DNA of 64,000 nucleotides from Archaeoglobus veneficus SNP6 (GTDB taxonomy: Archaea; Halobacteriota; Archaeoglobi; Archaeoglobales; Archaeoglobaceae): NCBI RefSeq assembly GCF_000194625.1, contig NC_015320.1, positions 790,612 through 854,611 on the forward strand, in the 5' to 3' direction. Numbering within the stretch: the first letter of the stretch is position 1; every line of letters starts with the position of its first letter. The position numbers and the translations under genes are program-made. The notes beneath the pieces were generated by a model, which saw only the letters and a program-made list of their open reading frames with translations, did no database searches and was not told where the DNA came from. Below, piece by piece: positions 1 to 64,000 of the stretch.

Positions 1-575
1 TTGATAGGGAGCTCGTAAGGCTTGGTCAGAAGGTAACGGGAAAGGCTTTCGATGATAGAGCGGGTATAGCGGCGATGATAGCAGCCCTTAAGGAAACGAA
101 GAGCGACGCTACGATTTACGCAGTTGGAACTGTTCAGGAAGAGGTGGGACTAAAAGGTGCGAGAACGTCTGCTTTCGCCATAGAGCCGAGTGCTGCAATA
201 GCCCTCGACGTATGCGTTGCTACAGACTTTCCTGGTGCTGAATCAGCGCACATGGACATAAAACTTGGTAAGGGGCCGGCAATAACTGTGGCTGACGCGG
301 CAGGAAGGGGTCTCATAGCATCTAAAAAGGTACTCGACTGGCTCACAGAAAGTGCACAGAAGAGCGAAATCCCATACCAGCTCGAGGTTGCCGAAGGAGG
401 CACGACAGATGCAACTGCGATACACCTCACCAAGGCGGGCATTCCCACAGGAGTTGTAAGCATTCCCGCAAGATACATCCACACACCCGTCGAAGTTATA
501 GACATCCGGGATCTCAAAAACACTGCACTACTCGTTGCAAGGGCTCTTGAAAGAGCAGACAGGTACTTCAAGTAG
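1..575 (+). CDS. M42 family metallo-aminopeptidase, 3' part (partial)
   Basis: The reading frame is open from base 3, so the start lies outside the window. The visible part is the C-terminal ~190 residues of an M42 (tetrahedral or deblocking) aminopeptidase or endoglucanase-like peptidase, a cytoplasmic enzyme that trims N-terminal residues from peptides. Visible marks are the K-x-F-D-D-R-A-G metal-site motif at the left edge, Gln-Glu-Glu-Val-Gly-Leu with the catalytic and zinc-binding glutamates, an Asp-Phe-Pro-Gly loop, and the late Gly-Gly-Thr-Thr-Asp-Ala and Ile-His-Thr-Pro segments, the latter holding a metal-binding histidine. Substrate specificity cannot be read from the sequence. The next gene starts 106 nt downstream with its own TATA-like box. 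Confidence 0.9.
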   Translation, partial: DRELVRLGQKVTGKAFDDRAGIAAMIAALKETKSDATIYAVGTVQEEVGLKGARTSAFAIEPSAAIALDVCVATDFPGAESAHMDIKLGKGPAITVADAAGRGLIASKKVLDWLTESAQKSEIPYQLEVAEGGTTDATAIHLTKAGIPTGVVSIPARYIHTPVEVIDIRDLKNTALLVARALERADRYFK

Positions 576-648
576 AATGGTATAGGCTACTTCTTTATCT
601 TTTGTTTCAGCCCGCTGCAGCTTTCCTCAATGCTGTACAGTAAACAGT

Positions 649-658
649 AAATTTTATG
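649..658 (+). promoter_or_regulatory. TATA-like box of the solute-binding protein gene
   Basis: An A/T-rich element (aaattttatg) lies about 28 nt before the ATG at 682. Archaeal transcription starts about 25 nt after the TATA box, so the mRNA should be leaderless or nearly so. Confidence 0.45.
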
Positions 659-681
659 CCGCAGCCGGTAAAGTAACTGCC

Positions 682-1554
682 ATGGAAGAAACAACCAAGA
701 TGCCGGAGATACCACCCGAAAGAATAGACGATCTCCACAACATTGAATATGCTGACAACGCCGACCTGATACTCTTCATGGCTGGAAACCAGTTCATGGT
801 GATGGATGAGTTGATAAGGGCTTTTCAGGACGAGTACGGAGTCGAGCGCATTTTTTACGAAACTCTCCCGCCGGGTATGATGCTTAAGCAAATTCTTGCA
901 GGCGGAGCTGTTTTCAGAGATAAGATTATCACAGGCACGCCGGATGTTTACTCGTCCGTGAGCGAGGACGCGATGAAGATTTTGAGGGAGAAAGGTCTCG
1001 TTGAAGACTATTTCGTCTATCTCCACAACCGAATAGTTCTGATGGTTCCAGAAGGAAACCCTGCTGGCATCAAATCCGTGCTCGACCTTGCGAGGGATGA
1101 CGTAAGAATATCGCAGCCAAACCCGGAGAATGAGGACATTGCGAAGTACATAATCGAGATGTACCGTGAGGCTGGTGGTGAGGAACTCGTCAGGAAGATT
1201 ATGGATGAGAAGAGGGCAAAAGGGACGACAATTCTTACGCTCGTTCATCACAGAGAAACGCCAGAGAGGATCGTAAAAGGAGAGGTTGACGTTGGGCCTG
1301 TATGGGCCACTGAAGTCGTGTACGCCAGAATGCAGGGGTTGAAGGTTGATGCCGTTGAGCCGGGAGAGGACATAGACCAGAGGGATAAGGTGAACTACTA
1401 CATAGCAAAGCTCAGAAATTCTCCAAATCCCTCAAATGCCGAGAAGTTTCTCGAGTTCATCAACTCTAAAAAAGCTCAGAAAATCTACGAGAAGTACGGC
1501 TTCGTACTGCTTTGTCGAACAAACAAGCATAGAATAATACACAATAAAAATTAA
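682..1554 (+). CDS. Cytoplasmic solute-binding-protein-like protein, C-terminus altered by IS insertion
   Basis: The 290-residue product has a periplasmic-binding-protein fold of the molybdate/sulfate class (PBP-like). It has no signal peptide or lipobox, so it probably acts in the cytoplasm as a ligand sensor rather than as an ABC transporter receptor. The last 15 residues, from Leu-Leu-Cys-Arg onward, come from the inserted IS element. Removing the element and one copy of the 8-bp duplication restores an ending of Phe-Val-Pro-His-Phe-Arg and a TAA at 2522-2524. The insertion therefore replaces four native residues with fifteen. The fold is otherwise complete, so the protein may still work. 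The ligand is unknown. Confidence 0.75.
   Translation: MEETTKMPEIPPERIDDLHNIEYADNADLILFMAGNQFMVMDELIRAFQDEYGVERIFYETLPPGMMLKQILAGGAVFRDKIITGTPDVYSSVSEDAMKILREKGLVEDYFVYLHNRIVLMVPEGNPAGIKSVLDLARDDVRISQPNPENEDIAKYIIEMYREAGGEELVRKIMDEKRAKGTTILTLVHHRETPERIVKGEVDVGPVWATEVVYARMQGLKVDAVEPGEDIDQRDKVNYYIAKLRNSPNPSNAEKFLEFINSKKAQKIYEKYGFVLLCRTNKHRIIHNKN
1500..1507. repeat. Left target-site duplication of the IS element
   Basis: The 8-bp sequence cttcgtac is repeated exactly at 2503-2510 on the other side of the element. It marks a recent transposition, since both copies are still identical. Confidence 0.9.
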
Positions 1555-2502
1555 ATTCCAATAAAACCTTTAACCAACCCATGCCAAAAATAAACTGGAA
1601 AGAATACAATGAAAAGCTTGTAAAGAGAGGTGAAATTTTATTCAGTACGGAGTTTATAGAGAACTGGAAGAGAGAGCTCGATTCAATGAACGAAAGAAAG
1701 AGAGGTCATCCTTACGAGTATCCTAATTCTTTCATGCAGTTTTTAGCATCAATCCGCTACTACTGCCATCTCGACTACAGAACTCTGGAAGGATTCTGCA
1801 GAAGCTTATCAAGAATTCTCGATATACCAGCTCCAGATCATTCAACTATCCACAAGAGAGCTCCAAGGTTGGATTTCACTCCTCCAGCCGTTAACTCTGA
1901 AGAAATAGTTATAGCGGTTGATTCTTCGGGAATTAAAGTTCATAACAGGGGAGAGTGGATGAGAGAGAAATACAGGAGGAGAAGGGGATGGATAAAGATC
2001 CATTTCGCTGTTGACGTTGAAACTAAGCAGGTTGTAGCTTACGAAGTTACAGACGAGCAGGTTCACGATAACAAGGTCTTCAAGGATCTCGTAGAAAAAT
2101 CTGAAGAAAGAGCAAAGGTAAGGAGAGTTCTTGCCGATAAAGCGTATGACAGCTACGAAAACTTCGAATTTCTTCAATCAAGGGATATAGATCCTGCCAT
2201 TCCAGTAAGGAAAGGAGCTATAGACATCTTAAAGCATCCAAGAAGTGAGGAGGCAAGGAAGCAGAAAGATTTTGACGGGTGGAAGGAAGAGAAGAAATAC
2301 GGGTTGAGGTGGGCAGTTGAGACTGCTTATTCTGTCTTTAAGAGGTGTTTTGGTGAGTTCGTTTCAGCAAGGAAGCAGGATTACATGGTTAAGGAGATTG
2401 CAGCGAAGGTGTGGATATACAATTCGCTGAGGGCTGTTCTCTGCTGAAGGGGAGTTGTTGGAGTGGATGGGGAAGTTTAGTTGGGGATTATTCGACAAGG
2501 CA
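1508..2502 (+). mobile_element. IS5-like insertion sequence, 995 bp, apparently intact
   Basis: The element is bounded by imperfect inverted repeats. The left end reads tgctttgtcgaacaa and the right end, complemented, reads tgccttgtcgaataa (13 of 15 match). Exact 8-bp direct repeats flank it. It carries one full-length DDE transposase. An 8-bp duplication is, within the IS5 family, like that of the ISH1 group; the exact subgroup needs a database comparison. It interrupts the 3' end of the gene at 682. Confidence 0.9.
1581..2447 (+). CDS. IS5-family DDE transposase
   Basis: This 288-residue protein catalyses cut-and-paste movement of the surrounding element. The DDE triad is visible. The first Asp is in Val-Asp-Ser-Ser-Gly (about residue 114), the second in Leu-Ala-Asp-Lys-Ala-Tyr-Asp (about 187), and the Glu in Val-Glu-Thr-Ala-Tyr (about 252), followed by a basic Phe-Lys-Arg-Cys-Phe-Gly segment. 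The N-terminal ~90 residues look like the IS5 DUF772-type DNA-binding region. The frame is uninterrupted and the ATG lies 73 bp from the left end. The element therefore looks competent. Confidence 0.9.
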   Translation: MPKINWKEYNEKLVKRGEILFSTEFIENWKRELDSMNERKRGHPYEYPNSFMQFLASIRYYCHLDYRTLEGFCRSLSRILDIPAPDHSTIHKRAPRLDFTPPAVNSEEIVIAVDSSGIKVHNRGEWMREKYRRRRGWIKIHFAVDVETKQVVAYEVTDEQVHDNKVFKDLVEKSEERAKVRRVLADKAYDSYENFEFLQSRDIDPAIPVRKGAIDILKHPRSEEARKQKDFDGWKEEKKYGLRWAVETAYSVFKRCFGEFVSARKQDYMVKEIAAKVWIYNSLRAVLC

Positions 2503-2510
2503 CTTCGTAC
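2503..2510. repeat. Right target-site duplication of the IS element
   Basis: Second copy of cttcgtac. The bases that follow (cgcactttaggtaa) are the displaced 3' end of the solute-binding-protein gene. Confidence 0.9.
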
Positions 2511-2550
2511 CGCACTTTAGGTAAGGTTTGTCTAAACAAAAATAGTTGAA

Positions 2551-4147
<1,597 letters not shown>

Positions 4148-4148
<1 letters not shown>

Positions 4149-4639
4149 CACACAACCTCCTTCTTAACCTCAGATTTTTCAGCCATTGCAGCAAGCCTCG
4201 CCTCGTACTCCTCAACCCTCTTCTTCGCGATCTCCGCGACCCTCTTTATTATTTTCGTTGAGCTGCAGAACTCACACTCTTCCTTGGCTGCAATTCTGAC
4301 AACTTTCGTATTAAGCCCTCTCTTTCTGAGCTCTTCCTCAAGCCACTTTTCGTTGAAGTGCTGGTCGTAGCCAAGGGCGATGATATCCGGTTTGAGCTCC
4401 ATAATTGGTTTGAACATGTCTTCCTCATCGCCCAAAATGGCTTTATCTACGTACTTTATACCTTCCACTACCCTTCTGCGCTGTTCCTCTGGAATTATTG
4501 GCTTTGGTTTGTGCCTGACGTTCTTCTCTCTTGCAACTATGACTATCAGTTCATCCCCGAGCTTTTTTGCTTCCTTGAGGAACCTGATGTGCCCGGGATG
4601 GATGATGTCAAAGGTTCCGGTAGCGATGACCCTCACCAT
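4148..4639 (-). CDS. ribL: FAD synthetase, archaeal RibL
   Basis: A 163-residue nucleotidyltransferase of the cytidylyltransferase-like superfamily that adenylates FMN to FAD in the cytoplasm. It has no riboflavin kinase domain, as expected for archaeal RibL. The Gly-Thr-Phe-Asp-Ile-Ile-His-Pro-Gly-His motif is at residues ~8-17. The late motif Ser-Ser-Thr-Lys-Ile-Ile resembles the ISSTxxI signature, and two nearby cysteines (Glu-Cys-Glu-Phe-Cys) match a feature reported for this family. It heads the ribL-aminotransferase-ribC group, and its stop overlaps the next start. Confidence 0.93.
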
Positions 4640-4663
4640 AAACCCATGCGAGAAACTTCGGCA

Positions 4664-5050
4664 TTAAAACCTTTCTTCTGAGCTTCCTTCAACAACTTCA
4701 ATTTCTGTGGGCTGTCCGCTCCTGTCGTAGCACTTCCAGTCGTCTTCGCCATAGGGATAGGCGACAATTATGTGTACTTTTCCAAACCTCGCGAACATCT
4801 GGAGGTCTTCCTGCGAAGGTGTCGCGTTGGGTGAGGGGTGGCTGTGGATAGTACCGAGCACACGCATGCCGATGGGTAGCATGTCCATGTGTATAATTGC
4901 GCTGACGCTACCCGACTGGAAGGGGAGAAAGACAAGTTCGTTTATTAACTCGCCCTTTCCGCCAAGCAGCGCCACGAACTCGTGAGGGTGCATGTCTTTC
5001 GCAGCTTCGAGGGCCATTTTGAGGACTCCTCGCAGTATCTTAAACGTCAT
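4664..5050 (-). CDS. JAMM/MPN+ zinc metallopeptidase (AfJAMM ortholog)
   Basis: A 128-residue stand-alone JAMM domain, closely resembling the A. fulgidus AfJAMM protein whose structure defined the family. The zinc ligands are visible: Glu24, then His69-Ser-His71-Pro with Asp82 in the HxHPSPxxxPSxxD motif. JAMM enzymes cleave isopeptide or peptide bonds next to ubiquitin-like modifiers. In archaea the expected substrates are SAMP (small archaeal modifier) conjugates or precursors of sulfur carriers. No SAMP gene is seen in this window. It lies 25 nt upstream of ribL and may be in the same transcript. Confidence 0.93.
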   Translation of the reverse strand: MTFKILRGVLKMALEAAKDMHPHEFVALLGGKGELINELVFLPFQSGSVSAIIHMDMLPIGMRVLGTIHSHPSPNATPSQEDLQMFARFGKVHIIVAYPYGEDDWKCYDRSGQPTEIEVVEGSSEERF

Positions 5051-5150
5051 GGGGATGCATGGACCGTGGAGATATTTAAGCGTAGTCTATTGTGGCAGTT
5101 TCAGTGTGGAGGAGAACAGAAAACAACTTGGAAAAGAAAAGAATAAAAAA

Positions 5151-6101
5151 TCAGGCAAACGCCTTCTCAAGCGGTGGAACAACCTGCTTCTTCCTCGACA
5201 TTACTCCATCAAGCCACACTGACCTGCCCTCGAGCTTCTTGCCGAAAGCCTTCTCGACTATGCTCGGATCGTCTGTCACAACGAGGAGTTCTGTTCCCTC
5301 CTTCATGATGTCTGTCAGCATCAGGAAGATGCTGTGGTAGCCACCCTCCTCCTTGACTTTCTTCATCTCTTCATAGAGAGCATCCTTCACGTCAGCGAGC
5401 AGATCAAGGCTGACGACTTCGATCTGTCCAACACCAACCTTGTTGCCGGACATGTCGAAGTCCTTATAGTCTCTGAAGAGCAGGTCTCTTGGCGACTTTC
5501 CGGAAACGTCCGACTTCGCCTTGAACATCTCCATTGCGAAGGCCATCATGTCGTCGATGCCGGCTATCTTTGCCAAATCTTCTGCAGCCTGCTTGTCCTT
5601 CTCCGTAGTTGTTACGGACTTGAAAGCTACTGTGTCACTCAGAATGGCTGCAAGCATGATCCCCGCAATGTTCTGTGGGATCTCAATCTCGCAGTACTCG
5701 AACAGCTTCTTTATAATCGATGCAGTACAGCCTGTCGGCATGTTTATGAACGTTATCGGGTTAGGCGTTGTTATGTCTCCAATCTTATGGTGGTCGATAA
5801 TCGCTATGATCTCGGCCTTCTCGATGTTGTCCAAGCTCTGAGCTTTTTCGCTGTGGTCAACAAGGATGACCTTCTTACCCTCACCATCTGTCACGAGTTC
5901 GGGGGCATCAAAGCCAAACTTTTGTAAGACGAACTCCGTTTCGGGGTTCAAATCTCCTTGCCTCGCTGGAACAGCCTCTTCAGTCACGCCCTTTATTTTT
6001 CCGGCCTCAACCATCTTGTTCCTGAGGTACGCGTAGGCTATGGCAGAACAGATCGAATCCGTGTCGGGGTTCTTGTGTCCCACAACGTATATCGGGCTCA
6101 T
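5151..6101 (-). CDS. ppaC: Manganese-dependent inorganic pyrophosphatase (family II)
   Basis: A 316-residue DHH-superfamily pyrophosphatase that splits pyrophosphate to phosphate and so pulls biosynthetic reactions forward. The metal ligands are visible: His-Lys-Asn-Pro-Asp-Thr-Asp-Ser near residues 9-16, Val-Asp-His-Ser near 81-84, and Ile-Asp-His-His-Lys-Ile-Gly-Asp near 102-109. The C-terminal DHHA2 domain ends with Ser-Arg-Lys-Lys-Gln, the substrate-binding signature. No regulatory CBS insert is present. A TATA-like ggttaataact lies upstream on the minus strand. Confidence 0.95.
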   Translation of the reverse strand: MSPIYVVGHKNPDTDSICSAIAYAYLRNKMVEAGKIKGVTEEAVPARQGDLNPETEFVLQKFGFDAPELVTDGEGKKVILVDHSEKAQSLDNIEKAEIIAIIDHHKIGDITTPNPITFINMPTGCTASIIKKLFEYCEIEIPQNIAGIMLAAILSDTVAFKSVTTTEKDKQAAEDLAKIAGIDDMMAFAMEMFKAKSDVSGKSPRDLLFRDYKDFDMSGNKVGVGQIEVVSLDLLADVKDALYEEMKKVKEEGGYHSIFLMLTDIMKEGTELLVVTDDPSIVEKAFGKKLEGRSVWLDGVMSRKKQVVPPLEKAFA

Positions 6102-6211
6102 GTTTCGCTGCTAAACTCGATAGTTATTAACCTTTTCTTTTTTATCCAATTGGAATGGATAATTATTTTTCACCACAAATCGAATAGTGATTTTTAATTA
6201 ATAAGAATGGG

Positions 6212-6892
6212 TTACGATTTATCAGCAAGCACTTTCCACACTGCGAGAACTCCGCTACCAAGCCTGCTTACCCTCACGAGCTCGAGGGGAACGGGTGGTT
6301 TAAATGACGGGCCGTCGGCAATGCATGGACCGTTACCGATAATCATACCTCCGTAATAGACCATAATCTCATCAACGAGTCCTTCAGCGATTAAACTGTG
6401 GTTGAGCCTCGCACCCCCCTCTACCATAACTCTCCTGACGCCTATGCTGTATAGGTACTCCATGAGTGCCCTCAAATCGACTTTCTCCTGGCCAGCAACA
6501 AACACGCTCGCTTTTTCTCTTAGTGCCGCAACCCTTTCTTCGTCTGCAAGATCCGAAACTGCCACAAGTGTTTCTGCCTCTCCATCGAGAACTCTCGCGT
6601 TTAGAGGTGTCCTTGCCCTGCTGTCTACGACAACACGCAGGGGGTTCGGAGTTCTGCCGTTTTTAACTCTCTCCTCCCTCAAAGCCTGGCTCTTTACGGT
6701 AAGGCGAGGGTCGTCAGATAGAACAGTCCCAATTCCAACCACAATGGCGTCGCTCTCAGCTCTCAGTCTATCAACTCTCTGCATGTCCTCCTCGCAGGAT
6801 ATTCTTATCTGCCTCCTGCTTTCGTCACTTATCCTGCCATCAGCACTTGCTGCAACATTGATGAAGACGTGAGGCCTCATGATTGAGTTCAT
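6212..6892 (-). CDS. arfC: 2,5-diamino-6-(ribosylamino)-pyrimidinone 5'-phosphate reductase
   Basis: A 226-residue RibD C-terminal-like reductase. In archaea it reduces the ribosyl side chain of the diaminopyrimidinone phosphate to ribityl with NAD(P)H, an early riboflavin step before deamination. Visible motifs are Ala-Ala-Ser-Ala-Asp-Gly-Arg-Ile near residue 14, Gly-Ile-Gly-Thr-Val-Leu-Ser-Asp-Asp-Pro-Arg-Leu-Thr-Val, and Val-Glu-Gly-Gly-Ala-Arg-Leu. Two in-frame ATGs (6892 and 6880) are possible starts and neither has a clear ribosome site. It follows the CinA-like gene by two bases, so the two are co-transcribed. It joins ribC and ribL to make this a flavin-rich region. Confidence 0.9.
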   Translation of the reverse strand: MNSIMRPHVFINVAASADGRISDESRRQIRISCEEDMQRVDRLRAESDAIVVGIGTVLSDDPRLTVKSQALREERVKNGRTPNPLRVVVDSRARTPLNARVLDGEAETLVAVSDLADEERVAALREKASVFVAGQEKVDLRALMEYLYSIGVRRVMVEGGARLNHSLIAEGLVDEIMVYYGGMIIGNGPCIADGPSFKPPVPLELVRVSRLGSGVLAVWKVLADKS

Positions 6893-6894
6893 AA

Positions 6895-7581
6895 CTAAAC
6901 GAGTCCTGCAAGCTCCATAAACCTTTGCTTTGCGGAAATAACTCTCTTCCTATCCTTTCCAGAAAACTTCACGACGATATATCCTGGTTTGGGGTAAGAA
7001 CCTACGCTAACGTCGGGATACTCCGAAACAACGATTTGTAGCTTGTCAGCTATCCTGTCTTCGAAGCCTTCGACTTTGACTTGCTCTTCGTGGTAATCAC
7101 TAACACCGAAGCGAGATATGAGTTTTTCAAATATGTTTTCCATTTCTCTCGGCACTCCGGGCATTACGGCAACGTTCTCAACTATGAAGCCTGGGGCTGC
7201 TCCAACATCGTTTTTAATAACCTCGCTTCCCTCTGGTAGCGTTGCCATCTTTCTGATGGCCCCCTCGTTTCCCACTCTCCCCTTCATGCTTTCGACTGCA
7301 TCCTTGTTTAACACGAGTTTCCTTCCAAGGGCTTTTGCAACACCCTCAGCAGTAACGTCATCGTGCGTCACGCCCAGACCGCCGGTTACGAGAACAAAGT
7401 CTGCCATGTCTCTCGCTCTGCTAATCTCCATGGCTATTTCCTCAACGTCATCTGGCACAACTATGATCCGTTTTACTCTGTGACCGCTATGTGTTAGTCT
7501 TTTTGCCATATATGTTGCATTTGTGTTCTGAGTGTCCCCGCAGAGAAGCTCGTTACCCACGCTGATGATTATGAAGTCCAT
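6895..7581 (-). CDS. CinA-like molybdopterin-binding-domain protein (NMN-amidase-related)
   Basis: A 228-residue protein of the competence/damage-inducible CinA N-terminal family (MoCF-binding fold, COG1058). The family signature Ser-Val-Gly-Asn-Glu-Leu-Leu-Cys-Gly-Asp-Thr-Gln-Asn-Thr-Asn begins at residue 7, and Thr-Gly-Gly-Leu-Gly-Val-Thr-His-Asp-Asp and Met-Pro-Gly-Val-Pro-Arg-Glu-Met follow. It lacks the C-terminal deamidase domain of bacterial CinA. Such COG1058 domains have been linked to ADP-ribose pyrophosphatase activity in bacteria. Whether this one does the same is not shown by the sequence. Confidence 0.85.
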   Translation of the reverse strand: MDFIIISVGNELLCGDTQNTNATYMAKRLTHSGHRVKRIIVVPDDVEEIAMEISRARDMADFVLVTGGLGVTHDDVTAEGVAKALGRKLVLNKDAVESMKGRVGNEGAIRKMATLPEGSEVIKNDVGAAPGFIVENVAVMPGVPREMENIFEKLISRFGVSDYHEEQVKVEGFEDRIADKLQIVVSEYPDVSVGSYPKPGYIVVKFSGKDRKRVISAKQRFMELAGLV

Positions 7582-7650
7582 GCCCCTTCTTGGATGGGAA
7601 AAAGAAAAGGTTTACTGTTTATAGGCATAAAGAGAGAAGTGTCAGCTGAA

Positions 7651-7660
7651 ACTTTATAAT
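7651..7660 (+). promoter_or_regulatory. TATA box of azlCD
   Basis: actttataat is centred about 27 nt before the ATG at 7683. This supports 7683 as both the transcription and translation start, and argues against the ATG at 7668. Confidence 0.6.
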
Positions 7661-7682
7661 TCCAGCAATGCCATGCCACCCA

Positions 7683-8375
7683 ATGAATCCGGAAACCAAA
7701 ACCAGCTCTACGTGGGCCAGTACAAGCCTCAAAGATGCGTTTCCAATCATCGTCGGATACTTTTCGATATCAGTAGCCTTCGGCGTTCTCGCCCAGAACT
7801 ACATGGGGTGGTATGCAGTTTTGATGTCTGCCCTCGTCTTCGCTGGAGCGAGTCAGTTTATCGCTCTGCAAATGCTGATTCATAAAAGTGCCATGCCACT
7901 CATCGTTCTTACGACGTTCCTTGTAAATCTCAGGCACATTCTGATGAGTAGCTACATAGCCACTCTTTACGGTAAAATAAAAGCCAGCACTCTTAAGAAG
8001 GCCATTGTATCTTTCGGAATTACTGACGAAACTTTTGCAATAGCGTCGAGAAGGCTGAGAGAGTTACCGGATGCAAATTACCATCTCAGCTTGAACTTCC
8101 TGTGCTATGCTTCATGGGTTAGCGGTACTGCTGTTGGTTTGCTCTTTGGAAATATGATTCCGTCTGCAGTTGTGGATGTACTGCCCTTCGCCCTGACGGC
8201 TCTCTTCATAACACTCCTCGTCCTGAGCGTGAGGACGCGCGTGGATGTGTTTGTGGCAGCGTTCGCTGGTGTTGTTTCAACGCTGCTTAGCTTTCTACCA
8301 GTGGGCTGGAACGTGATGCTTGCAGCAATTCTTGCATGCGTTTTAGGGGGTGTGCTTGAGAAATGGACGAGATAG
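7683..8375 (+). CDS. azlC: AzlC-type branched-chain amino acid exporter, large subunit
   Basis: An integral membrane protein of about 230 residues of the AzlC/YgaZ family, which with AzlD exports branched-chain amino acids or analogues. Family motifs near the N-terminus are visible: Phe-Gly-Val-Leu-Ala, Ala-Gly-Ala-Ser-Gln-Phe-Ile-Ala, and Asn-Leu-Arg-His-Ile-Leu-Met-Ser. Several hydrophobic segments follow, ending in Cys-Val-Leu-Gly-Gly. An ATG at 7668 would add five residues, but the TATA spacing favours 7683 and a leaderless mRNA. It overlaps azlD by 13 nt, so translation is probably coupled. Confidence 0.88.
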   Translation: MNPETKTSSTWASTSLKDAFPIIVGYFSISVAFGVLAQNYMGWYAVLMSALVFAGASQFIALQMLIHKSAMPLIVLTTFLVNLRHILMSSYIATLYGKIKASTLKKAIVSFGITDETFAIASRRLRELPDANYHLSLNFLCYASWVSGTAVGLLFGNMIPSAVVDVLPFALTALFITLLVLSVRTRVDVFVAAFAGVVSTLLSFLPVGWNVMLAAILACVLGGVLEKWTR

Positions 8376-8662
8376 TTCTCCTGATAGTTGGGATGACTGC
8401 TGTAACATATATCCCGAGATTGCTACCCATGCTCGCCTCTGGACGTTTTGAATCTCTCAACTTCCTGAAATACTTGCCGGTGGCGATATTTGCGGCCCTC
8501 GTATTTCCCGACTTGCTTATCGTCGATACTCACCTTGCTTTGAGTGGAAAGACTCTTGCCGGGCTCGTAGCATTTCTTATCGCACTGAAAACGAGGAACG
8601 TAATAGCGACGATGGTTGCTGGAGTGGTGGTACTTTATCTGAGCGAATTTGGAGGAGTTTGA
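8363..8662 (+). CDS. azlD: AzlD-type branched-chain amino acid exporter, small subunit
   Basis: A 99-residue membrane protein with three or four hydrophobic segments, typical of AzlD/YgaH. The signature Val-Thr-Tyr-Ile-Pro-Arg-Leu-Leu-Pro is near residue 14, and Phe-Leu-Lys-Tyr-Leu-Pro-Val-Ala-Ile-Phe-Ala-Ala-Leu-Val-Phe-Pro follows. It forms the exporter with AzlC, encoded just upstream with overlapping ends. Confidence 0.88.
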   Translation: MDEIVLLIVGMTAVTYIPRLLPMLASGRFESLNFLKYLPVAIFAALVFPDLLIVDTHLALSGKTLAGLVAFLIALKTRNVIATMVAGVVVLYLSEFGGV

Positions 8663-8687
8663 TTGGGATATGCTGTCACCCAAAATC

Positions 8688-8849
8688 TTTATTAACTCAT
8701 GCTGTATGGGTCTGATTCGCTGCAGCACTGGGGGTGGGCTGCAGCACAAAGCTTAAATATCCAGCTAAAACGTGCAAAATACACAGCACGGCGAGATAAG
8801 ATGTGAAGGGGGTTTAAATACCCCCTGACAAGCCAAAAGGCTTATAAAT
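8688..8849 (+). promoter_or_regulatory. Tandem TATA boxes upstream of the rRNA operon
   Basis: Three good TATA-like elements precede the rRNA genes: cttaaatat at 8752-8760, tttaaata at 8813-8820 and cttataaat at 8841-8849. A weaker ctttattaa lies at 8688-8696. The last would start transcription near 8872, about 180 nt before 16S. A 10-bp direct repeat (gctgcagcac) occurs at 8719-8728 and 8738-8747, just before the first strong box. Tandem promoters are known for several archaeal rRNA operons; which are active here is inference. Confidence 0.6.
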
Positions 8850-8885
8850 CACAAAGACACAATAACAAGTTACACTGAAACGCAA

Positions 8886-9049
8886 GCCGCGGGTCCGGCA
8901 AGGACCCCGAGAGGGCGCAAGCCCGAGATGAGGGGTAAGGTTCCCACCCGCGGCATAACCGTGAAGACGTGTCGCAAGACACGTCTGAGATGGGCTTGCC
9001 GACAGGGCAAATCCAGTGGGCGAGGGACGTATTCACCATCCCCCCGCCA
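8886..9049 (+). other. 16S leader with 5' strand of the bulge-helix-bulge processing stem
   Basis: The leader folds into several hairpins. Gccgcggg (8886-8893) can pair with cccgcggc (8947-8954) around smaller stems, gggc-gcaa-gccc is at 8914-8925, and a perfect 8-bp stem with a GCAA loop is at 8966-8985. The 5' processing strand follows. Bases 8990-9004 pair with 10579-10593 (15 bp, perfect) and 9012-9023 pair with 10560-10571 (12 bp, perfect). Between them lie gggc (9005-9008) plus an AAA bulge (9009-9011). Confidence 0.85.
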
Positions 9050-10541
<1,492 letters not shown>

Positions 10542-10555
10542 ATCGGAGCATCCAG

Positions 10556-10593
10556 CCCTTCGCCCACTGGAGTCTAAATGTCGGCAAGCCCAT
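10556..10593 (+). other. 16S trailer: 3' strand of the bulge-helix-bulge processing stem
   Basis: Bases 10560-10571 and 10579-10593 pair with the 16S leader. Between them lie gtct (10572-10575) and an AAA bulge (10576-10578). gtct pairs with leader gggc as the 4-bp central helix (two G-U pairs), giving the canonical 3-4-3 motif cut by the archaeal splicing endonuclease. The stem ends exactly at the first base of tRNA-Ala. Confidence 0.88.
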
Positions 10594-10666
10594 GGGCTCG
10601 TAGCTCAGCTGGCAGAGCGCCGCCTTTGCGAGGCGGAGGCCTCGGGTTCAAATCCCGACGAGTCCA
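10594..10666 (+). tRNA. tRNA-Ala (anticodon TGC)
   Basis: Located in the 16S-23S spacer, as in many euryarchaea. The acceptor strands gggctcg and cgagtcc pair (one G-U) and the discriminator is A. The anticodon stem ccgcc/ggcgg encloses loop tttgcga with anticodon TGC. The T arm tcggg-ttcaaat-cccga is standard. CCA is not encoded (attt follows). Its 5' base directly follows the 16S processing stem, so maturation at the two sites may be linked. Confidence 0.97.
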
Positions 10667-10750
10667 TTTACTTAATCTGTCTATCATATCAACCGGTGCA
10701 CCCGGCGACGAGGAGTCGTCGGGGAAGGGTTGATGCCCTCGTGGCATGTG

Positions 10751-10797
10751 ATGCCGTGCAGAGGTCCGTTCCCCAGATGCATACTGGGACCGGCGAA
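10751..10797 (+). other. 23S leader: 5' strand of the bulge-helix-bulge processing stem
   Basis: Bases 10751-10772 pair with 13779-13800 (22 bp, one G-U). ccag (10773-10776) pairs with ctgg (13774-13777). Then come central helix atgc (10777-10780) and bulge ata (10781-10783). Bases 10784-10797 pair with 13753-13766 (14 bp, one G-U). Confidence 0.87.
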
Positions 10798-13750
<2,953 letters not shown>

Positions 13751-13752
13751 AC

Positions 13753-13800
13753 TTCGCTGGTCCCAGGTATATACTGGAGGAACGGACCTCTGCATGGCAT
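13753..13800 (+). other. 23S trailer: 3' strand of the bulge-helix-bulge processing stem
   Basis: Bases 13753-13766 and 13774-13800 pair with the 23S leader. gtat (13767-13770) forms the 4-bp central helix with leader atgc, and ata (13771-13773) is the second 3-nt bulge. An unpaired A at 13778 separates two helices. Confidence 0.87.
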
Positions 13801-13809
13801 TGCAGAGTA

Positions 13810-13833
13810 TTTTTGTTTTAATGTTTTTATTTT
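13810..13833 (+). terminator. T-rich terminator of the rRNA operon
   Basis: Runs of T (tatttttg, tttt, gttttt, atttt) begin ten bases after the 23S processing stem. Archaeal RNA polymerase stops at such oligo-T tracts. Confidence 0.65.
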
Positions 13834-13913
13834 GTAGTGTCTGTTTTGCTGCCGACCTTCTACTGATTCTATGATTCCACACATTCAATTTTCGTTAGGC
13901 TGAAACGTAAACC

Positions 13914-13921
13914 TAATAAAC
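13914..13921 (+). promoter_or_regulatory. TATA-like box of vapBC
   Basis: taataaac is centred about 25 nt before the vapB ATG, predicting a leaderless transcript. The element gtaaac occurs just before it (about 13906) and again just before the ATG (about 13934); these copies could serve as an antitoxin operator, but this is conjecture. Confidence 0.45.
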
Positions 13922-13941
13922 TTTGTAGACTAAGTAAACTT

Positions 13942-14163
13942 ATGCCTTCAACAACCATAAGAATAAAGAAGGAAACTGCGAGAGAGCTCGCGAAAATAAT
14001 GGGAGAACTCACGGCGAAAACTGGCAAAAAAGCCAGTTATGATGACGCAATAAAGTATCTTTTGGGAAAAAAGAAGGAAAACAGGTTAAAAGCATTCATC
14101 GAGAAAACTTTCGAAGGAGCAACCTCTGAGGATTTTAAAGAATATGATTATGGTGATATTTGA
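13942..14163 (+). CDS. vapB: VapB-like antitoxin
   Basis: A 73-residue protein with a ribbon-helix-helix start (Pro-Ser-Thr-Thr-Ile-Arg-Ile-Lys-Lys-Glu-Thr-Ala) and a charged C-terminal tail, typical of archaeal VapB antitoxins. The N-terminal part should bind the promoter and the tail should wrap into the toxin active site. Its stop shares one base with the vapC ATG (TGATG), so the pair is co-translated. The pair lies between the rRNA operon and tRNA-Cys. Confidence 0.85.
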   Translation: MPSTTIRIKKETARELAKIMGELTAKTGKKASYDDAIKYLLGKKKENRLKAFIEKTFEGATSEDFKEYDYGDI

Positions 14164-14633
14164 TGGGGATTTTTATAGATACGGAACTCTGGAGTTTTGC
14201 CCTTAAAAAGCCAGTGAAAGAAAAATTTGGAGATGGTTTTGAGAAAGCTTACAAAATGCATGTAGAAGCAAAGAAGTTTCTGCTTGAAAACGTGGAAAGA
14301 GACATTCTGATGAGTTCACATCAGCTTGCTGAAATTTACCACGTTCTTGCTTTTCGCGGCTTGAGATTGCCAGTAAAATTCGTTTTAGAATATGTAATCA
14401 ACCTAATGGAGGCGCCAAACGTTATTTTGAGAGAAGTCCTGCCGGAACACGTAAGGAAAGCTGTAGATTCGTCCGTTAAAAGTGGAATACATCTGTGGGA
14501 TTTTCTGTGCATTTACCCAATCCTCGATGAGTTAGAAGTCATCTACACATGTGATGCCCATTTTAAGCACGAGGAGTTCAGAAAACTTGGTGTGGAAATT
14601 ATCAATCCTCTGGATGTTTGGATAAATGTCTAA
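14163..14633 (+). CDS. vapC: VapC-like PIN-domain toxin ribonuclease
   Basis: A 156-residue PIN-domain protein, expected to be a Mg-dependent RNase. VapC toxins usually cut tRNA anticodon loops or the sarcin-ricin loop of 23S rRNA. Acidic residues fit the PIN active site: Asp6 (Phe-Ile-Asp-Thr-Glu), Glu57 (Leu-Ala-Glu-Ile-Tyr), Asp113 (Leu-Trp-Asp-Phe) and Asp131 (Thr-Cys-Asp-Ala-His-Phe). I use the ATG at 14163 overlapping the antitoxin stop; a TTG three bases upstream is also in frame. Length is slightly above the typical 130-140. Confidence 0.87.
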   Translation: MGIFIDTELWSFALKKPVKEKFGDGFEKAYKMHVEAKKFLLENVERDILMSSHQLAEIYHVLAFRGLRLPVKFVLEYVINLMEAPNVILREVLPEHVRKAVDSSVKSGIHLWDFLCIYPILDELEVIYTCDAHFKHEEFRKLGVEIINPLDVWINV

Positions 14634-14646
14634 GTGGGAAGAGCTA

Positions 14647-14668
14647 CCCATCCCCTATAGGGGATGGG
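14647..14668. repeat. Perfect 22-bp palindrome
   Basis: cccatccccta is followed directly by its exact complement. In RNA it makes a strong G/C-rich hairpin. It lies between the convergent vapC and tRNA-Cys genes and could act as a bidirectional terminator. It may also be a remnant of a hairpin-ended mobile element. Confidence 0.7.
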
Positions 14669-14670
14669 CT

Positions 14671-14687
14671 CTGAAACCAAGTTTCAG
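14671..14687. repeat. Small hairpin at the 3' end of tRNA-Cys
   Basis: ctgaaac and gtttcag form a 7-bp stem with a 3-nt loop. It abuts the tRNA-Cys 3' end without a gap and may mark the 3' trailer or terminator. Confidence 0.55.
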
Positions 14688-14760
14688 AAGCCAGGGCCCG
14701 GATTTGAACCGGGGTCAGCGGATCTGCAGTCCGCCGCATAGCCCCTCTGCCACCCTGGCT
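14688..14760 (-). tRNA. tRNA-Cys (anticodon GCA)
   Basis: On the minus strand the acceptor strands agccagg and cctggct pair fully. The anticodon stem gcgga/tccgc holds loop ctgcaga with anticodon GCA, and the T arm cccgg-ttcaaat-ccggg is standard. The discriminator is U, the known identity base for cysteine. CCA is not encoded. A cysteinyl-tRNA synthetase gene is in the same window (56742). Confidence 0.95.
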
Positions 14761-14822
14761 TGAAAGTTGCTATTCTTCGACGGCTATTTAAGGGTTATGG
14801 TATCTTGTCTGGAGTGAGGGGA

Positions 14823-15500
14823 TTAGCTTTTCTCTTCGAGAGCGTAGTCCTTCACAATCATTGTGCTGCTGTTAGCATCCCTGATAATATCGTAGGATTT
14901 TATGACGATCTTCTTCCTGTACAGCGGTGCATCAAGCACGAGGGTCTCGAATTCTCCACCCTCGCCTGCGAGATGAATTCCATACTTCCTGTTAAGCTCT
15001 TTGAGTTCTTTCAGCACCTGTTCATCTATTTTCCTTCCCAACCACTCCTCTCCCATCCCCATTGCTGCAGTTCTAACAAATATAACCTCAAAATCCTTCA
15101 CAACTTTCTCCATAATCTTCCTCGGATCTTGGTGCCAGAGGGGGGCAATCATTTCTATGCCTATTTTCTCGCACACCTTCGCAAACCTGCTCCGCTGGTA
15201 TTCTGACTCAATCCCTCCTATGACTATCCCATCAACTCTGAGAATCTGAAGGGCCTTTGCGAGATCTTCGACCTCCTCTTCCTCCCTGCCCGGTGTTGGA
15301 ACCTTAAAGATGGGTAGGTTGAGGCAGGAGGCTATGGCGTCGAGTAGGTGCAGGTTTGGTGTATGGAACATATAAGATTCAGGGTTTTCAGGTATAACTC
15401 CTACAAGACATGCTATTTCGTGCTCTTTAGCAGCGATGTGCAGAGCGAGCATTGAATCCTTTCCGCCAGAAACGAGGGCTGCAAGCCTCAAGGGTTTCAC
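14823..15500 (-). CDS. dph6: Diphthine-ammonia ligase (Dph6 family)
   Basis: A 225-residue ATP-pyrophosphatase-family protein of the archaeal Dph6 type. Dph6 amidates diphthine on elongation factor 2 to give diphthamide, using ATP and ammonium. The PP-loop Ser-Gly-Gly-Lys-Asp-Ser is at residues 11-16. Family motifs Gly-Gly-Ile-Glu-Ser-Glu-Tyr-Gln-Arg and Leu-Ala-Gly-Glu-Gly-Gly-Glu-Phe-Glu-Thr-Leu-Val are clear. Its ATG overlaps the stop of the alanine dehydrogenase gene by 4 nt (ATGA), so both are on one mRNA. Confidence 0.9.
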   Translation of the reverse strand: MKPLRLAALVSGGKDSMLALHIAAKEHEIACLVGVIPENPESYMFHTPNLHLLDAIASCLNLPIFKVPTPGREEEEVEDLAKALQILRVDGIVIGGIESEYQRSRFAKVCEKIGIEMIAPLWHQDPRKIMEKVVKDFEVIFVRTAAMGMGEEWLGRKIDEQVLKELKELNRKYGIHLAGEGGEFETLVLDAPLYRKKIVIKSYDIIRDANSSTMIVKDYALEEKS

Positions 15501-16504
15501 CTGCCTGGGAGAAAATCGAAGAGTCGTGTTGCCAAGCCCACGTTTCTCTTTATGGCGTTCTCGTAAACCACGCTTGCGGTGGAGATGTCCTGGATGGCGA
15601 GACCTGTAGAATCGAAGATGGTTATTTCCTCGTCACTCTCTCTTCCTGGTTTCACTCCAACGATAACCTCTCCGAGAGTCGCGTAAATGTCTTCCGGCTT
15701 TATGACTCCCTCCGAAATGGGAACGTTCACTTCTCCACCGTGGGTCGCCTGCTCCATGTCATCCACGACGACTTTTGCCCTTTTCAGCAGCGAGCTCTCG
15801 AGCTCCTGCTTTCCAGGCGCATCAGCACCAATTGCGTTTATGTGCGTACCTTCTTTAATCCATTCATCCTTGACCACTGGCTTTCTGGAAGGTGTTGTGG
15901 TGGTGAGAACATCGCAGTTGCATGCCTCTCTTATATCGACAGCTTTTGCGTCGATTCCAAGTTCGGTGCAGTGAGAAACAAACTTCTCTGCGTGGCTTGA
16001 AGAGATATCGTATGCGAGAACTTTTTCAACGCTGAACACTTCCAGAAGGGCATCAAGCTGCGTATAAGCCTGCCTTCCGCAGCCTACAAAACCGAAGACC
16101 TTGCTGTCCTTCCTCGCGAGATACTTTGCCGCAATTCCGCCAGCAGCTCCCGTTCTCATGTTGGTTATGTGCGTTGCGTCCATTATTGCGAGAGGGAAAC
16201 CTGTTTCGGGGTCGTTTAGTATGAGGACTGCCATTACGGTGGGCAATCCTTTTTCAGGATTTTCTGGATGTGAGTTGACCCACTTCAAACCCGCGTAACC
16301 GCCGAGGAATGCAGGCATAGCCCTTAAATCACCCTTCTCGAAGGTCAGGTAGACCTTTGGTGGCATCTGGATCTCGTTTCTACCGTGCATTTCGAACGCA
16401 TGCTCTACTGCCCTCATCGTATCTGCCATCGTCAGAATGGCCTTCACATCCTCTTCGGTAAGAATCAGCGTTTTAAGTGATTCCGGAGTCTTTAACCCGT
16501 CCAT
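15497..16504 (-). CDS. Alanine dehydrogenase, ornithine cyclodeaminase/mu-crystallin family
   Basis: A 335-residue NAD-binding protein of the OCD/mu-crystallin family. The A. fulgidus relative is a characterised alanine dehydrogenase that interconverts alanine and pyruvate plus ammonia. The Rossmann motif Gly-Phe-Val-Gly-Cys-Gly-Arg-Gln-Ala follows Ala-Arg-Lys-Asp-Ser-Lys-Val-Phe. Asn-Met-Arg-Thr-Gly-Ala-Ala-Gly-Gly, Gly-Ala-Asp-Ala-Pro-Gly-Lys-Gln-Glu-Leu and a late Asp-Ser-Thr-Gly-Leu-Ala-Ile-Gln-Asp are family marks. Ornithine cyclodeaminase or a cyclic-imine reductase remain possible. The N-terminus may be a few residues shorter. Confidence 0.82.
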   Translation of the reverse strand: MDGLKTPESLKTLILTEEDVKAILTMADTMRAVEHAFEMHGRNEIQMPPKVYLTFEKGDLRAMPAFLGGYAGLKWVNSHPENPEKGLPTVMAVLILNDPETGFPLAIMDATHITNMRTGAAGGIAAKYLARKDSKVFGFVGCGRQAYTQLDALLEVFSVEKVLAYDISSSHAEKFVSHCTELGIDAKAVDIREACNCDVLTTTTPSRKPVVKDEWIKEGTHINAIGADAPGKQELESSLLKRAKVVVDDMEQATHGGEVNVPISEGVIKPEDIYATLGEVIVGVKPGRESDEEITIFDSTGLAIQDISTASVVYENAIKRNVGLATRLFDFLPGR

Positions 16505-16533
16505 AGATTGTGTTCAGTGGCGGGAATAAAAAT

Positions 16534-17424
16534 TTAATTGAGCATGGACGAGGCGATTCTCATAATCTCGCTTCTGTCGAGTTTTCCAGAGATTGTTACT
16601 TCTATGTCTTCTATTTTGAACCGCAACATTGTACTGTCTCCAAATTCTGCAATCTGTCCTGTGGTGTTTCCAATCGTGACGTTTTCCTCACCGCTGAGGG
16701 GCATTACGGCTGGACTTGTGGATTCCACAATTATGAGTGTTGATGTACCAAGCCTGTAGTAGAGGTTAACAATTTCGCTATCGTCGAATTTGAAAACGAG
16801 AGCGCCAATAAAGTCATGGCCTGCTGTGTATGTCGGAACCACGATGCTGAAGTTCACTTCTTTCTGTGCTTCGTCGAGGCTCAGGAGCTTCTCAGGCCGA
16901 GGTTCTTTCTTTTCGGCATCCATTGGGGGGACGAAAGTGAAATCTTTGTCATTAATTCCTGTATTCACGTTTAGCTGCCTGAATTCGATCACGACGCCAC
17001 TTCTCTCTATTTTTACCGGAAGAAAACTCTCATCGAGCCAGACTGAGCCAGAGTCGCTCTCGATAATATAATATTCGCCTTCCTTTCTCGCTGTTCCGTT
17101 TTTGAGTATGTCGCCGTAGTCGAAGGGAGGCCTTTCAGGACTCTTAATCACATAGCTGTTATTTTTCCCGTAGTAAACCCACTCAACGCTCCCATTGCTT
17201 ACAGTAAGCACCTCATCTTTGCCCGCGAGCATGAAGCTGCGAGGTTTTTTGAACGCGAAGTAAACGATCTTTTCAACGTCGCCAGACTTTATGACAGCCT
17301 CTCCGCTCATGTCCTGAATTTCATTGTACTTTTTCTTCGCTTCCTCGAGCACGTTGGTAGTTGTGCAGCATGCGAAGATTGCGGCAAGGATTACCGCAAG
17401 AGTAACGAGGGCACCAAATCTCAT
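16534..17424 (-). CDS. Predicted lipoprotein, LolA/DUF4367-like
   Basis: The 296-residue product begins with a signal sequence and a lipobox-like Ile-Phe-Ala-Cys (Cys18 or Cys19 the likely lipid site). The mature protein faces the outside of the cell. The middle (residues ~25-180) resembles LolA/RseB-like outer-membrane lipoprotein-sorting folds. The C-terminal ~110 residues resemble DUF4367, which is often paired with them in archaea. Acidic and Asn-X-Ser/Thr sites are common, as in extracellular proteins. The ligand is unknown. Confidence 0.7.
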   Translation of the reverse strand: MRFGALVTLAVILAAIFACCTTTNVLEEAKKKYNEIQDMSGEAVIKSGDVEKIVYFAFKKPRSFMLAGKDEVLTVSNGSVEWVYYGKNNSYVIKSPERPPFDYGDILKNGTARKEGEYYIIESDSGSVWLDESFLPVKIERSGVVIEFRQLNVNTGINDKDFTFVPPMDAEKKEPRPEKLLSLDEAQKEVNFSIVVPTYTAGHDFIGALVFKFDDSEIVNLYYRLGTSTLIIVESTSPAVMPLSGEENVTIGNTTGQIAEFGDSTMLRFKIEDIEVTISGKLDRSEIMRIASSMLN

Positions 17425-17554
17425 CCTTCATTGCAGGACGGCGTAAAAAATAAAGGTTACCTTTTTACTTCTCTCTCATCCGCCGTTCAACCATATCCAT
17501 TAACTTTCACACCACCCGACAGGGATATATCTGGCGGAGTCAGAAATTGAGAAG

Positions 17555-18613
17555 ATGGCAGGTTCAATCTACTTACCTCTCCACTATGGCAAGGCTCCAC
17601 CATGGCTGCTTGGAAGGATGAAGAAGCTTGCAAAGCCAATAATAACGCTCATTATAGATGAATTTGGCGAGGAGGAGTTCTTTGAAAGGTTGAGTGACCC
17701 GATATTCTTTCAGTCTTTTTCCAATGTCCTCGGCTTTGACTGGAACTCTTCGGGCACAACTACAGTTCTAACTGGTGTACTGAAATCGGTGCTGAATACT
17801 CCTGATTTTGACATCAGAGTTGCTGGCGGGAAGGGTAAAGAAGGGCTGAAAACTCCGGAACACATTGTAAAATTTGCCGATGAGCTTGGAATAGGCAACA
17901 AGGCCGAGGAACTAATCGAAGTTAGCAGGCTTACAGCGAAGGTTGATGGAGTGGCCCTGCAAGACGGATACGACATATACCACCACGCCCTGATATTCTC
18001 GCGGAAGCACTGCGTTGTAATACAGCAGGGAATGAATGAACACAACAGGCTCGCGAGGAGGTACCACTGGAAGCCGTCGGACTTCTCAGCAGTTAGTGCT
18101 GAAGAACCACATTCCGGCATTATAGCCGTCAGGAGAGAGAATGCTGTCATGAATCTCGTTGCAAGGGATAGCAGGGAAAACAGGGAGACGATTCTTGATG
18201 TCGTAAGAGATGGAACTTTCAGGAGAGACTACTCAAAGCTTCTCAGTATTGTCAGATACAGAGAGAGTGTATCTGTGCCAAGGAGAATCGATTGGAAGGC
18301 CATAGAGAGGGCGTACAACCTTCAGCCTGAAAGATTTGAGAGGCTTCTTCTTGTCAGGGGGGTTGGGAAGGGGGCAATTAGAGCTCTCGCCCTGATAGCG
18401 GACATTATTTACAACGCAGAATACAGCACGCAGGATCCAGCTAAGTACTGTTTTGCAGTCGGTGGCAAGGATGGCGTGCCGTTCCCTGTTGACAGGCAAA
18501 GCTACGACGAGGTAATTGAGTTCATGAGGGATGCAATAAAGCAGGCGGAACTCGGGAACTACGAGAAGCTTGCAGCCCTCAAGAGACTTCAGACATGTTT
18601 TTATAACCGTTAG
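17555..18613 (+). CDS. DUF763 protein, function unknown
   Basis: A 352-residue cytoplasmic protein of the DUF763 family found in archaea and some bacteria. Recognisable segments are Leu-Pro-Leu-His-Tyr-Gly-Lys-Ala-Pro-Pro-Trp-Leu near the start, Gln-Gln-Gly-Met-Asn in the middle, and His-Ser-Gly-Ile-Ile. A helix-hairpin-helix-like Leu-Leu-Leu-Val-Arg-Gly-Val-Gly-Lys-Gly-Ala-Ile-Arg-Ala-Leu (about residues 264-278) suggests nucleic-acid binding. No enzyme activity is established for the family to my knowledge. It ends 32 nt before ahbC on the same strand. Confidence 0.8.
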   Translation: MAGSIYLPLHYGKAPPWLLGRMKKLAKPIITLIIDEFGEEEFFERLSDPIFFQSFSNVLGFDWNSSGTTTVLTGVLKSVLNTPDFDIRVAGGKGKEGLKTPEHIVKFADELGIGNKAEELIEVSRLTAKVDGVALQDGYDIYHHALIFSRKHCVVIQQGMNEHNRLARRYHWKPSDFSAVSAEEPHSGIIAVRRENAVMNLVARDSRENRETILDVVRDGTFRRDYSKLLSIVRYRESVSVPRRIDWKAIERAYNLQPERFERLLLVRGVGKGAIRALALIADIIYNAEYSTQDPAKYCFAVGGKDGVPFPVDRQSYDEVIEFMRDAIKQAELGNYEKLAALKRLQTCFYNR

Positions 18614-18645
18614 CTTGCTGAGGTATAAGATCACGAGGTAGAACC

Positions 18646-19806
18646 ATGATTGCCCTGACAAAGATGCTGACGGGGGAAGCGACAGTTTCGAAGCACCTTA
18701 CGTATAAAGGAGACGAGAAGATAACGAGGGAACTCGTAGAGGCGAGCAGGAAGCCGGTTCCAGTTGTTGTATGGAATTCAACTCTGAAGTGCAACCTTAA
18801 GTGCGTGCACTGCTATGCGAATGCTGGAAGTAAAAGCGACGAACTGAGCACGGAGGAGGCAAAAGCGTTTATTGACGACCTCGCGTCTATAAAGGCGCCT
18901 GTCTTGCTTTTCAGCGGAGGGGAGCCTTTACTCAGGCACGACATCTTCGAGCTTGCTGCTTATGCATCGAAACGTATTGCCTGCTCCCTCTCCACGAACG
19001 GTACGCTTATAACTCCAGAGATTGCAGAAAAACTGAAGGAAGCTGGCTTTTCCTACGTGGGAGTGAGCATTGACGGCCTCAAAGAGACGAACGATAGATT
19101 CAGAGGCGTTGATGGTGCGTTTGAAAAGGCCTTTGAGGGATTGATAAACGCAAGGGATGCAGGCATAATGACCGGAATCCGTTTTACAGTTACGAAATAC
19201 AACATCAAGGATGTGCCTGCAGTCATTGACATGCTCGCGGAAAACGAAATACCGAGGTTCTGTCTGTACCACCTCGTTCCATCGGGAAGGGCGAGCTTCA
19301 AGGACGATATTAGCCTGAAGGAGAGAAGGGATCTTATAGACTGGCTTATCGAAAAGGCGATCCAGCTCCACGACGATGGATACAAAACGGAGATTCTGAC
19401 TGTCGATAATCCGGCGGACGGCGTTTACGTTTACCTCAAGCTAAAGGAAACGGATGAAAAGCTCGCTGAAGAGGCCCTCGAATTCCTGAAGTATCGCGGA
19501 GGAGATAACAGCGGAAAGCGCATTGCCTGCGTTGATGTACATGGCGATATCCACCCTAACCAGTTCTGGTGGGACCACACAGTCGGAAACATCAGAGAAG
19601 AGCGGTTCAGCGAGTTATGGCTTAACCCGAGGGACGAGCTTCTGGTAAAGCTCAGGAATAAGACCGCTTACCTGAGAGGTAGATGCGGTAAGTGCAGGTT
19701 TAAGGAAGTTTGTGGAGGTTTCAGGCTTAGAGCTTTGAGGGCTGGTGACCTTTGGGGCGACGACCCCGACTGCTACCTGACTGACGAGGAGATCGGGATC
19801 GTTTAG
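18646..19806 (+). CDS. ahbC: 12,18-didecarboxysiroheme deacetylase (AhbC), radical SAM
   Basis: A 386-residue radical SAM enzyme of the siroheme-dependent heme pathway. It removes two acetate side chains of 12,18-didecarboxysiroheme to yield Fe-coproporphyrin III. The [4Fe-4S] motif is Cys49-x3-Cys53-x2-Cys56. Ser-Gly-Gly-Glu-Pro-Leu follows, and the C-terminal cysteine cluster includes Cys-Gly-Lys-Cys-Arg-Phe-Lys-Glu-Val-Cys. The segments Thr-Val-Asp-Asn-Pro-Ala-Asp-Gly and Cys-Tyr-Leu-Thr-Asp-Glu-Glu-Ile near the end fit AhbC rather than AhbD. AhbA, AhbB and AhbD are not in this window. Confidence 0.85.
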   Translation: MIALTKMLTGEATVSKHLTYKGDEKITRELVEASRKPVPVVVWNSTLKCNLKCVHCYANAGSKSDELSTEEAKAFIDDLASIKAPVLLFSGGEPLLRHDIFELAAYASKRIACSLSTNGTLITPEIAEKLKEAGFSYVGVSIDGLKETNDRFRGVDGAFEKAFEGLINARDAGIMTGIRFTVTKYNIKDVPAVIDMLAENEIPRFCLYHLVPSGRASFKDDISLKERRDLIDWLIEKAIQLHDDGYKTEILTVDNPADGVYVYLKLKETDEKLAEEALEFLKYRGGDNSGKRIACVDVHGDIHPNQFWWDHTVGNIREERFSELWLNPRDELLVKLRNKTAYLRGRCGKCRFKEVCGGFRLRALRAGDLWGDDPDCYLTDEEIGIV

Positions 19807-19845
19807 TAGTGTGAGACTTTTTTATATTTTGCTGTGGTAGCCAAA

Positions 19846-20502
19846 TCAAAACACCGGTTTGGCTAATCTGAATATCGTGTAAAGTGCGTACGCGTTCAGA
19901 GTTATCGCCAGCATGTAGGAAAGTGTATTCACACCCAGTGTACTGTTAATCAGACTCAGTCCGGTAAAAAATGCGAGCAGGAACACCACCTGAACGAGCT
20001 GGAGGTTCTCAAATATGAAGAAGAATCCGAGCTTTTTGAGTCTGTGCAGGGTAATTATAGACAGAATCGCCACAAAGAGCGAGAGTACGAGAGCTATTAT
20101 TTCAGCGTCGATCAAATACGATAGGTGTATCGATCGAAGGAGTTCATCCTTTCCAAGCAGATAAACAATGCTGCCGTACATAAGCGCGTCCTTAATTCTG
20201 CCAACTTCGAATTCCCAGACTCTTTTCAGATAGTTTACAGCATGGAGCAAAGCAAGGATGAGCGCTGTAAGAAATACAAGCTTGAATATACTCATGTGCA
20301 AAAATAACTCCTCATGGACTAAATATGTACATTCCAGTGCAGTCTGTACAAAAAGGAAGAACGCAAAAACGGTGTAGTACAGACACGTCGATTTGAGCAA
20401 TCCCTCACTCGCCACAAATCCGGGAGGAGGTCGAAAAGCGTAGCCAATCACACTTAGAACCATGAGTAATATACCCAGTACGTATATTAGTCCTGGGAGC
20501 AT
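19846..20502 (-). CDS. Multi-pass membrane protein, paralogue family member 1
   Basis: A 218-residue protein with about seven hydrophobic segments and no recognised domain. It is clearly related to the product at 55326: Arg-Ile-Lys-Asp-Ala-Leu-Met-Tyr-Gly-Ser-Ile-Val-Tyr-Leu-Leu-Gly-Lys-Asp here against Arg-Leu-Arg-Glu-Ile-Leu-Leu-Tyr-Met-Ser-Val-Val-Trp-Leu-Met-Gly-Lys-Glu there. It is more weakly related to the product at 28901. All three end in a Pro-x-Phe motif. It is monocistronic and convergent with ahbC. A TATA box (tttataata, about 25 nt before the ATG) predicts a leaderless mRNA. Function unknown. Confidence 0.72.
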   Translation of the reverse strand: MLPGLIYVLGILLMVLSVIGYAFRPPPGFVASEGLLKSTCLYYTVFAFFLFVQTALECTYLVHEELFLHMSIFKLVFLTALILALLHAVNYLKRVWEFEVGRIKDALMYGSIVYLLGKDELLRSIHLSYLIDAEIIALVLSLFVAILSIITLHRLKKLGFFFIFENLQLVQVVFLLAFFTGLSLINSTLGVNTLSYMLAITLNAYALYTIFRLAKPVF

Positions 20503-20612
20503 GTTTTATGTCCGTAATTCGTTTTTATAATATTTTGGGTGTGGGTTAGTACAGTATCAAACACGCTGGGACTTTTACGGCAGAGACGATAACGATTTAG
20601 ACTGCGGGAAAA

Positions 20613-20765
20613 AGCTTTAAAGATTGACCAGCGAAAGCGTCCTTCTGAATTGAGACGTTCGTACGTCGCTGGAGAAATCGAATCACCGTTAACTTAAAAT
20701 ACCCATCTGATAACCGCCTCCAAGTCCGTAGGAGGCGTAAGCCGCTGGTACTACGGGGTGATAGA
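20613..20765 (+). promoter_or_regulatory. Promoters and structured leader of the L1-L10-L12 operon
   Basis: Two TATA-like boxes are seen, gctttaaaga (20614-20623) and aacttaaaat (20691-20700). The leader holds gcctcc (20716-20721), able to pair with ggaggc (20731-20736). As an alternative, ccgtag (20726-20731) pairs with ctacgg (20751-20756) around an inner ggc-gtaa-gcc hairpin (20734-20743). The ribosome site ggggtgat lies 3 nt before the ATG and adjoins the second stem. Archaeal L1 is known to repress its own mRNA, so this is a good candidate site. Confidence 0.5.
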
Positions 20766-21410
20766 ATGCTGGTGGAAAAGGAAAAGTTCGTGGAAGCGAT
20801 TAAAAAAGCTATAGAGGACTCAAAGCCGAGGAAGTTCGTGGAGACTGTTGAAATGGCGGTCAACCTGAAGAACCTCGACATGAAAAGACCCGAGAATAGA
20901 ATAGATGCCGTAGTCACCCTTCCTCACGGTCTGGGTAAGCCGAGGAAGGTTGCGGTATTTGCGGGGGGCGATACTGCTCTCAAAGCTAAGGAGCTTGGAG
21001 CATTCGTTATATCTCCTGAGGAGATTGACGATCTTGCGAAGGATAAAAGAAAGGCCAGAAAAATTGCGAAGGAGTATGACTTTTTCATTGCTGAAGCTCC
21101 TTTAATGCCTGAAATTGGTAAGAAGCTCGGTCCAATCCTTGGTCCGAGGGGTAAGATGCCCCAGCCAATTCCTCCGCTCTCTGATCCGACACCGTTTATT
21201 GAAAGGCTCAGAAAGTCTGTAAAGATAAGGACAAGGGACAGACCGACGTTTCACGCTCCAATTGGTAGGAAGGACATGGATGCTGAACAAATTGCCGATA
21301 ATGCCCTCGAGATACTTAAGGTTGTTGAGGGTAAGTATGAAAACCCCATTCAGAACATCAAATCCATATATGTTAAAACGACGATGGGGCCAGCGGTTAG
21401 AGTAGTCTGA
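20766..21410 (+). CDS. rpl1: Ribosomal protein uL1
   Basis: A 214-residue archaeal L1, which forms the mobile L1 stalk of the large subunit near the E site. The conserved segment Leu-Gly-Pro-Ile-Leu-Gly-Pro-Arg-Gly-Lys-Met-Pro is intact, as is the terminal Thr-Thr-Met-Gly-Pro-Ala-Val-Arg-Val. First gene of a three-gene operon with the P-stalk proteins; L11 is not present upstream. The structured leader suggests autogenous translational control. Confidence 0.95.
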   Translation: MLVEKEKFVEAIKKAIEDSKPRKFVETVEMAVNLKNLDMKRPENRIDAVVTLPHGLGKPRKVAVFAGGDTALKAKELGAFVISPEEIDDLAKDKRKARKIAKEYDFFIAEAPLMPEIGKKLGPILGPRGKMPQPIPPLSDPTPFIERLRKSVKIRTRDRPTFHAPIGRKDMDAEQIADNALEILKVVEGKYENPIQNIKSIYVKTTMGPAVRVV

Positions 21411-21419
21411 GGTGATAAC

Positions 21420-22430
21420 ATGGCAGCCGTCAGAGGTACACCAAAGCCCTGGAAGGTTCAGGCTGTTGAAGAGGTGAAACGCCTCTTCACGGGTTATCCC
21501 GTGGTAGCGCTGGTTAGTTTTAGAGGCGTTACCGCGAGGCAGATGCAGGACATAAGGAGGAATTTCAGGGACTTTGCCGTGATATGGGTTACCAAAAACA
21601 CACTCATCGAAAAGGCCCTGAGGTCGCTGGGTGGAGACTACGAGAAAGTTCTTGACTACCTCGGCGACCAGATAGCGATCGTCGCAACGCAGCTCAACCC
21701 CTTCAAGCTGTACAAGAAGCTTGAGGAGACCAAGGTCCCCTCACCCCTGAAACCCGGTCAGGTTTCCCCTGTTGATGTTGTCGTTGAGAAGGGGCCAACT
21801 TCATTCCCACCGGGCCCAGTTATAGGCGATTTGCAGGCCGGTGGCATTCCGGCAGCAATAGAAAAGGGTAAGATCGTTATCGAGGAGACGGTTACGGTTG
21901 TAAAGGCAGGAGAGGTTGTAAAACCTGAGGTTGCGAGAGCTCTCGAATTGCTCGAAGTAAAGCCTGTAAAGCTCGGCCTTGATGTTAGGGTGGTTTACGA
22001 GAACGGCGTGGTATTTACTCCTGACATGCTTGCGATTGATGCAGGAAAGGTCTTCGAGGACTTTGTCGATGCATACAGAAAGGCACTCAACCTTGCCGTC
22101 AACGCTGCCTACGTCGCCCCAGAGACTGCAGAGATCCTCATAGCCAAGGCAGTCATGGATGCAAGGAACTTGGCAATCAACGCAGCAATCTTCGAGAAGG
22201 ATGTCATCGAGGACATACTCGCTAAGGCTCATGGTGAGATGCTTTCACTTGTATCTCTCCTCCCACCTGAGGCTCTCGATGAAGAGCTCCTCAACCTGCG
22301 CTCTGCCGTGCCAGCCCAGGTGAGTGTGGAGGAGAAGAAGGAAGAAGCTGTTGAGGAAGAAAAAGAAGAAGAGGAAGAAGAGGAGAAGGAAGAAGAGGCA
22401 CTTGAAGGATTTGGTGCCTTATTTGGTTAA
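21420..22430 (+). CDS. rplP0: Ribosomal stalk protein uL10 (P0)
   Basis: A 336-residue archaeal P0 that anchors L12 dimers to 23S rRNA and helps recruit translation factors. The N-terminal RNA-binding domain carries Val-Ala-Leu-Val-Ser-Phe-Arg-Gly-Val. A central insertion holds Pro-Gly-Pro-Val-Ile-Gly-Asp-Leu-Gln-Ala-Gly-Gly-Ile-Pro-Ala. The acidic, lysine-containing tail ends Phe-Gly-Ala-Leu-Phe-Gly, nearly the same as in L12. It starts 9 nt after rpl1 with a ggtgat site. Confidence 0.95.
   Translation: MAAVRGTPKPWKVQAVEEVKRLFTGYPVVALVSFRGVTARQMQDIRRNFRDFAVIWVTKNTLIEKALRSLGGDYEKVLDYLGDQIAIVATQLNPFKLYKKLEETKVPSPLKPGQVSPVDVVVEKGPTSFPPGPVIGDLQAGGIPAAIEKGKIVIEETVTVVKAGEVVKPEVARALELLEVKPVKLGLDVRVVYENGVVFTPDMLAIDAGKVFEDFVDAYRKALNLAVNAAYVAPETAEILIAKAVMDARNLAINAAIFEKDVIEDILAKAHGEMLSLVSLLPPEALDEELLNLRSAVPAQVSVEEKKEEAVEEEKEEEEEEEKEEEALEGFGALFG
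22365..22400 (+). repeat. 36-bp direct repeat, copy 1 (P0 tail)
   Basis: This purine-rich 36-nt stretch is identical to 22706-22741. It encodes the charged hinge of the P0 tail; the copy in rpl12 encodes the same hinge. Confidence 0.9.
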
Positions 22431-22450
22431 GGTAAAAGGAGGTAATGGGT

Positions 22451-22771
22451 ATGGAGTACGTATATGCTGCACTGCTGCTGCACTCAGCCGGAAAGGAGAT
22501 TACGGAGGAGAACGTTAAAGCCGTGCTGGAGGCTGCGGGAGTTGAGGTAAACGACGCGAGAGTTAAGGCACTCGTAGCAGCCCTCGAAGAGGTAAACATC
22601 GACGAGGCAATCCAGAAGGCTGCCCTCGTACCCGCAGCCCCGGCTGCCGCAGCCGCCCCAGCCGCTGAGGCTGCCGCTCCGGCTGCTGCGGAGGAAGAGG
22701 CGAAGGAAGAAGAGGAAGAAGAGGAGAAGGAAGAAGAGGCAATCGAAGGCCTCGGAGCCCTCTTCGGTTAA
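22451..22771 (+). CDS. rpl12: Ribosomal stalk protein P1 (archaeal L12)
   Basis: A 106-residue acidic stalk protein that forms dimers on P0 and contacts elongation factors through its C-terminal tail. I take the ATG giving [10 protein letters not shown], the family start. It lies 7 nt after ggaggt, while the ATG at 22445 would be too close. A helical dimerisation domain (1-58) is followed by an Ala/Pro-rich hinge and a Glu/Lys tail ending Leu-Gly-Ala-Leu-Phe-Gly. Confidence 0.95.
22706..22741 (+). repeat. 36-bp direct repeat, copy 2 (L12 tail)
   Basis: Exact copy of 22365-22400, 341 bp downstream and in the same protein reading frame. Recombination between copies would fuse P0 to the L12 tail, so identity may be kept by gene conversion. 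Confidence 0.9.
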
Positions 22772-22774
22772 TCA

Positions 22775-22810
22775 TTTTTTGTTTTTTATTCTCAAATATT
22801 TTTGTTTTTT
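22775..22810 (+). terminator. Oligo-T terminator of the L1 operon
   Basis: Four T runs (tttttt, tttttt, attttt, tttttt) begin four bases after the rpl12 stop, the classic archaeal termination signal. Confidence 0.75.
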
Positions 22811-22865
22811 CAGACTCTGAAGTCGTGGGATTAACCATTATATACTTTGCAGTAAAATATAGTTC

Positions 22866-23282
22866 ATGGGGCAGCATGAGACACGCATCGCTGGTCTGCA
22901 CTTCAGCGACGCGAGGCCAGCAGTGGGGGAAGAAATTACTATTGCCGGTTACCTGCAGTGGTATGATAGAAAGGCGAAAAGCTGGATGCCTGCAGAGCAC
23001 AAAAAAGTCTCTCTTTACGTTGACAGCGTAAAGGTAGCAGAAGCAACTACTGATCACTCCGGAAGGTTTGAGTTCAGACAGTCCTTTGGAATAGGAGAAC
23101 ATGGCATTGAAGTCAGGTTTGATGGCATTCCCGGATACGAGGCGAGCCAGGCGAGCAGGAAGATAAAGGTAATTACGGCTCATCAGAAGGAGAGAGTTAG
23201 GAAACTCGTTAGGAGCGCAGTGATTATAGGTGTCCTCCTGATATTCGTTTTTATGGTGCTGTCGATCTTCTTCGTTCGGTAG
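22866..23282 (+). CDS. Membrane-anchored beta-sandwich protein
   Basis: A 138-residue protein. Residues ~10-103 look like an Ig-like/carboxypeptidase-regulatory beta sandwich (Ala-Thr-Thr-Asp-His-Ser-Gly-Arg-Phe-Glu-Phe and Ser-Phe-Gly-Ile-Gly-Glu-His-Gly-Ile-Glu-Val-Arg-Phe). A basic stretch (Lys-Glu-Arg-Val-Arg-Lys-Leu-Val-Arg) comes next, then one transmembrane helix at ~116-136 and almost no tail. There is no signal peptide, so it looks tail-anchored with the beta domain in the cytoplasm, an odd side for such a fold. A TATA box (ttatatac, 22839-22846) predicts a leaderless mRNA. It is convergent with the prepilin-like gene. Function unknown. Confidence 0.6.
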   Translation: MGQHETRIAGLHFSDARPAVGEEITIAGYLQWYDRKAKSWMPAEHKKVSLYVDSVKVAEATTDHSGRFEFRQSFGIGEHGIEVRFDGIPGYEASQASRKIKVITAHQKERVRKLVRSAVIIGVLLIFVFMVLSIFFVR

Positions 23283-23308
23283 AAATAGAGACTATATTAC
23301 TATAATTA

Positions 23309-24868
23309 CTATTTATATATTTGAAAAACACAAATGTAATCCGTATACAGCTTGGACTCTCTCCAGTCGTTCTGAACCACTAGAACGGTCATCTTACCGT
23401 TGCTGACGTAGTTTTGAATGCTTGAGCCGCTTATTGCCCATCCAAGCCATATCTCCGAGTAATCTGGGGTAAGTACAATTTCCTCGTAACTATCAGCAGT
23501 ATAGTTCCATAAATATATTGTAACACCATCATCCCACCATCCCAAACCGTATCCATTCCAGTTGATGTATGTCTCATAGACATTTGTGGTACTGATATTA
23601 TAAAAGTCAAATCTCTGGGCAGCATGGTATCTCCAATCTGCGGTACTCACAAGATACTGCCCGTCATCGTATGTTATATTTGTTGTATTCAATACTATTG
23701 TGGGTTCATCTGCACTTCTAGGAACACTCCTGACTTCGTTACCGTACACAAACACAGCCCCATCGGATTTTGCATCATACACAACACCCAGCGGAAACTG
23801 AAGGCTAAGCTGTGCTCCACTTTTTACTGTTATGTCGTACCTCACACTTTTGCCAGAACCACAACTGAACGTAACGCTTCCACTTCCAGTATTCGTCGCA
23901 CTAAAAATGGCGTAGGCTTCTCCTCTTGCATCTGTGTACGTTTTCTGTGGAGAGATGTAGCCAATATTTCCACTAACTGAAACGTCCACTTCCACACCCT
24001 TTACAGGGTTATCGTACTCATCAACAACTTTAACTCCTAGAACTACGGTTTCTCCAACGTTTAGTGTGTAGTCGTTGAGAGGGTTCAGCATGTATATCTT
24101 CTTCACGGGTTTGCTGACTGTAATTGCTCCTTTGGTGCTTAGAAATACTTCTGAAAAGCTTAATTGCGCCAAACTTGCCTTAATTGTTACAACATTGCCG
24201 TTTACCTGAACTGTGTAGTTCTGCGAGCTAAGTGTGGCCCAGAAGCTGGGATTTACGCTTTCGAACGTGATGTTAACGTTCTCAACTGTTGTGGCACCAC
24301 CAATTGATACGGGAGCAAGAGCTATACTGAGCGATGATGCGGTAGATAGCGAGTCAATCGTCGAGTTGAGGATGACGATTCTAATATCTCCTTCGAGAGC
24401 CACACCCTTTGAAACGGTAACGTACGTGCTACCAGCTTTCCTGAAAACTGCGGTATTCTCGATTATTAGACTTTCTCTCGGGTAGAAGTAGTATCCTGGC
24501 GTAATCACAATTCTTGATGTAGGAATCTTTTTTTGAACGCTGACCTTCGTCCCATTTGGAAGTATCTTCGTATAGCTGACGTTTATGTAGAATTTCTCTA
24601 AACTCAGGCTTGTAGCGGCCTTCGATGGTGTCAGGAGCAGCGGATAGCGGGGATACACCACACCCATGTCGAGCCTGACAGTTTTCGTTGTCTCGGGAAC
24701 TTCTGCGAGGCTGAGAATCTGCTGTGTTAACTTTTCCATGTGCTCTGCTTCAATCTTTTTGCACAAGTCCGGCACGAGGGTCGTCTGGGCTACGCTGAGA
24801 GCTACCATAGATGTCATCAGCACGAGTATGAATCCGAGAATTACTGTAACTCCGCGGTCGTCGTTCAT
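23309..24868 (-). CDS. Large prepilin-like secreted protein with Ig-like domain
   Basis: About 519 residues from the ATG giving Met-Asn-Asp-Asp-Arg-Gly-Val-Thr-Val-Ile-Leu-Gly; another ATG 6 codons upstream is possible. The start resembles an archaeal class III (type IV pilin) signal: short, charged, Arg-Gly, then a long hydrophobic helix. Cleavage would be near Gly. A middle region (about 265-365) resembles a bacterial Ig-like invasin domain (Val-Val-Asp-Glu-Tyr-Asp-Asn-Pro-Val-Lys-Gly-Val). Many Asn-X-Ser/Thr sites suggest glycosylation. It is much larger than a normal pilin and may be an adhesive tip or minor pilin. It lies after the secretion genes, same strand. Confidence 0.7.
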   Translation of the reverse strand: MNDDRGVTVILGFILVLMTSMVALSVAQTTLVPDLCKKIEAEHMEKLTQQILSLAEVPETTKTVRLDMGVVYPRYPLLLTPSKAATSLSLEKFYINVSYTKILPNGTKVSVQKKIPTSRIVITPGYYFYPRESLIIENTAVFRKAGSTYVTVSKGVALEGDIRIVILNSTIDSLSTASSLSIALAPVSIGGATTVENVNITFESVNPSFWATLSSQNYTVQVNGNVVTIKASLAQLSFSEVFLSTKGAITVSKPVKKIYMLNPLNDYTLNVGETVVLGVKVVDEYDNPVKGVEVDVSVSGNIGYISPQKTYTDARGEAYAIFSATNTGSGSVTFSCGSGKSVRYDITVKSGAQLSLQFPLGVVYDAKSDGAVFVYGNEVRSVPRSADEPTIVLNTTNITYDDGQYLVSTADWRYHAAQRFDFYNISTTNVYETYINWNGYGLGWWDDGVTIYLWNYTADSYEEIVLTPDYSEIWLGWAISGSSIQNYVSNGKMTVLVVQNDWRESKLYTDYICVFQIYK

Positions 24869-24917
24869 TACGTTTATTATTATCATGATATGCTATAAAC
24901 CTTTCCGTTCCCGAATT

Positions 24918-26825
24918 TCAGAGCAGATAATTGAAGAGGATGTACGTAGCAATGAAGAAAACGTACGCATGCTTTAATCCGCTCAAAACTTTACCAGATC
25001 CGATTACTCCTGCAATTATCCCTGAAAGAATGCCAACAACGAGGGAAACCTGGTAGAAAGTCTCTTTTATGAGCTCGAAGTTCGGCATAAACGTTACACC
25101 TTCTGTAACCACTCCTCCGAAGGCCGAAAGGATGTTGTTTATGAGAATATATATAATCAGGAGAAAGACAAAAATTGAGAGGTAAATTATTATGATATAT
25201 AGAAGCATACTACTTCGAATCCTTTCTCTCAACCCGACTTCGGCTGACGCAAAGGCAGCAACCGTCTGAAAGGCATCCTTGTATGTTGGCGAAGTTTCGA
25301 GGGCTTTCACAGAGATGGGGATAACCTTTGCAATGATTTCACTTCTCACTCTGAGCTCGAGAAGTCTCAGAGCCTTTGTAACAGGCTCGCCCCACTCAAT
25401 CCGGCGCCTGATTATGTTAATCTCTTTGGAAATAACTCCCAGTTCAATTGTGCTCAGCACTTTGAGTGCTTCTATAATTGACAGCCCTGCCTCATTCAAA
25501 ATCGCAAGTTCCTTGAATATCTCCGGTATTCTCTTCTCTATCTGTCTTACCGTTCGCTCCCTCAACTCAATAAACAGAATTATTGGTATTGCAGCAGTAG
25601 AGAGCGTAACTATCGATAGTTCTCTCAAACTTAGAAATCTCGATGCGATGAATGTAACAAGAATCACGAGAACAGCTATATAGAACAGTACAATTCTGAA
25701 TCCAATTGTGTATATTGCATCCTCAAATGGATGGAGGAGAGACGATTTTATACGTTTTAAGATTTTCCTGAATTTTCTGACCTTGTATGTACCCATTTTC
25801 TGCTCCACTTTCCTCGCAAAAATATCCTCCTCTGCTATGAGAACTCTCTTCTCAGTTCTGGCAGGAGGTACGGGAAGGGACGATTTGATCAGGTATGTGA
25901 AAAATACCGTCGCTACAGGCAGTAGTATGAGGATTCCCGTTCTGTATGTGTTGAGCATGTCCTCTCCAACAATCTGCATTACAACGAGAACTATTAGAAG
26001 AAATAGCGGGAATAGTAAGAACACAGCAAGGTATGTTTCGGTCATAACACTCAGAAAATCGAGGTAACTCGTGAAGCTGACCTCCTGCTCCTCGAAGAAC
26101 TCATCCGACTTATTCTTCAGGAATGCGGAGAGATTACCTCCGCCCTTTATTATGAAAATCAAGTCATCAAGAAAACTCGATAGCTTTTCACTTGGCGTAG
26201 TATCCCTCACGTGCCTCATGGCACTCAGCAAGTCCTCTTTGAAAACATCTGTGAGCTGTATGATTGTGCCGAACTCTTTGCTGAGTTCTCCAAACATGAA
26301 CTTCGCTTCTGCAACGGACTTTATCATGTCATATGTCCCTATACCTCCTGCAGCCATTCCGTACATCATGTTAACAGCATGTGGAAGGTAAATGTCGATC
26401 TCATTTCTCCTCCTGCTCGAAATGAAAGACGGGTAGGAAAGGATCAGATATTCGACGAGCTTGTACGCCACCACTCCCGATATCAGAACCCACAGAATAG
26501 TACATGTACAACAGACCATAGAGCAGTAGGGCATCAGGATATCTCCCAGCCAGGTTCCGCCAAGAAACTGCTGAAGTGCGTAGTAAATTGCTCCTTCAGG
26601 GATAAACGCTCTTAAGATAACATATCCAACCAGAGATCCGATAGCAAATGAAAAAATGGAGTAAAATGTCGCGATGGCAAGAAGTCTTTGGACGGTTATG
26701 GGCAGTCTTGCAGAGGTTATAACGGACGAAAGGTGTCTGTAGTGTGCTGGCTTTTCCCGTACCTTTTTGCTGTAGTACCTCACAAGTCTTCCAGGAACGA
26801 AGAGGGTTATTCGCTCTCTTGCCAA
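24918..26825 (-). CDS. Type II/IV secretion membrane protein, GspF/TadC-like, tandem domains
   Basis: A 635-residue integral membrane protein with two T2SSF-type domains (about 100-320 and 385-570), each followed by membrane helices. Such proteins form the platform of archaeal type IV pilus and archaellum machines and work with a GspE/VirB11-like ATPase. The ATPase gene lies directly upstream and overlaps by 19 nt, so they form one unit. It is distinct from archaellum FlaJ, since no archaellin or FlaCDE genes are nearby. It is probably for an adhesion pilus or a pilin-like surface fibre. Confidence 0.83.
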   Translation of the reverse strand: MARERITLFVPGRLVRYYSKKVREKPAHYRHLSSVITSARLPITVQRLLAIATFYSIFSFAIGSLVGYVILRAFIPEGAIYYALQQFLGGTWLGDILMPYCSMVCCTCTILWVLISGVVAYKLVEYLILSYPSFISSRRRNEIDIYLPHAVNMMYGMAAGGIGTYDMIKSVAEAKFMFGELSKEFGTIIQLTDVFKEDLLSAMRHVRDTTPSEKLSSFLDDLIFIIKGGGNLSAFLKNKSDEFFEEQEVSFTSYLDFLSVMTETYLAVFLLFPLFLLIVLVVMQIVGEDMLNTYRTGILILLPVATVFFTYLIKSSLPVPPARTEKRVLIAEEDIFARKVEQKMGTYKVRKFRKILKRIKSSLLHPFEDAIYTIGFRIVLFYIAVLVILVTFIASRFLSLRELSIVTLSTAAIPIILFIELRERTVRQIEKRIPEIFKELAILNEAGLSIIEALKVLSTIELGVISKEINIIRRRIEWGEPVTKALRLLELRVRSEIIAKVIPISVKALETSPTYKDAFQTVAAFASAEVGLRERIRSSMLLYIIIIYLSIFVFLLIIYILINNILSAFGGVVTEGVTFMPNFELIKETFYQVSLVVGILSGIIAGVIGSGKVLSGLKHAYVFFIATYILFNYLL

Positions 26826-28384
26826 TCTCCCACCTCTTCCATTGTCTTCTCAGGGTTCGTGTAGTAGCCGTGAATAAATTCCATTACCTCTTTTAACTCT
26901 CTGATTCCTTTTTCTCTCATGCTCTGAAGGAATCTGGCTCTTCTGACGAGTTCTTCAAACACTTCGGAAGTTTCCATCCCCACGAATCTGGCGATTTTTT
27001 CGAGTTTCTTTGATTCAGAGATCTGTGAAAAAGAATCTGTTGGGGGTTCCCACTTGAATATCGGGTTTACAAGGAGGTTTTTGTTAACCGGGTCAATTCC
27101 GAATATCTCATTTACTTCGAGAGCTCTTCTTTTTCTTACCCCTTCCTTTACCCAGAGGGACTGAACGATCACCGCATCGAGGAACTGAATCATAATTCGG
27201 GGAACATTTAGGGGCTCATTTTCAAGCCTGTAAACGAGCTGGTTTATATCCCCTGCATGAAGCGTCGAATAGCATGCATGACCGGTTGACATTGCCTGGA
27301 AGAGGGTCAGTGCTTCCCTGCCTCTGACCTCTCCGACTATTATGTAGTCGGGCCTCTGCCTCAAAGCTGCTCGCAGCAAGTCGTACATTGTAATTTCCTG
27401 ACCTTCCACGCCAAGTCTTGTTACCTCTGCAATCCAGTTGTCGTGTATGAGGTGAATCTCTCTCGTATCTTCGATGGATATGACCTTCGCGTCTGGCGGT
27501 ATGAACATCATGAGGGCATTCAGTGTAGTAGTTTTACCTGCAGCAGTCTCGCCGATAACCATGAAGTTCAGCTTGTTTTCGACGAGGAGCCAGAAATAGG
27601 CGAGCATTATTTCATCCATTGTCCCGCTATCGAGAAGATCTATGGGTGTGTACGGCGTCGCCCTGAACCTTCGAATTGTGAAGGATGATCCTCTTGGCGT
27701 TATTTCGCTTCCATAGGTTGCCTGCAGTCTGCTGCCGTCAGGAAGCGTCGCGTCGATGAGCGGGTTTGCGTAGGAAATGTACTTCCCTGCTTTCTGGCAG
27801 AGGAGCATGACGTAGTTATCGAGGTCGTTTTTCGAAAAGCGAATGTTAGTGGGCAAGTTTCCGTATTTTCTGTGAAAAATGTATACGGGGATATCGTAGC
27901 CGTCACAGGATATGTCTTCGAGGTTCGGGTCGTTAAGCAACCCGTCTATCGGCCCAAAACCGAGAAAGTTTCTGAAAAGGTAATATAACGTCTTCAGAAC
28001 GAGTTCAGGCTGCATTTCGACTGCATATTCGATTATGAGCTCGTTAAGAATGTCCACTATTATCTCTGCCTTGTCCTCTTCCTCTATGGCGTACTCCTTC
28101 AGCACGAGTGTTCGCTTCATATCGTTGTAAAGGACGTTGAGGAGGCCGAGCTCGTCGATTCCTACCGGGGGCTCGATAAGGCAGTACTGGCGTTTCATGT
28201 TATCGACATTTTCCCTTATGTGAACCTTGCAGAAGCCGGGGATTATCCAGTATTCATCGATCAGTCTCTCCCCTTCCGGAACTTCGTCCAGAAGCCCGAG
28301 CTCAACATCCATTTCTTTGTAAATCGAAATCAGGCTCAGGTAGTAATCGGGAATGTTCTGGGCTGACAAAATTACTGACACCAT
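26807..28384 (-). CDS. Type II/IV secretion system ATPase (GspE/archaeal pilus family)
   Basis: A 525-residue cytoplasmic ATPase powering pilin assembly. Walker A is Gly-Glu-Thr-Ala-Ala-Gly-Lys-Thr-Thr (about residue 280). The Asp box is Ser-Ile-Glu-Asp-Thr-Arg-Glu-Ile, Walker B is Asp-Tyr-Ile-Ile-Val-Gly-Glu-Val-Arg-Gly, and the His box is Ala-Met-Ser-Thr-Gly-His. A ~200-residue N-terminal domain precedes them. It heads the pilus operon (ATPase, membrane protein, prepilin-like). The start is ATG at 28384, 80 nt from the divergent CPBP protease gene. Confidence 0.9.
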   Translation of the reverse strand: MVSVILSAQNIPDYYLSLISIYKEMDVELGLLDEVPEGERLIDEYWIIPGFCKVHIRENVDNMKRQYCLIEPPVGIDELGLLNVLYNDMKRTLVLKEYAIEEEDKAEIIVDILNELIIEYAVEMQPELVLKTLYYLFRNFLGFGPIDGLLNDPNLEDISCDGYDIPVYIFHRKYGNLPTNIRFSKNDLDNYVMLLCQKAGKYISYANPLIDATLPDGSRLQATYGSEITPRGSSFTIRRFRATPYTPIDLLDSGTMDEIMLAYFWLLVENKLNFMVIGETAAGKTTTLNALMMFIPPDAKVISIEDTREIHLIHDNWIAEVTRLGVEGQEITMYDLLRAALRQRPDYIIVGEVRGREALTLFQAMSTGHACYSTLHAGDINQLVYRLENEPLNVPRIMIQFLDAVIVQSLWVKEGVRKRRALEVNEIFGIDPVNKNLLVNPIFKWEPPTDSFSQISESKKLEKIARFVGMETSEVFEELVRRARFLQSMREKGIRELKEVMEFIHGYYTNPEKTMEEVGDWQESE

Positions 28385-28464
28385 TATAATGATGCTATTA
28401 AATGCTTCTTAAAATACTTGTCGCTGCCCGCTCTGAAAAAGCTTAAAGTCAGGTCGGGTCTATA

Positions 28465-28914
28465 ATGTATATGAATCTCAGGAGCGTACTTTTTATCATC
28501 ACTGCTGGTATATTCTGTTACCTTGTGAACTACACGTTCCTTAACTTCATGATCACAAACTATAGCTGGGCGTGGGGGGCGATTTTTGGCAAAGGTAGCT
28601 GGTGGCTGAACCAACCTCTCTACGTCAGGATACCCTACGTGCTCCTTGTTGCACCCATTTACGAGGAACTCATCCACCGAAGACTCGTAATGCACTTTTT
28701 CGTTGCAAGAGGAGAAACAGAACTCGGTCTTCTGATCTCCAGCGCTACTTTTGCCCTTCATCACTTCATTTTCGGCTGGGGCTGGCTCAAGGCCATTGAC
28801 ATGTTCTTCGTGGGCCTCGTCTTTGGAGCGGTCTATGCAGAATACAGGCTTGCCGGAAGCTGGTTATGCCATACAGCTAACAACGGGATGGCTGCAGTAT
28901 TCATGCTTGCCTGA
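28465..28914 (+). CDS. CPBP-family intramembrane metalloprotease
   Basis: A 149-residue membrane protein of the CPBP (CAAX/Abi) family. The three motifs are present: Glu-Glu-Leu-Ile-His-Arg (EExxxR), Phe-Ala-Leu-His-His (FxxxH) and His-Thr-Ala-Asn-Asn (HxxxN). It is short for the family but has all catalytic residues. It is divergent from the pilus operon. In archaea the substrate is unknown; processing or quality control of surface proteins is a possibility. The 3' end overlaps the convergent gene at 28901 by 14 nt. Confidence 0.85.
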   Translation: MYMNLRSVLFIITAGIFCYLVNYTFLNFMITNYSWAWGAIFGKGSWWLNQPLYVRIPYVLLVAPIYEELIHRRLVMHFFVARGETELGLLISSATFALHHFIFGWGWLKAIDMFFVGLVFGAVYAEYRLAGSWLCHTANNGMAAVFMLA

Positions 28915-29584
28915 AAAGTGGCCTGCAGATCCCCTCGAGGGCAGTACCGAGGCTTACGATTGACAGAATGGCGGCTGCTATGGAGAGCATGAAAAGCGAC
29001 TCCGCAACCTGGACGTCAACCATGTATGCAATGCCAGCAGTGGAGGATAGAAACGTGAAAACGAGAAACAGCTTTAGAGATCTTGTGAGGTCTGCTGGTT
29101 CAACTATCACGTTCATTGCCTTTGTGTATTTCCCTATTTTGACGAGGGTTACTGCAATTGAGAGTGCAAGCAGCGTGATGAGGAACGTTGATAACATGCT
29201 AATTCGAACTTTCTCGAGAACAAGCCAGAGGACTGCAGTGTAAAAAAGCAGATGTGTAGCCTCTTCGGAGTAGCGGGGAGTGTATCCTGCACGAAACAGT
29301 GTATAAAGCAGAATGGTATTGAAAACGAAGACATAGATATCAACTGCGAGAGTCAAGGTGTATTTTACAAGCTGGGGGGAGTTCAGGAGACCTTCAAGGA
29401 GTGTACACCCGAAGAGAACTTTGAGCGCAAGAATAATTCCAAGGACTGTTAGCGCGTAAAACGTTTCCCTTACCTTCCAGTTAAGTAGTTCCTTCGCTTC
29501 ATTGCGAGAACACACGGTTGAATAGTTGAGATACGAAAGAATTAGTGAGATTAATGAGATAATTGTGATTGCAATATCGAACAT
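28901..29584 (-). CDS. Multi-pass membrane protein, paralogue family member 3
   Basis: A 227-residue protein with about seven hydrophobic segments and no known domain. It shares the length, topology and central motif (Leu-Leu-Phe-Tyr-Thr-Ala-Val-Leu-Trp-Leu-Val-Leu-Glu-Lys) with the proteins at 19846 and 55326, and the C-terminal Pro-Leu-Phe. It is the most divergent of the three. It overlaps the convergent CPBP protease gene by 14 nt. Function unknown. Confidence 0.68.
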   Translation of the reverse strand: MFDIAITIISLISLILSYLNYSTVCSRNEAKELLNWKVRETFYALTVLGIILALKVLFGCTLLEGLLNSPQLVKYTLTLAVDIYVFVFNTILLYTLFRAGYTPRYSEEATHLLFYTAVLWLVLEKVRISMLSTFLITLLALSIAVTLVKIGKYTKAMNVIVEPADLTRSLKLFLVFTFLSSTAGIAYMVDVQVAESLFMLSIAAAILSIVSLGTALEGICRPLFRQA

Positions 29585-29647
29585 TATGTTTCTGAAATCG
29601 GATAGACTATTAAAGGTTTACGTCCTGTAGAGCCTGTTTTAGTGTCT

Positions 29648-30010
29648 TTAAGAATCAGGTTCTGGATTACCAGCCTCTGCCCACTTGTCGGGGTTCTCGT
29701 AAACCCTAACTCTGACGAGGGAAACACCAGCAGGCAACTTCGACGCAACTTCGTTGAAAATTGCAATGCAGAGGTTCTCGCACGTTGGATTCTCCATAAA
29801 TTCGTTGATAAGATTGTGGTCGTACTTTTCTATTACTTCTCTGACTATTTTCTTGAGTTCTGCAAAGTCCATCACCATGCCGTTCTTCAGCCTGCCCCTC
29901 ACAGTGACCTCTACTCTGTAGGTGTGGCCGTGTGTCTTCCCGCATTTTGGATGAGATGGCAGGAAGTGTGCAGCATCGAACGTTTCGCTTACTCCTATCT
30001 CAACTTCCAT
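29648..30010 (-). CDS. queD: 6-carboxy-tetrahydropterin synthase (QueD)
   Basis: A 120-residue PTPS-family enzyme. QueD turns 7,8-dihydroneopterin triphosphate into 6-carboxy-tetrahydropterin, the first committed step toward preQ0. Zinc-binding His15, His27 and His29 (His-Gly-His) and catalytic Cys23 are present, as is Tyr-Asp-His-Asn-Leu. In archaea the product feeds archaeosine at tRNA position 15. Its ATG directly follows the queE stop codon. Confidence 0.92.
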   Translation of the reverse strand: MEVEIGVSETFDAAHFLPSHPKCGKTHGHTYRVEVTVRGRLKNGMVMDFAELKKIVREVIEKYDHNLINEFMENPTCENLCIAIFNEVASKLPAGVSLVRVRVYENPDKWAEAGNPEPDS

Positions 30011-30727
30011 TTACATAACCCCTAAGTACTTGTGAACCTGTGGTATAACCCTCACATCGACACATACCTTCTCCATAAGCACCTTTTGCAGCTCCAGTAT
30101 TGTTTCTATTCCTCTCTTGCTTGTGCCGAAGACTGGCTGCAGGATGAAACACTCAACGTAGTTCTCAACACTTATGGCGTTGTTTATAACTTCTTCTGCG
30201 TCAAACCTTTCGGGAAGAACGAATTTGCAGAACGTGAGTCTGTCTTCTCTGTTCCTCAGGATCCTGAAGCACCTTACTGTGTTCTCAACGAGCTCTTCGT
30301 AACCATCTACAATAGCTTCCCTGACTTTAAAGTCTCCGGCAACGAAATCAACGTGTGTAAGTTTTTTAGCCATCTCCGGCAAGCTCATGTTGGTTTCGAG
30401 GTAGAACGGCCTTGTTTTCGGTAGAGATGCAATGAAGTCCGCGTACAGAAGTGGCTCACCTCCGGTGAGGCATATCGAGTGGACGTTCCTGTCGAAGAAT
30501 TCTGATACATATTCTCTGCTCACAGGATTCGGCAATTTCTCACCGGTTATATGGTTTGTGCAGTCCGTAGAATCTGTTGGCGTATCACAGTAAATGCAGT
30601 TTAGATTACATCTTGCAAAGCGTACGAAAAGCTGCCTTACCCCTACGAGAATACCTTCGCCCTGTATTGACTCGAAGATTTCTCTTATTTCTGCAAAGCC
30701 CTGAATGCTCTCTGCCTGCGAACACAT
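30011..30727 (-). CDS. queE: 7-carboxy-7-deazaguanine synthase (QueE), radical SAM
   Basis: A 238-residue radical SAM enzyme contracting carboxy-tetrahydropterin to 7-carboxy-7-deazaguanine. The cluster motif is Cys40-x3-Cys44-x2-Cys47, preceded by Ser-Ile-Gln-Gly-Glu-Gly, and Thr-Gly-Gly-Glu-Pro-Leu follows. The only in-frame start before the conserved region is ATG 30727. The reading frame therefore overlaps the end of queC by 43 nt, longer than most overlaps here. It fits the queD-queE-queC operon. Confidence 0.92.
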   Translation of the reverse strand: MCSQAESIQGFAEIREIFESIQGEGILVGVRQLFVRFARCNLNCIYCDTPTDSTDCTNHITGEKLPNPVSREYVSEFFDRNVHSICLTGGEPLLYADFIASLPKTRPFYLETNMSLPEMAKKLTHVDFVAGDFKVREAIVDGYEELVENTVRCFRILRNREDRLTFCKFVLPERFDAEEVINNAISVENYVECFILQPVFGTSKRGIETILELQKVLMEKVCVDVRVIPQVHKYLGVM

Positions 30728-31320
30728 GATTCACACTTCCCGCATGGCTCGTCGTAGCTGTAGTAGCAGCTCCACGTTAGCTCGAATGGAAAGTTCATCG
30801 ACATACCGAGTTTCACGATCTCTGTTTTGTCAAGCTTTATGAGGGGTGCGTAAACGCTGACCCCGTTTACTATTCTTAGAGCGTCATTCATCGCTTTAAC
30901 GAACTCCTCGGAGTTATCGGGAAACGTCTGCGCTTCTTCCCCATTGAAGCCTACCACTACGGCATTACACCCCATAGACTCCGCGAAAGCTGCTGCTATT
31001 GATATGAAGACCATGTTACGGTTGGGCACCCAGACAGCCTTTGCTGTCTCTTCGGCAACTGCTTCAAGTATTTCCTCGCTAACCTCTGGTATTCTGCCCT
31101 CTGTCAGACCGCTGCTGAGATTTGCAAGCCATGGAAGCTCTATCACTTTATGTGCTACGCCGTAGTATTTGCAGAGCTTTCCTGCATATTCGATCTCCTT
31201 CTTTGCTGCCATCTGGCCGTAGTCGAAGGTCAAAGCGAGCTCAATGCTCCCTTCCTGTAGCGCCTTTGCCATTGCAACGCCAGAATCCATCCCACCACTG
31301 AGCACGGCTACGAATTTCAT
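30685..31320 (-). CDS. queC: 7-cyano-7-deazaguanine synthase (QueC)
   Basis: A 211-residue ATP-dependent ligase making preQ0 from 7-carboxy-7-deazaguanine and ammonia. The PP-loop Ser-Gly-Gly-Met-Asp-Ser is at residues 8-13. The C-terminal zinc motif Cys-Gly-Lys-Cys-Glu-Ser-Cys with an earlier Cys-Tyr-Tyr-Ser is intact. It is first in the operon and divergent from the radical SAM gene at 31366, with only 45 nt between. Confidence 0.94.
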   Translation of the reverse strand: MKFVAVLSGGMDSGVAMAKALQEGSIELALTFDYGQMAAKKEIEYAGKLCKYYGVAHKVIELPWLANLSSGLTEGRIPEVSEEILEAVAEETAKAVWVPNRNMVFISIAAAFAESMGCNAVVVGFNGEEAQTFPDNSEEFVKAMNDALRIVNGVSVYAPLIKLDKTEIVKLGMSMNFPFELTWSCYYSYDEPCGKCESCVRRQRAFRALQK

Positions 31321-31365
31321 TCAAATCACCGTTTGGCTTTTTAGCCCACCACTCAACGTGAGGTC

Positions 31366-32424
31366 ATGCTTTACATAGTTTTCCTCACCGCACGCTGCAA
31401 CCTCGTATGCAGGTACTGCGGGGGCAGCATCGATGAGTCCGTAATGCCCCCTGAGCCGACGTATTCCATCGAAGAGCTTCGCAGGTTTGTAGAGAATGAC
31501 CCTCATCCCATCATAGCCTTCTACGGTGGAGAGCCCCTTTTGAGAATCGACCTCTTGGAGAAGATAATGGATAACATATATGCTGAACACTATGTGCTGC
31601 AGACGAACGGATTGCTTCTCGACAGGCTGAAAGAGGAACACCTCAGCAGACTTTCGACGATACTTGTTTCCATAGATGGTATTAAGGAGGTTACGGACTT
31701 CTACAAGGGCAGGGTTTACGATAGGGTGATGGAGAATGTTGCGATGATTCGAAAGCGTTACAGCGGCGAACTAATCGCGAGGATGGTGGCGTGCGAGAAA
31801 ACGGACATCTTCAGGGATGTCGTACACCTCCTTCAGCACTTCGATTACGCTCACTGGCAGCTCAACGCTGTGTGGAGCCCCGATGGCCTGTGGAGCGACT
31901 TTGGTGGCTGGGTGAGAAAGTACAATGCTGGAATAACGAGGCTCGTTGACTTCTGGCTTGAGAGTATGAAGAAGGGAACAGTCGAGGGAATAGTTCCATT
32001 CCTTGGTGTTCTGAAGGCTCTGATGTTCGAGCCAAACACCTCCCCACCATGTGGTGCGGGAACGAACGCCTTTGCCATTACGACCGACGGCAGAGTCGTT
32101 GCATGCCCCATATGTGCAGACTTTGAATGGAACGTCTTGGGAACTCTACAAGACGACGTATTCGGCCTTCCACGGGTTGAAATCCTTGAACCATGCAAAA
32201 GTTGTGAGCTGAAGAGTGTATGTGGGGGCAGGTGTCTGTTCTTCAACAGGGAAAGGCTGTGGGGCGACGAAGGCTTTAACCTCGTTTGTTCGACTGCAAG
32301 ACACCTTATCCACGAAATTATGAAGGTTAGACAGGAGATAGAAGAACTCGTTGACACTGGTGTGATTGATGCCAGTGACCTTTTCTATCCAAAATACAAC
32401 AATACGACCGAGATAATTCCTTGA
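31366..32424 (+). CDS. SPASM-domain radical SAM protein, AF0577-like family
   Basis: A 352-residue radical SAM enzyme with Cys11-x3-Cys15-x2-Cys18 only ten residues from the start, Tyr-Gly-Gly-Glu-Pro-Leu, and a C-terminal SPASM cysteine set (Cys-Gly-Ala-Gly, Cys-Pro-Ile-Cys, Cys-Lys-Ser-Cys, Cys-Gly-Gly-Arg-Cys). It resembles the archaeal AF0577-type group annotated as putative peptide-modifying. SPASM proteins usually modify peptides or proteins. No small precursor gene is evident on either side. The start has gaggtc almost touching the ATG, so the mRNA may be leaderless. Confidence 0.72.
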   Translation: MLYIVFLTARCNLVCRYCGGSIDESVMPPEPTYSIEELRRFVENDPHPIIAFYGGEPLLRIDLLEKIMDNIYAEHYVLQTNGLLLDRLKEEHLSRLSTILVSIDGIKEVTDFYKGRVYDRVMENVAMIRKRYSGELIARMVACEKTDIFRDVVHLLQHFDYAHWQLNAVWSPDGLWSDFGGWVRKYNAGITRLVDFWLESMKKGTVEGIVPFLGVLKALMFEPNTSPPCGAGTNAFAITTDGRVVACPICADFEWNVLGTLQDDVFGLPRVEILEPCKSCELKSVCGGRCLFFNRERLWGDEGFNLVCSTARHLIHEIMKVRQEIEELVDTGVIDASDLFYPKYNNTTEIIP

Positions 32425-32429
32425 GACTA

Positions 32430-33308
32430 TTAATCTTTATTCAGTCGTTCTTCAGCTTCCCGGGCTGCTCTTACAGCAGCCCTGAGGGTGGCAAAGCCTG
32501 TGTGATAAGGCACTTCACCGTCTGGAGAGAAAACGAAGTTTCCTGCTGTAAGCCCCTCCTCAACGCATCTTTTTGCCTCCTCTTCAGCCTTCTCCTCATT
32601 CCAGTTCTTCATCCTTTCTGCACTGATGTTTCCAAGGAGTGTTAAACTGCAGCGCTTTCTGACTTCAAGAATACTTTCCTTGCTGCTAACTATCGCAGCA
32701 CTGAAGCCTGCTTTTTCGATGAGTTCTGCAATTTCTGCAATTCTGCCTCCTGCGTAGCAGACATCTTTCCATGCAAGCTTTTCCACCCTTTCTATGCTTT
32801 TCGGCGTCCTGTCTTCTTCATTGCTTTCGTCGAAGAGGATAACCATGTCTGCTCCTTCCTCGAACTGCCTCTTAATCCATTCGGAGCAAAAGGGAAGAAG
32901 TCTCTCAGCAAGCCTCAGCTTAGCCTCACCTTTGAGGGTTGAAAGCATGGATGCAAGCTTTAAGGGTGAGAGGCATGCCCCAACGACGAAATCCTCTTCT
33001 GAGAGCATGGATATTGCTCTTAGCATCGCCGATGCGAACTTTCCTTCTTCTCCAACTTCGAGGGCGTCGATGTCTTCTTCGCTCATAACAAGTGGCTGAG
33101 GTTCTCTCGTGTACTTGGAGAGAAAGAACTCAACCTCTACTCCGGGCACCGCTGCATATAAGCAATCATGGCCCAGCATGCGCTGGAGGAGTTTCTGGCC
33201 CATGAATATGCTGTGAGCTGATGAAAAGTACATCCTCCTTCCTATCCCAAGTGCCTTGGCTCCGTGGTATGGTGCGAATATATAAACTTCCACGCTGCCA
33301 GAAACCAC
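32430..33308 (-). CDS. Uroporphyrinogen decarboxylase-like (URO-D superfamily) protein
   Basis: A 292-residue TIM-barrel-like protein. The C-terminal segment Asn-Phe-Val-Phe-Ser-Pro-Asp-Gly-Glu-Val-Pro-Tyr-His-Thr and the middle Leu-Leu-Gly-Asn-Ile fit the URO-D superfamily, which includes methyltransferases such as MtaA. It is shorter than most family members (~340) and lacks an obvious metal-binding His-x-Cys set. Archaea of this type use the siroheme route to heme, so true uroporphyrinogen decarboxylase is unlikely. A C1 or corrinoid-linked role is possible but not shown. Confidence 0.6.
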   Translation of the reverse strand: MVSGSVEVYIFAPYHGAKALGIGRRMYFSSAHSIFMGQKLLQRMLGHDCLYAAVPGVEVEFFLSKYTREPQPLVMSEEDIDALEVGEEGKFASAMLRAISMLSEEDFVVGACLSPLKLASMLSTLKGEAKLRLAERLLPFCSEWIKRQFEEGADMVILFDESNEEDRTPKSIERVEKLAWKDVCYAGGRIAEIAELIEKAGFSAAIVSSKESILEVRKRCSLTLLGNISAERMKNWNEEKAEEEAKRCVEEGLTAGNFVFSPDGEVPYHTGFATLRAAVRAAREAEERLNKD

Positions 33309-33358
33309 TACGTGTTAATAAATTTTAAGGTTGAGAGAATAATTAGGACTGATACTTA

Positions 33359-33913
33359 CTACCTTTTGCATATCTTTATAAAGTTGCGGTAGAAGTCAAC
33401 GCCCCTTTCGGTGTGGTACACCTCCGGGTGCCACTGGACACCGTATATTGGTTTTTCTTTGTGTCTCATGGCCTCTATTTTACACACGTCGGATTCTGCA
33501 AGGTGCTTGAAGTCTTCGGGCATCTTTTTAACCTCATCTGCGTGGCTTGCCCATGCTTTGAGTTCCTTCGGGAGTCCCTCGAAAATTTCGTCCTCCTCGA
33601 CTATTCTGACATTCACCTCAGCATAACCTCCGACCTGACCCTTTCCGACCTCACCGCCAAAGACCTTGGCGAGGAGCTGGTGTCCGAGGCATATCCCGAG
33701 AATCGGAACGTCGAGTTCTTTAACATAGAGTTCACAGTTTCCAGTTCTCTCCAGGCTTGGCCCTCCTCCGAGGACTATGCCGTCAGCATCCTTTATTTGC
33801 TCAACTGGCGTCGTGTTCTCGATAAGCTTCGATTCCACACCAAGGTCACGGAGGGTTCTGTGGATGAGGTGATTGTACTGCCCGTAGTTATAGACAACGT
33901 ATATTTTCACCAT
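33359..33913 (-). CDS. guaAA: GMP synthase, glutaminase subunit
   Basis: A 184-residue class I glutamine amidotransferase that supplies ammonia to the separate archaeal GMP synthase ATPase subunit. The catalytic triad is visible: Cys in Gly-Ile-Cys-Leu-Gly-His-Gln, and His plus Glu in Gly-Val-Gln-Trp-His-Pro-Glu-Val. The start is Met-Val-Lys-Ile-Tyr-Val-Val-Tyr-Asn, the family start; four codons upstream are also open. The start overlaps the GH13 gene by 26 nt. The synthetase subunit is not in this window. Confidence 0.92.
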
Positions 33914-35810
33914 CGTCCCCCACATTACGCACTACAGATATCAATTTTTCGATGGTAGGGGCATAGCTCTGCTTCGATCTTGTAGAATGACGTCCAAAAC
34001 AGAATGGGAACCGTTCTTGGACTCTGACTTGCATTTTAGCAGAGTCCACTGAACTCGAGCTTCTTTCAACTGTATGGCCAGGACCGAATACCTGTACCTC
34101 CATCGGTTTTAGGTTGGCGTATAGTGCACGGACACCTCCAGTCTCAACAACCTTTGACTGCCCCTTCGTTCCAAAGTTGCTGTAAAGAATTGTGTAGACC
34201 TTGCCTTCTGGATTTAAGGCGAAGTCGACGAGCACGTAGCCACTCCAGTTATCGTTACTTGTGTTTGCGATGGTAACTACCTCGCTGTCATTCAGAATGC
34301 GGGAGAAAGCAAGTATGCCAGACTGCGTTGTAGATATACCAAAGCCCTTGCCATCACCCGAAACTTCCCTGAAGTACTGTCTTCCATATCTAAGCGCTGC
34401 ATAGGTACTTCTAAGCTTGGAAATCTCCTGAACAGCTTTGTAGAAAGGATGTTCCTCATTAAATGCATTCGGCTTTCCCCATAGAGCTTCGCGAACACTC
34501 AAATCTCTATTTCCGCTCCCATGCAACCCCTGCTCTGTGCCATAGTATATGCATGGTATGCCCTGCAGGGCGAAAAGGCATGCGATGCCCATGGTTAGCT
34601 GTGCATCGTATCTGCCGTCTCCGGGATAAAAACGGGAATGCTGGTCGTGATTGTCGAGAAATGTAACAAAGTAACGACTGCTCTCGCCATGAGAGCAGAG
34701 TAGCCCCCTCTGAACTTTCTTGCGATGCTCGAACATTCTGGCAAGCTCCGAAGGTGGGAGAAATCCCTTAACGACTGCTGGGAGTCTGTGGAAGAGGGGG
34801 AAATCTAGGGCAGCATCAACACCGATCAGATCATCGGCATCAGTAGCGCTCCTCCCAATGTACCTTGCTATCTTCTCCTCATTATCCCAGACCTCGCCAA
34901 AGGTGAAGAAGTTCCTCTTTCCAATGCTCAGTGCAAATTCTCGCATCGCATTGCCGAATATGCGGGCAAAGTAGCGCTCAACGTACTTCAGCGTGTCAAT
35001 TCTGAAACCATCTATATCGAACTTTGCTATCGCATACTGGTACGCTTTGATTAGAATGTCGCGCACCGGGTGATAATAGCCCCGCTCTGGCGTTATTTCT
35101 GCGTATTCTGTCACGAACTCCTTCAGGCTTTCGAAATCGCCTACATTGCCTCCTTTTCCCTGTCTTCTGAAGTACCTGTTGCGGCGGAGCTCATCTGGAT
35201 ATACGGCAGCATCTCTGTGACACTTTTTTGGAGCGTCCTCCCATCGCCCCTTGCCTTCTTCATCCCGCCAGTAAATTCTGTAGGGGTAACCTCTCCACGG
35301 AGCTGAATGCCGATGTCCTTCGTATTCAAAAACATCTCCAGCATGATTGAGAACAACATCGAGTATGACGTAGATGCCTCTCGCATGCGCTTCATCGATG
35401 AGTTGCTGTAGGTCCTCTTCACTACCGAACCGGGGATCTATTTCGAGAAAATTCTGAATGCCGTAGCCGTGGTAGGTGGCATCATCATACTGGCAGTTCT
35501 TGAAGACGGGGGACAGCCATATTGCTCCAACCCCAAGCCGTTCGAGATATCCAAGCTTGCTTTGAATTCCTTTAAGATTTCCACCTTGAAACACTCCACA
35601 TTCAGAATTCCACTCGTGCTTTGGCTCTTCAGAGCTGTTGAATCTGTCAACCATTATGAAGTATATCCAGGTATCTCTCCAATCCTCGGGAGATGGAAAT
35701 GGCTTTGGAATTTCTCTGATTTCTCCATTAACCAGCACTCTCTCTTTATGCCTCGATTTTGCTTTTTCAATAACTTCTCTAATCTTGGGATCCCGGATTG
35801 AGGACAGCAT
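33888..35810 (-). CDS. Glycoside hydrolase family 13 (alpha-amylase type)
   Basis: A 640-residue GH13 enzyme with no signal peptide, so intracellular. Conserved regions are Asp-Val-Val-Leu-Asn-His-Ala (region I), Asp-Gly-Phe-Arg-Ile-Asp-Thr (nucleophile Asp), Phe-Gly-Glu-Val-Trp (acid/base Glu) and Phe-Leu-Asp-Asn-His-Asp-Gln (transition-state Asp). It acts on alpha-glucans, perhaps glycogen or maltodextrins. The last ~60 residues, after Val-Phe-Gly-Pro-Gly-His-Thr-Val, look unlike a domain and run into guaAA, so the ancestral stop may have been lost. Confidence 0.85.
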
Positions 35811-36089
35811 TTTTGATGCTTTGTTTTAACTCAATAAAAAGTTTTTGGAAATTTTAATATTTAATACTAAACATAACTATTTGGATAGATATGCAGAGCA
35901 ACTACAGTTCAATCAACTCTGAACTAAATTAGTAGTAAAAGGAGGCTCTATCTGCTATAAATCAGAAAAATAAACCACCGGCGAAAACTATATCTTAGCC
36001 TTCAAAGAACCTGCAAATCTCGTCGAGACTTTTGCCACCCCTCCCTTTTCTGCTTGCAGTATTGATCTTTTTAGTTCAACTGTGTCGGC
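35811..36089. other. Intergenic gap of 279 bp
   Basis: A/T-rich. It holds promoter-like sequence for the GH13 gene (for example tttttatt and attaaatatt on the minus strand) and a stray aggagg at about 35939-35944 with no gene behind it. No coding or RNA gene is convincing. Confidence 0.5.
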
Positions 36090-37955
36090 TCACGTTATGC
36101 TTTCCATCACCCCTCCGTATCCGACGTACAGAATTCTGTCGGGTGAGAGAGCATCTATTACCTCTTTTCTGTGGGTTACTGCAATCAGAGTTATTCCTGC
36201 ATCTCTTGCAAGTTCAGAAATCTTTCTCGCAACTCTTACTGCAGTCATTTCGTCGAGGTGGGCTGCGAACTCGTCAACGAGCATCAGGCTCGGTCTCTTT
36301 GCAAGGCATAACGCGAGCTTGAACCTCTCTTTCTGCCCTGTAGATAGTTCACCGAATCTTGCCCTGTAAAGCACCGCATCAGATATTCCAGCCCTGTTCA
36401 GAACCTCGACTGCGAGAAATATGTCCTCTGTAATCTCATAGATGAGTTCCAGGATGCTCTTTTCCCCCACTTCAGGCTCGAACTCAGACGGAATCAGTAC
36501 TGCAACGCTGTCCGCTACAACTTCAACCTTTCCGCTGCTTGGTCTGTACGCTTCGCCTTCGAGATTCATGGCACTGCCTGCAATCAGCCGCAGGAGAGTG
36601 GTTTTTCCAGACCCACTCGCTCCAACGACTGCAACAACTTCTCCCGGCTTTATTTCGAAGTTGACATCTCTCAGGACGTACCTCTCCACAACTCTCTGCT
36701 TAACACCGAAGGATTCGAGCACTTTCCTAACGTCTCCTTTCACATCGTCGAGGTCGAGAAAGCTGCGGAAGAGCTTTGATACACCTTCAAACCTGAGCTT
36801 TTCCAGCTTTTTAACCTTTCCATAGCGCGAAACACATAGCCTGCCTCCATGCCTTCTCGCAATCTCGTCGCTCTCGAGGAACTTCTTTAGGTACATCTCA
36901 GCCTCTTTGCTAAGAGGTTTGTAGAGCACGGGCTTACCGGATGCGGTATCCCAGACGTAGTAAAAGCCTGCCTTCTCAAAGAACGGGTTAAACCTGGCCA
37001 TCTGGGCTATCGTCTCTACGAGGTGCTTCTTCATCCGCATTTCCGGGATTCTCCTCTCGCTTATCCATTCGACCGCAGTCCTTACAGCAAAGGCTCCAAT
37101 ACCATCTGCTCTGTAGTCTGGATGAACGACGACTCTTGCTATGCGTGAGGCTGCCGAATTGCATCTCTTCATCGCTTCCTTGCTTGCCTTTTCCCAGAGC
37201 TTGTGTCTCGCGATTTTAAGGGAGTATTTCTTTCTGAGCTCGGAAAATAGCTCTCTGAATACGTTCTCTGGTGAGAAAACGTTCTCAAACCACTCTTCTG
37301 GAAACACTTTCTCTCTGATGTTCTCAACAACTTCTCCATCAATTTTCCTGTGCATCAGCGGTACTGGTGGGTCAACCCTGACGTATGCGACGACTTCTGG
37401 CTCATAGGGCTGCCTGTCGAGCAGCTCGAAGATCAGAAAGCGCGAGGCAGGCGTTGAGCCCTTAATTTCGACGATGTGGACGTTTCTGCTTCCGCACTCG
37501 CATTCCGGTTTTGTGTTCGCTTCGATTAGCGTCCCGCAGTCGTAGCACTTCCAGAGCGCTACTTTGCTTTTCTGACTTGCGTAGTGATACTGCTCGAGTT
37601 CTGCTATTTTCTCGAAATCTTTCTCGTAAATGGCCTCTCTCGCGAGTATCCTGTACCTGTACACCTCCTTACCGAAACTGAGTCTTGGAAGCTCAATTTT
37701 CTTCGAAAAAACTTCCCATACCTTTATTTTATCTTTACCGTAAATCCTGTACAGCTCGTAATCGTCGAAAAAGAGGATTTTTCTTCCGTGCACATCCTTT
37801 GGCTCGCCCTTGATTACTATCTCTACTTCATCACCCTCAAAGAGCCAGGCAGCGATGCCAGACATGTAGAGTGTAAGTCCGTTGTCAAGTTCGACGACGC
37901 CAAACCATCTGTGGCGGTGTTTGGGGAGTTCGTGAGAAACAACCTTTGCTCGCAT
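36090..37955 (-). CDS. Acetyltransferase-ABC ATPase fusion protein (COG2401 type)
   Basis: About 621 residues. The first ~120 residues are beta-rich. A zinc-ribbon-like Cys-Tyr-Asp-Cys...Cys-Glu-Cys follows near residue 140. A GNAT-like region has Arg-Val-Val-Val-His-Pro-Asp-Tyr-Arg-Ala-Asp-Gly-Ile-Gly near 285. The C-terminal ABC ATPase has Walker A Gly-Ala-Ser-Gly-Ser-Gly-Lys-Thr-Thr, signature Leu-Ser-Thr-Gly-Gln-Lys-Glu and Walker B Leu-Met-Leu-Val-Asp-Glu. No membrane segment exists, so it is not a transporter. I start at Met-Arg-Ala-Lys; longer frames run antisense through the ASCH gene. Function unknown; RNA acetylation is possible. Confidence 0.75.
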   Translation of the reverse strand: MRAKVVSHELPKHRHRWFGVVELDNGLTLYMSGIAAWLFEGDEVEIVIKGEPKDVHGRKILFFDDYELYRIYGKDKIKVWEVFSKKIELPRLSFGKEVYRYRILAREAIYEKDFEKIAELEQYHYASQKSKVALWKCYDCGTLIEANTKPECECGSRNVHIVEIKGSTPASRFLIFELLDRQPYEPEVVAYVRVDPPVPLMHRKIDGEVVENIREKVFPEEWFENVFSPENVFRELFSELRKKYSLKIARHKLWEKASKEAMKRCNSAASRIARVVVHPDYRADGIGAFAVRTAVEWISERRIPEMRMKKHLVETIAQMARFNPFFEKAGFYYVWDTASGKPVLYKPLSKEAEMYLKKFLESDEIARRHGGRLCVSRYGKVKKLEKLRFEGVSKLFRSFLDLDDVKGDVRKVLESFGVKQRVVERYVLRDVNFEIKPGEVVAVVGASGSGKTTLLRLIAGSAMNLEGEAYRPSSGKVEVVADSVAVLIPSEFEPEVGEKSILELIYEITEDIFLAVEVLNRAGISDAVLYRARFGELSTGQKERFKLALCLAKRPSLMLVDEFAAHLDEMTAVRVARKISELARDAGITLIAVTHRKEVIDALSPDRILYVGYGGVMESIT

Positions 37956-37992
37956 CGAAACATTATTTTTCTCCAGCAGATAAACATTTTTC

Positions 37993-38364
37993 GTGAGAGG
38001 GCTCATAATCAGACAACCCTTTGCCTCTATGATTGTAAGAGGCATTAAAAAGTGGGAAATAAGGAGGAGGAAAACTAGCGTCAGAGGAGACGTTCTAATT
38101 ATCTGCAATGGATTCGCCATAGGTAGAGCTAAGCTCGTTGACGTTCTCGGCCCGTTCAGCGTTGATGAACTCATGAAATACCAGGACTATCACAGAGTCG
38201 ACGAGGAGTTTTTAAGGGAGTATTCCGGGGGAAGGAAGCTCTATGCGTGGGTCTTCGAAGAACCGGAAGAGTTCCGGGAGAAGGTAAAGGTTGAGATTCC
38301 GAGAGGGGCTCAGGTGTGGGTAAGGCTGGAAAAGTGGGCTGAAAAGGAGAAGTTAAGGGATTAA
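37993..38364 (+). CDS. ASCH-domain protein (EOLA-like)
   Basis: A 123-residue ASCH-fold protein starting at GTG. The start Ile-Ile-Arg-Gln-Pro-Phe-Ala and Gly17-x-Lys-Lys-Trp-Glu22-x-Arg are typical. ASCH domains resemble PUA domains and are thought to bind RNA. Some (E. coli YqfB) hydrolyse N4-acetylcytidine, but the catalytic Thr of that enzyme is Glu22 here, as in EOLA proteins. It is divergent from the acetyltransferase-ABC fusion by 37 nt and ends 4 nt into cmk on the opposite strand. Confidence 0.82.
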   Translation: MRGLIIRQPFASMIVRGIKKWEIRRRKTSVRGDVLIICNGFAIGRAKLVDVLGPFSVDELMKYQDYHRVDEEFLREYSGGRKLYAWVFEEPEEFREKVKVEIPRGAQVWVRLEKWAEKEKLRD

Positions 38365-38885
38365 CATCCAAACTCTTCGGCAGCCCTGAGTATTAATTCA
38401 GCAATCGTCTCAGCCGAGAAGCAGGCTGAGTTTATCACAAGGTGGTAAATACTCCAGTCGTCTATATCTATACCGTAGTACTTCCTGTACCTTCTCCTCT
38501 CGTACTCCTCTCTTTTCCTCGTTTCGTGCCTCACCTGCTCGATGCTCTTCTTCTCTCTCTTTGCTATCCTTGCGAACCTCGTTTCTTCGTCGGCATAGAT
38601 GAGGACTTTCAGGGCGTCTTCCACCATCCAGCCGGAAAGCCTACCCTCTACGACTATGTTGTCCTCTTTTTCGGCGATTTCCTTCTGGGTTCTGTCTATG
38701 TATATGTCGATTTCTTCGTTCTCGTCGGCAATTTTGCTGAACTCCTCCAGCGTGCAGCCTCTCTCCCTTGCAAGCTGTCTAAAGATCTCTCCTGCTGAGA
38801 TAAGCTTGAATCCCAGCCTGGAGGCGACGATCTTCGCAACGGTGCTCGTTCCACTTCCGGGCGGTCCAGAAATCGTGATCTTCAT
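38361..38885 (-). CDS. cmk: Cytidylate kinase, archaeal type
   Basis: A 174-residue nucleotide kinase phosphorylating CMP (and dCMP) with ATP. P-loop Gly-Pro-Pro-Gly-Ser-Gly-Thr-Ser-Thr is at residues 7-15. Glu-Gly-Arg-Leu-Ser-Gly and the lid-type Arg-Lys-Arg-Glu-Glu-Tyr-Glu-Arg-Arg-Arg-Tyr fit the archaeal family. It is the last gene of the ribosomal protein operon, a standard place in euryarchaea. Its end overlaps the convergent ASCH gene. Confidence 0.93.
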   Translation of the reverse strand: MKITISGPPGSGTSTVAKIVASRLGFKLISAGEIFRQLARERGCTLEEFSKIADENEEIDIYIDRTQKEIAEKEDNIVVEGRLSGWMVEDALKVLIYADEETRFARIAKREKKSIEQVRHETRKREEYERRRYRKYYGIDIDDWSIYHLVINSACFSAETIAELILRAAEEFGC

Positions 38886-38886
38886 G

Positions 38887-39516
38887 CTACCCCAGCTTGA
38901 AGACCTTTTTTATGAACTGGGAGAGCAGTACGGAGCACATGAAATACCAGAAAATCCACCAGGGCAGAATAAAGATGGGTTCACTCACGTGAATAGTTCC
39001 GCTGAAAGGAACGGTGACCATAAACTTGCTCTCAAGACCGTAGTAACCCTTGTAATGCACTTCTGGTGTTATATCGTAGATCCTCACCCAGAGCCAGTAG
39101 AAGATGGGGAGTGTTACAACGACGGTGTAGAACATCGACCTGAACTGCATACCCATCATTTCACCCTGCAGCTTCTGAATTTCTGGGCGTTTTTCCTCGA
39201 GCTTCTTCAGCTTGTACTGGTTGTTCTGCTTCATGGCCTCCATGTATTCCTTCTGGAATGCCAGAACCTTCTCGTGTATCTCTTTGAACTTCTGCATGTC
39301 CACTGCATACTTCTGGATTATCGAGGAGTATGTTGCGGTTATGGATGCGAGAATGAAGATGACGACGTGGATAGGAAGAGCAAGCAGTGGGTCGAGTAGT
39401 GGTGCGACAGAGTTTGCAAGGGAGTACCTGAAGTCTGCACTGAAAACACCAAACATGAATAGGAGACCAAGTCCGATAAGCAGACTGTCTACTACCTGTT
39501 TGAGCTTCCCTTTCAT
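38887..39516 (-). CDS. DUF106 membrane insertase (EMC3/TMCO1/Oxa1 superfamily)
   Basis: A 209-residue membrane protein with three main helices and a long charged coiled coil between the first pair and the others (Lys-Glu-Ile-His-Glu-Lys-Val...). This is the archaeal Ylp1/DUF106 type, an Oxa1-superfamily insertase. The ATG at 39516 follows a gaggag site formed by the secY end. Its place beside secY fits a role in membrane protein insertion near the translocon. Confidence 0.88.
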   Translation of the reverse strand: MKGKLKQVVDSLLIGLGLLFMFGVFSADFRYSLANSVAPLLDPLLALPIHVVIFILASITATYSSIIQKYAVDMQKFKEIHEKVLAFQKEYMEAMKQNNQYKLKKLEEKRPEIQKLQGEMMGMQFRSMFYTVVVTLPIFYWLWVRIYDITPEVHYKGYYGLESKFMVTVPFSGTIHVSEPIFILPWWIFWYFMCSVLLSQFIKKVFKLG

Positions 39517-39517
39517 G

Positions 39518-40993
39518 CTACTCCTCACCTATGATCTTCCTAATCATCGGATGCATCTCTGTAACCTGTTCCTTCGCCAGGTCTTCATAGAACCTGTACG
39601 CAATGCTTACTGCAAGCAGCAGTCCAGTTCCGCTGACGTTTCCTATGGTTCCAAGCATGTTGGCTACGAGAGTGAGCACACCTATTGCGGCACCACCGAT
39701 AATCGTAACCTTCGGAATGTATCTGCTGAGAACCCTCTCGAGTACTTGTGGACTCTTGCGGAAACCTGGAACCTGCATTCCTGACCTTGCAAGCTGCCTT
39801 GCAACAGTCTTTGCATCCATGCCTGACGTCTGCACCCAGAATATGGCGAAGAGAATACCGCCAGCAATCAGGATCGTTGCATCGACGAAGAGGTGCAGGA
39901 TTATCAGCCAGTCTGGCATGTCTGCAAAGTACGGGCTCTGCTTTACGAGAGCAGGTACCCAGTCGTGGGGACTTCTGACGGGTGAAAGCAGGTACATTAT
40001 CCCGCTGATTGGCTGCGAGCCTACGTACTCACCGAATATCGTTATTCCCTTCTGGTAGAGTACCATTCCCATTACCTGAATGTTGGCCTGCAGCGCTCTG
40101 ACGAAAATCATTGGCAGGACGCTGGCATAGATGAGCTTTATCGGGAAGCGCCCTCTTGCACCTCTCACAAGTGAGTGGGCGAGAGGTATCTCGACACGGG
40201 TTCCTTCAGCGAACACGACGAGCAGAATTATTGCTATCGTTGTTATCAGCGCGAGTATTCCGCCTTCGATCAGCAGAAATCCGATACCGCTTGCGGTGAG
40301 CAATTGTTCTGGCGGAATGTTCTGCGCAATCCATATCCACCTCGGTATTATTCCGGCAGGCATCGTGCTGCCGGCAGGAACAATCCAGTTGAACAGTCCG
40401 GTGATTATGGACTGCGAGATTCCTGCGAGGATGAACAGGCTGACACCGCTGCCGATACCCCATTTCGAGACAACCTCATCCATGTATACGATGAGCAGAC
40501 CACCTATGAAAAGCTGGAGAAAGATGATGAATGAAAGGGCTCCTGGAGACACGCCAAGCATTGAGGCAACGTCAAGATTTGGTTTGAGAAATCCGCCAAG
40601 AATCTGTGGGAGCGCTTCAAGCGCAATCATAACTATAACGAGAAACCTCTGGAAGTCCTGGTATGCAGCCCTGTCGTCTGGATTTGTCAGGTCAAGCTTA
40701 ATTATTCCCGCTCCAACTAGGAGCTGCAGGATAATTGAAGCTGTAACGATAGGACCAATACCAAGAGCTATTATAGAGCCGGTTGCACCGGCAAAGAAGG
40801 CACGATATCTCTCAAATATGTCTATCGATTCGGGAGACAGGCCGAATACGGGAACGTTGGAAAGAGCGAAATACAGGAGGAGAATCGCGAGCGTCCACGC
40901 AAACTTCTCCTTAAAAGGGACATGGGCTTTTGGCCTTTCAACACTTGGGATTTTCTCAAAATAAGGTTGAAGTTTCCTGATTATTTCATCCAT
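39518..40993 (-). CDS. secY: Preprotein translocase subunit SecY
   Basis: A 491-residue ten-helix channel protein of the Sec translocon. The N-terminal Pro-Phe-Lys-Glu-Lys-Phe-Ala-Trp-Thr-Leu, Ala-Leu-Gly-Ile-Gly-Pro-Ile-Val-Thr-Ala-Ser-Ile and the late Gly-Thr-Gly-Leu-Leu-Leu-Ala-Val are typical. It exports proteins such as the lipoprotein at 16534. It follows rpl15, as in other archaeal spc operons. Next is the DUF106 insertase. Confidence 0.96.
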   Translation of the reverse strand: MDEIIRKLQPYFEKIPSVERPKAHVPFKEKFAWTLAILLLYFALSNVPVFGLSPESIDIFERYRAFFAGATGSIIALGIGPIVTASIILQLLVGAGIIKLDLTNPDDRAAYQDFQRFLVIVMIALEALPQILGGFLKPNLDVASMLGVSPGALSFIIFLQLFIGGLLIVYMDEVVSKWGIGSGVSLFILAGISQSIITGLFNWIVPAGSTMPAGIIPRWIWIAQNIPPEQLLTASGIGFLLIEGGILALITTIAIILLVVFAEGTRVEIPLAHSLVRGARGRFPIKLIYASVLPMIFVRALQANIQVMGMVLYQKGITIFGEYVGSQPISGIMYLLSPVRSPHDWVPALVKQSPYFADMPDWLIILHLFVDATILIAGGILFAIFWVQTSGMDAKTVARQLARSGMQVPGFRKSPQVLERVLSRYIPKVTIIGGAAIGVLTLVANMLGTIGNVSGTGLLLAVSIAYRFYEDLAKEQVTEMHPMIRKIIGEE

Positions 40994-41012
40994 CCCTCCG
41001 CCTCCGCCTGAG

Positions 41013-41531
41013 CTACGCTTCTACACTTCCGCCTACCTGCTGTATCTTCTCGGCTGCTTTGGGCGTTGCGTAGTCCACGATAACCTTCACCTGCTTTGTT
41101 ATCTTGCCAGCTCCGAGGAGCTTGGTGTATCCGAGTTCTGACAGGTCGATGGAGTAGGTTTCTCCTTCCTTGGCTGCTATGCCAAGCTCCACTAATCTGT
41201 CGAGTATGATGTCGAGGTCTCCCACGTTAAGCTCGGGACGTGAAGCGAGGAACTTGTAGGTGTAGTCGTCAAGTTTTCCTTCGTCCTTAAGCTCTCTGAG
41301 TCTCTCCTTTACTGCCTGAGCCATCCTGTAGTCTGCTCTGACAGTCTTTGGTCTTGTAAAGCCGTACTTGCCTATTTCATAGCCGATCTTTATCGCTCTC
41401 AGGTACTTATGCTTGAACATGCCTGCGTTTCCCGCGCCACCTCTGCTACCCCTACCACTCCTGTTGTTCTTGTGGGATCCGCCTCCGCATGTGCGGGAGC
41501 CTCTGAATTTCTTAACTTTCTTCTTTGGCAT
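41013..41531 (-). CDS. rpl15: Ribosomal protein uL15
   Basis: A 172-residue archaeal L15 with a long basic, glycine-rich N-terminal tail (Arg-Gly-Ser-Arg-Thr-Cys-Gly-Gly-Gly) that reaches into 23S rRNA. Start is Met-Pro-Lys-Lys-Lys; the frame opens three codons earlier but the ribosome site favours this ATG. It lies between rpl30 and secY. Confidence 0.94.
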   Translation of the reverse strand: MPKKKVKKFRGSRTCGGGSHKNNRSGRGSRGGAGNAGMFKHKYLRAIKIGYEIGKYGFTRPKTVRADYRMAQAVKERLRELKDEGKLDDYTYKFLASRPELNVGDLDIILDRLVELGIAAKEGETYSIDLSELGYTKLLGAGKITKQVKVIVDYATPKAAEKIQQVGGSVEA

Positions 41532-41536
41532 TATAC

Positions 41537-42001
41537 TCACCTCATCTTGTAAAGCAGTTTGGCAATATCACCGTGACGACCGAGGTCGCCGAAGGGGTAA
41601 TGCCACTTTATGTTCTTCAACCCACCCCTCGGCGGGTGAAGCCTGAACACGGGCTTTAAGCCCGGCACATCCTTAAGGCTCGCCTTCCCCTCCACAACAG
41701 CCTTTGCGAACTCGTCTATCGAGTTGAACTGCGTGTTCTCTTTGATGTACTCGTCGGTCAGTGGCTTGTTACCCACGAGCCTGCCCCTTCTCCTGAGCAG
41801 CATCGCAAGGGTTTCTGCATCTATTTCGCCGTATGCAACGTAGTCCTTAACGACGTTGAGCATACCTCTGTACGACGGCGTGTCCGGAATTACTACGCAG
41901 TGGTACTTCTTGTGAAGGCGGAGCATCGCAAGGGTTTCTTTAATCTTTCTGTCGACGTCAACACTACCTCTCATCCTCACAACTGCAAACACTTCAATCA
42001 C
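41537..42001 (-). CDS. rpl30: Ribosomal protein uL30
   Basis: A 154-residue archaeal L30, longer than the bacterial form by a C-terminal extension ([10 protein letters not shown]). The start [11 protein letters not shown] fits the family. ATGA overlap with rps5. Confidence 0.94.
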
Positions 42002-42594
42002 CTCTTGACATACATCGTTTGTTTAAGCGCTTCATATGTTGCTCTTGCGAAGTTTATCGTTGTTTTCGTGCTACCCTTGGTGAAAGTCCAGACGTCTTTA
42101 ACGCCTGCAAGCTCGAGTACCTTCTTGGCGACATCTCCTGCAACGAGGCCAAGGCCCTTGGGGCCTGGAATGAGAGTTACACGAACACTTCCAGCGCTAC
42201 CAGTGACCTTGCACGGAATTGAGTGCTCCATACCGCAGCCGCACTCCCATGAACCGCAGCCGCGCTGAACTTTGAATATGTTGATCTTCGCATTGTTGAT
42301 GGCCTTCTGTATCGCTGGAGCCACCTGAGAGGCTTTGCCAACTCCAACACCCACGTAACCGTTCTTGTTGCCAACGACAGCAGTAACTCTGAACTTCGTT
42401 CTCCTGCCACTGTCTGTCATGCGCTGCACCATTGCAATTTCGAGGACTTCGTCTTCGAGCTCGGGAAGAAGAACATCAACTATCTCTGGCTCCTTGAGCG
42501 GCAACCCGCTGGCTATCGCTTCATCTATCGTTTTAATCTTACCATCTGCTACGAGCTTCCCGAGCCTCGTTCTCGGTACCCATTCCTCGATCAT
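41998..42594 (-). CDS. rps5: Ribosomal protein uS5
   Basis: A 198-residue S5 of the small subunit, with the double-stranded-RNA-binding N-terminal domain and the segments Gly-Tyr-Val-Gly-Val-Gly-Val-Gly-Lys and Gly-Ser-Ala-Gly-Ser-Val-Arg. It contributes to decoding accuracy at the mRNA entry. Its ATG overlaps the rpl18 stop by 4 nt. Confidence 0.95.
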
Positions 42595-43157
42595 TGCACC
42601 ATCTCCATTATCTTGCTCTTTATCTCATCAACATGAGCCGGCAGGTCGGAGGGCTTCAGACCCCTCCTCTCATACTCCGCAAACTTCTCTGGAGCCTCTT
42701 CGTAGTAGGCTGCTATGTGCTCACCCATGATGCGTGAATCGTCCGGGAACACCTCCGGGCTGTGCGGGACATCAAGCCCGCCTTCAACGGCTCCGCGAAG
42801 CACGGCAAAGACTCTTGAACCCCTTGTTGGGGCGTGGAGTCCTATGTCGAGGACTGCTTCGCTTACGCCCTTCGAAAGTGCCTTCTTTGCTATCAGCAGC
42901 CCGGTCAGGTATGCTGCAGGAGTGTTGTTTAAATCACCCTTCCAGCCGAACTGAGGGAGCATTGACGAATCAGCAGCGGCGATAACTCTATCCCCCTCAG
43001 GGCTGTACTCGACGACCTGTGCGATTATTCTCTTATTCGTTACTCTGACCACCAGTCTCGGCTTTCTTGAGAGCAGGAGCTTGAGTCTTTTCTTGTAGTT
43101 TGTTTTCCCTTCCCTTCTCCTTCTGAATTTGACCCTGTATCTCGGTCCTCTTGCCAA
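42591..43157 (-). CDS. rpl18: Ribosomal protein uL18 (TTG start)
   Basis: A 188-residue archaeal L18 that binds 5S rRNA. The start is TTG, decoded Met-Ala-Arg-Gly-Pro-Arg-Tyr-Arg-Val, with ggggtgat about 6 nt upstream. No ATG fits the family start. Rest is typical (Gly-Leu-Leu-Ile-Ala-Lys-Lys-Ala-Leu). 5S itself is not in this window. Confidence 0.94.
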
Positions 43158-43162
43158 TTAAA

Positions 43163-43612
43163 TCACCCCTTAATCAAACCCTGTGTCTGGAGATAAGCGT
43201 TAAGGTGAGCAACGCTTCTGAATTCCCCACCCTTCGCCTTTCTATACAGCAGGCGGTACGTTCTTCTGTCTATAATCTCTGCATCTCTCAAGAACTTGAG
43301 CCTCCTTCTTATAGCTCTGATTCTTGTTATCCAGAGTTCCTTCGACGGCATCCTTGCGCCCTTCTTACCCTTCCTGCTTCCGTGACCTCTTCTTCTGCCC
43401 TTTCTCCTCTGGAGCTTTCTTGCGTTTATTCTTGCTCTGCTGATACCCTTTACGGGCTTTCTCTTTATTACGCCCTCTTCTATGAGCTTCCTTATGTCGT
43501 CTTTCGTTGCTGCTGCCGCTATGTCGTCGAGGGCGTTCGGGTCCATCCACACGCGGTTCTCACCGCAATCGAGCAAACTTGCTGCAAGCCTTCTTTGTAG
43601 CCTCAAATCCAT
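43163..43612 (-). CDS. rpl19e: Ribosomal protein eL19
   Basis: A 149-residue L19e, an archaeal/eukaryal large-subunit protein absent from bacteria. Start is Met-Asp-Leu-Arg-Leu-Gln-Arg-Arg, 4 nt after ggtgat; two earlier in-frame starts are too close to that site. Strongly basic with Gly-Ser-Arg-Lys-Gly-Lys-Lys-Gly-Ala-Arg. Confidence 0.95.
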   Translation of the reverse strand: MDLRLQRRLAASLLDCGENRVWMDPNALDDIAAAATKDDIRKLIEEGVIKRKPVKGISRARINARKLQRRKGRRRGHGSRKGKKGARMPSKELWITRIRAIRRRLKFLRDAEIIDRRTYRLLYRKAKGGEFRSVAHLNAYLQTQGLIKG

Positions 43613-43617
43613 AATCA

Positions 43618-44004
43618 TCACCTTTGGGTGGGGTTGAGAATGACAATACCCATTTCTTTTGCTTTTTCTTCAATCATGAGCCTCTTCTTCATCCCAACGC
43701 TGGCTGCTATCCTCACAGCCTGTCTCGTGGGATCGATGCCCTCAAGCTGCTGGGGGTTGTAAACGAGTACATCTTCCTTTCCACTCGGGTGCAAACCTCT
43801 TACGGCTTTGGGAGAACCAAATCCAATGTTGACGAGGATTCTCCCGCTCCACTTTCCGCCATACCTCTGTCTCAGCTTGCTGTGTCTGCCTCTTGGTCTC
43901 CTCCAGCCTTTGTCACGAAGTCTGAGCTTTTTGTGAGATTCATACCTTCTGAATTCTGGCTTCCTTGCCTTCAGTCTTCTCCTGAGTCTGAGCAGCCTAT
44001 CCAT
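43618..44004 (-). CDS. rpl32e: Ribosomal protein eL32
   Basis: A 128-residue L32e, archaeal/eukaryal only. I start at Met-Asp-Arg-Leu-Leu-Arg-Leu, with ggtgtgggcg before it; eight upstream codons overlap rpl6. The segment Trp-Arg-Arg-Pro-Arg-Gly-Arg-His-Ser-Lys is the family signature. Confidence 0.94.
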   Translation of the reverse strand: MDRLLRLRRRLKARKPEFRRYESHKKLRLRDKGWRRPRGRHSKLRQRYGGKWSGRILVNIGFGSPKAVRGLHPSGKEDVLVYNPQQLEGIDPTRQAVRIAASVGMKKRLMIEEKAKEMGIVILNPTQR

Positions 44005-44014
44005 CGCCCACACC

Positions 44015-44551
44015 TCACGGTTTTTCAACTATGTAAATACCATCTTGGAACACACGGACATCGAGGTTCTTAATTCTCGTCGTCTGTTCGAGGTTTGCTG
44101 CAGTCTGACCACATTCTTCCTTATCAATCCCCTCGACGATTATGTCGTTACCCTGAATCTTCACTGTAGCTCTACCGACTATCTTGGACTTCCTCGGGTA
44201 CTTCTCTCCAAGGAAGTTCTCTATGATTACCTCGTTACCTTCAACTCTGACCTTTATGGGGAAGTGTGAGTAAACAACTCTGAGCTTGTACTGGAAGCCC
44301 TCAGTTACACCCTTAATCAGGTTGTTAACGTGAGCGGCAAAGGTTCCCACCATCGCCTTCTGCTTGGTCTTCTTGCTTTCAGTATAAACTCTGATTTTTC
44401 CGTTTTCCTTGACGATGTGCACGTCTCTGAACTTCAGGAGCCTTGAGTTCTCACCCTTTGGCCCCTTAACCGTGATGAGATACCCCTTAACGTCGTCACC
44501 TTCAATGTTAACATCAACGCCATCCGGGACCTCTACGACTCTCTCTATCAT
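44015..44551 (-). CDS. rpl6: Ribosomal protein uL6
   Basis: A 178-residue L6 near the factor-binding centre. Start is Met-Ile-Glu-Arg-Val-Val-Glu-Val-Pro; the open frame extends 16 codons into rps8 without family likeness. The Val-Lys-Gly-Pro-Lys-Gly segment and Asn-Leu-Ile-Lys-Gly-Val are typical. Confidence 0.94.
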
Positions 44552-44561
44552 CGCCAACACC

Positions 44562-44954
44562 TCAGTAGACGTATGCAAGCAAAACTCCCCCAAGACCACG
44601 TTCTCTTGCTTCCTTCTGAGACATTACGCCCTTCACAGTCGAAACAACGAGGATTCCGAAGTCTCTCGCTGGCAGGAACCTCTTCTCGAACTTCTCGTAT
44701 TCAGTCTTTTTAACGGAGAAGCGCGGCCTTACAGCTCCGCAATCGTTTATCCTTCCTGAAAGCTCTACGAAGAACGCTCCGCCTCTCTTGTCGTCCCTGT
44801 ATTCGAAGCTCTTTATGTAACCGTAGTCCTTGAGCACCCTGAGCACGTTTCCAACGAGCTTCGATGCGGGTCTTATCTCGCACTCGCTCTTACCGCAGCT
44901 CTCCGCGTTCTTTATTATCGACATGGCGTTTGAGAGAGTATCGCTAAGGCTCAT
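44562..44954 (-). CDS. rps8: Ribosomal protein uS8
   Basis: A 130-residue S8 that binds central-domain 16S rRNA. The ATG follows ggtgat by 4 nt (Met-Ser-Leu-Ser-Asp-Thr-Leu); earlier in-frame starts are too close. The C-terminal signature [12 protein letters not shown] is intact. Confidence 0.95.
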
Positions 44955-44959
44955 ACCCA

Positions 44960-45112
44960 TCACCAGTACTTCTTAAATCCGAGTTCGGCAGCAACTTCTC
45001 TAAAGCACTGCCTGCAAAGGTAAATACCATACTTCCTTACGAGGCCAGCTTTTCTTCCGCATCTCCTGCACTCGCTCGCACCTCTTCCGAAGATCTTCTT
45101 TCTCTCTTTCAT
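44960..45112 (-). CDS. rps14: Ribosomal protein uS14, zinc-binding, 50 residues
   Basis: A short frame reading [12 protein letters not shown] and ending Phe-Lys-Lys-Tyr-Trp. Four cysteines (15, 18, 33, 36) form the zinc knuckle of type Z S14. It occurs exactly where archaeal spc operons place it, between L5 and S8. Its ATG shares the last base of the rpl5 TAA stop. Confidence 0.96.
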
Positions 45113-45660
45113 TATACTACCTCCACGCCAAGGGTTTTCAAAAACTCGATCGTCTCTTCTCTGGTTATGCGGTGATTCTTACCAACCTTTGCTTTCGCAA
45201 TCTTTCTCCTCGCAACCCGGTATCCTCTCCTCTTCAGCACAACGCAGACATCCATTCCAAAGATGCCCATGTCCGGGTCGTAGGTGACTCCCGGCAGGTC
45301 TATGTGCTCGGCAATTCCGAAGGAGAACTCTCCGCTGCCGACTTGCCTTCTGCTGAGCTTGAATTCCTTAACTGTGAGGGCATCTTTCAGGAACTTTATG
45401 GCCTTTTCTCCCCTGAGGGTTACCTTTGCTCCTATTGCCTCACCCTTCCTTATGTTGAAGTTCTTTATTGTCTTCTCTGCGTACGTAATCGTGGGCTTTT
45501 GCCCCGTAAGCTGCTCGAGGAGCTGGAGAGCCTTCTTGTGTCTCTCTCCGCTCTCTCCAACGCCGATGTTTACCACTACCTTGTCTACGAGGATCTCCCG
45601 CATCGGGTTTTCCCTGCCCACATCTGTGCTTGCAGCCTTTGCCTCCACTTCAGCCGCCAT
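45112..45660 (-). CDS. rpl5: Ribosomal protein uL5
   Basis: A 182-residue L5 that contacts 5S rRNA and the P-site tRNA. Core segments are [12 protein letters not shown] and Phe-Gly-Ile-Ala-Glu-His-Ile-Asp-Leu. The N-terminal Met-Ala-Ala-Glu-Val-Glu-Ala extension is acidic; an internal ATG (Met-Arg-Glu-Ile-Leu) is another possible start. Confidence 0.95.
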
Positions 45661-45662
45661 CT

Positions 45663-46358
45663 TCAGACCCCCAGATCAATTACTGGTTTTCCGTCCGGCT
45701 TACCGACGACGAAAACGTGATCTTCAATCGTGGTAATAACTCCTTTTTCACTCTCTATCGTTACGAGATTTGGAGCGGAACCTCTAACAACCTTATACTC
45801 TTTAATTCTTCCAATTTCTCCGGCGTGGGTTCCACCAACAATCATGACGAGGGCGCCTTCCTCAAACTTCAGGTGATCAACTATTTTCTTTTCAGGAAGT
45901 TCAAGAAGAACACTATCTTTAGTTTTGTAGGTGTTGTCGGCAAGTATGTTCGTTCCGTCGAAGAGGTTGAGCTGAACCTTACCGCCCTTGACGATCGTCT
46001 TGTTAACGATCTTGTAGAGCTTGAGCTTGTCGTCACCGATCTCCTTTGGAATGTATCTGCCCTTGTCGTCGAAGAGTATTCTGTAGCTCTTTCCGAGCTT
46101 CGGAATGCTGATTACATCGAAAAGTCCGACGGGGAACTTGTAGTCTTTCCTTGGCCTGCCATCAACGAGGATCTCTCCAGCAGCGATGACCCTCCTTGCT
46201 TCTCTTGCAGTATCTGCAAGGCCGAGAAAGTCTCTGACAATTACGAGCAGTGGAACTGCGTTTTTGTTGTGTGGGCCTGGAGCTGTTTTAACAAGCCATT
46301 TCTTGATTTTTCTCGGAACCTTTATGGTTTTTGGGGCGGAAAGTCTTTTCTGGTGCAT
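45663..46358 (-). CDS. rps4e: Ribosomal protein eS4
   Basis: A 231-residue S4e, an archaeal/eukaryal small-subunit protein with S4, central and KOW domains. The start His-Gln-Lys-Arg-Leu-Ser-Ala-Pro-Lys-Thr is typical, and Gly-Gly-Thr-His-Ala-Gly-Glu-Ile-Gly marks the KOW part. Three codons upstream are also open. Confidence 0.95.
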   Translation of the reverse strand: MHQKRLSAPKTIKVPRKIKKWLVKTAPGPHNKNAVPLLVIVRDFLGLADTAREARRVIAAGEILVDGRPRKDYKFPVGLFDVISIPKLGKSYRILFDDKGRYIPKEIGDDKLKLYKIVNKTIVKGGKVQLNLFDGTNILADNTYKTKDSVLLELPEKKIVDHLKFEEGALVMIVGGTHAGEIGRIKEYKVVRGSAPNLVTIESEKGVITTIEDHVFVVGKPDGKPVIDLGV

Positions 46359-46363
46359 CTGCT

Positions 46364-46717
46364 TCACCTCTCAAGTATCTTCTTTCTAACATCATCAATT
46401 TCCTTTAGCTCGATTATCATGACGTTTGATGGATGAATTGGTACAGCTACTTCCGTCCCGTCTGCTTTCGTTGTCGTAGCGCCGTCAACCTTGATGACAC
46501 ACCTTTTCATGTCAACTTCCAGTACTCTGCCCTCATGGCCCGCAAACTTACCCCTCATTATTCTGACCTTGTCTCCTTTCTTAATCCTGATACTGCGCTT
46601 CCCGTACTTCTTTCTGAGCTCCTTTGAGAGGGTTGCACGGAGAAGCCTGTGCCTCTCGTGGAGCTTTGCCGTGTACAGCCACTTTCTCTGTTTTCTCGGC
46701 TGCTTTGATACAACCAT
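46364..46717 (-). CDS. rpl24: Ribosomal protein uL24
   Basis: A 117-residue archaeal L24 with a KOW motif ([14 protein letters not shown]). It is an early assembly protein of the large subunit. Start chosen at [10 protein letters not shown]; three codons upstream would overlap the spacing from rpl14. Confidence 0.94.
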
Positions 46718-46727
46718 TCCTACCACC

Positions 46728-47126
46728 TCATATTATCGCTGCCGCAAGGGAGCCTATCTTGGAGAAGCGCTCAGCAGCTTCCCTTGCAACTGCACCTCTT
46801 ATTTCTGTGCCCTTCGGGTTGCCCTTATCGTCAGTTATTACAGCAGCATTGTCTTCGAACTTTACGCGAGTACCATCCGGGCGGCGGTACTCCTTGCGCT
46901 GCCTGACTATGACCGCATAGTGCACCTGCTTTCTTATCTCGGGTGTACCCTTCTTAACTGAAACGACGACTATGTCCCCTACTCCCGCAGCAGGGTAGCG
47001 CCTCCTGACACCCTTGTATCCCTTAACGGCGATTATCTCGAGTTCTCTTGCTCCAGTATTGTCTGTGCAGACGAGCCTCGCTCCTGTGGGCAATACTTTC
47101 GGGACGTTAGCCTTAATCCCCTTCAT
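46728..47126 (-). CDS. rpl14: Ribosomal protein uL14
   Basis: A 132-residue L14 at the subunit interface. The segments Asp-Asn-Thr-Gly-Ala-Arg-Glu-Leu and [14 protein letters not shown] are conserved. It overlaps the end of rps17 by 14 nt. Confidence 0.96.
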
Positions 47127-47442
47127 GGGCTATCCTCTCCACTATTACGAATGATTTAGTCTTGCTAATGGGTCTGCACTCCGCGATAGTTACGATATCT
47201 CCAGGTTTTGCATCAATACATGGCGGATTGTGGGCATGAAGCTTGCTCCTCTTCTTGAGGTACCTCTCATATTTTGGCACGTACCTCAGCATTTCTCTCT
47301 CGATTACTGCCGACTTTTCGTAGGTTTTGACGACCCTACCTCTAAATACCTGCCCCCTTACAGGCAAACTGCCATGGAAGGGGCAGTGTTTATCGTCACA
47401 TTCCTTTTCCGGCGGTCTGACGTCAATACCAATATCCCTCAT
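47113..47442 (-). CDS. rps17: Ribosomal protein uS17
   Basis: A 109-residue archaeal S17. The N-terminal Asp-Ile-Gly-Ile-Asp-Val-Arg-Pro-Pro plus Cys-x4-Cys-Pro-Phe-His-Gly extension is archaeal/eukaryal. The OB-fold core includes [11 protein letters not shown]. It overlaps rpl14. Confidence 0.95.
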
Positions 47443-47471
47443 ACATCCACCTCTTCAGCTTTTCAGCTTTT

Positions 47472-47759
47472 TCAGCGTTTAGCCCTCTTGATGAGCATGA
47501 TTCCTCTTTTTATTCTTTCCTCAGGTCTGAAGGCTATCAGATCGCCTTTCACCCTCAGCACCCTTCCCTTATACCATACTCTGAAGACTCTGCCCCTCTT
47601 CGCCACGGTTTTTAAGCTTTTTTCAGTCTTAATTCGAAGGGTGTTCATCGTTTCGTCAACGACAATACCCTTCAGACCAACTTCACTTGGATTGGGACTT
47701 TCAACCACCTCTACTTTGAGTCCTATCCATTCGTCGGCGAGTATGAGTGCGGGTTCCAT
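47472..47759 (-). CDS. rnp1: RNase P protein component 1 (Rpp29/Pop4)
   Basis: A 95-residue Sm-like beta-barrel subunit of RNase P, which matures the 5' ends of tRNAs such as the two in this window. Asp-Glu-Trp-Ile-Gly-Leu-Lys-Val-Glu-Val-Val-Glu-Ser and Gly-Ile-Val-Val-Asp-Glu-Thr-Met-Asn-Thr-Leu are typical. The position between rpl29 and rps17 is standard for euryarchaea; the SUI1-type gene often found here in methanogens is absent. Confidence 0.93.
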   Translation of the reverse strand: MEPALILADEWIGLKVEVVESPNPSEVGLKGIVVDETMNTLRIKTEKSLKTVAKRGRVFRVWYKGRVLRVKGDLIAFRPEERIKRGIMLIKRAKR

Positions 47760-47761
47760 GA

Positions 47762-47959
47762 CTACACCTTGTATCCTTCCTGACCAAGGGCGAACTTGAT
47801 GCGGGCTATGTCCTTCCTTATTGCCCTGATCTGTCCTGGGTTTTCGAGCGCTCCTCCACTCCTTGCAAGCGTTCTGAGCCTGAGCAACTCCATCTCAAGT
47901 TCATTCAGCTTTTTCAGCTTCTCCTCTCTGCTCATTTCCCTGATCTCCTGCATTTTCAT
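47762..47959 (-). CDS. rpl29: Ribosomal protein uL29
   Basis: A 65-residue helical L29 at the polypeptide exit. The start Met-Lys-Met-Gln-Glu-Ile-Arg-Glu-Met-Ser offers three in-frame ATGs (47959, 47953, 47935); ggagggg lies before the first. With the first start it overlaps rps3 by 59 nt in another frame. The Arg-Lys-Asp-Ile-Ala-Arg segment is the family signature. Confidence 0.92.
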   Translation of the reverse strand: MKMQEIREMSREEKLKKLNELEMELLRLRTLARSGGALENPGQIRAIRKDIARIKFALGQEGYKV

Positions 47960-48641
47960 TCTTCATCCCCTCCTTGGCCTCTTCTCCACCCTCAACACTT
48001 TCGGCAGGCTTGACTTCCTGAGCCTGAGCTTCGGTAACATCCGGGGCTGTGATCTCCTTAACTCTGAACTCGTCGGGCAGCTCGACGTCGGGCGGGATTA
48101 TTCTGACCGTAACGCCAAGGACTCCAAGCTTCTTTATTGCAATGTCAAAGCCCTTTCTGACCATGCTGGATGCCGGCTCACCCGTGTGAACCATCGTTCC
48201 GGCGAGGAACTTCTCAGTTCTCGCCCTTTCGCTCGTCAGCTTTCCACTTATCTCTATCTCGCATCCCTTGGCTCCCGCTTCCATGATTCTGTAGAGGAAC
48301 CTGTAGCCAGCCTTTCTGAAGTACCAGCCTCTCTCGAGGGCTCTTGCGAGCAGTGAAGCCATGAGCTGTGCGTTAAACTCTGGCTTTTCGATTTCGTCGA
48401 CACTTACCTGCGGGTTTTCAATGCCGAACTCCTTGAGTCTCTCAGTCAGTGCTCTGATTCTTCTTCCGCCTTTTCCTATAACCAAGCCCGGTCTTTCGAC
48501 GAACAGCGTAACCTGTGTGCCGAGTGGAGTCCTGGTAATGTCTACTCCGCCGAATCCGGCGTTGCGGACTTCCTGAATCATCCACTCCTTGACCTTGAGC
48601 TTCTTGATTCTGTCCTCGACAAACTTCCTCTCTACCGCCAT
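47901..48641 (-). CDS. rps3: Ribosomal protein uS3
   Basis: A 246-residue S3 at the mRNA entry, with a KH domain (Val-Ile-Gly-Lys-Gly-Gly-Arg-Arg-Ile-Arg). After the conserved C-terminal domain (Val-Arg-Ile-Ile-Pro-Pro) comes a Glu/Ala/Gly-rich tail of about 45 residues, part of which is encoded over the start of rpl29. Tails of this sort vary among archaea. Its ATG shares a base with the rpl22 stop. Confidence 0.93.
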   Translation of the reverse strand: MAVERKFVEDRIKKLKVKEWMIQEVRNAGFGGVDITRTPLGTQVTLFVERPGLVIGKGGRRIRALTERLKEFGIENPQVSVDEIEKPEFNAQLMASLLARALERGWYFRKAGYRFLYRIMEAGAKGCEIEISGKLTSERARTEKFLAGTMVHTGEPASSMVRKGFDIAIKKLGVLGVTVRIIPPDVELPDEFRVKEITAPDVTEAQAQEVKPAESVEGGEEAKEGMKNENAGDQGNEQRGEAEKAE

Positions 48642-49102
48642 TATCGCACCTCTGCCACGAATTCTACTGTTGTGAATACCTTAAAGCGGGGTGTGGCCCT
48701 ACCAAAGGCCCTCGGCATGTATCTCTTCAACACCCTTCCCTTCTTCGCCTGCGCATGAACTATAACAAGGCGGTCTGTTTCGAGGCCCTTGTATTCTGCA
48801 TTGGCTTCGAGGTTCTTCAGCACTTTCAGTATGTGCTTCGCAGCCTTCTGCGGATACCTGCCCGCGTACCACTTCTCAAGTCCGCTCTTGTGTGCAACCT
48901 TCTTCTTGTACTTCCTGAACGGCACTGCCCTTTTCATTGCAATTACGTCCTCGAGGTAGTTTATCGCCTCGTCTATCTTCTTGCCCTTGAGTTCCCTGCA
49001 GATCTCTACCGCGTGCTTGAAGCTGATGGGCATCTCGTAGCCCATAGCCTTCGCAGCCTTGCTTTCGTCCTCCGGGGTGTAGGAGTAGTTTATCCTCGCC
49101 AT
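48641..49102 (-). CDS. rpl22: Ribosomal protein uL22
   Basis: A 153-residue archaeal L22 lining the exit tunnel. The C-terminal loop segment (Ala-Gln-Ala-Lys-Lys-Gly-Arg-Val-Leu-Lys-Arg-Tyr-Met-Pro-Arg-Ala-Phe-Gly-Arg-Ala) is conserved. It lies between rps19 and rps3. Confidence 0.95.
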   Translation of the reverse strand: MARINYSYTPEDESKAAKAMGYEMPISFKHAVEICRELKGKKIDEAINYLEDVIAMKRAVPFRKYKKKVAHKSGLEKWYAGRYPQKAAKHILKVLKNLEANAEYKGLETDRLVIVHAQAKKGRVLKRYMPRAFGRATPRFKVFTTVEFVAEVR

Positions 49103-49108
49103 AGGTCA

Positions 49109-49510
49109 TCACTTCAGCGGCACGTATTTACTGCTCCTCGTAGCTCCAACACCTGGGCCTGAGTGCTTCTCGAATCTCCTCGTCAGTGCGAACTCGCCGA
49201 GTCTGTGACCGATCATCTCAGGCTTTATCTCGACTCTGACGAACTCCTTGCCGTTGTGGACATAGACGACCTTGCCCACCATTTCGGGCAATACGATCAT
49301 GTCTCTGCAGTGTGTCCTTGCTTCTCCCTTCTTTCTGAGCTTTCTGAGGAGCTTCTCCTCCTGCTCGGTGAAGCCCCTCCTTATCTTTCTCCTCTCTCTT
49401 GCTGGCAGCAACTCTGCAATCTGCTCGAGACTCATCTGTTTGAGTTCATCAATTGTGTGTCCGCGGTATCTGAATTCTTTGGGCCTTATAACCTTGCTTT
49501 TGAGCGCCAT
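49109..49510 (-). CDS. rps19: Ribosomal protein uS19
   Basis: A 133-residue archaeal S19 in the head of the small subunit. A basic N-terminal extension (Phe-Arg-Tyr-Arg-Gly) precedes the core with Asn-Gly-Lys-Glu-Phe-Val and Ile-Gly-His-Arg-Leu-Gly-Glu-Phe-Ala. It follows rpl2. Confidence 0.95.
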
Positions 49511-49512
49511 GG

Positions 49513-50226
49513 TTATCGCCTCACACCTGTCCTTCTCGCAGCAATACTACCAACCTTTCTGCCAGGCGGGGCATTCCTGCTGACTGTCTTTGGTTTACCA
49601 ACGTGCTGGTGCTTACCACCACCGAATGGGTGATCCACTGCATTCATGGCAACACCCCTCACGCGCGGCCACTTCGCAGCCTTGCTCTTCATCTTGTAGT
49701 ACTTCTTACCTGCCTTCACGAACGGCTTGTCCGTTCTACCCCCGCCGGCAACAACGCCGATCATCGCCCTGCAGTACGGGTTAAACCACTTAAGCTGGCC
49801 AGAAGGCATCTGAACGAGTACACGATCCTCCTCGTGGGCAACGACAAGTGCAAATGTTCCGCTCGACCTTGCAAACTTCCCACCATCGCCGGGCTGGGAT
49901 TCGACGTTGCAGATAGGAGTACCTTCGGGTATATTCTTGAGGAACGTTATATTGCCCGGCCTCAACCCAACATCTGGCCCAGCCTCAACAACATCGCCAA
50001 TACCCATGCCTTCCGTCGCGATTATGTATTCTTCTCCTCCGTCGGGGAGCTTGACGAGGGCAATTGGAGCGTTTCTTGCAGGATCGTGCTCGATGTCGAT
50101 AACTTTCGCTACCACACTGGTATCGCTGAACTTCAGGTGCCTGAGATCAGCCTTATACTTGTGAGACGGAGCCGTGTAAGTTGGTGTTCCTTTTCCTCTA
50201 TTCTGAGCAATAATTCTTTTACCCAT
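49513..50226 (-). CDS. rpl2: Ribosomal protein uL2
   Basis: A 237-residue L2, needed for subunit joining and peptidyl transferase structure. The C-terminal signature [12 protein letters not shown], with the conserved His, is intact, as is Lys-Ala-Gly-Lys-Lys-Tyr-Tyr-Lys. It lies between rpl23 and rps19. Confidence 0.96.
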
Positions 50227-50237
50227 TTTCTATCACC

Positions 50238-50483
50238 TCAGAACACTCCGAGCTTTGAAAGGATTTCCTCAGCCGAATAATCTGGCTTGAGCTTGATGTA
50301 TGCCTTCTTTTCACCCCTTGGTGTTATGAGCGTGTTAACTGATTCAACCTCAACCCCAAACCTCTTCTCGATTTCCTTCTTTATCTGGGGTTTCTTTGCC
50401 CTTATATCGACTATTGCCGTCAGGATGTTCTTTTCGAGCTCTGCAGTTGTCTTTTCAGTAACAAGGAAGCACTTGATCAGCAT
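50238..50483 (-). CDS. rpl23: Ribosomal protein uL23
   Basis: An 81-residue L23 at the tunnel exit, a docking site for SRP. Start Met-Leu-Ile-Lys-Cys-Phe-Leu-Val-Thr-Glu-Lys with ggaggggtgg upstream. It overlaps the rpl4 end by 7 nt. Confidence 0.94.
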   Translation of the reverse strand: MLIKCFLVTEKTTAELEKNILTAIVDIRAKKPQIKKEIEKRFGVEVESVNTLITPRGEKKAYIKLKPDYSAEEILSKLGVF

Positions 50484-51241
50484 AACCACCCCTCCAGGAC
50501 ATTCAGAGCTGACTTCGTCCAGACTGTGAGCCTTCCGGGATGTGTTCCAGGAGCGAGGAGTTCAACGTTCAGATCTTTGGCGAGCACGACATCAACACCT
50601 GGGAGATTCCTTGCTGCGTTCATAACACTGCACGGCTTCGAGACTACAACAAGAACACTCTTCTTTCCGATGTAGCGTCTTCCTCTCATCTTGCCCTTTC
50701 CGGCTCTGACGCGCTTTCTTTCTGCAGCCCTGACAACATCGCTGTAAACGCCTATTGCCTTGAAGACCTCTGCAACTTCTTTTGTCTTTGAGAGGCCCTC
50801 AAAATCGTCAACAACGATTTTTGGCACATCACCATCAAAAACGTGGTTTCTCTGCTTTACTACTTCAGCAATGGCAGTTGCCGCTATTGCAGAGCGAAGG
50901 GCTTTTCTCATCTCTTTTCTGTTGATTTTCTCCTCCCACTTCTTCTGAACCTTGGGCGGGTGAGCCCTTCTGCCTTTAACAGCCTGCGGAACCTTTACAG
51001 CCCTGCTACCTGTTTTCAGCCTTGGGACTCTCGCGTATCCATGGCCCGGCCCCCAGTTTTCAGCAGCGTAGTTTATCCCCGAAAGAGGATTGGGGCCGTA
51101 AGGCTGCCTGCGGTGGCTCTGGATAGCATGAACTGCCTTCCTGATTATGTCCGGGCGGAGCTCCTCCTTGAATACTACTGGCAATTCGATTTCTTCAACA
51201 ACTTCGCCGTTGAGATTCAGAACGTTGGCCTTCATCTTCAT
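50477..51241 (-). CDS. rpl4: Ribosomal protein uL4
   Basis: A 254-residue archaeal L4 whose internal loop lines the tunnel (Gly-Pro-Gly-His-Gly-Tyr-Ala-Arg-Val-Pro-Arg). Two in-frame ATGs (51241 and 51235) are possible; the first overlaps the rpl3 stop as ATGA. Confidence 0.95.
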   Translation of the reverse strand: MKMKANVLNLNGEVVEEIELPVVFKEELRPDIIRKAVHAIQSHRRQPYGPNPLSGINYAAENWGPGHGYARVPRLKTGSRAVKVPQAVKGRRAHPPKVQKKWEEKINRKEMRKALRSAIAATAIAEVVKQRNHVFDGDVPKIVVDDFEGLSKTKEVAEVFKAIGVYSDVVRAAERKRVRAGKGKMRGRRYIGKKSVLVVVSKPCSVMNAARNLPGVDVVLAKDLNVELLAPGTHPGRLTVWTKSALNVLEGWLC

Positions 51242-52227
51242 CTCCCCTGCTTGGACGTTGTACTGACGTATATAAGGTTGATTCCGTCAAACTCCGCCTG
51301 AGGCGGTCTTATCGCATCTCTCATGCGGATGAGTCTTTTAACGCTTCCAGGAACGCTACCTGAGATAAGGACGTAATCGCTTCTTACAACGCCGTAGTGC
51401 GGGAATCCTCCATTAGGTGTAACCTCGCTTCCATCCTCCCCAATTTTAATGATGCGCTTGTTGAACTCGGTGCGCTGGTGGAAACCCATCTGACCAGCCT
51501 GCGGAACAGTCCAGCGGATGTGGTGCGGATTCCATGGGCCGAGACAACCAACTCTGCGGTGTTTGCTGCTTCTTGCGTGCTTTGCGTCAAGCGTTATAAC
51601 TCCCCACCTCTTAACTGGGCCCTGGAAGCCCTTACCCTTCGTTATTGACAGAACGTCGATTATTGCTCCCTCTGAATAAACTTCAGAAACACGAATTTCC
51701 TTTCCGAGTTTCTCTATTGCGTAGTCGAGAGCAGAACTCACATCTCCACCAACCTTATGCTCCATGACGTCGGGAACCTTCTTTGGAATTCCTGTAATCA
51801 GGTATGGCTGAGTGTAGGTAATCACGCGAACTTCTGCAGCGTCGTCTATCTCTTTGAGCTTTTCAACGTCGGGGGACTTCTTAGGAAGCTGGAGCCTTCT
51901 GCCGAGGAAGTTGTCGAGGTCGCTGCTCCAGACTTCTCCGGCTATCTGCATGCCGTAAGGTGTCTTTCTGTAAACCCTTATTCCCGCCACTTTCATGGGG
52001 GGTGTCTCAATCACTGTAACCGGAACTACTATCTCCTCCCCGTACGTAAGGGAGTTCTTTCTGTCGTCTACCATCACCACGTGGGTCATACCCACCTTAT
52101 AGCCCGCAAATCCGAGCAGTCTTGTCTCACTGCATTCGGGCCAAGCCCTTATCCTTGGAACGATACTGCTGGCTCTCTTTCGAGGCGAGAATCCAAGCGA
52201 TCCCCTTCTTGGCCTGTGTTCCTTCAT
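51238..52227 (-). CDS. rpl3: Ribosomal protein uL3
   Basis: A 329-residue archaeal L3 near the peptidyl transferase centre. Lys-Gly-Lys-Gly-Phe-Gln-Gly-Pro-Val-Lys-Arg-Trp and the central Trp-Thr-Val-Pro-Gln-Ala-Gly-Gln-Met-Gly-Phe-His-Gln-Arg-Thr-Glu motif are conserved. First ribosomal gene of the large operon. Confidence 0.96.
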   Translation of the reverse strand: MKEHRPRRGSLGFSPRKRASSIVPRIRAWPECSETRLLGFAGYKVGMTHVVMVDDRKNSLTYGEEIVVPVTVIETPPMKVAGIRVYRKTPYGMQIAGEVWSSDLDNFLGRRLQLPKKSPDVEKLKEIDDAAEVRVITYTQPYLITGIPKKVPDVMEHKVGGDVSSALDYAIEKLGKEIRVSEVYSEGAIIDVLSITKGKGFQGPVKRWGVITLDAKHARSSKHRRVGCLGPWNPHHIRWTVPQAGQMGFHQRTEFNKRIIKIGEDGSEVTPNGGFPHYGVVRSDYVLISGSVPGSVKRLIRMRDAIRPPQAEFDGINLIYVSTTSKQGR

Positions 52228-52278
52228 TTCCTACCACCTGTCCTGTTCAAGCCTTATCAAGCTTTAATCCACTTTATT

Positions 52279-53064
52279 TCACGATTTGAGGAAGTTTATT
52301 ATCGCGAGGGCTGCAATTACAGCCTCTTCGAGTCTTACGGTTTCAGTCCCCTGGTTTGGGACTATGTTCCAGCACCTTGAGGGCAGCTTTACGCCAAGCC
52401 TCGCTGCAATCTCGTGCACACCCTCTTCAGGGCTCCCGAACACCAGCGTCGGGCTTTTAAGCGAGGCTATCTCGCCAATGCCGGGTTTGTGGCACCTCTT
52501 AGAGGTTAGTACCACTTCTTCTCTGCGGAGCACCTCATCAAGCTCCGCTTTTCTTACTTTATAGCCCCAGTACTCCTCCACTTCCCGGGGCTCAACCTCT
52601 TCAACGACCAACGGCTTCGTCGAACAGACCCTGACGGTCACACGGGCCCCGCTTTTTAGTTTGTATCGGGATTTCTCCCTCTTGAGCAGGGCCAGGGCCT
52701 TTACACCGACATCGACCCACGCGGTGCCGTCAGGACCAACCCTTCTAACGACCCCATCCCTCACTTCACCGATTTTTAAATCTTTCGGCCGATGGGATGG
52801 GATGCGGAGAGGAGGCAGCACTCCTGCGTACTTGAGGCTTGGCTTGATTGGTATTAAGTATTTTCTGAGGTACTGAGGAGTTTCGAGGTATTGAAGCACG
52901 TCCGCGATAAAGTCCGATTCATCGAGCTTGGGGTCGCGGTATATTATAATCTCATCTACTCTGAATATCGCTGCAGCCCTTGCTATCTGCCCGACCTTGT
53001 ACGCCTTAATTTTTTCATCTCTCTCGTTTATGAGAGCTGAAGACGGGATTGCTATGGAGGTCAT
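52279..53064 (-). CDS. SPOUT-type RNA methyltransferase (COG2106)
   Basis: A 261-residue SPOUT superfamily protein with an inserted OB-like domain (about 90-150: Gly-Glu-Val-Arg-Asp-Gly-Val-Val-Arg-Arg-Val-Gly-Pro-Asp-Gly). The trefoil-knot part ends with Leu-Val-Phe-Gly-Ser-Pro-Glu-Glu-Gly and Asn-Ile-Val-Pro-Asn-Gln-Gly-Thr-Glu-Thr-Val-Arg-Leu-Glu-Glu. Relatives are predicted to methylate rRNA; the human member SPOUT1/CENP-32 is in this group. It is usually the first gene of this ribosomal operon in archaea, suggesting rRNA as substrate. Confidence 0.85.
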   Translation of the reverse strand: MTSIAIPSSALINERDEKIKAYKVGQIARAAAIFRVDEIIIYRDPKLDESDFIADVLQYLETPQYLRKYLIPIKPSLKYAGVLPPLRIPSHRPKDLKIGEVRDGVVRRVGPDGTAWVDVGVKALALLKREKSRYKLKSGARVTVRVCSTKPLVVEEVEPREVEEYWGYKVRKAELDEVLRREEVVLTSKRCHKPGIGEIASLKSPTLVFGSPEEGVHEIAARLGVKLPSRCWNIVPNQGTETVRLEEAVIAALAIINFLKS

Positions 53065-53086
53065 TTCATGGGAGGTTGGTGGGGCT

Positions 53087-53095
53087 ATTTATAAA
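53087..53095 (-). promoter_or_regulatory. TATA box of the large ribosomal protein operon
   Basis: On the minus strand tttataaat is centred 27 nt before the methyltransferase ATG, predicting a leaderless start for a ~15-kb transcription unit. No other comparably strong promoter was noticed inside the operon. Confidence 0.65.
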
Positions 53096-53179
53096 GGTGC
53101 TTGAGTGTGAGAGGGCCAAGAACATGCGGGCAATATTAAATAATTTTGATGAAATATTCAGAAAATATACAAGTTAGCA

Positions 53180-53198
53180 AAAAAACAAATCAAAAACC
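53180..53198 (-). terminator. Oligo-T terminator of rtcB
   Basis: Just after the rtcB stop, the minus strand reads T runs (gtttttg, gttttttt), suited to archaeal termination. Confidence 0.6.
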
Positions 53199-53202
53199 CA
53201 AA

Positions 53203-54645
53203 TCAACCCTTCGCAACACCCAGCGGAAGCAATCTTGCGACGAGCCTTGAGAGGCCAGCTTTGTGCACAACTTCTACAACATCATCGCTGCGCTTGTATG
53301 CTTCCGGCGCCTCCTCTGCGAGCAGCGCACCCTGCGTCGCCCTCACATATATCCCTCTCTTTTCAAGATTTGACCTCACTGCAGAGCCCCTCAGCTTCCT
53401 CTTTGCTGCAGCTCTGCTCATGACTCTCCCGCTGCCGTGACACGTCGAGCCAAAGCTCTCTTCCATGGCTTTTTCCGTGCCAATCAGTACGTAGCTTGGA
53501 GTTCCCATGCTTCCAGGGATGAGGACTGGCTGGCCTATGTCGCGGTAGTGCTCGGGTATTTCTTTGCATCCCGGCCCGAATGCCCTTGTTGCACCCTTTC
53601 TGTGAACGCAGACTTTCTTTTTCTTGCCATCGACGAGGTGTTCCTCAAACTTGGCTATGTTGTGCGCCACATCGTAAACGAGTCTCATTTCCAGGTCATC
53701 TTCGCTCATGCCGAATATCTTCTCGAAAGTCTCGCGAACCCAGTGGGTTATTATCTGCCTGTTGCACCACGCGTAGTTCGCGCTTGCAGCCATACCGCCG
53801 AAGTAGTCCTGTCCCTCTCTGCTCTTTATCGGAGCGCACGCAAGCTGCCTATCTGGTAGCCTTATCCCGTATTTCTTAACAGCCCTATCGAGGACTTCGA
53901 GGAAGTCTGTACAAACCTGATGCCCCAAACCTCTACTTCCACAGTGAATCATAACAGTAACCATGCCCTCTTCGAGCCCCATTACCTTCGCCGCCTCTTC
54001 ATCGTAGATTTTGTCCACGTACTGTACTTCGAGGAAGTGGTTTCCGCTTCCCAGCGTACCGAGCTGTGGCTTTCCACGACTCCTCGCCTTTCTACTTACA
54101 ACCTCTGGCCTTCCTCCTGCCAGTGCTCCGTGTTCCTCGCAGTTATCAAGGTCCTCTTTCCAGCCGTAGCCATTCTCAATAGCCCACTTAGCTCCAACAA
54201 CAAAAATCTCGTCCAGCTCCTTGTCGCTGACCCTCAGCCTGCCCTCACTGCCCACACCAGAAGGGACAGCGACGAAGAGTGCATCAATCAACTGTTTGAT
54301 CTTCGGTCTTACATCATCAACCCTGAGATTGCTTCTCAGGAGCCTGACGCCGCAGTTTATGTCGAAACCAACACCACCAGGTGAAACAACACCCTCCTCA
54401 ACATCAAAGGCAGCAACTCCCCCAATTGGAAAGCCATAGCCCACATGGACGTCTGGCATCACAAGCGATGCCTTCTGGATGCCCGGCATCGTCGCTACGT
54501 TTGCAGCCTGTTCGACTGCATCTTTCTCGAGAATCTGCATCAGCTTCCTGTTGATGTAGAAGTACGCCGGAACCCTCATTCCCTGCTTGTAGCTCTTGGG
54601 CAATTCCCACTTGTATTCAGTAACCTTTTTGAGAATTGACTCCAT
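53203..54645 (-). CDS. rtcB: tRNA-splicing/RNA ligase RtcB
   Basis: A 480-residue Mn/GTP-dependent ligase joining 2',3'-cyclic phosphate to 5'-OH ends left by the splicing endonuclease at BHB motifs. Conserved sites are [14 protein letters not shown], Gly-Phe-Asp-Ile-Asn-Cys-Gly (metal Cys), Gly-Asn-His-Phe-Leu-Glu, His-Cys-Gly-Ser-Arg-Gly, and the guanylated His in Thr-Cys-His-Gly-Ser-Gly-Arg. It has no intein, which some archaeal rtcB genes carry. Start Met-Glu-Ser-Ile-Leu-Lys-Lys; a start two codons upstream is possible. Confidence 0.95.
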
Positions 54646-54675
54646 CCCCATTCCTTACCCCCCAATTAAACCTCT

Positions 54676-55161
54676 TTATTCGGACTTCAGCAGGGCTTTC
54701 CCGAAACCGACGAGTCCGCCCTTCTCGATTATCTGCAGCAGAAACTCCGGAAGGGGGTTTATCGGGTACTCTTCACCCTTGGTCTTGTTCACAATTACGT
54801 TCCTCGAGTAGTCAACTTCCAGCTCGTCTCCATCATCTATTTTGTCCGCATCTTTGCATTCCAGTGCTCTTAAGCCTATGTTTATCGCATTCCTGAAGAA
54901 TATTCTCGCGTAAGACTTTGCTATAACGGCCTCAATTCCAGTAGCCTTCAAGGCGAGAGGAGCATGCTCTCTACTGCTTCCACATCCGAAATTCTCTCCC
55001 GCTACGACGAAATCTCCAGGTTTTACCTCCTTGACAAACTCGCTTCTAACGTTCTCAAAAACGTGCTTGGCAAGTTCAGCAGGATCATTAATGACGAGGT
55101 ACTTCCCCTGAATTATAACGTCCGTGTCTATATCATCGCCAAACTTCCACGCCCTGCCCAT
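54676..55161 (-). CDS. leuD: 3-isopropylmalate/homoaconitate dehydratase small subunit
   Basis: A 161-residue aconitase-like swivel subunit. Gly-Asp-Asp-Ile-Asp-Thr-Asp-Val-Ile at residues 8-16 and [10 protein letters not shown] near 60 are family marks. It needs the iron-sulfur large subunit, which is not in this window. It could serve leucine synthesis, (R)-citramalate isomerisation, or the homoaconitase step; the loop residues I can see do not settle which. Confidence 0.88.
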
Positions 55162-55325
55162 GTTCCACCGTTTCCGGCCGGTTTTAAAAGGTTAACTGAT
55201 CGTTCGAAAATCCCTGAGGAAACGGCCACTTTCTTTTATCAAATGGTAATTGCTATAAGTATTATATCATCTATAACAAAAATTACACAAAAATTACTAA
55301 TTCTGAATTTACTATCCAATGCTGT

Positions 55326-55988
55326 ATGCTATCTGTCCTGACGTTAATCGGCTTTTTCACGTCGATTGTAGGACTTATTGGATATGTACTTGTCCCGTCA
55401 GGTACTCTTACCCGTCACGAGAAGTACCTCAGAGGCGCAGCAGGCTTATATGTTGCGCTAAGTTTCTCGTTCCTTCTTCATTCTCTCTGCCATCTGCTTA
55501 GCATCGATGTTCTGCTTGCAGATTGTATTATGGGTGCTATTACGGCCAGTGCAGGCATACTGCTTTTTATCCAGTTCATGGAACGCGGCGTGTCAATTAG
55601 CCTCCCCAGACTCAGAGAGATACTGCTTTACATGTCTGTCGTATGGTTGATGGGGAAGGAGATACCTCTCAGCTTACTTGAACCTTACATCGTGGTTACA
55701 ACTGGTGTGCTTTCTTTCTTCATCTTTGCTGTTACGATCTTGCTTCTTATCTTTGTAAAAAAGCACCGTATTTTTCTCATACTTGAGGATGTCACAACTT
55801 TGATTTCTGAGTCATTTACTGTCGTCTTACTGACCGGTGTTGGCTTAATCTCGCTTGGAAGTGGTGTCGCTGGTGGGAATATCCACGTTCTCTCTTCACT
55901 TCTCGCAGCAACCGTTCTGACACACGTGCTGGATATAATATACAGGACATCGAGTCCTTTTTTCAGGAGGTTACCGACATTAGTATAA
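55326..55988 (+). CDS. Multi-pass membrane protein, paralogue family member 2
   Basis: A 220-residue protein with about seven hydrophobic segments, no known domain, and clear similarity to the product at 19846: the same length, the central Arg-Leu-Arg-Glu-Ile-Leu-Leu-Tyr-Met-Ser-Val-Val-Trp-Leu-Met-Gly-Lys-Glu motif and a terminal Pro-Phe-Phe. It is alone between oppositely oriented genes. The 5' flank is A/T-rich with several TATA-like words but no clear choice. Function unknown. Confidence 0.72.
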   Translation: MLSVLTLIGFFTSIVGLIGYVLVPSGTLTRHEKYLRGAAGLYVALSFSFLLHSLCHLLSIDVLLADCIMGAITASAGILLFIQFMERGVSISLPRLREILLYMSVVWLMGKEIPLSLLEPYIVVTTGVLSFFIFAVTILLLIFVKKHRIFLILEDVTTLISESFTVVLLTGVGLISLGSGVAGGNIHVLSSLLAATVLTHVLDIIYRTSSPFFRRLPTLV

Positions 55989-56068
55989 TTGAAGATATGG
56001 CTGCATTCACTTTTCCTCTAACTGCTTTTTTGAGATATTATATCCCGTACCTTCTACTTCCTGCACGT

Positions 56069-56671
56069 CTATATCACATGGCTCGGGCTGAGCAGTATTA
56101 TAATTGCGAGTGTTACTACTCCTGCTAAAACGAGTCTGAGTCCTGCGATGGCTACATTCACGTCCGCAACCCTTCCCATGACTGCACCGATTGCGAAGAG
56201 TTGGACGAATCCAAGACTCAGCGCCACAACAAAAGCCATATCCATTGGCAGGAATAGATAAACGAGCAGCGGCACGCATGCAGCAATGATAGGTGATATT
56301 GCATGGACAATTGCGGATATGTATACTGCGAAGGTGTGCGCTCTGTCCACGATTCCACCAACGTTTCTCAGCATTGCTTTCTCTCGCCGCTTTTTCATGG
56401 CTCTTTGCTCCACACCCTCCGCCTCATAAGCACCCCACCCGCTGGAGATCCCGAGAGCTATGGCTGTGGCGATGCCGGCGGAGATTATAACCTCTGGTGT
56501 TGCTTTTCCGCTCAGGTGGGCTCCCATTATAAGGCCCTGAATTGTGAGAACGCCGTCGAAATAACCTATGATAAAATAGCGTCTCGAAATGGGCACGAGG
56601 TTCGTCATTTCGCAGTACAGTCTGTAAATCTCAAGTTTTCTCTTCAATTTTTTGCGAAGTCCTTCGGGCAC
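56069..56671 (-). CDS. VIT1/CCC1-family membrane protein (TIGR00267 type)
   Basis: A 200-residue membrane protein resembling the VIT1/CCC1 iron/manganese transporter family. The typical Tyr-Phe-Asp-Gly-Val-Leu-Thr-Ile-Gln-Gly-Leu-Ile-Met-Gly-Ala segment near residue 37 and Gly-Ile-Ser-Ser-Gly-Trp-Gly-Ala-Tyr-Glu-Ala-Glu-Gly lie in the first half, followed by a charged loop. About five membrane helices are seen. A role in metal sequestration or export is plausible in an iron-rich metabolism but not shown. Confidence 0.75.
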   Translation of the reverse strand: MPEGLRKKLKRKLEIYRLYCEMTNLVPISRRYFIIGYFDGVLTIQGLIMGAHLSGKATPEVIISAGIATAIALGISSGWGAYEAEGVEQRAMKKRREKAMLRNVGGIVDRAHTFAVYISAIVHAISPIIAACVPLLVYLFLPMDMAFVVALSLGFVQLFAIGAVMGRVADVNVAIAGLRLVLAGVVTLAIIILLSPSHVI

Positions 56672-56711
56672 AATTCTATGCTCTTCATTTCATCATAAAA
56701 CTATTCCGAAG

Positions 56712-56720
56712 TTTTTTATT
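56712..56720 (+). promoter_or_regulatory. TATA-like box of cysS
   Basis: ttttttatt is centred about 25 nt before the ATG at 56742, predicting a leaderless mRNA and supporting that start over upstream in-frame codons. Confidence 0.55.
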
Positions 56721-56741
56721 GCTCTACGCTTAATCAGCAGC

Positions 56742-58157
56742 ATGCGATTGTACAACACCCTCACGAAGAGAGAGGAGGAGTTGAAGCTTGACAAAACCGT
56801 AAGAATTTACGTTTGTGGAATTACTGCCTACGATTACTCCCACATAGGCCACGCGAGAAGTGCTGTTATTTTCGACACGTTCCGGCGCTATCTCGAGTGG
56901 AAGGGACACGAGGTTATCTACGTCCAGAACTTCACCGACGTTGACGACAAAATCGTCAGGAGGGCGGTCGCTGAGAACAGAACCCAGAAGGAAGTAGCTG
57001 AGAAATTCATTGCCGAATATTTCAAGGACATGGAAGCTTTGAACGTAAGAAAGGCTACGTATCATCCAAAAGTGACTGAACACATTTCTGATATAATCCA
57101 GGCTGTAAGCGAGCTAATAAAGAAGGGCTATGCCTACGAAGTTGGCGGAGAAAACAAAGACGTTTACTTCCATGTTCCCTCCTTCTCGCATTACGGCGAG
57201 TTATCTGGCATGAGCCTCGAAGAGTTGAACAGGCATCGTATTGAGCCTGATGAGAGAAAAAAGGACGTAAAAGATTTTGCCCTCTGGAAGGCAGCGAAGG
57301 AGGAGGATATTAAGGCAAAGGCTGTCTTTGACTCGCCATGGGGCCTTGGAAGGCCGGGATGGCACATCGAGTGCTCGGTAATGGCGGCAAAGTATCTCGG
57401 CATCCCATTCGACATCCATGGAGGGGGCAAGGACTTGATTTTCCCCCATCACGAGAACGAGAGAGCCCAGAGCTACGCTTTGCATGGCATTGAACCTGTC
57501 CGCTACTGGATACACAACGACTTCGTGACAATAAAGGGCGAAAAGATGAGCAAAAGCCTTGGCAACATCGTAAAAATCAGAGACGTTCTGCAGAAGTACA
57601 ATGGAGAGGTGTTGCGGTACTTCCTGCTTTCAGCCCACTACCGCAGCCCCATCGACTACAGCGAGGAATCAATTGAGAGGGCGGAAAAAGCTTACTCTGC
57701 CCTCAGAAACACTCTCGAACTCATAGACATGGAAATTGCAGCTTTTAAAACGTTCGGAGGTGGTGAAGGAGCGGGAGAGCTTAACGACGCAACGTCGAAC
57801 CTTTCAGCGAATTTCATCAGCGCGATGGAGAACGACTTCAACACACCCAAGGCTATAGCATCGCTGCACGAGTTTTCGACGAGAACAAACAAAGCCGTCA
57901 ATAAAGGTCTCGCGGGGCTGGAAGAGCTTGAGAATGCCTTTGAAACGTTTTTGAGCCTGTGCAACGTTCTCGGTATCTTCGTAGATTATCAGCGAGTTCC
58001 AGTTCTTAGCAGCGAGCTTGCGGAGCTTGTGAAGGAGAGAGAAGAAGCGAGAAGAGAGAAGAACTTCGAGAAAGCTGACAGAATAAGGGAGAAGCTCAGG
58101 GAGAGGGGCTACGTACTCATTGACACGCCAAGGGGGACGAGGTGGAAGCTTGTATAA
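56742..58157 (+). CDS. cysS: Cysteinyl-tRNA synthetase
   Basis: A 471-residue class I synthetase charging tRNA-Cys. Zinc-binding Cys in Tyr-Val-Cys-Gly-Ile, Ser-His-Ile-Gly-His-Ala (HIGH), Trp-His-Ile-Glu-Cys-Ser, the His-His-Glu-Asn zinc region and Lys-Met-Ser-Lys-Ser-Leu (KMSKS) are all present. The open frame extends 30 codons upstream, but the TATA spacing and family start Met-Arg-Leu-Tyr-Asn-Thr-Leu fix 56742. Its presence means direct cysteine charging is available, whether or not the SepRS/SepCysS route also exists. Confidence 0.96.
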   Translation: MRLYNTLTKREEELKLDKTVRIYVCGITAYDYSHIGHARSAVIFDTFRRYLEWKGHEVIYVQNFTDVDDKIVRRAVAENRTQKEVAEKFIAEYFKDMEALNVRKATYHPKVTEHISDIIQAVSELIKKGYAYEVGGENKDVYFHVPSFSHYGELSGMSLEELNRHRIEPDERKKDVKDFALWKAAKEEDIKAKAVFDSPWGLGRPGWHIECSVMAAKYLGIPFDIHGGGKDLIFPHHENERAQSYALHGIEPVRYWIHNDFVTIKGEKMSKSLGNIVKIRDVLQKYNGEVLRYFLLSAHYRSPIDYSEESIERAEKAYSALRNTLELIDMEIAAFKTFGGGEGAGELNDATSNLSANFISAMENDFNTPKAIASLHEFSTRTNKAVNKGLAGLEELENAFETFLSLCNVLGIFVDYQRVPVLSSELAELVKEREEARREKNFEKADRIREKLRERGYVLIDTPRGTRWKLV

Positions 58158-58202
58158 GTTTAATTGATAATGCCCAAAAAATAAATTAATGGGACAACGT
58201 CT

Positions 58203-59567
58203 CTATACCCTACCAAAATCGTCCTGGAATCTCTCAATATCGTCTTCGCCTATGTATTCTCCAATCTGTACCTCTATTATTTCAAGGGTTATTAACCCGG
58301 GGTTTTCGAGCCTGTGAACCTCTCCCGCCGCTATGAACGTGCTTTCACCCTTTCGGAGAAAGAATTCTTTATCTCCAACAGTAACCTTTGCTGTACCTTT
58401 TACAACCACCCAGTGCTCGCTTCTGTGGTAATGTCTCTGAAGACTGAGCCTGCGCTTTGGCAGCACTGTCAGTTTTTTAATCTTGTAAAACTCACCTTCC
58501 TCCAGAACCGTAAAAGAACCCCAGGGACGATACACAGTTTTGTGAATCTCCGCTCTATTATCTCCCCGGGACCTCAAAATCTCGACAATGTTCTTGACCT
58601 TCTGAGCATCCTTTCTTGAACAAACGAGAATAGCATCTCTTGTATCCACAACAATCGCATTGTCTATCCCTACGGTAGCTATCAGCCGCTCTCCGAGTAT
58701 AAAGTTGTCACTCGAATCAAGCAATATGCACTCACCTTTTGCAACGTTCCCGTTGCTGTCTTTCTCAAATACTTCATAAAGAGCATCAAAGCTTCCTACG
58801 TCACTCCAGGAAGCTTCGAAGTGCACCACTGCAGCTTTGTCTGTTTTTTCCATGATGCCGTAGTCGATTGAAACCTCCGGCACCTTTGTATACACTTCAC
58901 TCAGGCTGTTTATCTCGAACGCTTTGACGAGTTCGGGCTGATACTTTTTACACTCCTCAATGAAGATGCTCGATTTAAACAGGAACATTCCGCTATTCCA
59001 CAGATAGCCTTTTTCGATGTACTCTTTCGCCTTCTCAAAATCTGGCTTCTCAACAAACGCGTCAACCTCGTAACCTCCATCGATCTTTTTTCCCGGTTTT
59101 ATGTAGCCATAGCCAGTGTGAGGACGGGTTGGTTTTATCCCAAAAGTGACAAGCTTGCTTTCAGCCAGTTTCTCGGCTCTCTGAAACGCTTTTCTGTATT
59201 CCTCGTTAGCGATAATAAGGTGGTCAGATGGTAGAACAGTAATTTTTGTATCGCCATTTCTTTCAGCTATCGTCTTTACTGCGAAGTATATTGCTGGCAG
59301 CGTATTCTTTGCCAGCGGCTCTAATAGAACGTTCTCCTCAGGAATCTCTATTTCTTTTTCGGAAATCTGCTCCAGAACCATAAACTTGTGTTTTTCGTTC
59401 GTTACCACGTAAATCTCATCGGGTGCTGAGAATATCAGAGCCCTTTCAAGGGTTTTCTGAAAAAGAGAAGAGTCGTCAAATAATTTGATGAACTGTTTTG
59501 GGTACTGCTCTCTGCTCAGAGGCCAGAGCCTCGTACCACCCCCACCAGCAAGTATTACGGTGTGCAT
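58203..59567 (-). CDS. manC: Mannose-1-phosphate guanylyltransferase / mannose-6-phosphate isomerase
   Basis: A 454-residue bifunctional enzyme. The N-terminal nucleotidyltransferase (Leu-Ala-Gly-Gly-Gly-Gly-Thr-Arg-Leu-Trp-Pro-Leu-Ser-Arg) makes GDP-mannose. The C-terminal cupin (Pro-Lys-Arg-Arg-Leu-Ser-Leu-Gln-Arg-His-Tyr-His-Arg-Ser-Glu-His-Trp-Val-Val-Val) is the isomerase. It supplies GDP-mannose to mannosylglycerate synthase and to glycosylation. The ATG follows gaggtgattta; the frame opens twelve codons earlier. A TATA box (ctttataaa on the minus strand near 59709-59717) gives it its own promoter and a ~130-nt leader. Confidence 0.9.
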   Translation of the reverse strand: MHTVILAGGGGTRLWPLSREQYPKQFIKLFDDSSLFQKTLERALIFSAPDEIYVVTNEKHKFMVLEQISEKEIEIPEENVLLEPLAKNTLPAIYFAVKTIAERNGDTKITVLPSDHLIIANEEYRKAFQRAEKLAESKLVTFGIKPTRPHTGYGYIKPGKKIDGGYEVDAFVEKPDFEKAKEYIEKGYLWNSGMFLFKSSIFIEECKKYQPELVKAFEINSLSEVYTKVPEVSIDYGIMEKTDKAAVVHFEASWSDVGSFDALYEVFEKDSNGNVAKGECILLDSSDNFILGERLIATVGIDNAIVVDTRDAILVCSRKDAQKVKNIVEILRSRGDNRAEIHKTVYRPWGSFTVLEEGEFYKIKKLTVLPKRRLSLQRHYHRSEHWVVVKGTAKVTVGDKEFFLRKGESTFIAAGEVHRLENPGLITLEIIEVQIGEYIGEDDIERFQDDFGRV

Positions 59568-59734
59568 TAAATCACCTCTAATTTTTTCTAAATAGCACGC
59601 CAATCATAAACTTTTTTAGGGCTTTAATAACTTCACTCTTAAATAAATTGCGGTTAATCTCTTTAGGGAACTGAATAAGTAGCTTAAACTGAAAACGAAA
59701 TTAAATTTATAAAGAGAAGTATATAGAAAAATAG

Positions 59735-62302
59735 TCAAAGTTTCAGCCTGAGTGTTACGACTTCAAAGGGATTGAGTTCAAGGAAGATCTTGTTGCCCTC
59801 GACTTTAACATCCTTGTCGAACTCCTCGTCTTTTTCCTCTATCATATTCACGACTTCTACTTCCTTTGGTTCTCTGAACAACGTTATCGTAGCTTCTGTT
59901 TCTGTTCCCGAAGCCTCGTAGAACCTCAATATTACACCATTTCCATCTTCTGCTCTCTTTAGAGCTGTAAGTATCACGTTGTCGGGTTCTATCTTTAAAA
60001 ACGACCTTTTAAGCCTGTACTTATTTGATCTCGATAGCTGCAAAGCTATCAGATCGTAGTTAAACTCATATCCCTGCTTGTAGGACTTCGCTTCTACCCA
60101 GTTACCTTCGTGTGGATAGATGGAGTATCTGAACACGTACTTCTTCAGTTCTCTCGCATCTGGAACTGGAATGACGGGCCCTGCCTTTCCGTCGGAAGAA
60201 AGCATATCCACTGACCTCAGGAGAGTTATGTAGATGTCCTCATCCCTCACTTCATTTTCTGGATTTCCTTTGTTTATCACTGTAAGTCCTTTTTCACCGT
60301 CACTGTAGTCTATCCATCTCAGTGTCGGATAGACACCGGAGGGTTGCTCTTTCCAGTCTCTCGGTTTGAAGTAGTACTGGTTTGTCTTCCTCATTACAGC
60401 TCCAAACTGCGTCTCGCAGACGTACTCGGGGCATTTGATGCATGTTGAGAATTTCACTCTTAGTCGTATTCTGGGGTGGCCGTTATCAACGATGGTAACG
60501 AAGTCAATTCTCGGGATATCTCTATAGATGATTACCTTTTTCTTGAAACTTATGAACTTGTGCCTCCATATCATCGGCTTCAGCTTGTCTGTCAGTCTGT
60601 ACGGCCATCTCAAGGAGAAATAATCGGTTTCGATGTTGATAACTCTTCTCAGTGGAGACTTATCTATCCAGAAGTTCTTAACCCTGAAGGAGCCGTATTT
60701 CACACCTTCTCCACTCTCGGTTTTCAGAGGGGTTCCCATGGTTTCCTTGTGATAGTAGAGGTCACCTATTTCCTCTTCGATTACGAGTTCGTTCCCTGTG
60801 CATACCTCCTTCTTTAATGATTCTTCGTCTTTGAACACTTCTATGAGTCCATTCTCTGGAGAAAATCTAACTTTGAAGAACCTGTTCTCGATGGTGTTGC
60901 CAATAACTCTTATGAATCCGTCGCCCCTGCGCTTTGGCTTTCTTTCCATAATCTTGTAAACTTTGTATCCTAATGCTGGAACGTTTGCGACGAAGCCAAT
61001 TCTTGCATATCTTAAAGATTCGTCCTCGTACCTTGTAAATCTTATGACTTCGACGTCTATCTCCTCCTCACCGCATTTAAGTCCCTCTATTCTGCTTACC
61101 TGCCCCTCTTCAAAGTTGAGGTCGACCTCGACCCAGTTTGAAACGTCCCACGAGAGGGGGTTGAATACGATAACGTCTCCGTAATCTTCAGCTTCTGCAT
61201 CCATTTCTGCTATGGACTTTAGAATTCTCGGCATCAGATACGTTAACTGGGTGTCCAGGAATCCTATGTGCTGCCTAACTTCCGCATATCCTGTATCCAT
61301 TCCCGTTCCTGGAACAACATCGTGGAAAGCAAGGAAGAGTATTTTCTTCCAGCAATCCTCAAGTTCTTCGGGGGTGTAACTGTCCATAAGGGAGTAGATT
61401 GTTGCAAACCTTTCAAAGCTCATCAACCAGTTCTCGTACTTTCTCAGATTCTTTTTGAGCCAGATTCTGCTTGAAGCAACGTCCGGGAATATTTCCGAGT
61501 ATTTTCCTGAGTACATCTCACCCCTTCTGATGGGCAACTTGTTTGCATGCTTCTCTATAGCTTTGAAGAACTCTGAAGGTGTAGCAATTTTCATAACGGA
61601 GCGGTGCTTCTTGTTCCAGTTCTCCACAACTTCGACCGTCTCCTCCTGAGGCATCGTAACTCCGCTTCCAGAGGGCATGAGTATGTGATTTGTAGCAGCG
61701 AGTCTCTTCAGCTTCCTGTAGCTGTCTTCAAGCTTTCTTAAATCCAGGCCGGCTCTGTAACCAAGGGGCATGAAGTGGGCAATTATCTTCGTTCCGTCGA
61801 GTCCCTCCCAGATGAACTCGGATGGTTTGTTTTCCGGACAACCACGTCTGAAAGCAACGTATTTGTAACCACACTTCCTGTATATCTGCGGAAGCTGAGC
61901 GTTAAGGCCAAAGCTGTCTGCCTGCCACATTACATTTACATCCACTCCGAACTTCTCCCTGACGAATCTCTTGCCGACGAGTATCTCCCTTATCAGGGTC
62001 TCCTCCTGCGGGAGCATGGTGTCGGCCATGAGGTATTCTCCGTCTGCAATCTCAATTCTTCCCTTTCTGACGAACTCTCTAATCTTTCTGAAAATTTCCG
62101 GATACCTTCTTTCAACCTCTTCCAGGAGGTACACCTGTTCTATCAAAAACTTGTATTCTTTGGTATTTTCGAGCATCTCAATTACTTTCTTTAAAATCAG
62201 GTCTATATTTATGTAGAAATAATCTTCCTTGGTAAACACCCATATAGCGTCATAATGTGTGTGGGGCACGAGATATATCACGTCTGCCTTCTCATTCGCC
62301 AT
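59735..62302 (-). CDS. Glycoside hydrolase family 38 alpha-mannosidase
   Basis: An 855-residue GH38 enzyme. The metal-site segment Pro-His-Thr-His-Tyr-Asp-Ala-Ile-Trp is near the start. The nucleophile region Trp-Gln-Ala-Asp-Ser-Phe-Gly-Leu is at about residue 125. The central three-helix and C-terminal beta domains follow. There is no signal peptide, so it acts in the cytoplasm. It starts after mpgP with ggtgag. GH38 includes MngB, which hydrolyses phosphorylated mannosylglycerate in bacteria, so breakdown of mannosylglycerate is a reasonable guess. N-glycan or other mannoside turnover is the alternative. Confidence 0.85.
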   Translation of the reverse strand: MANEKADVIYLVPHTHYDAIWVFTKEDYFYINIDLILKKVIEMLENTKEYKFLIEQVYLLEEVERRYPEIFRKIREFVRKGRIEIADGEYLMADTMLPQEETLIREILVGKRFVREKFGVDVNVMWQADSFGLNAQLPQIYRKCGYKYVAFRRGCPENKPSEFIWEGLDGTKIIAHFMPLGYRAGLDLRKLEDSYRKLKRLAATNHILMPSGSGVTMPQEETVEVVENWNKKHRSVMKIATPSEFFKAIEKHANKLPIRRGEMYSGKYSEIFPDVASSRIWLKKNLRKYENWLMSFERFATIYSLMDSYTPEELEDCWKKILFLAFHDVVPGTGMDTGYAEVRQHIGFLDTQLTYLMPRILKSIAEMDAEAEDYGDVIVFNPLSWDVSNWVEVDLNFEEGQVSRIEGLKCGEEEIDVEVIRFTRYEDESLRYARIGFVANVPALGYKVYKIMERKPKRRGDGFIRVIGNTIENRFFKVRFSPENGLIEVFKDEESLKKEVCTGNELVIEEEIGDLYYHKETMGTPLKTESGEGVKYGSFRVKNFWIDKSPLRRVINIETDYFSLRWPYRLTDKLKPMIWRHKFISFKKKVIIYRDIPRIDFVTIVDNGHPRIRLRVKFSTCIKCPEYVCETQFGAVMRKTNQYYFKPRDWKEQPSGVYPTLRWIDYSDGEKGLTVINKGNPENEVRDEDIYITLLRSVDMLSSDGKAGPVIPVPDARELKKYVFRYSIYPHEGNWVEAKSYKQGYEFNYDLIALQLSRSNKYRLKRSFLKIEPDNVILTALKRAEDGNGVILRFYEASGTETEATITLFREPKEVEVVNMIEEKDEEFDKDVKVEGNKIFLELNPFEVVTLRLKL

Positions 62303-62304
62303 AA

Positions 62305-63078
62305 TCACTCACCCAAAACGAACTTTTTAACGACCTCAGCCCACCCCTTTGGGCCGATACCATTGGCCCTGTATATGTTCTCAATTTTTAAGTCGGCCCA
62401 CTTTCCGTCGGGGTTTCTTACAATAGCCGGGATATCTACGGCTCTTAACATTGGTTCGTCGTTGTAGGAATTTCCAACGCCTATGGTCGTTACATTGCCG
62501 TACTTTTCTCTGTAAAGGTTTGTAAGAATCCTGACAGCTTTTCCTTTGTCGGCACCTTTGCCAAAAACGTGTATGAATCTCCCACCTATAACGACGTTGA
62601 ACTTCTTTTTCAGTTCCTCAAGCGCTTCCTCGCTCGCTTCAACAACAGTCTCACTGAATTCTCTCTGCTTCGCAAGCTTTGCTTCCTCTATGCTGAGCCC
62701 TGTCACTTCCGCGACCTCTTCAACTGTCATGTGGTGGTAGCCCTTTATGGGGTACCTTTTTCTTACTTTCTCGATCTCCTTTGCGATCTCTTCGAACCTG
62801 ACTCCCAGAATGATGACTTCATAACCATTGATGACTTCACCTTTTCGCTCTCCAAAATAGCCGGCCGGCATGTATACTGCAGAACCGTCCTCCACTATGA
62901 AAGGATGGTATATTTCCATTTTTTTCCTGATTACTTCCTGTTCTGTTCTCGTTTTCGCAGAGCAGAATATTATGGGAACGTTTCTTTCCTTTAGGGTGTT
63001 CAGTACGGGTAGTGCATCGTCATAAGTGTAGTTTTCATCTAACAATGTACCATCCAGGTCTGTAAATATTACGTAGAT
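62305..63078 (-). CDS. mpgP: Mannosyl-3-phosphoglycerate phosphatase, apparent ATC start
   Basis: A HAD-family phosphatase that dephosphorylates mannosyl-3-phosphoglycerate to mannosylglycerate, a compatible solute. With the start I choose it has 257 residues, usual for the family. HAD motif I (Thr-Asp-Leu-Asp-Gly-Thr-Leu-Leu-Asp) is at residues 6-14; the late Gly-Val-Gly-Asn-Ser-Tyr-Asn-Asp-Glu-Pro-Met-Leu is intact. No ATG, GTG or TTG exists between the upstream in-frame stop and motif I. ATC at 63078 lies 3 nt after gaggtgat, the same spacing as rpl1. An in-frame TTG (63045) would delete the catalytic Asp. It is between the synthase and the GH38 gene. Confidence 0.85.
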   Translation of the reverse strand: MYVIFTDLDGTLLDENYTYDDALPVLNTLKERNVPIIFCSAKTRTEQEVIRKKMEIYHPFIVEDGSAVYMPAGYFGERKGEVINGYEVIILGVRFEEIAKEIEKVRKRYPIKGYHHMTVEEVAEVTGLSIEEAKLAKQREFSETVVEASEEALEELKKKFNVVIGGRFIHVFGKGADKGKAVRILTNLYREKYGNVTTIGVGNSYNDEPMLRAVDIPAIVRNPDGKWADLKIENIYRANGIGPKGWAEVVKKFVLGE

Positions 63079-63179
63079 TCTATCACCTCTCCGGCTTTTT
63101 CATCCGGGACTCAATTCTCCTCACCATAATTATCATCTAAAAAAAATAGTATATTAAAGTTGCGCTATCAACGTGATGA

Positions 63180-64000
63180 TTATTCATACTTTACCAGAGT
63201 CTCTGAGTACTCTTCCAGGATTTTCATAAATGAGTTTACGTCAATTTCCTTGATTGGTGGTATTGTAATATTCTTTCTGGGCTTTTCACCCTCTTTCAGG
63301 ACGTTGTTTGCTTTCAGCTCTTCAAGTATCTTGGATTTTAACTGCCTGTCTGATAGCCTGCTGTGGTAGATCGTTGATAAGGAGTCGTGGAGCATGTCTT
63401 TGACGTGCTTCTCCCCCTTCTCTTCGTGAATGTGGGGGTTGAGGGTTTCTATCTGGAATACTTCGATACCAGCACTTGTAGCTTCGCTATATCTGCCTTC
63501 ACCCTTCCAGAACTCTTCAAGTAAGTAGATATACTGGTATGGTTCTATAGAATAGCCCGTTGAGTAGCCCATTATCTCGGCAAGCCTCATGGTCATTGCA
63601 TGTTCGCCTGCATTTCCCGTCTTTATTATGTGGGTCTCGAACCCGGTCTGGGCGGCGAGAAGCAGGTTCAGATATCTGTTAGTTACCTCTGAAACTCTAC
63701 CCCACTTCCTGAAGTACAGCTTGCTCTTCACAATTTTTGGCTTGTGCCTCCAGTGCAATCTGACCATCGCGTATGGTGACTCTGACATACACAAACCGGC
63801 GGCAAAGTCCTTGATGTACTCGTTCACCGCACATGGAACGTAGTTATCTGCATCGACAAAACCAACGTACTCTTTCCCCATGTGTTTCGCGAGCAGCAAG
63901 CCAGCTATCATTCCCTCCGCCTTTCCATCCCTGACGAACCCGTTTTCATCGAGTATGCGGTCGTAGCCCACTTCTTTGAACGCAAGTCCAAGTCCGGGAT
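63180..64000 (-). CDS. mpgS: Mannosyl-3-phosphoglycerate synthase (partial, 5' end outside window)
   Basis: The visible 273 residues are the C-terminal part of a GDP-mannose-dependent glycosyltransferase making mannosyl-3-phosphoglycerate. Asp-Gly-Lys-Ala-Glu-Gly-Met-Ile, the metal-binding Asp-Ala-Asp-Asn-Tyr-Val-Pro and a tail with [10 protein letters not shown] are typical. The frame continues through the window edge. mpgP follows after 101 nt. Confidence 0.9.

Follow-up and report, generated by a model that had tools for sequence, protein, structure and literature searches.

A conserved AUC codon is the probable translation start of mpgP in Archaeoglobus veneficus

A candidate AUC start for mpgP

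Translation of mpgP, the mannosyl-3-phosphoglycerate phosphatase gene of Archaeoglobus veneficus SNP6, most probably starts at an AUC codon at position 63078, a reading to which we assign a probability of about 0.88 on the basis of sequence comparison. The genome is a single contig of 1,901,943 bases, and the window, the whole stretch of 64,000 nucleotides that was analysed, corresponds to its positions 790612-854611. The genes concerned are the following.

63180-64000, minus strand: 3' part of mpgS (mannosyl-3-phosphoglycerate synthase), directly upstream of mpgP; PF09488, 1.3e-123
62305-63078, minus strand: mpgP, coding for 257 aa from the ATC, HAD-IIB mannosyl-3-phosphoglycerate phosphatase
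59735-62308, minus strand: GH38 alpha-mannosidase-like gene, downstream and overlapping the mpgP stop; PF01074, 5.1e-60

In a profile search, the mpgP product matched TIGR01486 over its full length with 242.8 bits (3.5e-72), above the cut-off of 164.75. It also spanned the whole of the equivalog profile TIGR02461, with a score of 241.8 bits that falls just short of the 244.35 cut-off, as do the scores of the other Archaeoglobaceae MpgP proteins except that of G010. Perhaps the GH38 alpha-mannosidase-like gene that follows mpgS-mpgP (59735-62308) has a role in mannosylglycerate turnover. A literature search found no paper on the mpgP start codon and none on A. veneficus mannosylglycerate.

The elements around the mpgP start, and the ribosomal RNA segment with which it would pair, are these.

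63101-63103, minus strand: out-of-frame ATG followed by A5, overlapping the upstream TGA; needs a frameshift to be used and has no counterpart in the sister species
63100-63102, minus strand: in-frame upstream stop TGA; the sister species has TAA nearby
63082-63089, minus strand: Shine-Dalgarno (SD) sequence GAGGTGAT, complementary over 8 nt to the 3' end of 16S rRNA and conserved in the sister species
63076-63078, minus strand: proposed AUC start codon of mpgP, with no canonical codon available, conserved in the sister species and at the modal SD spacing
63043-63045, minus strand: TTG, the first canonical in-frame codon, located after the DLDGT motif
10526-10540, plus strand: 16S rRNA 3' end with the anti-SD, GGCTGGATCACCTCC

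On the minus strand the start region reads TGA AAA AGC CGG AGA GGT GAT AGA ATC TAC GTA ATA TTT ACA GAC CTG GAT GGT, and no ATG, GTG or TTG is present in the mpgP frame between the TGA at 63102-63100 and the catalytic DLDGT motif, exactly as quoted in an earlier note on this DNA that had proposed ATC as the start. The ATC stands 3 nt after the 8-nt SD match GAGGTGAT. In 375 kb of A. veneficus sequence, most ORFs whose SD measures 7 nt or more start 2-3 nt beyond the virtual SD end, and the mpgP ATC lies at 2, the modal value. The resemblance to the rpl1 site to which the earlier note had pointed was borne out: the ribosome-binding site GGGGTGATAGA-ATG at 20755, which precedes the gene encoding L1, carries an AGA spacer identical to that of mpgP, and it differs from GAGGTGATAGA-ATC of mpgP in one SD base and in the last base of the codon.

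Counted from ATC, FTDLDGT, the DxD nucleophile motif, occupies residues 5-11. In the alignment to the solved MpgP structures 1wzc/2zos and 3ztw, residues 2 and 3 of MpgP fall opposite residue 3 of 1wzc and residue 2 of 3ztw, respectively, so that Met1 of the solved proteins lies at most one residue from the ATC, in keeping with the earlier proposal that ATC fits the motif position of the family. The MpgP proteins encoded by canonical mpgP genes, in Pyrococcus/Thermus and in other Archaeoglobaceae, share family and motif position with that of A. veneficus.

In the mechanism that we propose, the 8-nt SD-antiSD helix would hold the 30S subunit and place AUC in the P site, where the initiator Met-tRNA (CAU) would pair with the first two bases and tolerate the mismatch at the third, and MpgP would begin Met-Tyr-Val-Ile-Phe. 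The AUC would have been fixed in the common ancestor of A. veneficus and its sister species, with the weakness of the codon probably offset by the strong SD. A lower yield is expected from AUC than from AUG. A low or regulated yield of MpgP is plausible, and the weak start could hold phosphatase levels under those of the synthase. Folding of the mpgP leader was no better than that of shuffled sequences in A. veneficus and in the sister species, and structure-based control was rejected accordingly; for autoregulation like that of infC, the protein family gives no basis and the leader fold is at the level of shuffles.

Conservation in a sister species and other possible starts

The sister species (G018, QMZF01000002.1, Archaeoglobales archaeon B10_G2) belongs to the same genus, and its MpgP is 79% identical. 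The gene order mpgS-mpgP-GH38 is common to both, the GH38 gene of the sister being identified by the closely similar N-terminal sequence of its ORF; mpgS also lies upstream of mpgP in the other Archaeoglobaceae loci read. The start region of the sister, TAA AAG TTT AGT AGG AGA GGT GAT AAA ATC TAC ATA ATA TTT, has no canonical start and reads AGGAGAGGTGATAAA-ATC-TAC, with SD, spacer length and ATC as in A. veneficus. In the alignment after mpgS, a conserved TATA-like block is followed by about 25 diverged bases and then by the conserved SD-ATC segment GGAGAGGTGATARAATCTACRTAATATTTAC. The ATC is seen in only two genomes, one of them metagenome-assembled, and its third base is weakly informative, as one of five internal A. 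veneficus ATC codons at Ile-Ile positions is also ATC in the sister.

63149-63158, minus strand: TATA-like element TTTAATATAC, in the conserved block after mpgS in the alignment of the two species

The conserved sequence at 63121-63170 of the window, comprising TTGATAGCGCAACTTTAATATAC and GATGATAATWATRGTGAGGA, is probably the promoter and transcript start of mpgP, and the TATA-like element suggests that mpgP may have a promoter of its own.

A sequencing or assembly error, by which the true codon would be ATG or the A5 would really be A4, is the least probable of the other explanations. Deleting one A does bring ATG 63103 into the mpgP frame, but the independently sequenced sister has ATC at the same place, which excludes an error for the ATC, and it has TAA upstream and no equivalent of ATG 63103; moreover, a start at this ATG would put the SD within the coding sequence. 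The earlier note had named a G misread as C as a possible refutation of its proposal and had suggested a check of relatives for ATG: the sister genome excludes the former, and the latter found ATC and no canonical start in the sister. Translation from an upstream start, either ATG 63103 or a small ORF, followed by programmed frameshifting or stop readthrough, is very improbable. While A. veneficus has ATG-A5 and a small ORF that ends at the SD, and in the sister an ATG in frame with mpgP precedes the upstream TAA, the frame relations and the stops differ between the two species, the intervening sequence is unconserved, no shift signal is common to both, and the SD would be left without a role. 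Since ATG 63103 has no equivalent in the sister, use of this out-of-frame ATG is excluded, and both a frameshift from it and an indel in the A5 are rejected on the strength of the sister sequence.

Initiation at a non-canonical codon downstream, GTA 63072 or ATA 63069, has a slim chance, marginally above that of the others. The ATA is kept in both species, but the SD spacing would be 8 for GTA or 11 for ATA against the mode of 2-3, the GTA of A. veneficus is ATA in the sister, and a start at ATA would, judging from the alignment to solved MpgPs, cut the first beta-strand beside the nucleophile Asp. An annotated-style start at TTG 63045, which would give 246 aa from a truncated or decaying gene, is likewise hard to credit: this TTG is the first canonical codon, but it has no SD (a match of 3), and its product is without FTDLDGT and thus without both catalytic Asp. 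The region ahead of the TTG is also conserved family-wide. Between A. veneficus and the sister, mpgP gave pN 0.12 and pS 0.81, with dN 0.13 and saturated synonymous sites; by its sequence, it is an intact gene under purifying selection.

Rarity of the arrangement in the A. veneficus genome

Genome-wide counts were obtained by pattern searches, and more detailed scans were made in a 375-kb sample consisting of the 64-kb window and 311 kb of other stretches of the A. veneficus genome. Genome-wide, GGTGAT-NNN-ATG occurs at 45 sites, GGTGAT-NNN-ATC at 7, and the ATA/ATT versions at 31. Among all 38 GGTGAT-NNN-AT[A/C/T] sites read in context, that of mpgP alone stands at the head of a long gene for which no canonical start is available; the other flagged site is a 63-codon frame without support. 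Of the longer pattern GAGGTGATNNNAT[A/C/T], 749 kb of strand sequence contain just 4 instances. In the 375-kb sample, SDs of at least 8 nt stand in register with 12 ATG, 3 GTG and 3 other codons; besides mpgP, these last comprise a codon followed one codon later by ATG and a codon inside an ORF that has numerous possible starts farther upstream. When 396 ORFs of the same 375 kb were scanned more widely, no gene but mpgP made a convincing case of an SD without a canonical start. The SD-ATC arrangement at mpgP exceeds chance.

Relation to known non-AUG starts

An ATC start has been reported from alignment for L12ae of Staphylothermus marinus (Smar_1096; PMC2678158). As with mpgP, the organism is a hyperthermophilic archaeon and ATC was deduced because no valid start fits the family alignment; the gene and the phylum are different, and whereas mpgP has the same codon in a second species, none is reported for S. 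marinus L12ae in the passage of PMC2678158 that describes it. In Escherichia coli, infC (IF3) starts at AUU and is under translational autocontrol (Butler 1987, as cited in PMC9845219). The two genes would share an AUH start codon and weak initiation, but infC encodes a factor that polices start codons, whereas MpgP is a metabolic enzyme for which an autocontrol loop is not evident. With these precedents, AUC and AUU starts are already known, and mpgP adds an unusually well-supported case. The report that aIF1 discriminates against non-canonical starts in Sulfolobus (PMC6237735) counts against an AUC start.

Non-AUG starts in mpgP and in a control family

Loci of mpgP were collected from 55 genomes of the family, 394 genomes of the phylum, the phylum of a bacterial match, Aenigmatarchaeota and the genome collection. 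Among the rows with a readable motif, 110 of 117 have ATG, GTG or TTG 3 to 20 codons before it. The seven that do not are A. veneficus, the sister, G010 (listed twice), Hydrothermus JdFR-72, G300 and L133. Other Archaeoglobaceae examined (L004-L012) start mpgP with ATG or GTG, and a canonical codon is available in the other genera of f1 except in G010, a more distant family member, which has ATT.

In G010 (L016/L026), mpgP reads AGG GGT GAT AGG ATT AAA AAA, with AUU at the SD distance of A. veneficus and GGGGTGAT-AGG-ATT located 14 nt past the mpgS stop; this gene is a candidate for an AUU start independent of the A. veneficus lineage. The bacterial mpgP of Candidatus Hydrothermus pacificus JdFR-72 (L025/L132) reads AAGGAGAAGCT GTA ATT TAT, with the SD AAGGAG and no canonical start, and probably starts at GUA or AUU, of which AUU is favoured. 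This gene lies close to the archaeal clade, and transfer is likely. G300 (L087) was not counted as non-AUG: its congener G390 (L088) has an ATG two codons earlier and there is a G-run indel, so that sequence error, local loss or a non-AUG start are possible reasons for the missing canonical codon. L133, in which an ATG stands 21 codons upstream of the motif, is ambiguous and was not counted either. In the mpgP tree, A. veneficus groups with the sister in one clade (99/90), and at least three changes are needed to account for the non-AUG state. Elsewhere in the survey, L145 (G596) has a 668-aa open frame around its mpgP match, possibly a fused mpgS-mpgP.

The archaeal phosphoglycolate phosphatase family (TIGR01487), in which the N-terminus before DxDGT is equally short, served as a control and was read in the same way. 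Three of its 70 members are without a canonical start codon, indicating that mpgP is not alone in having non-AUG starts, and a special enrichment in mpgP is unsupported.

In a published ancestral reconstruction covering 61,358 AUG starts, a single switch from AUG to AUU was counted, the listed switches included none to AUC, and SD conservation was stronger at non-AUG starts (PMC5622118). The statement of the earlier note that AUC initiation is very rare agrees with these counts and with our genome-wide check. The difference between the PMC5622118 rate and that of the control may reflect annotation bias, if that published survey relied on annotated starts. Gene finders usually take only ATG, GTG or TTG, and genes such as mpgP are liable to truncation or loss; a truncated call here would equal the form without catalytic residues. 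Our data suggest that homologue-guided surveys would find more such starts. The conserved AUC with its defined SD, together with the AUU parallel in G010, offers a test system for archaeal initiation factors, AUH codons and high temperature. A broader proposal is doubtful at present: that AUC and AUU starts are recurrent and under-annotated in archaea, at about the percent level in the families examined, and held by strong SDs, and that the weak start of mpgP arose at least twice independently, setting phosphatase low relative to synthase.

Two of the three TIGR01487 cases come from different genera of one family (f11) and have GGAGG followed by ATT. In these genomes, G071 (L213/L226) and G080 (L216/L227), no ATG, GTG or TTG precedes the DIDGT motif of phosphoglycolate phosphatase, which probably has a conserved AUU start there. 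The phosphoglycolate phosphatase gene L207 (G060) has no canonical start and no obvious SD, and its relatives have ATG.
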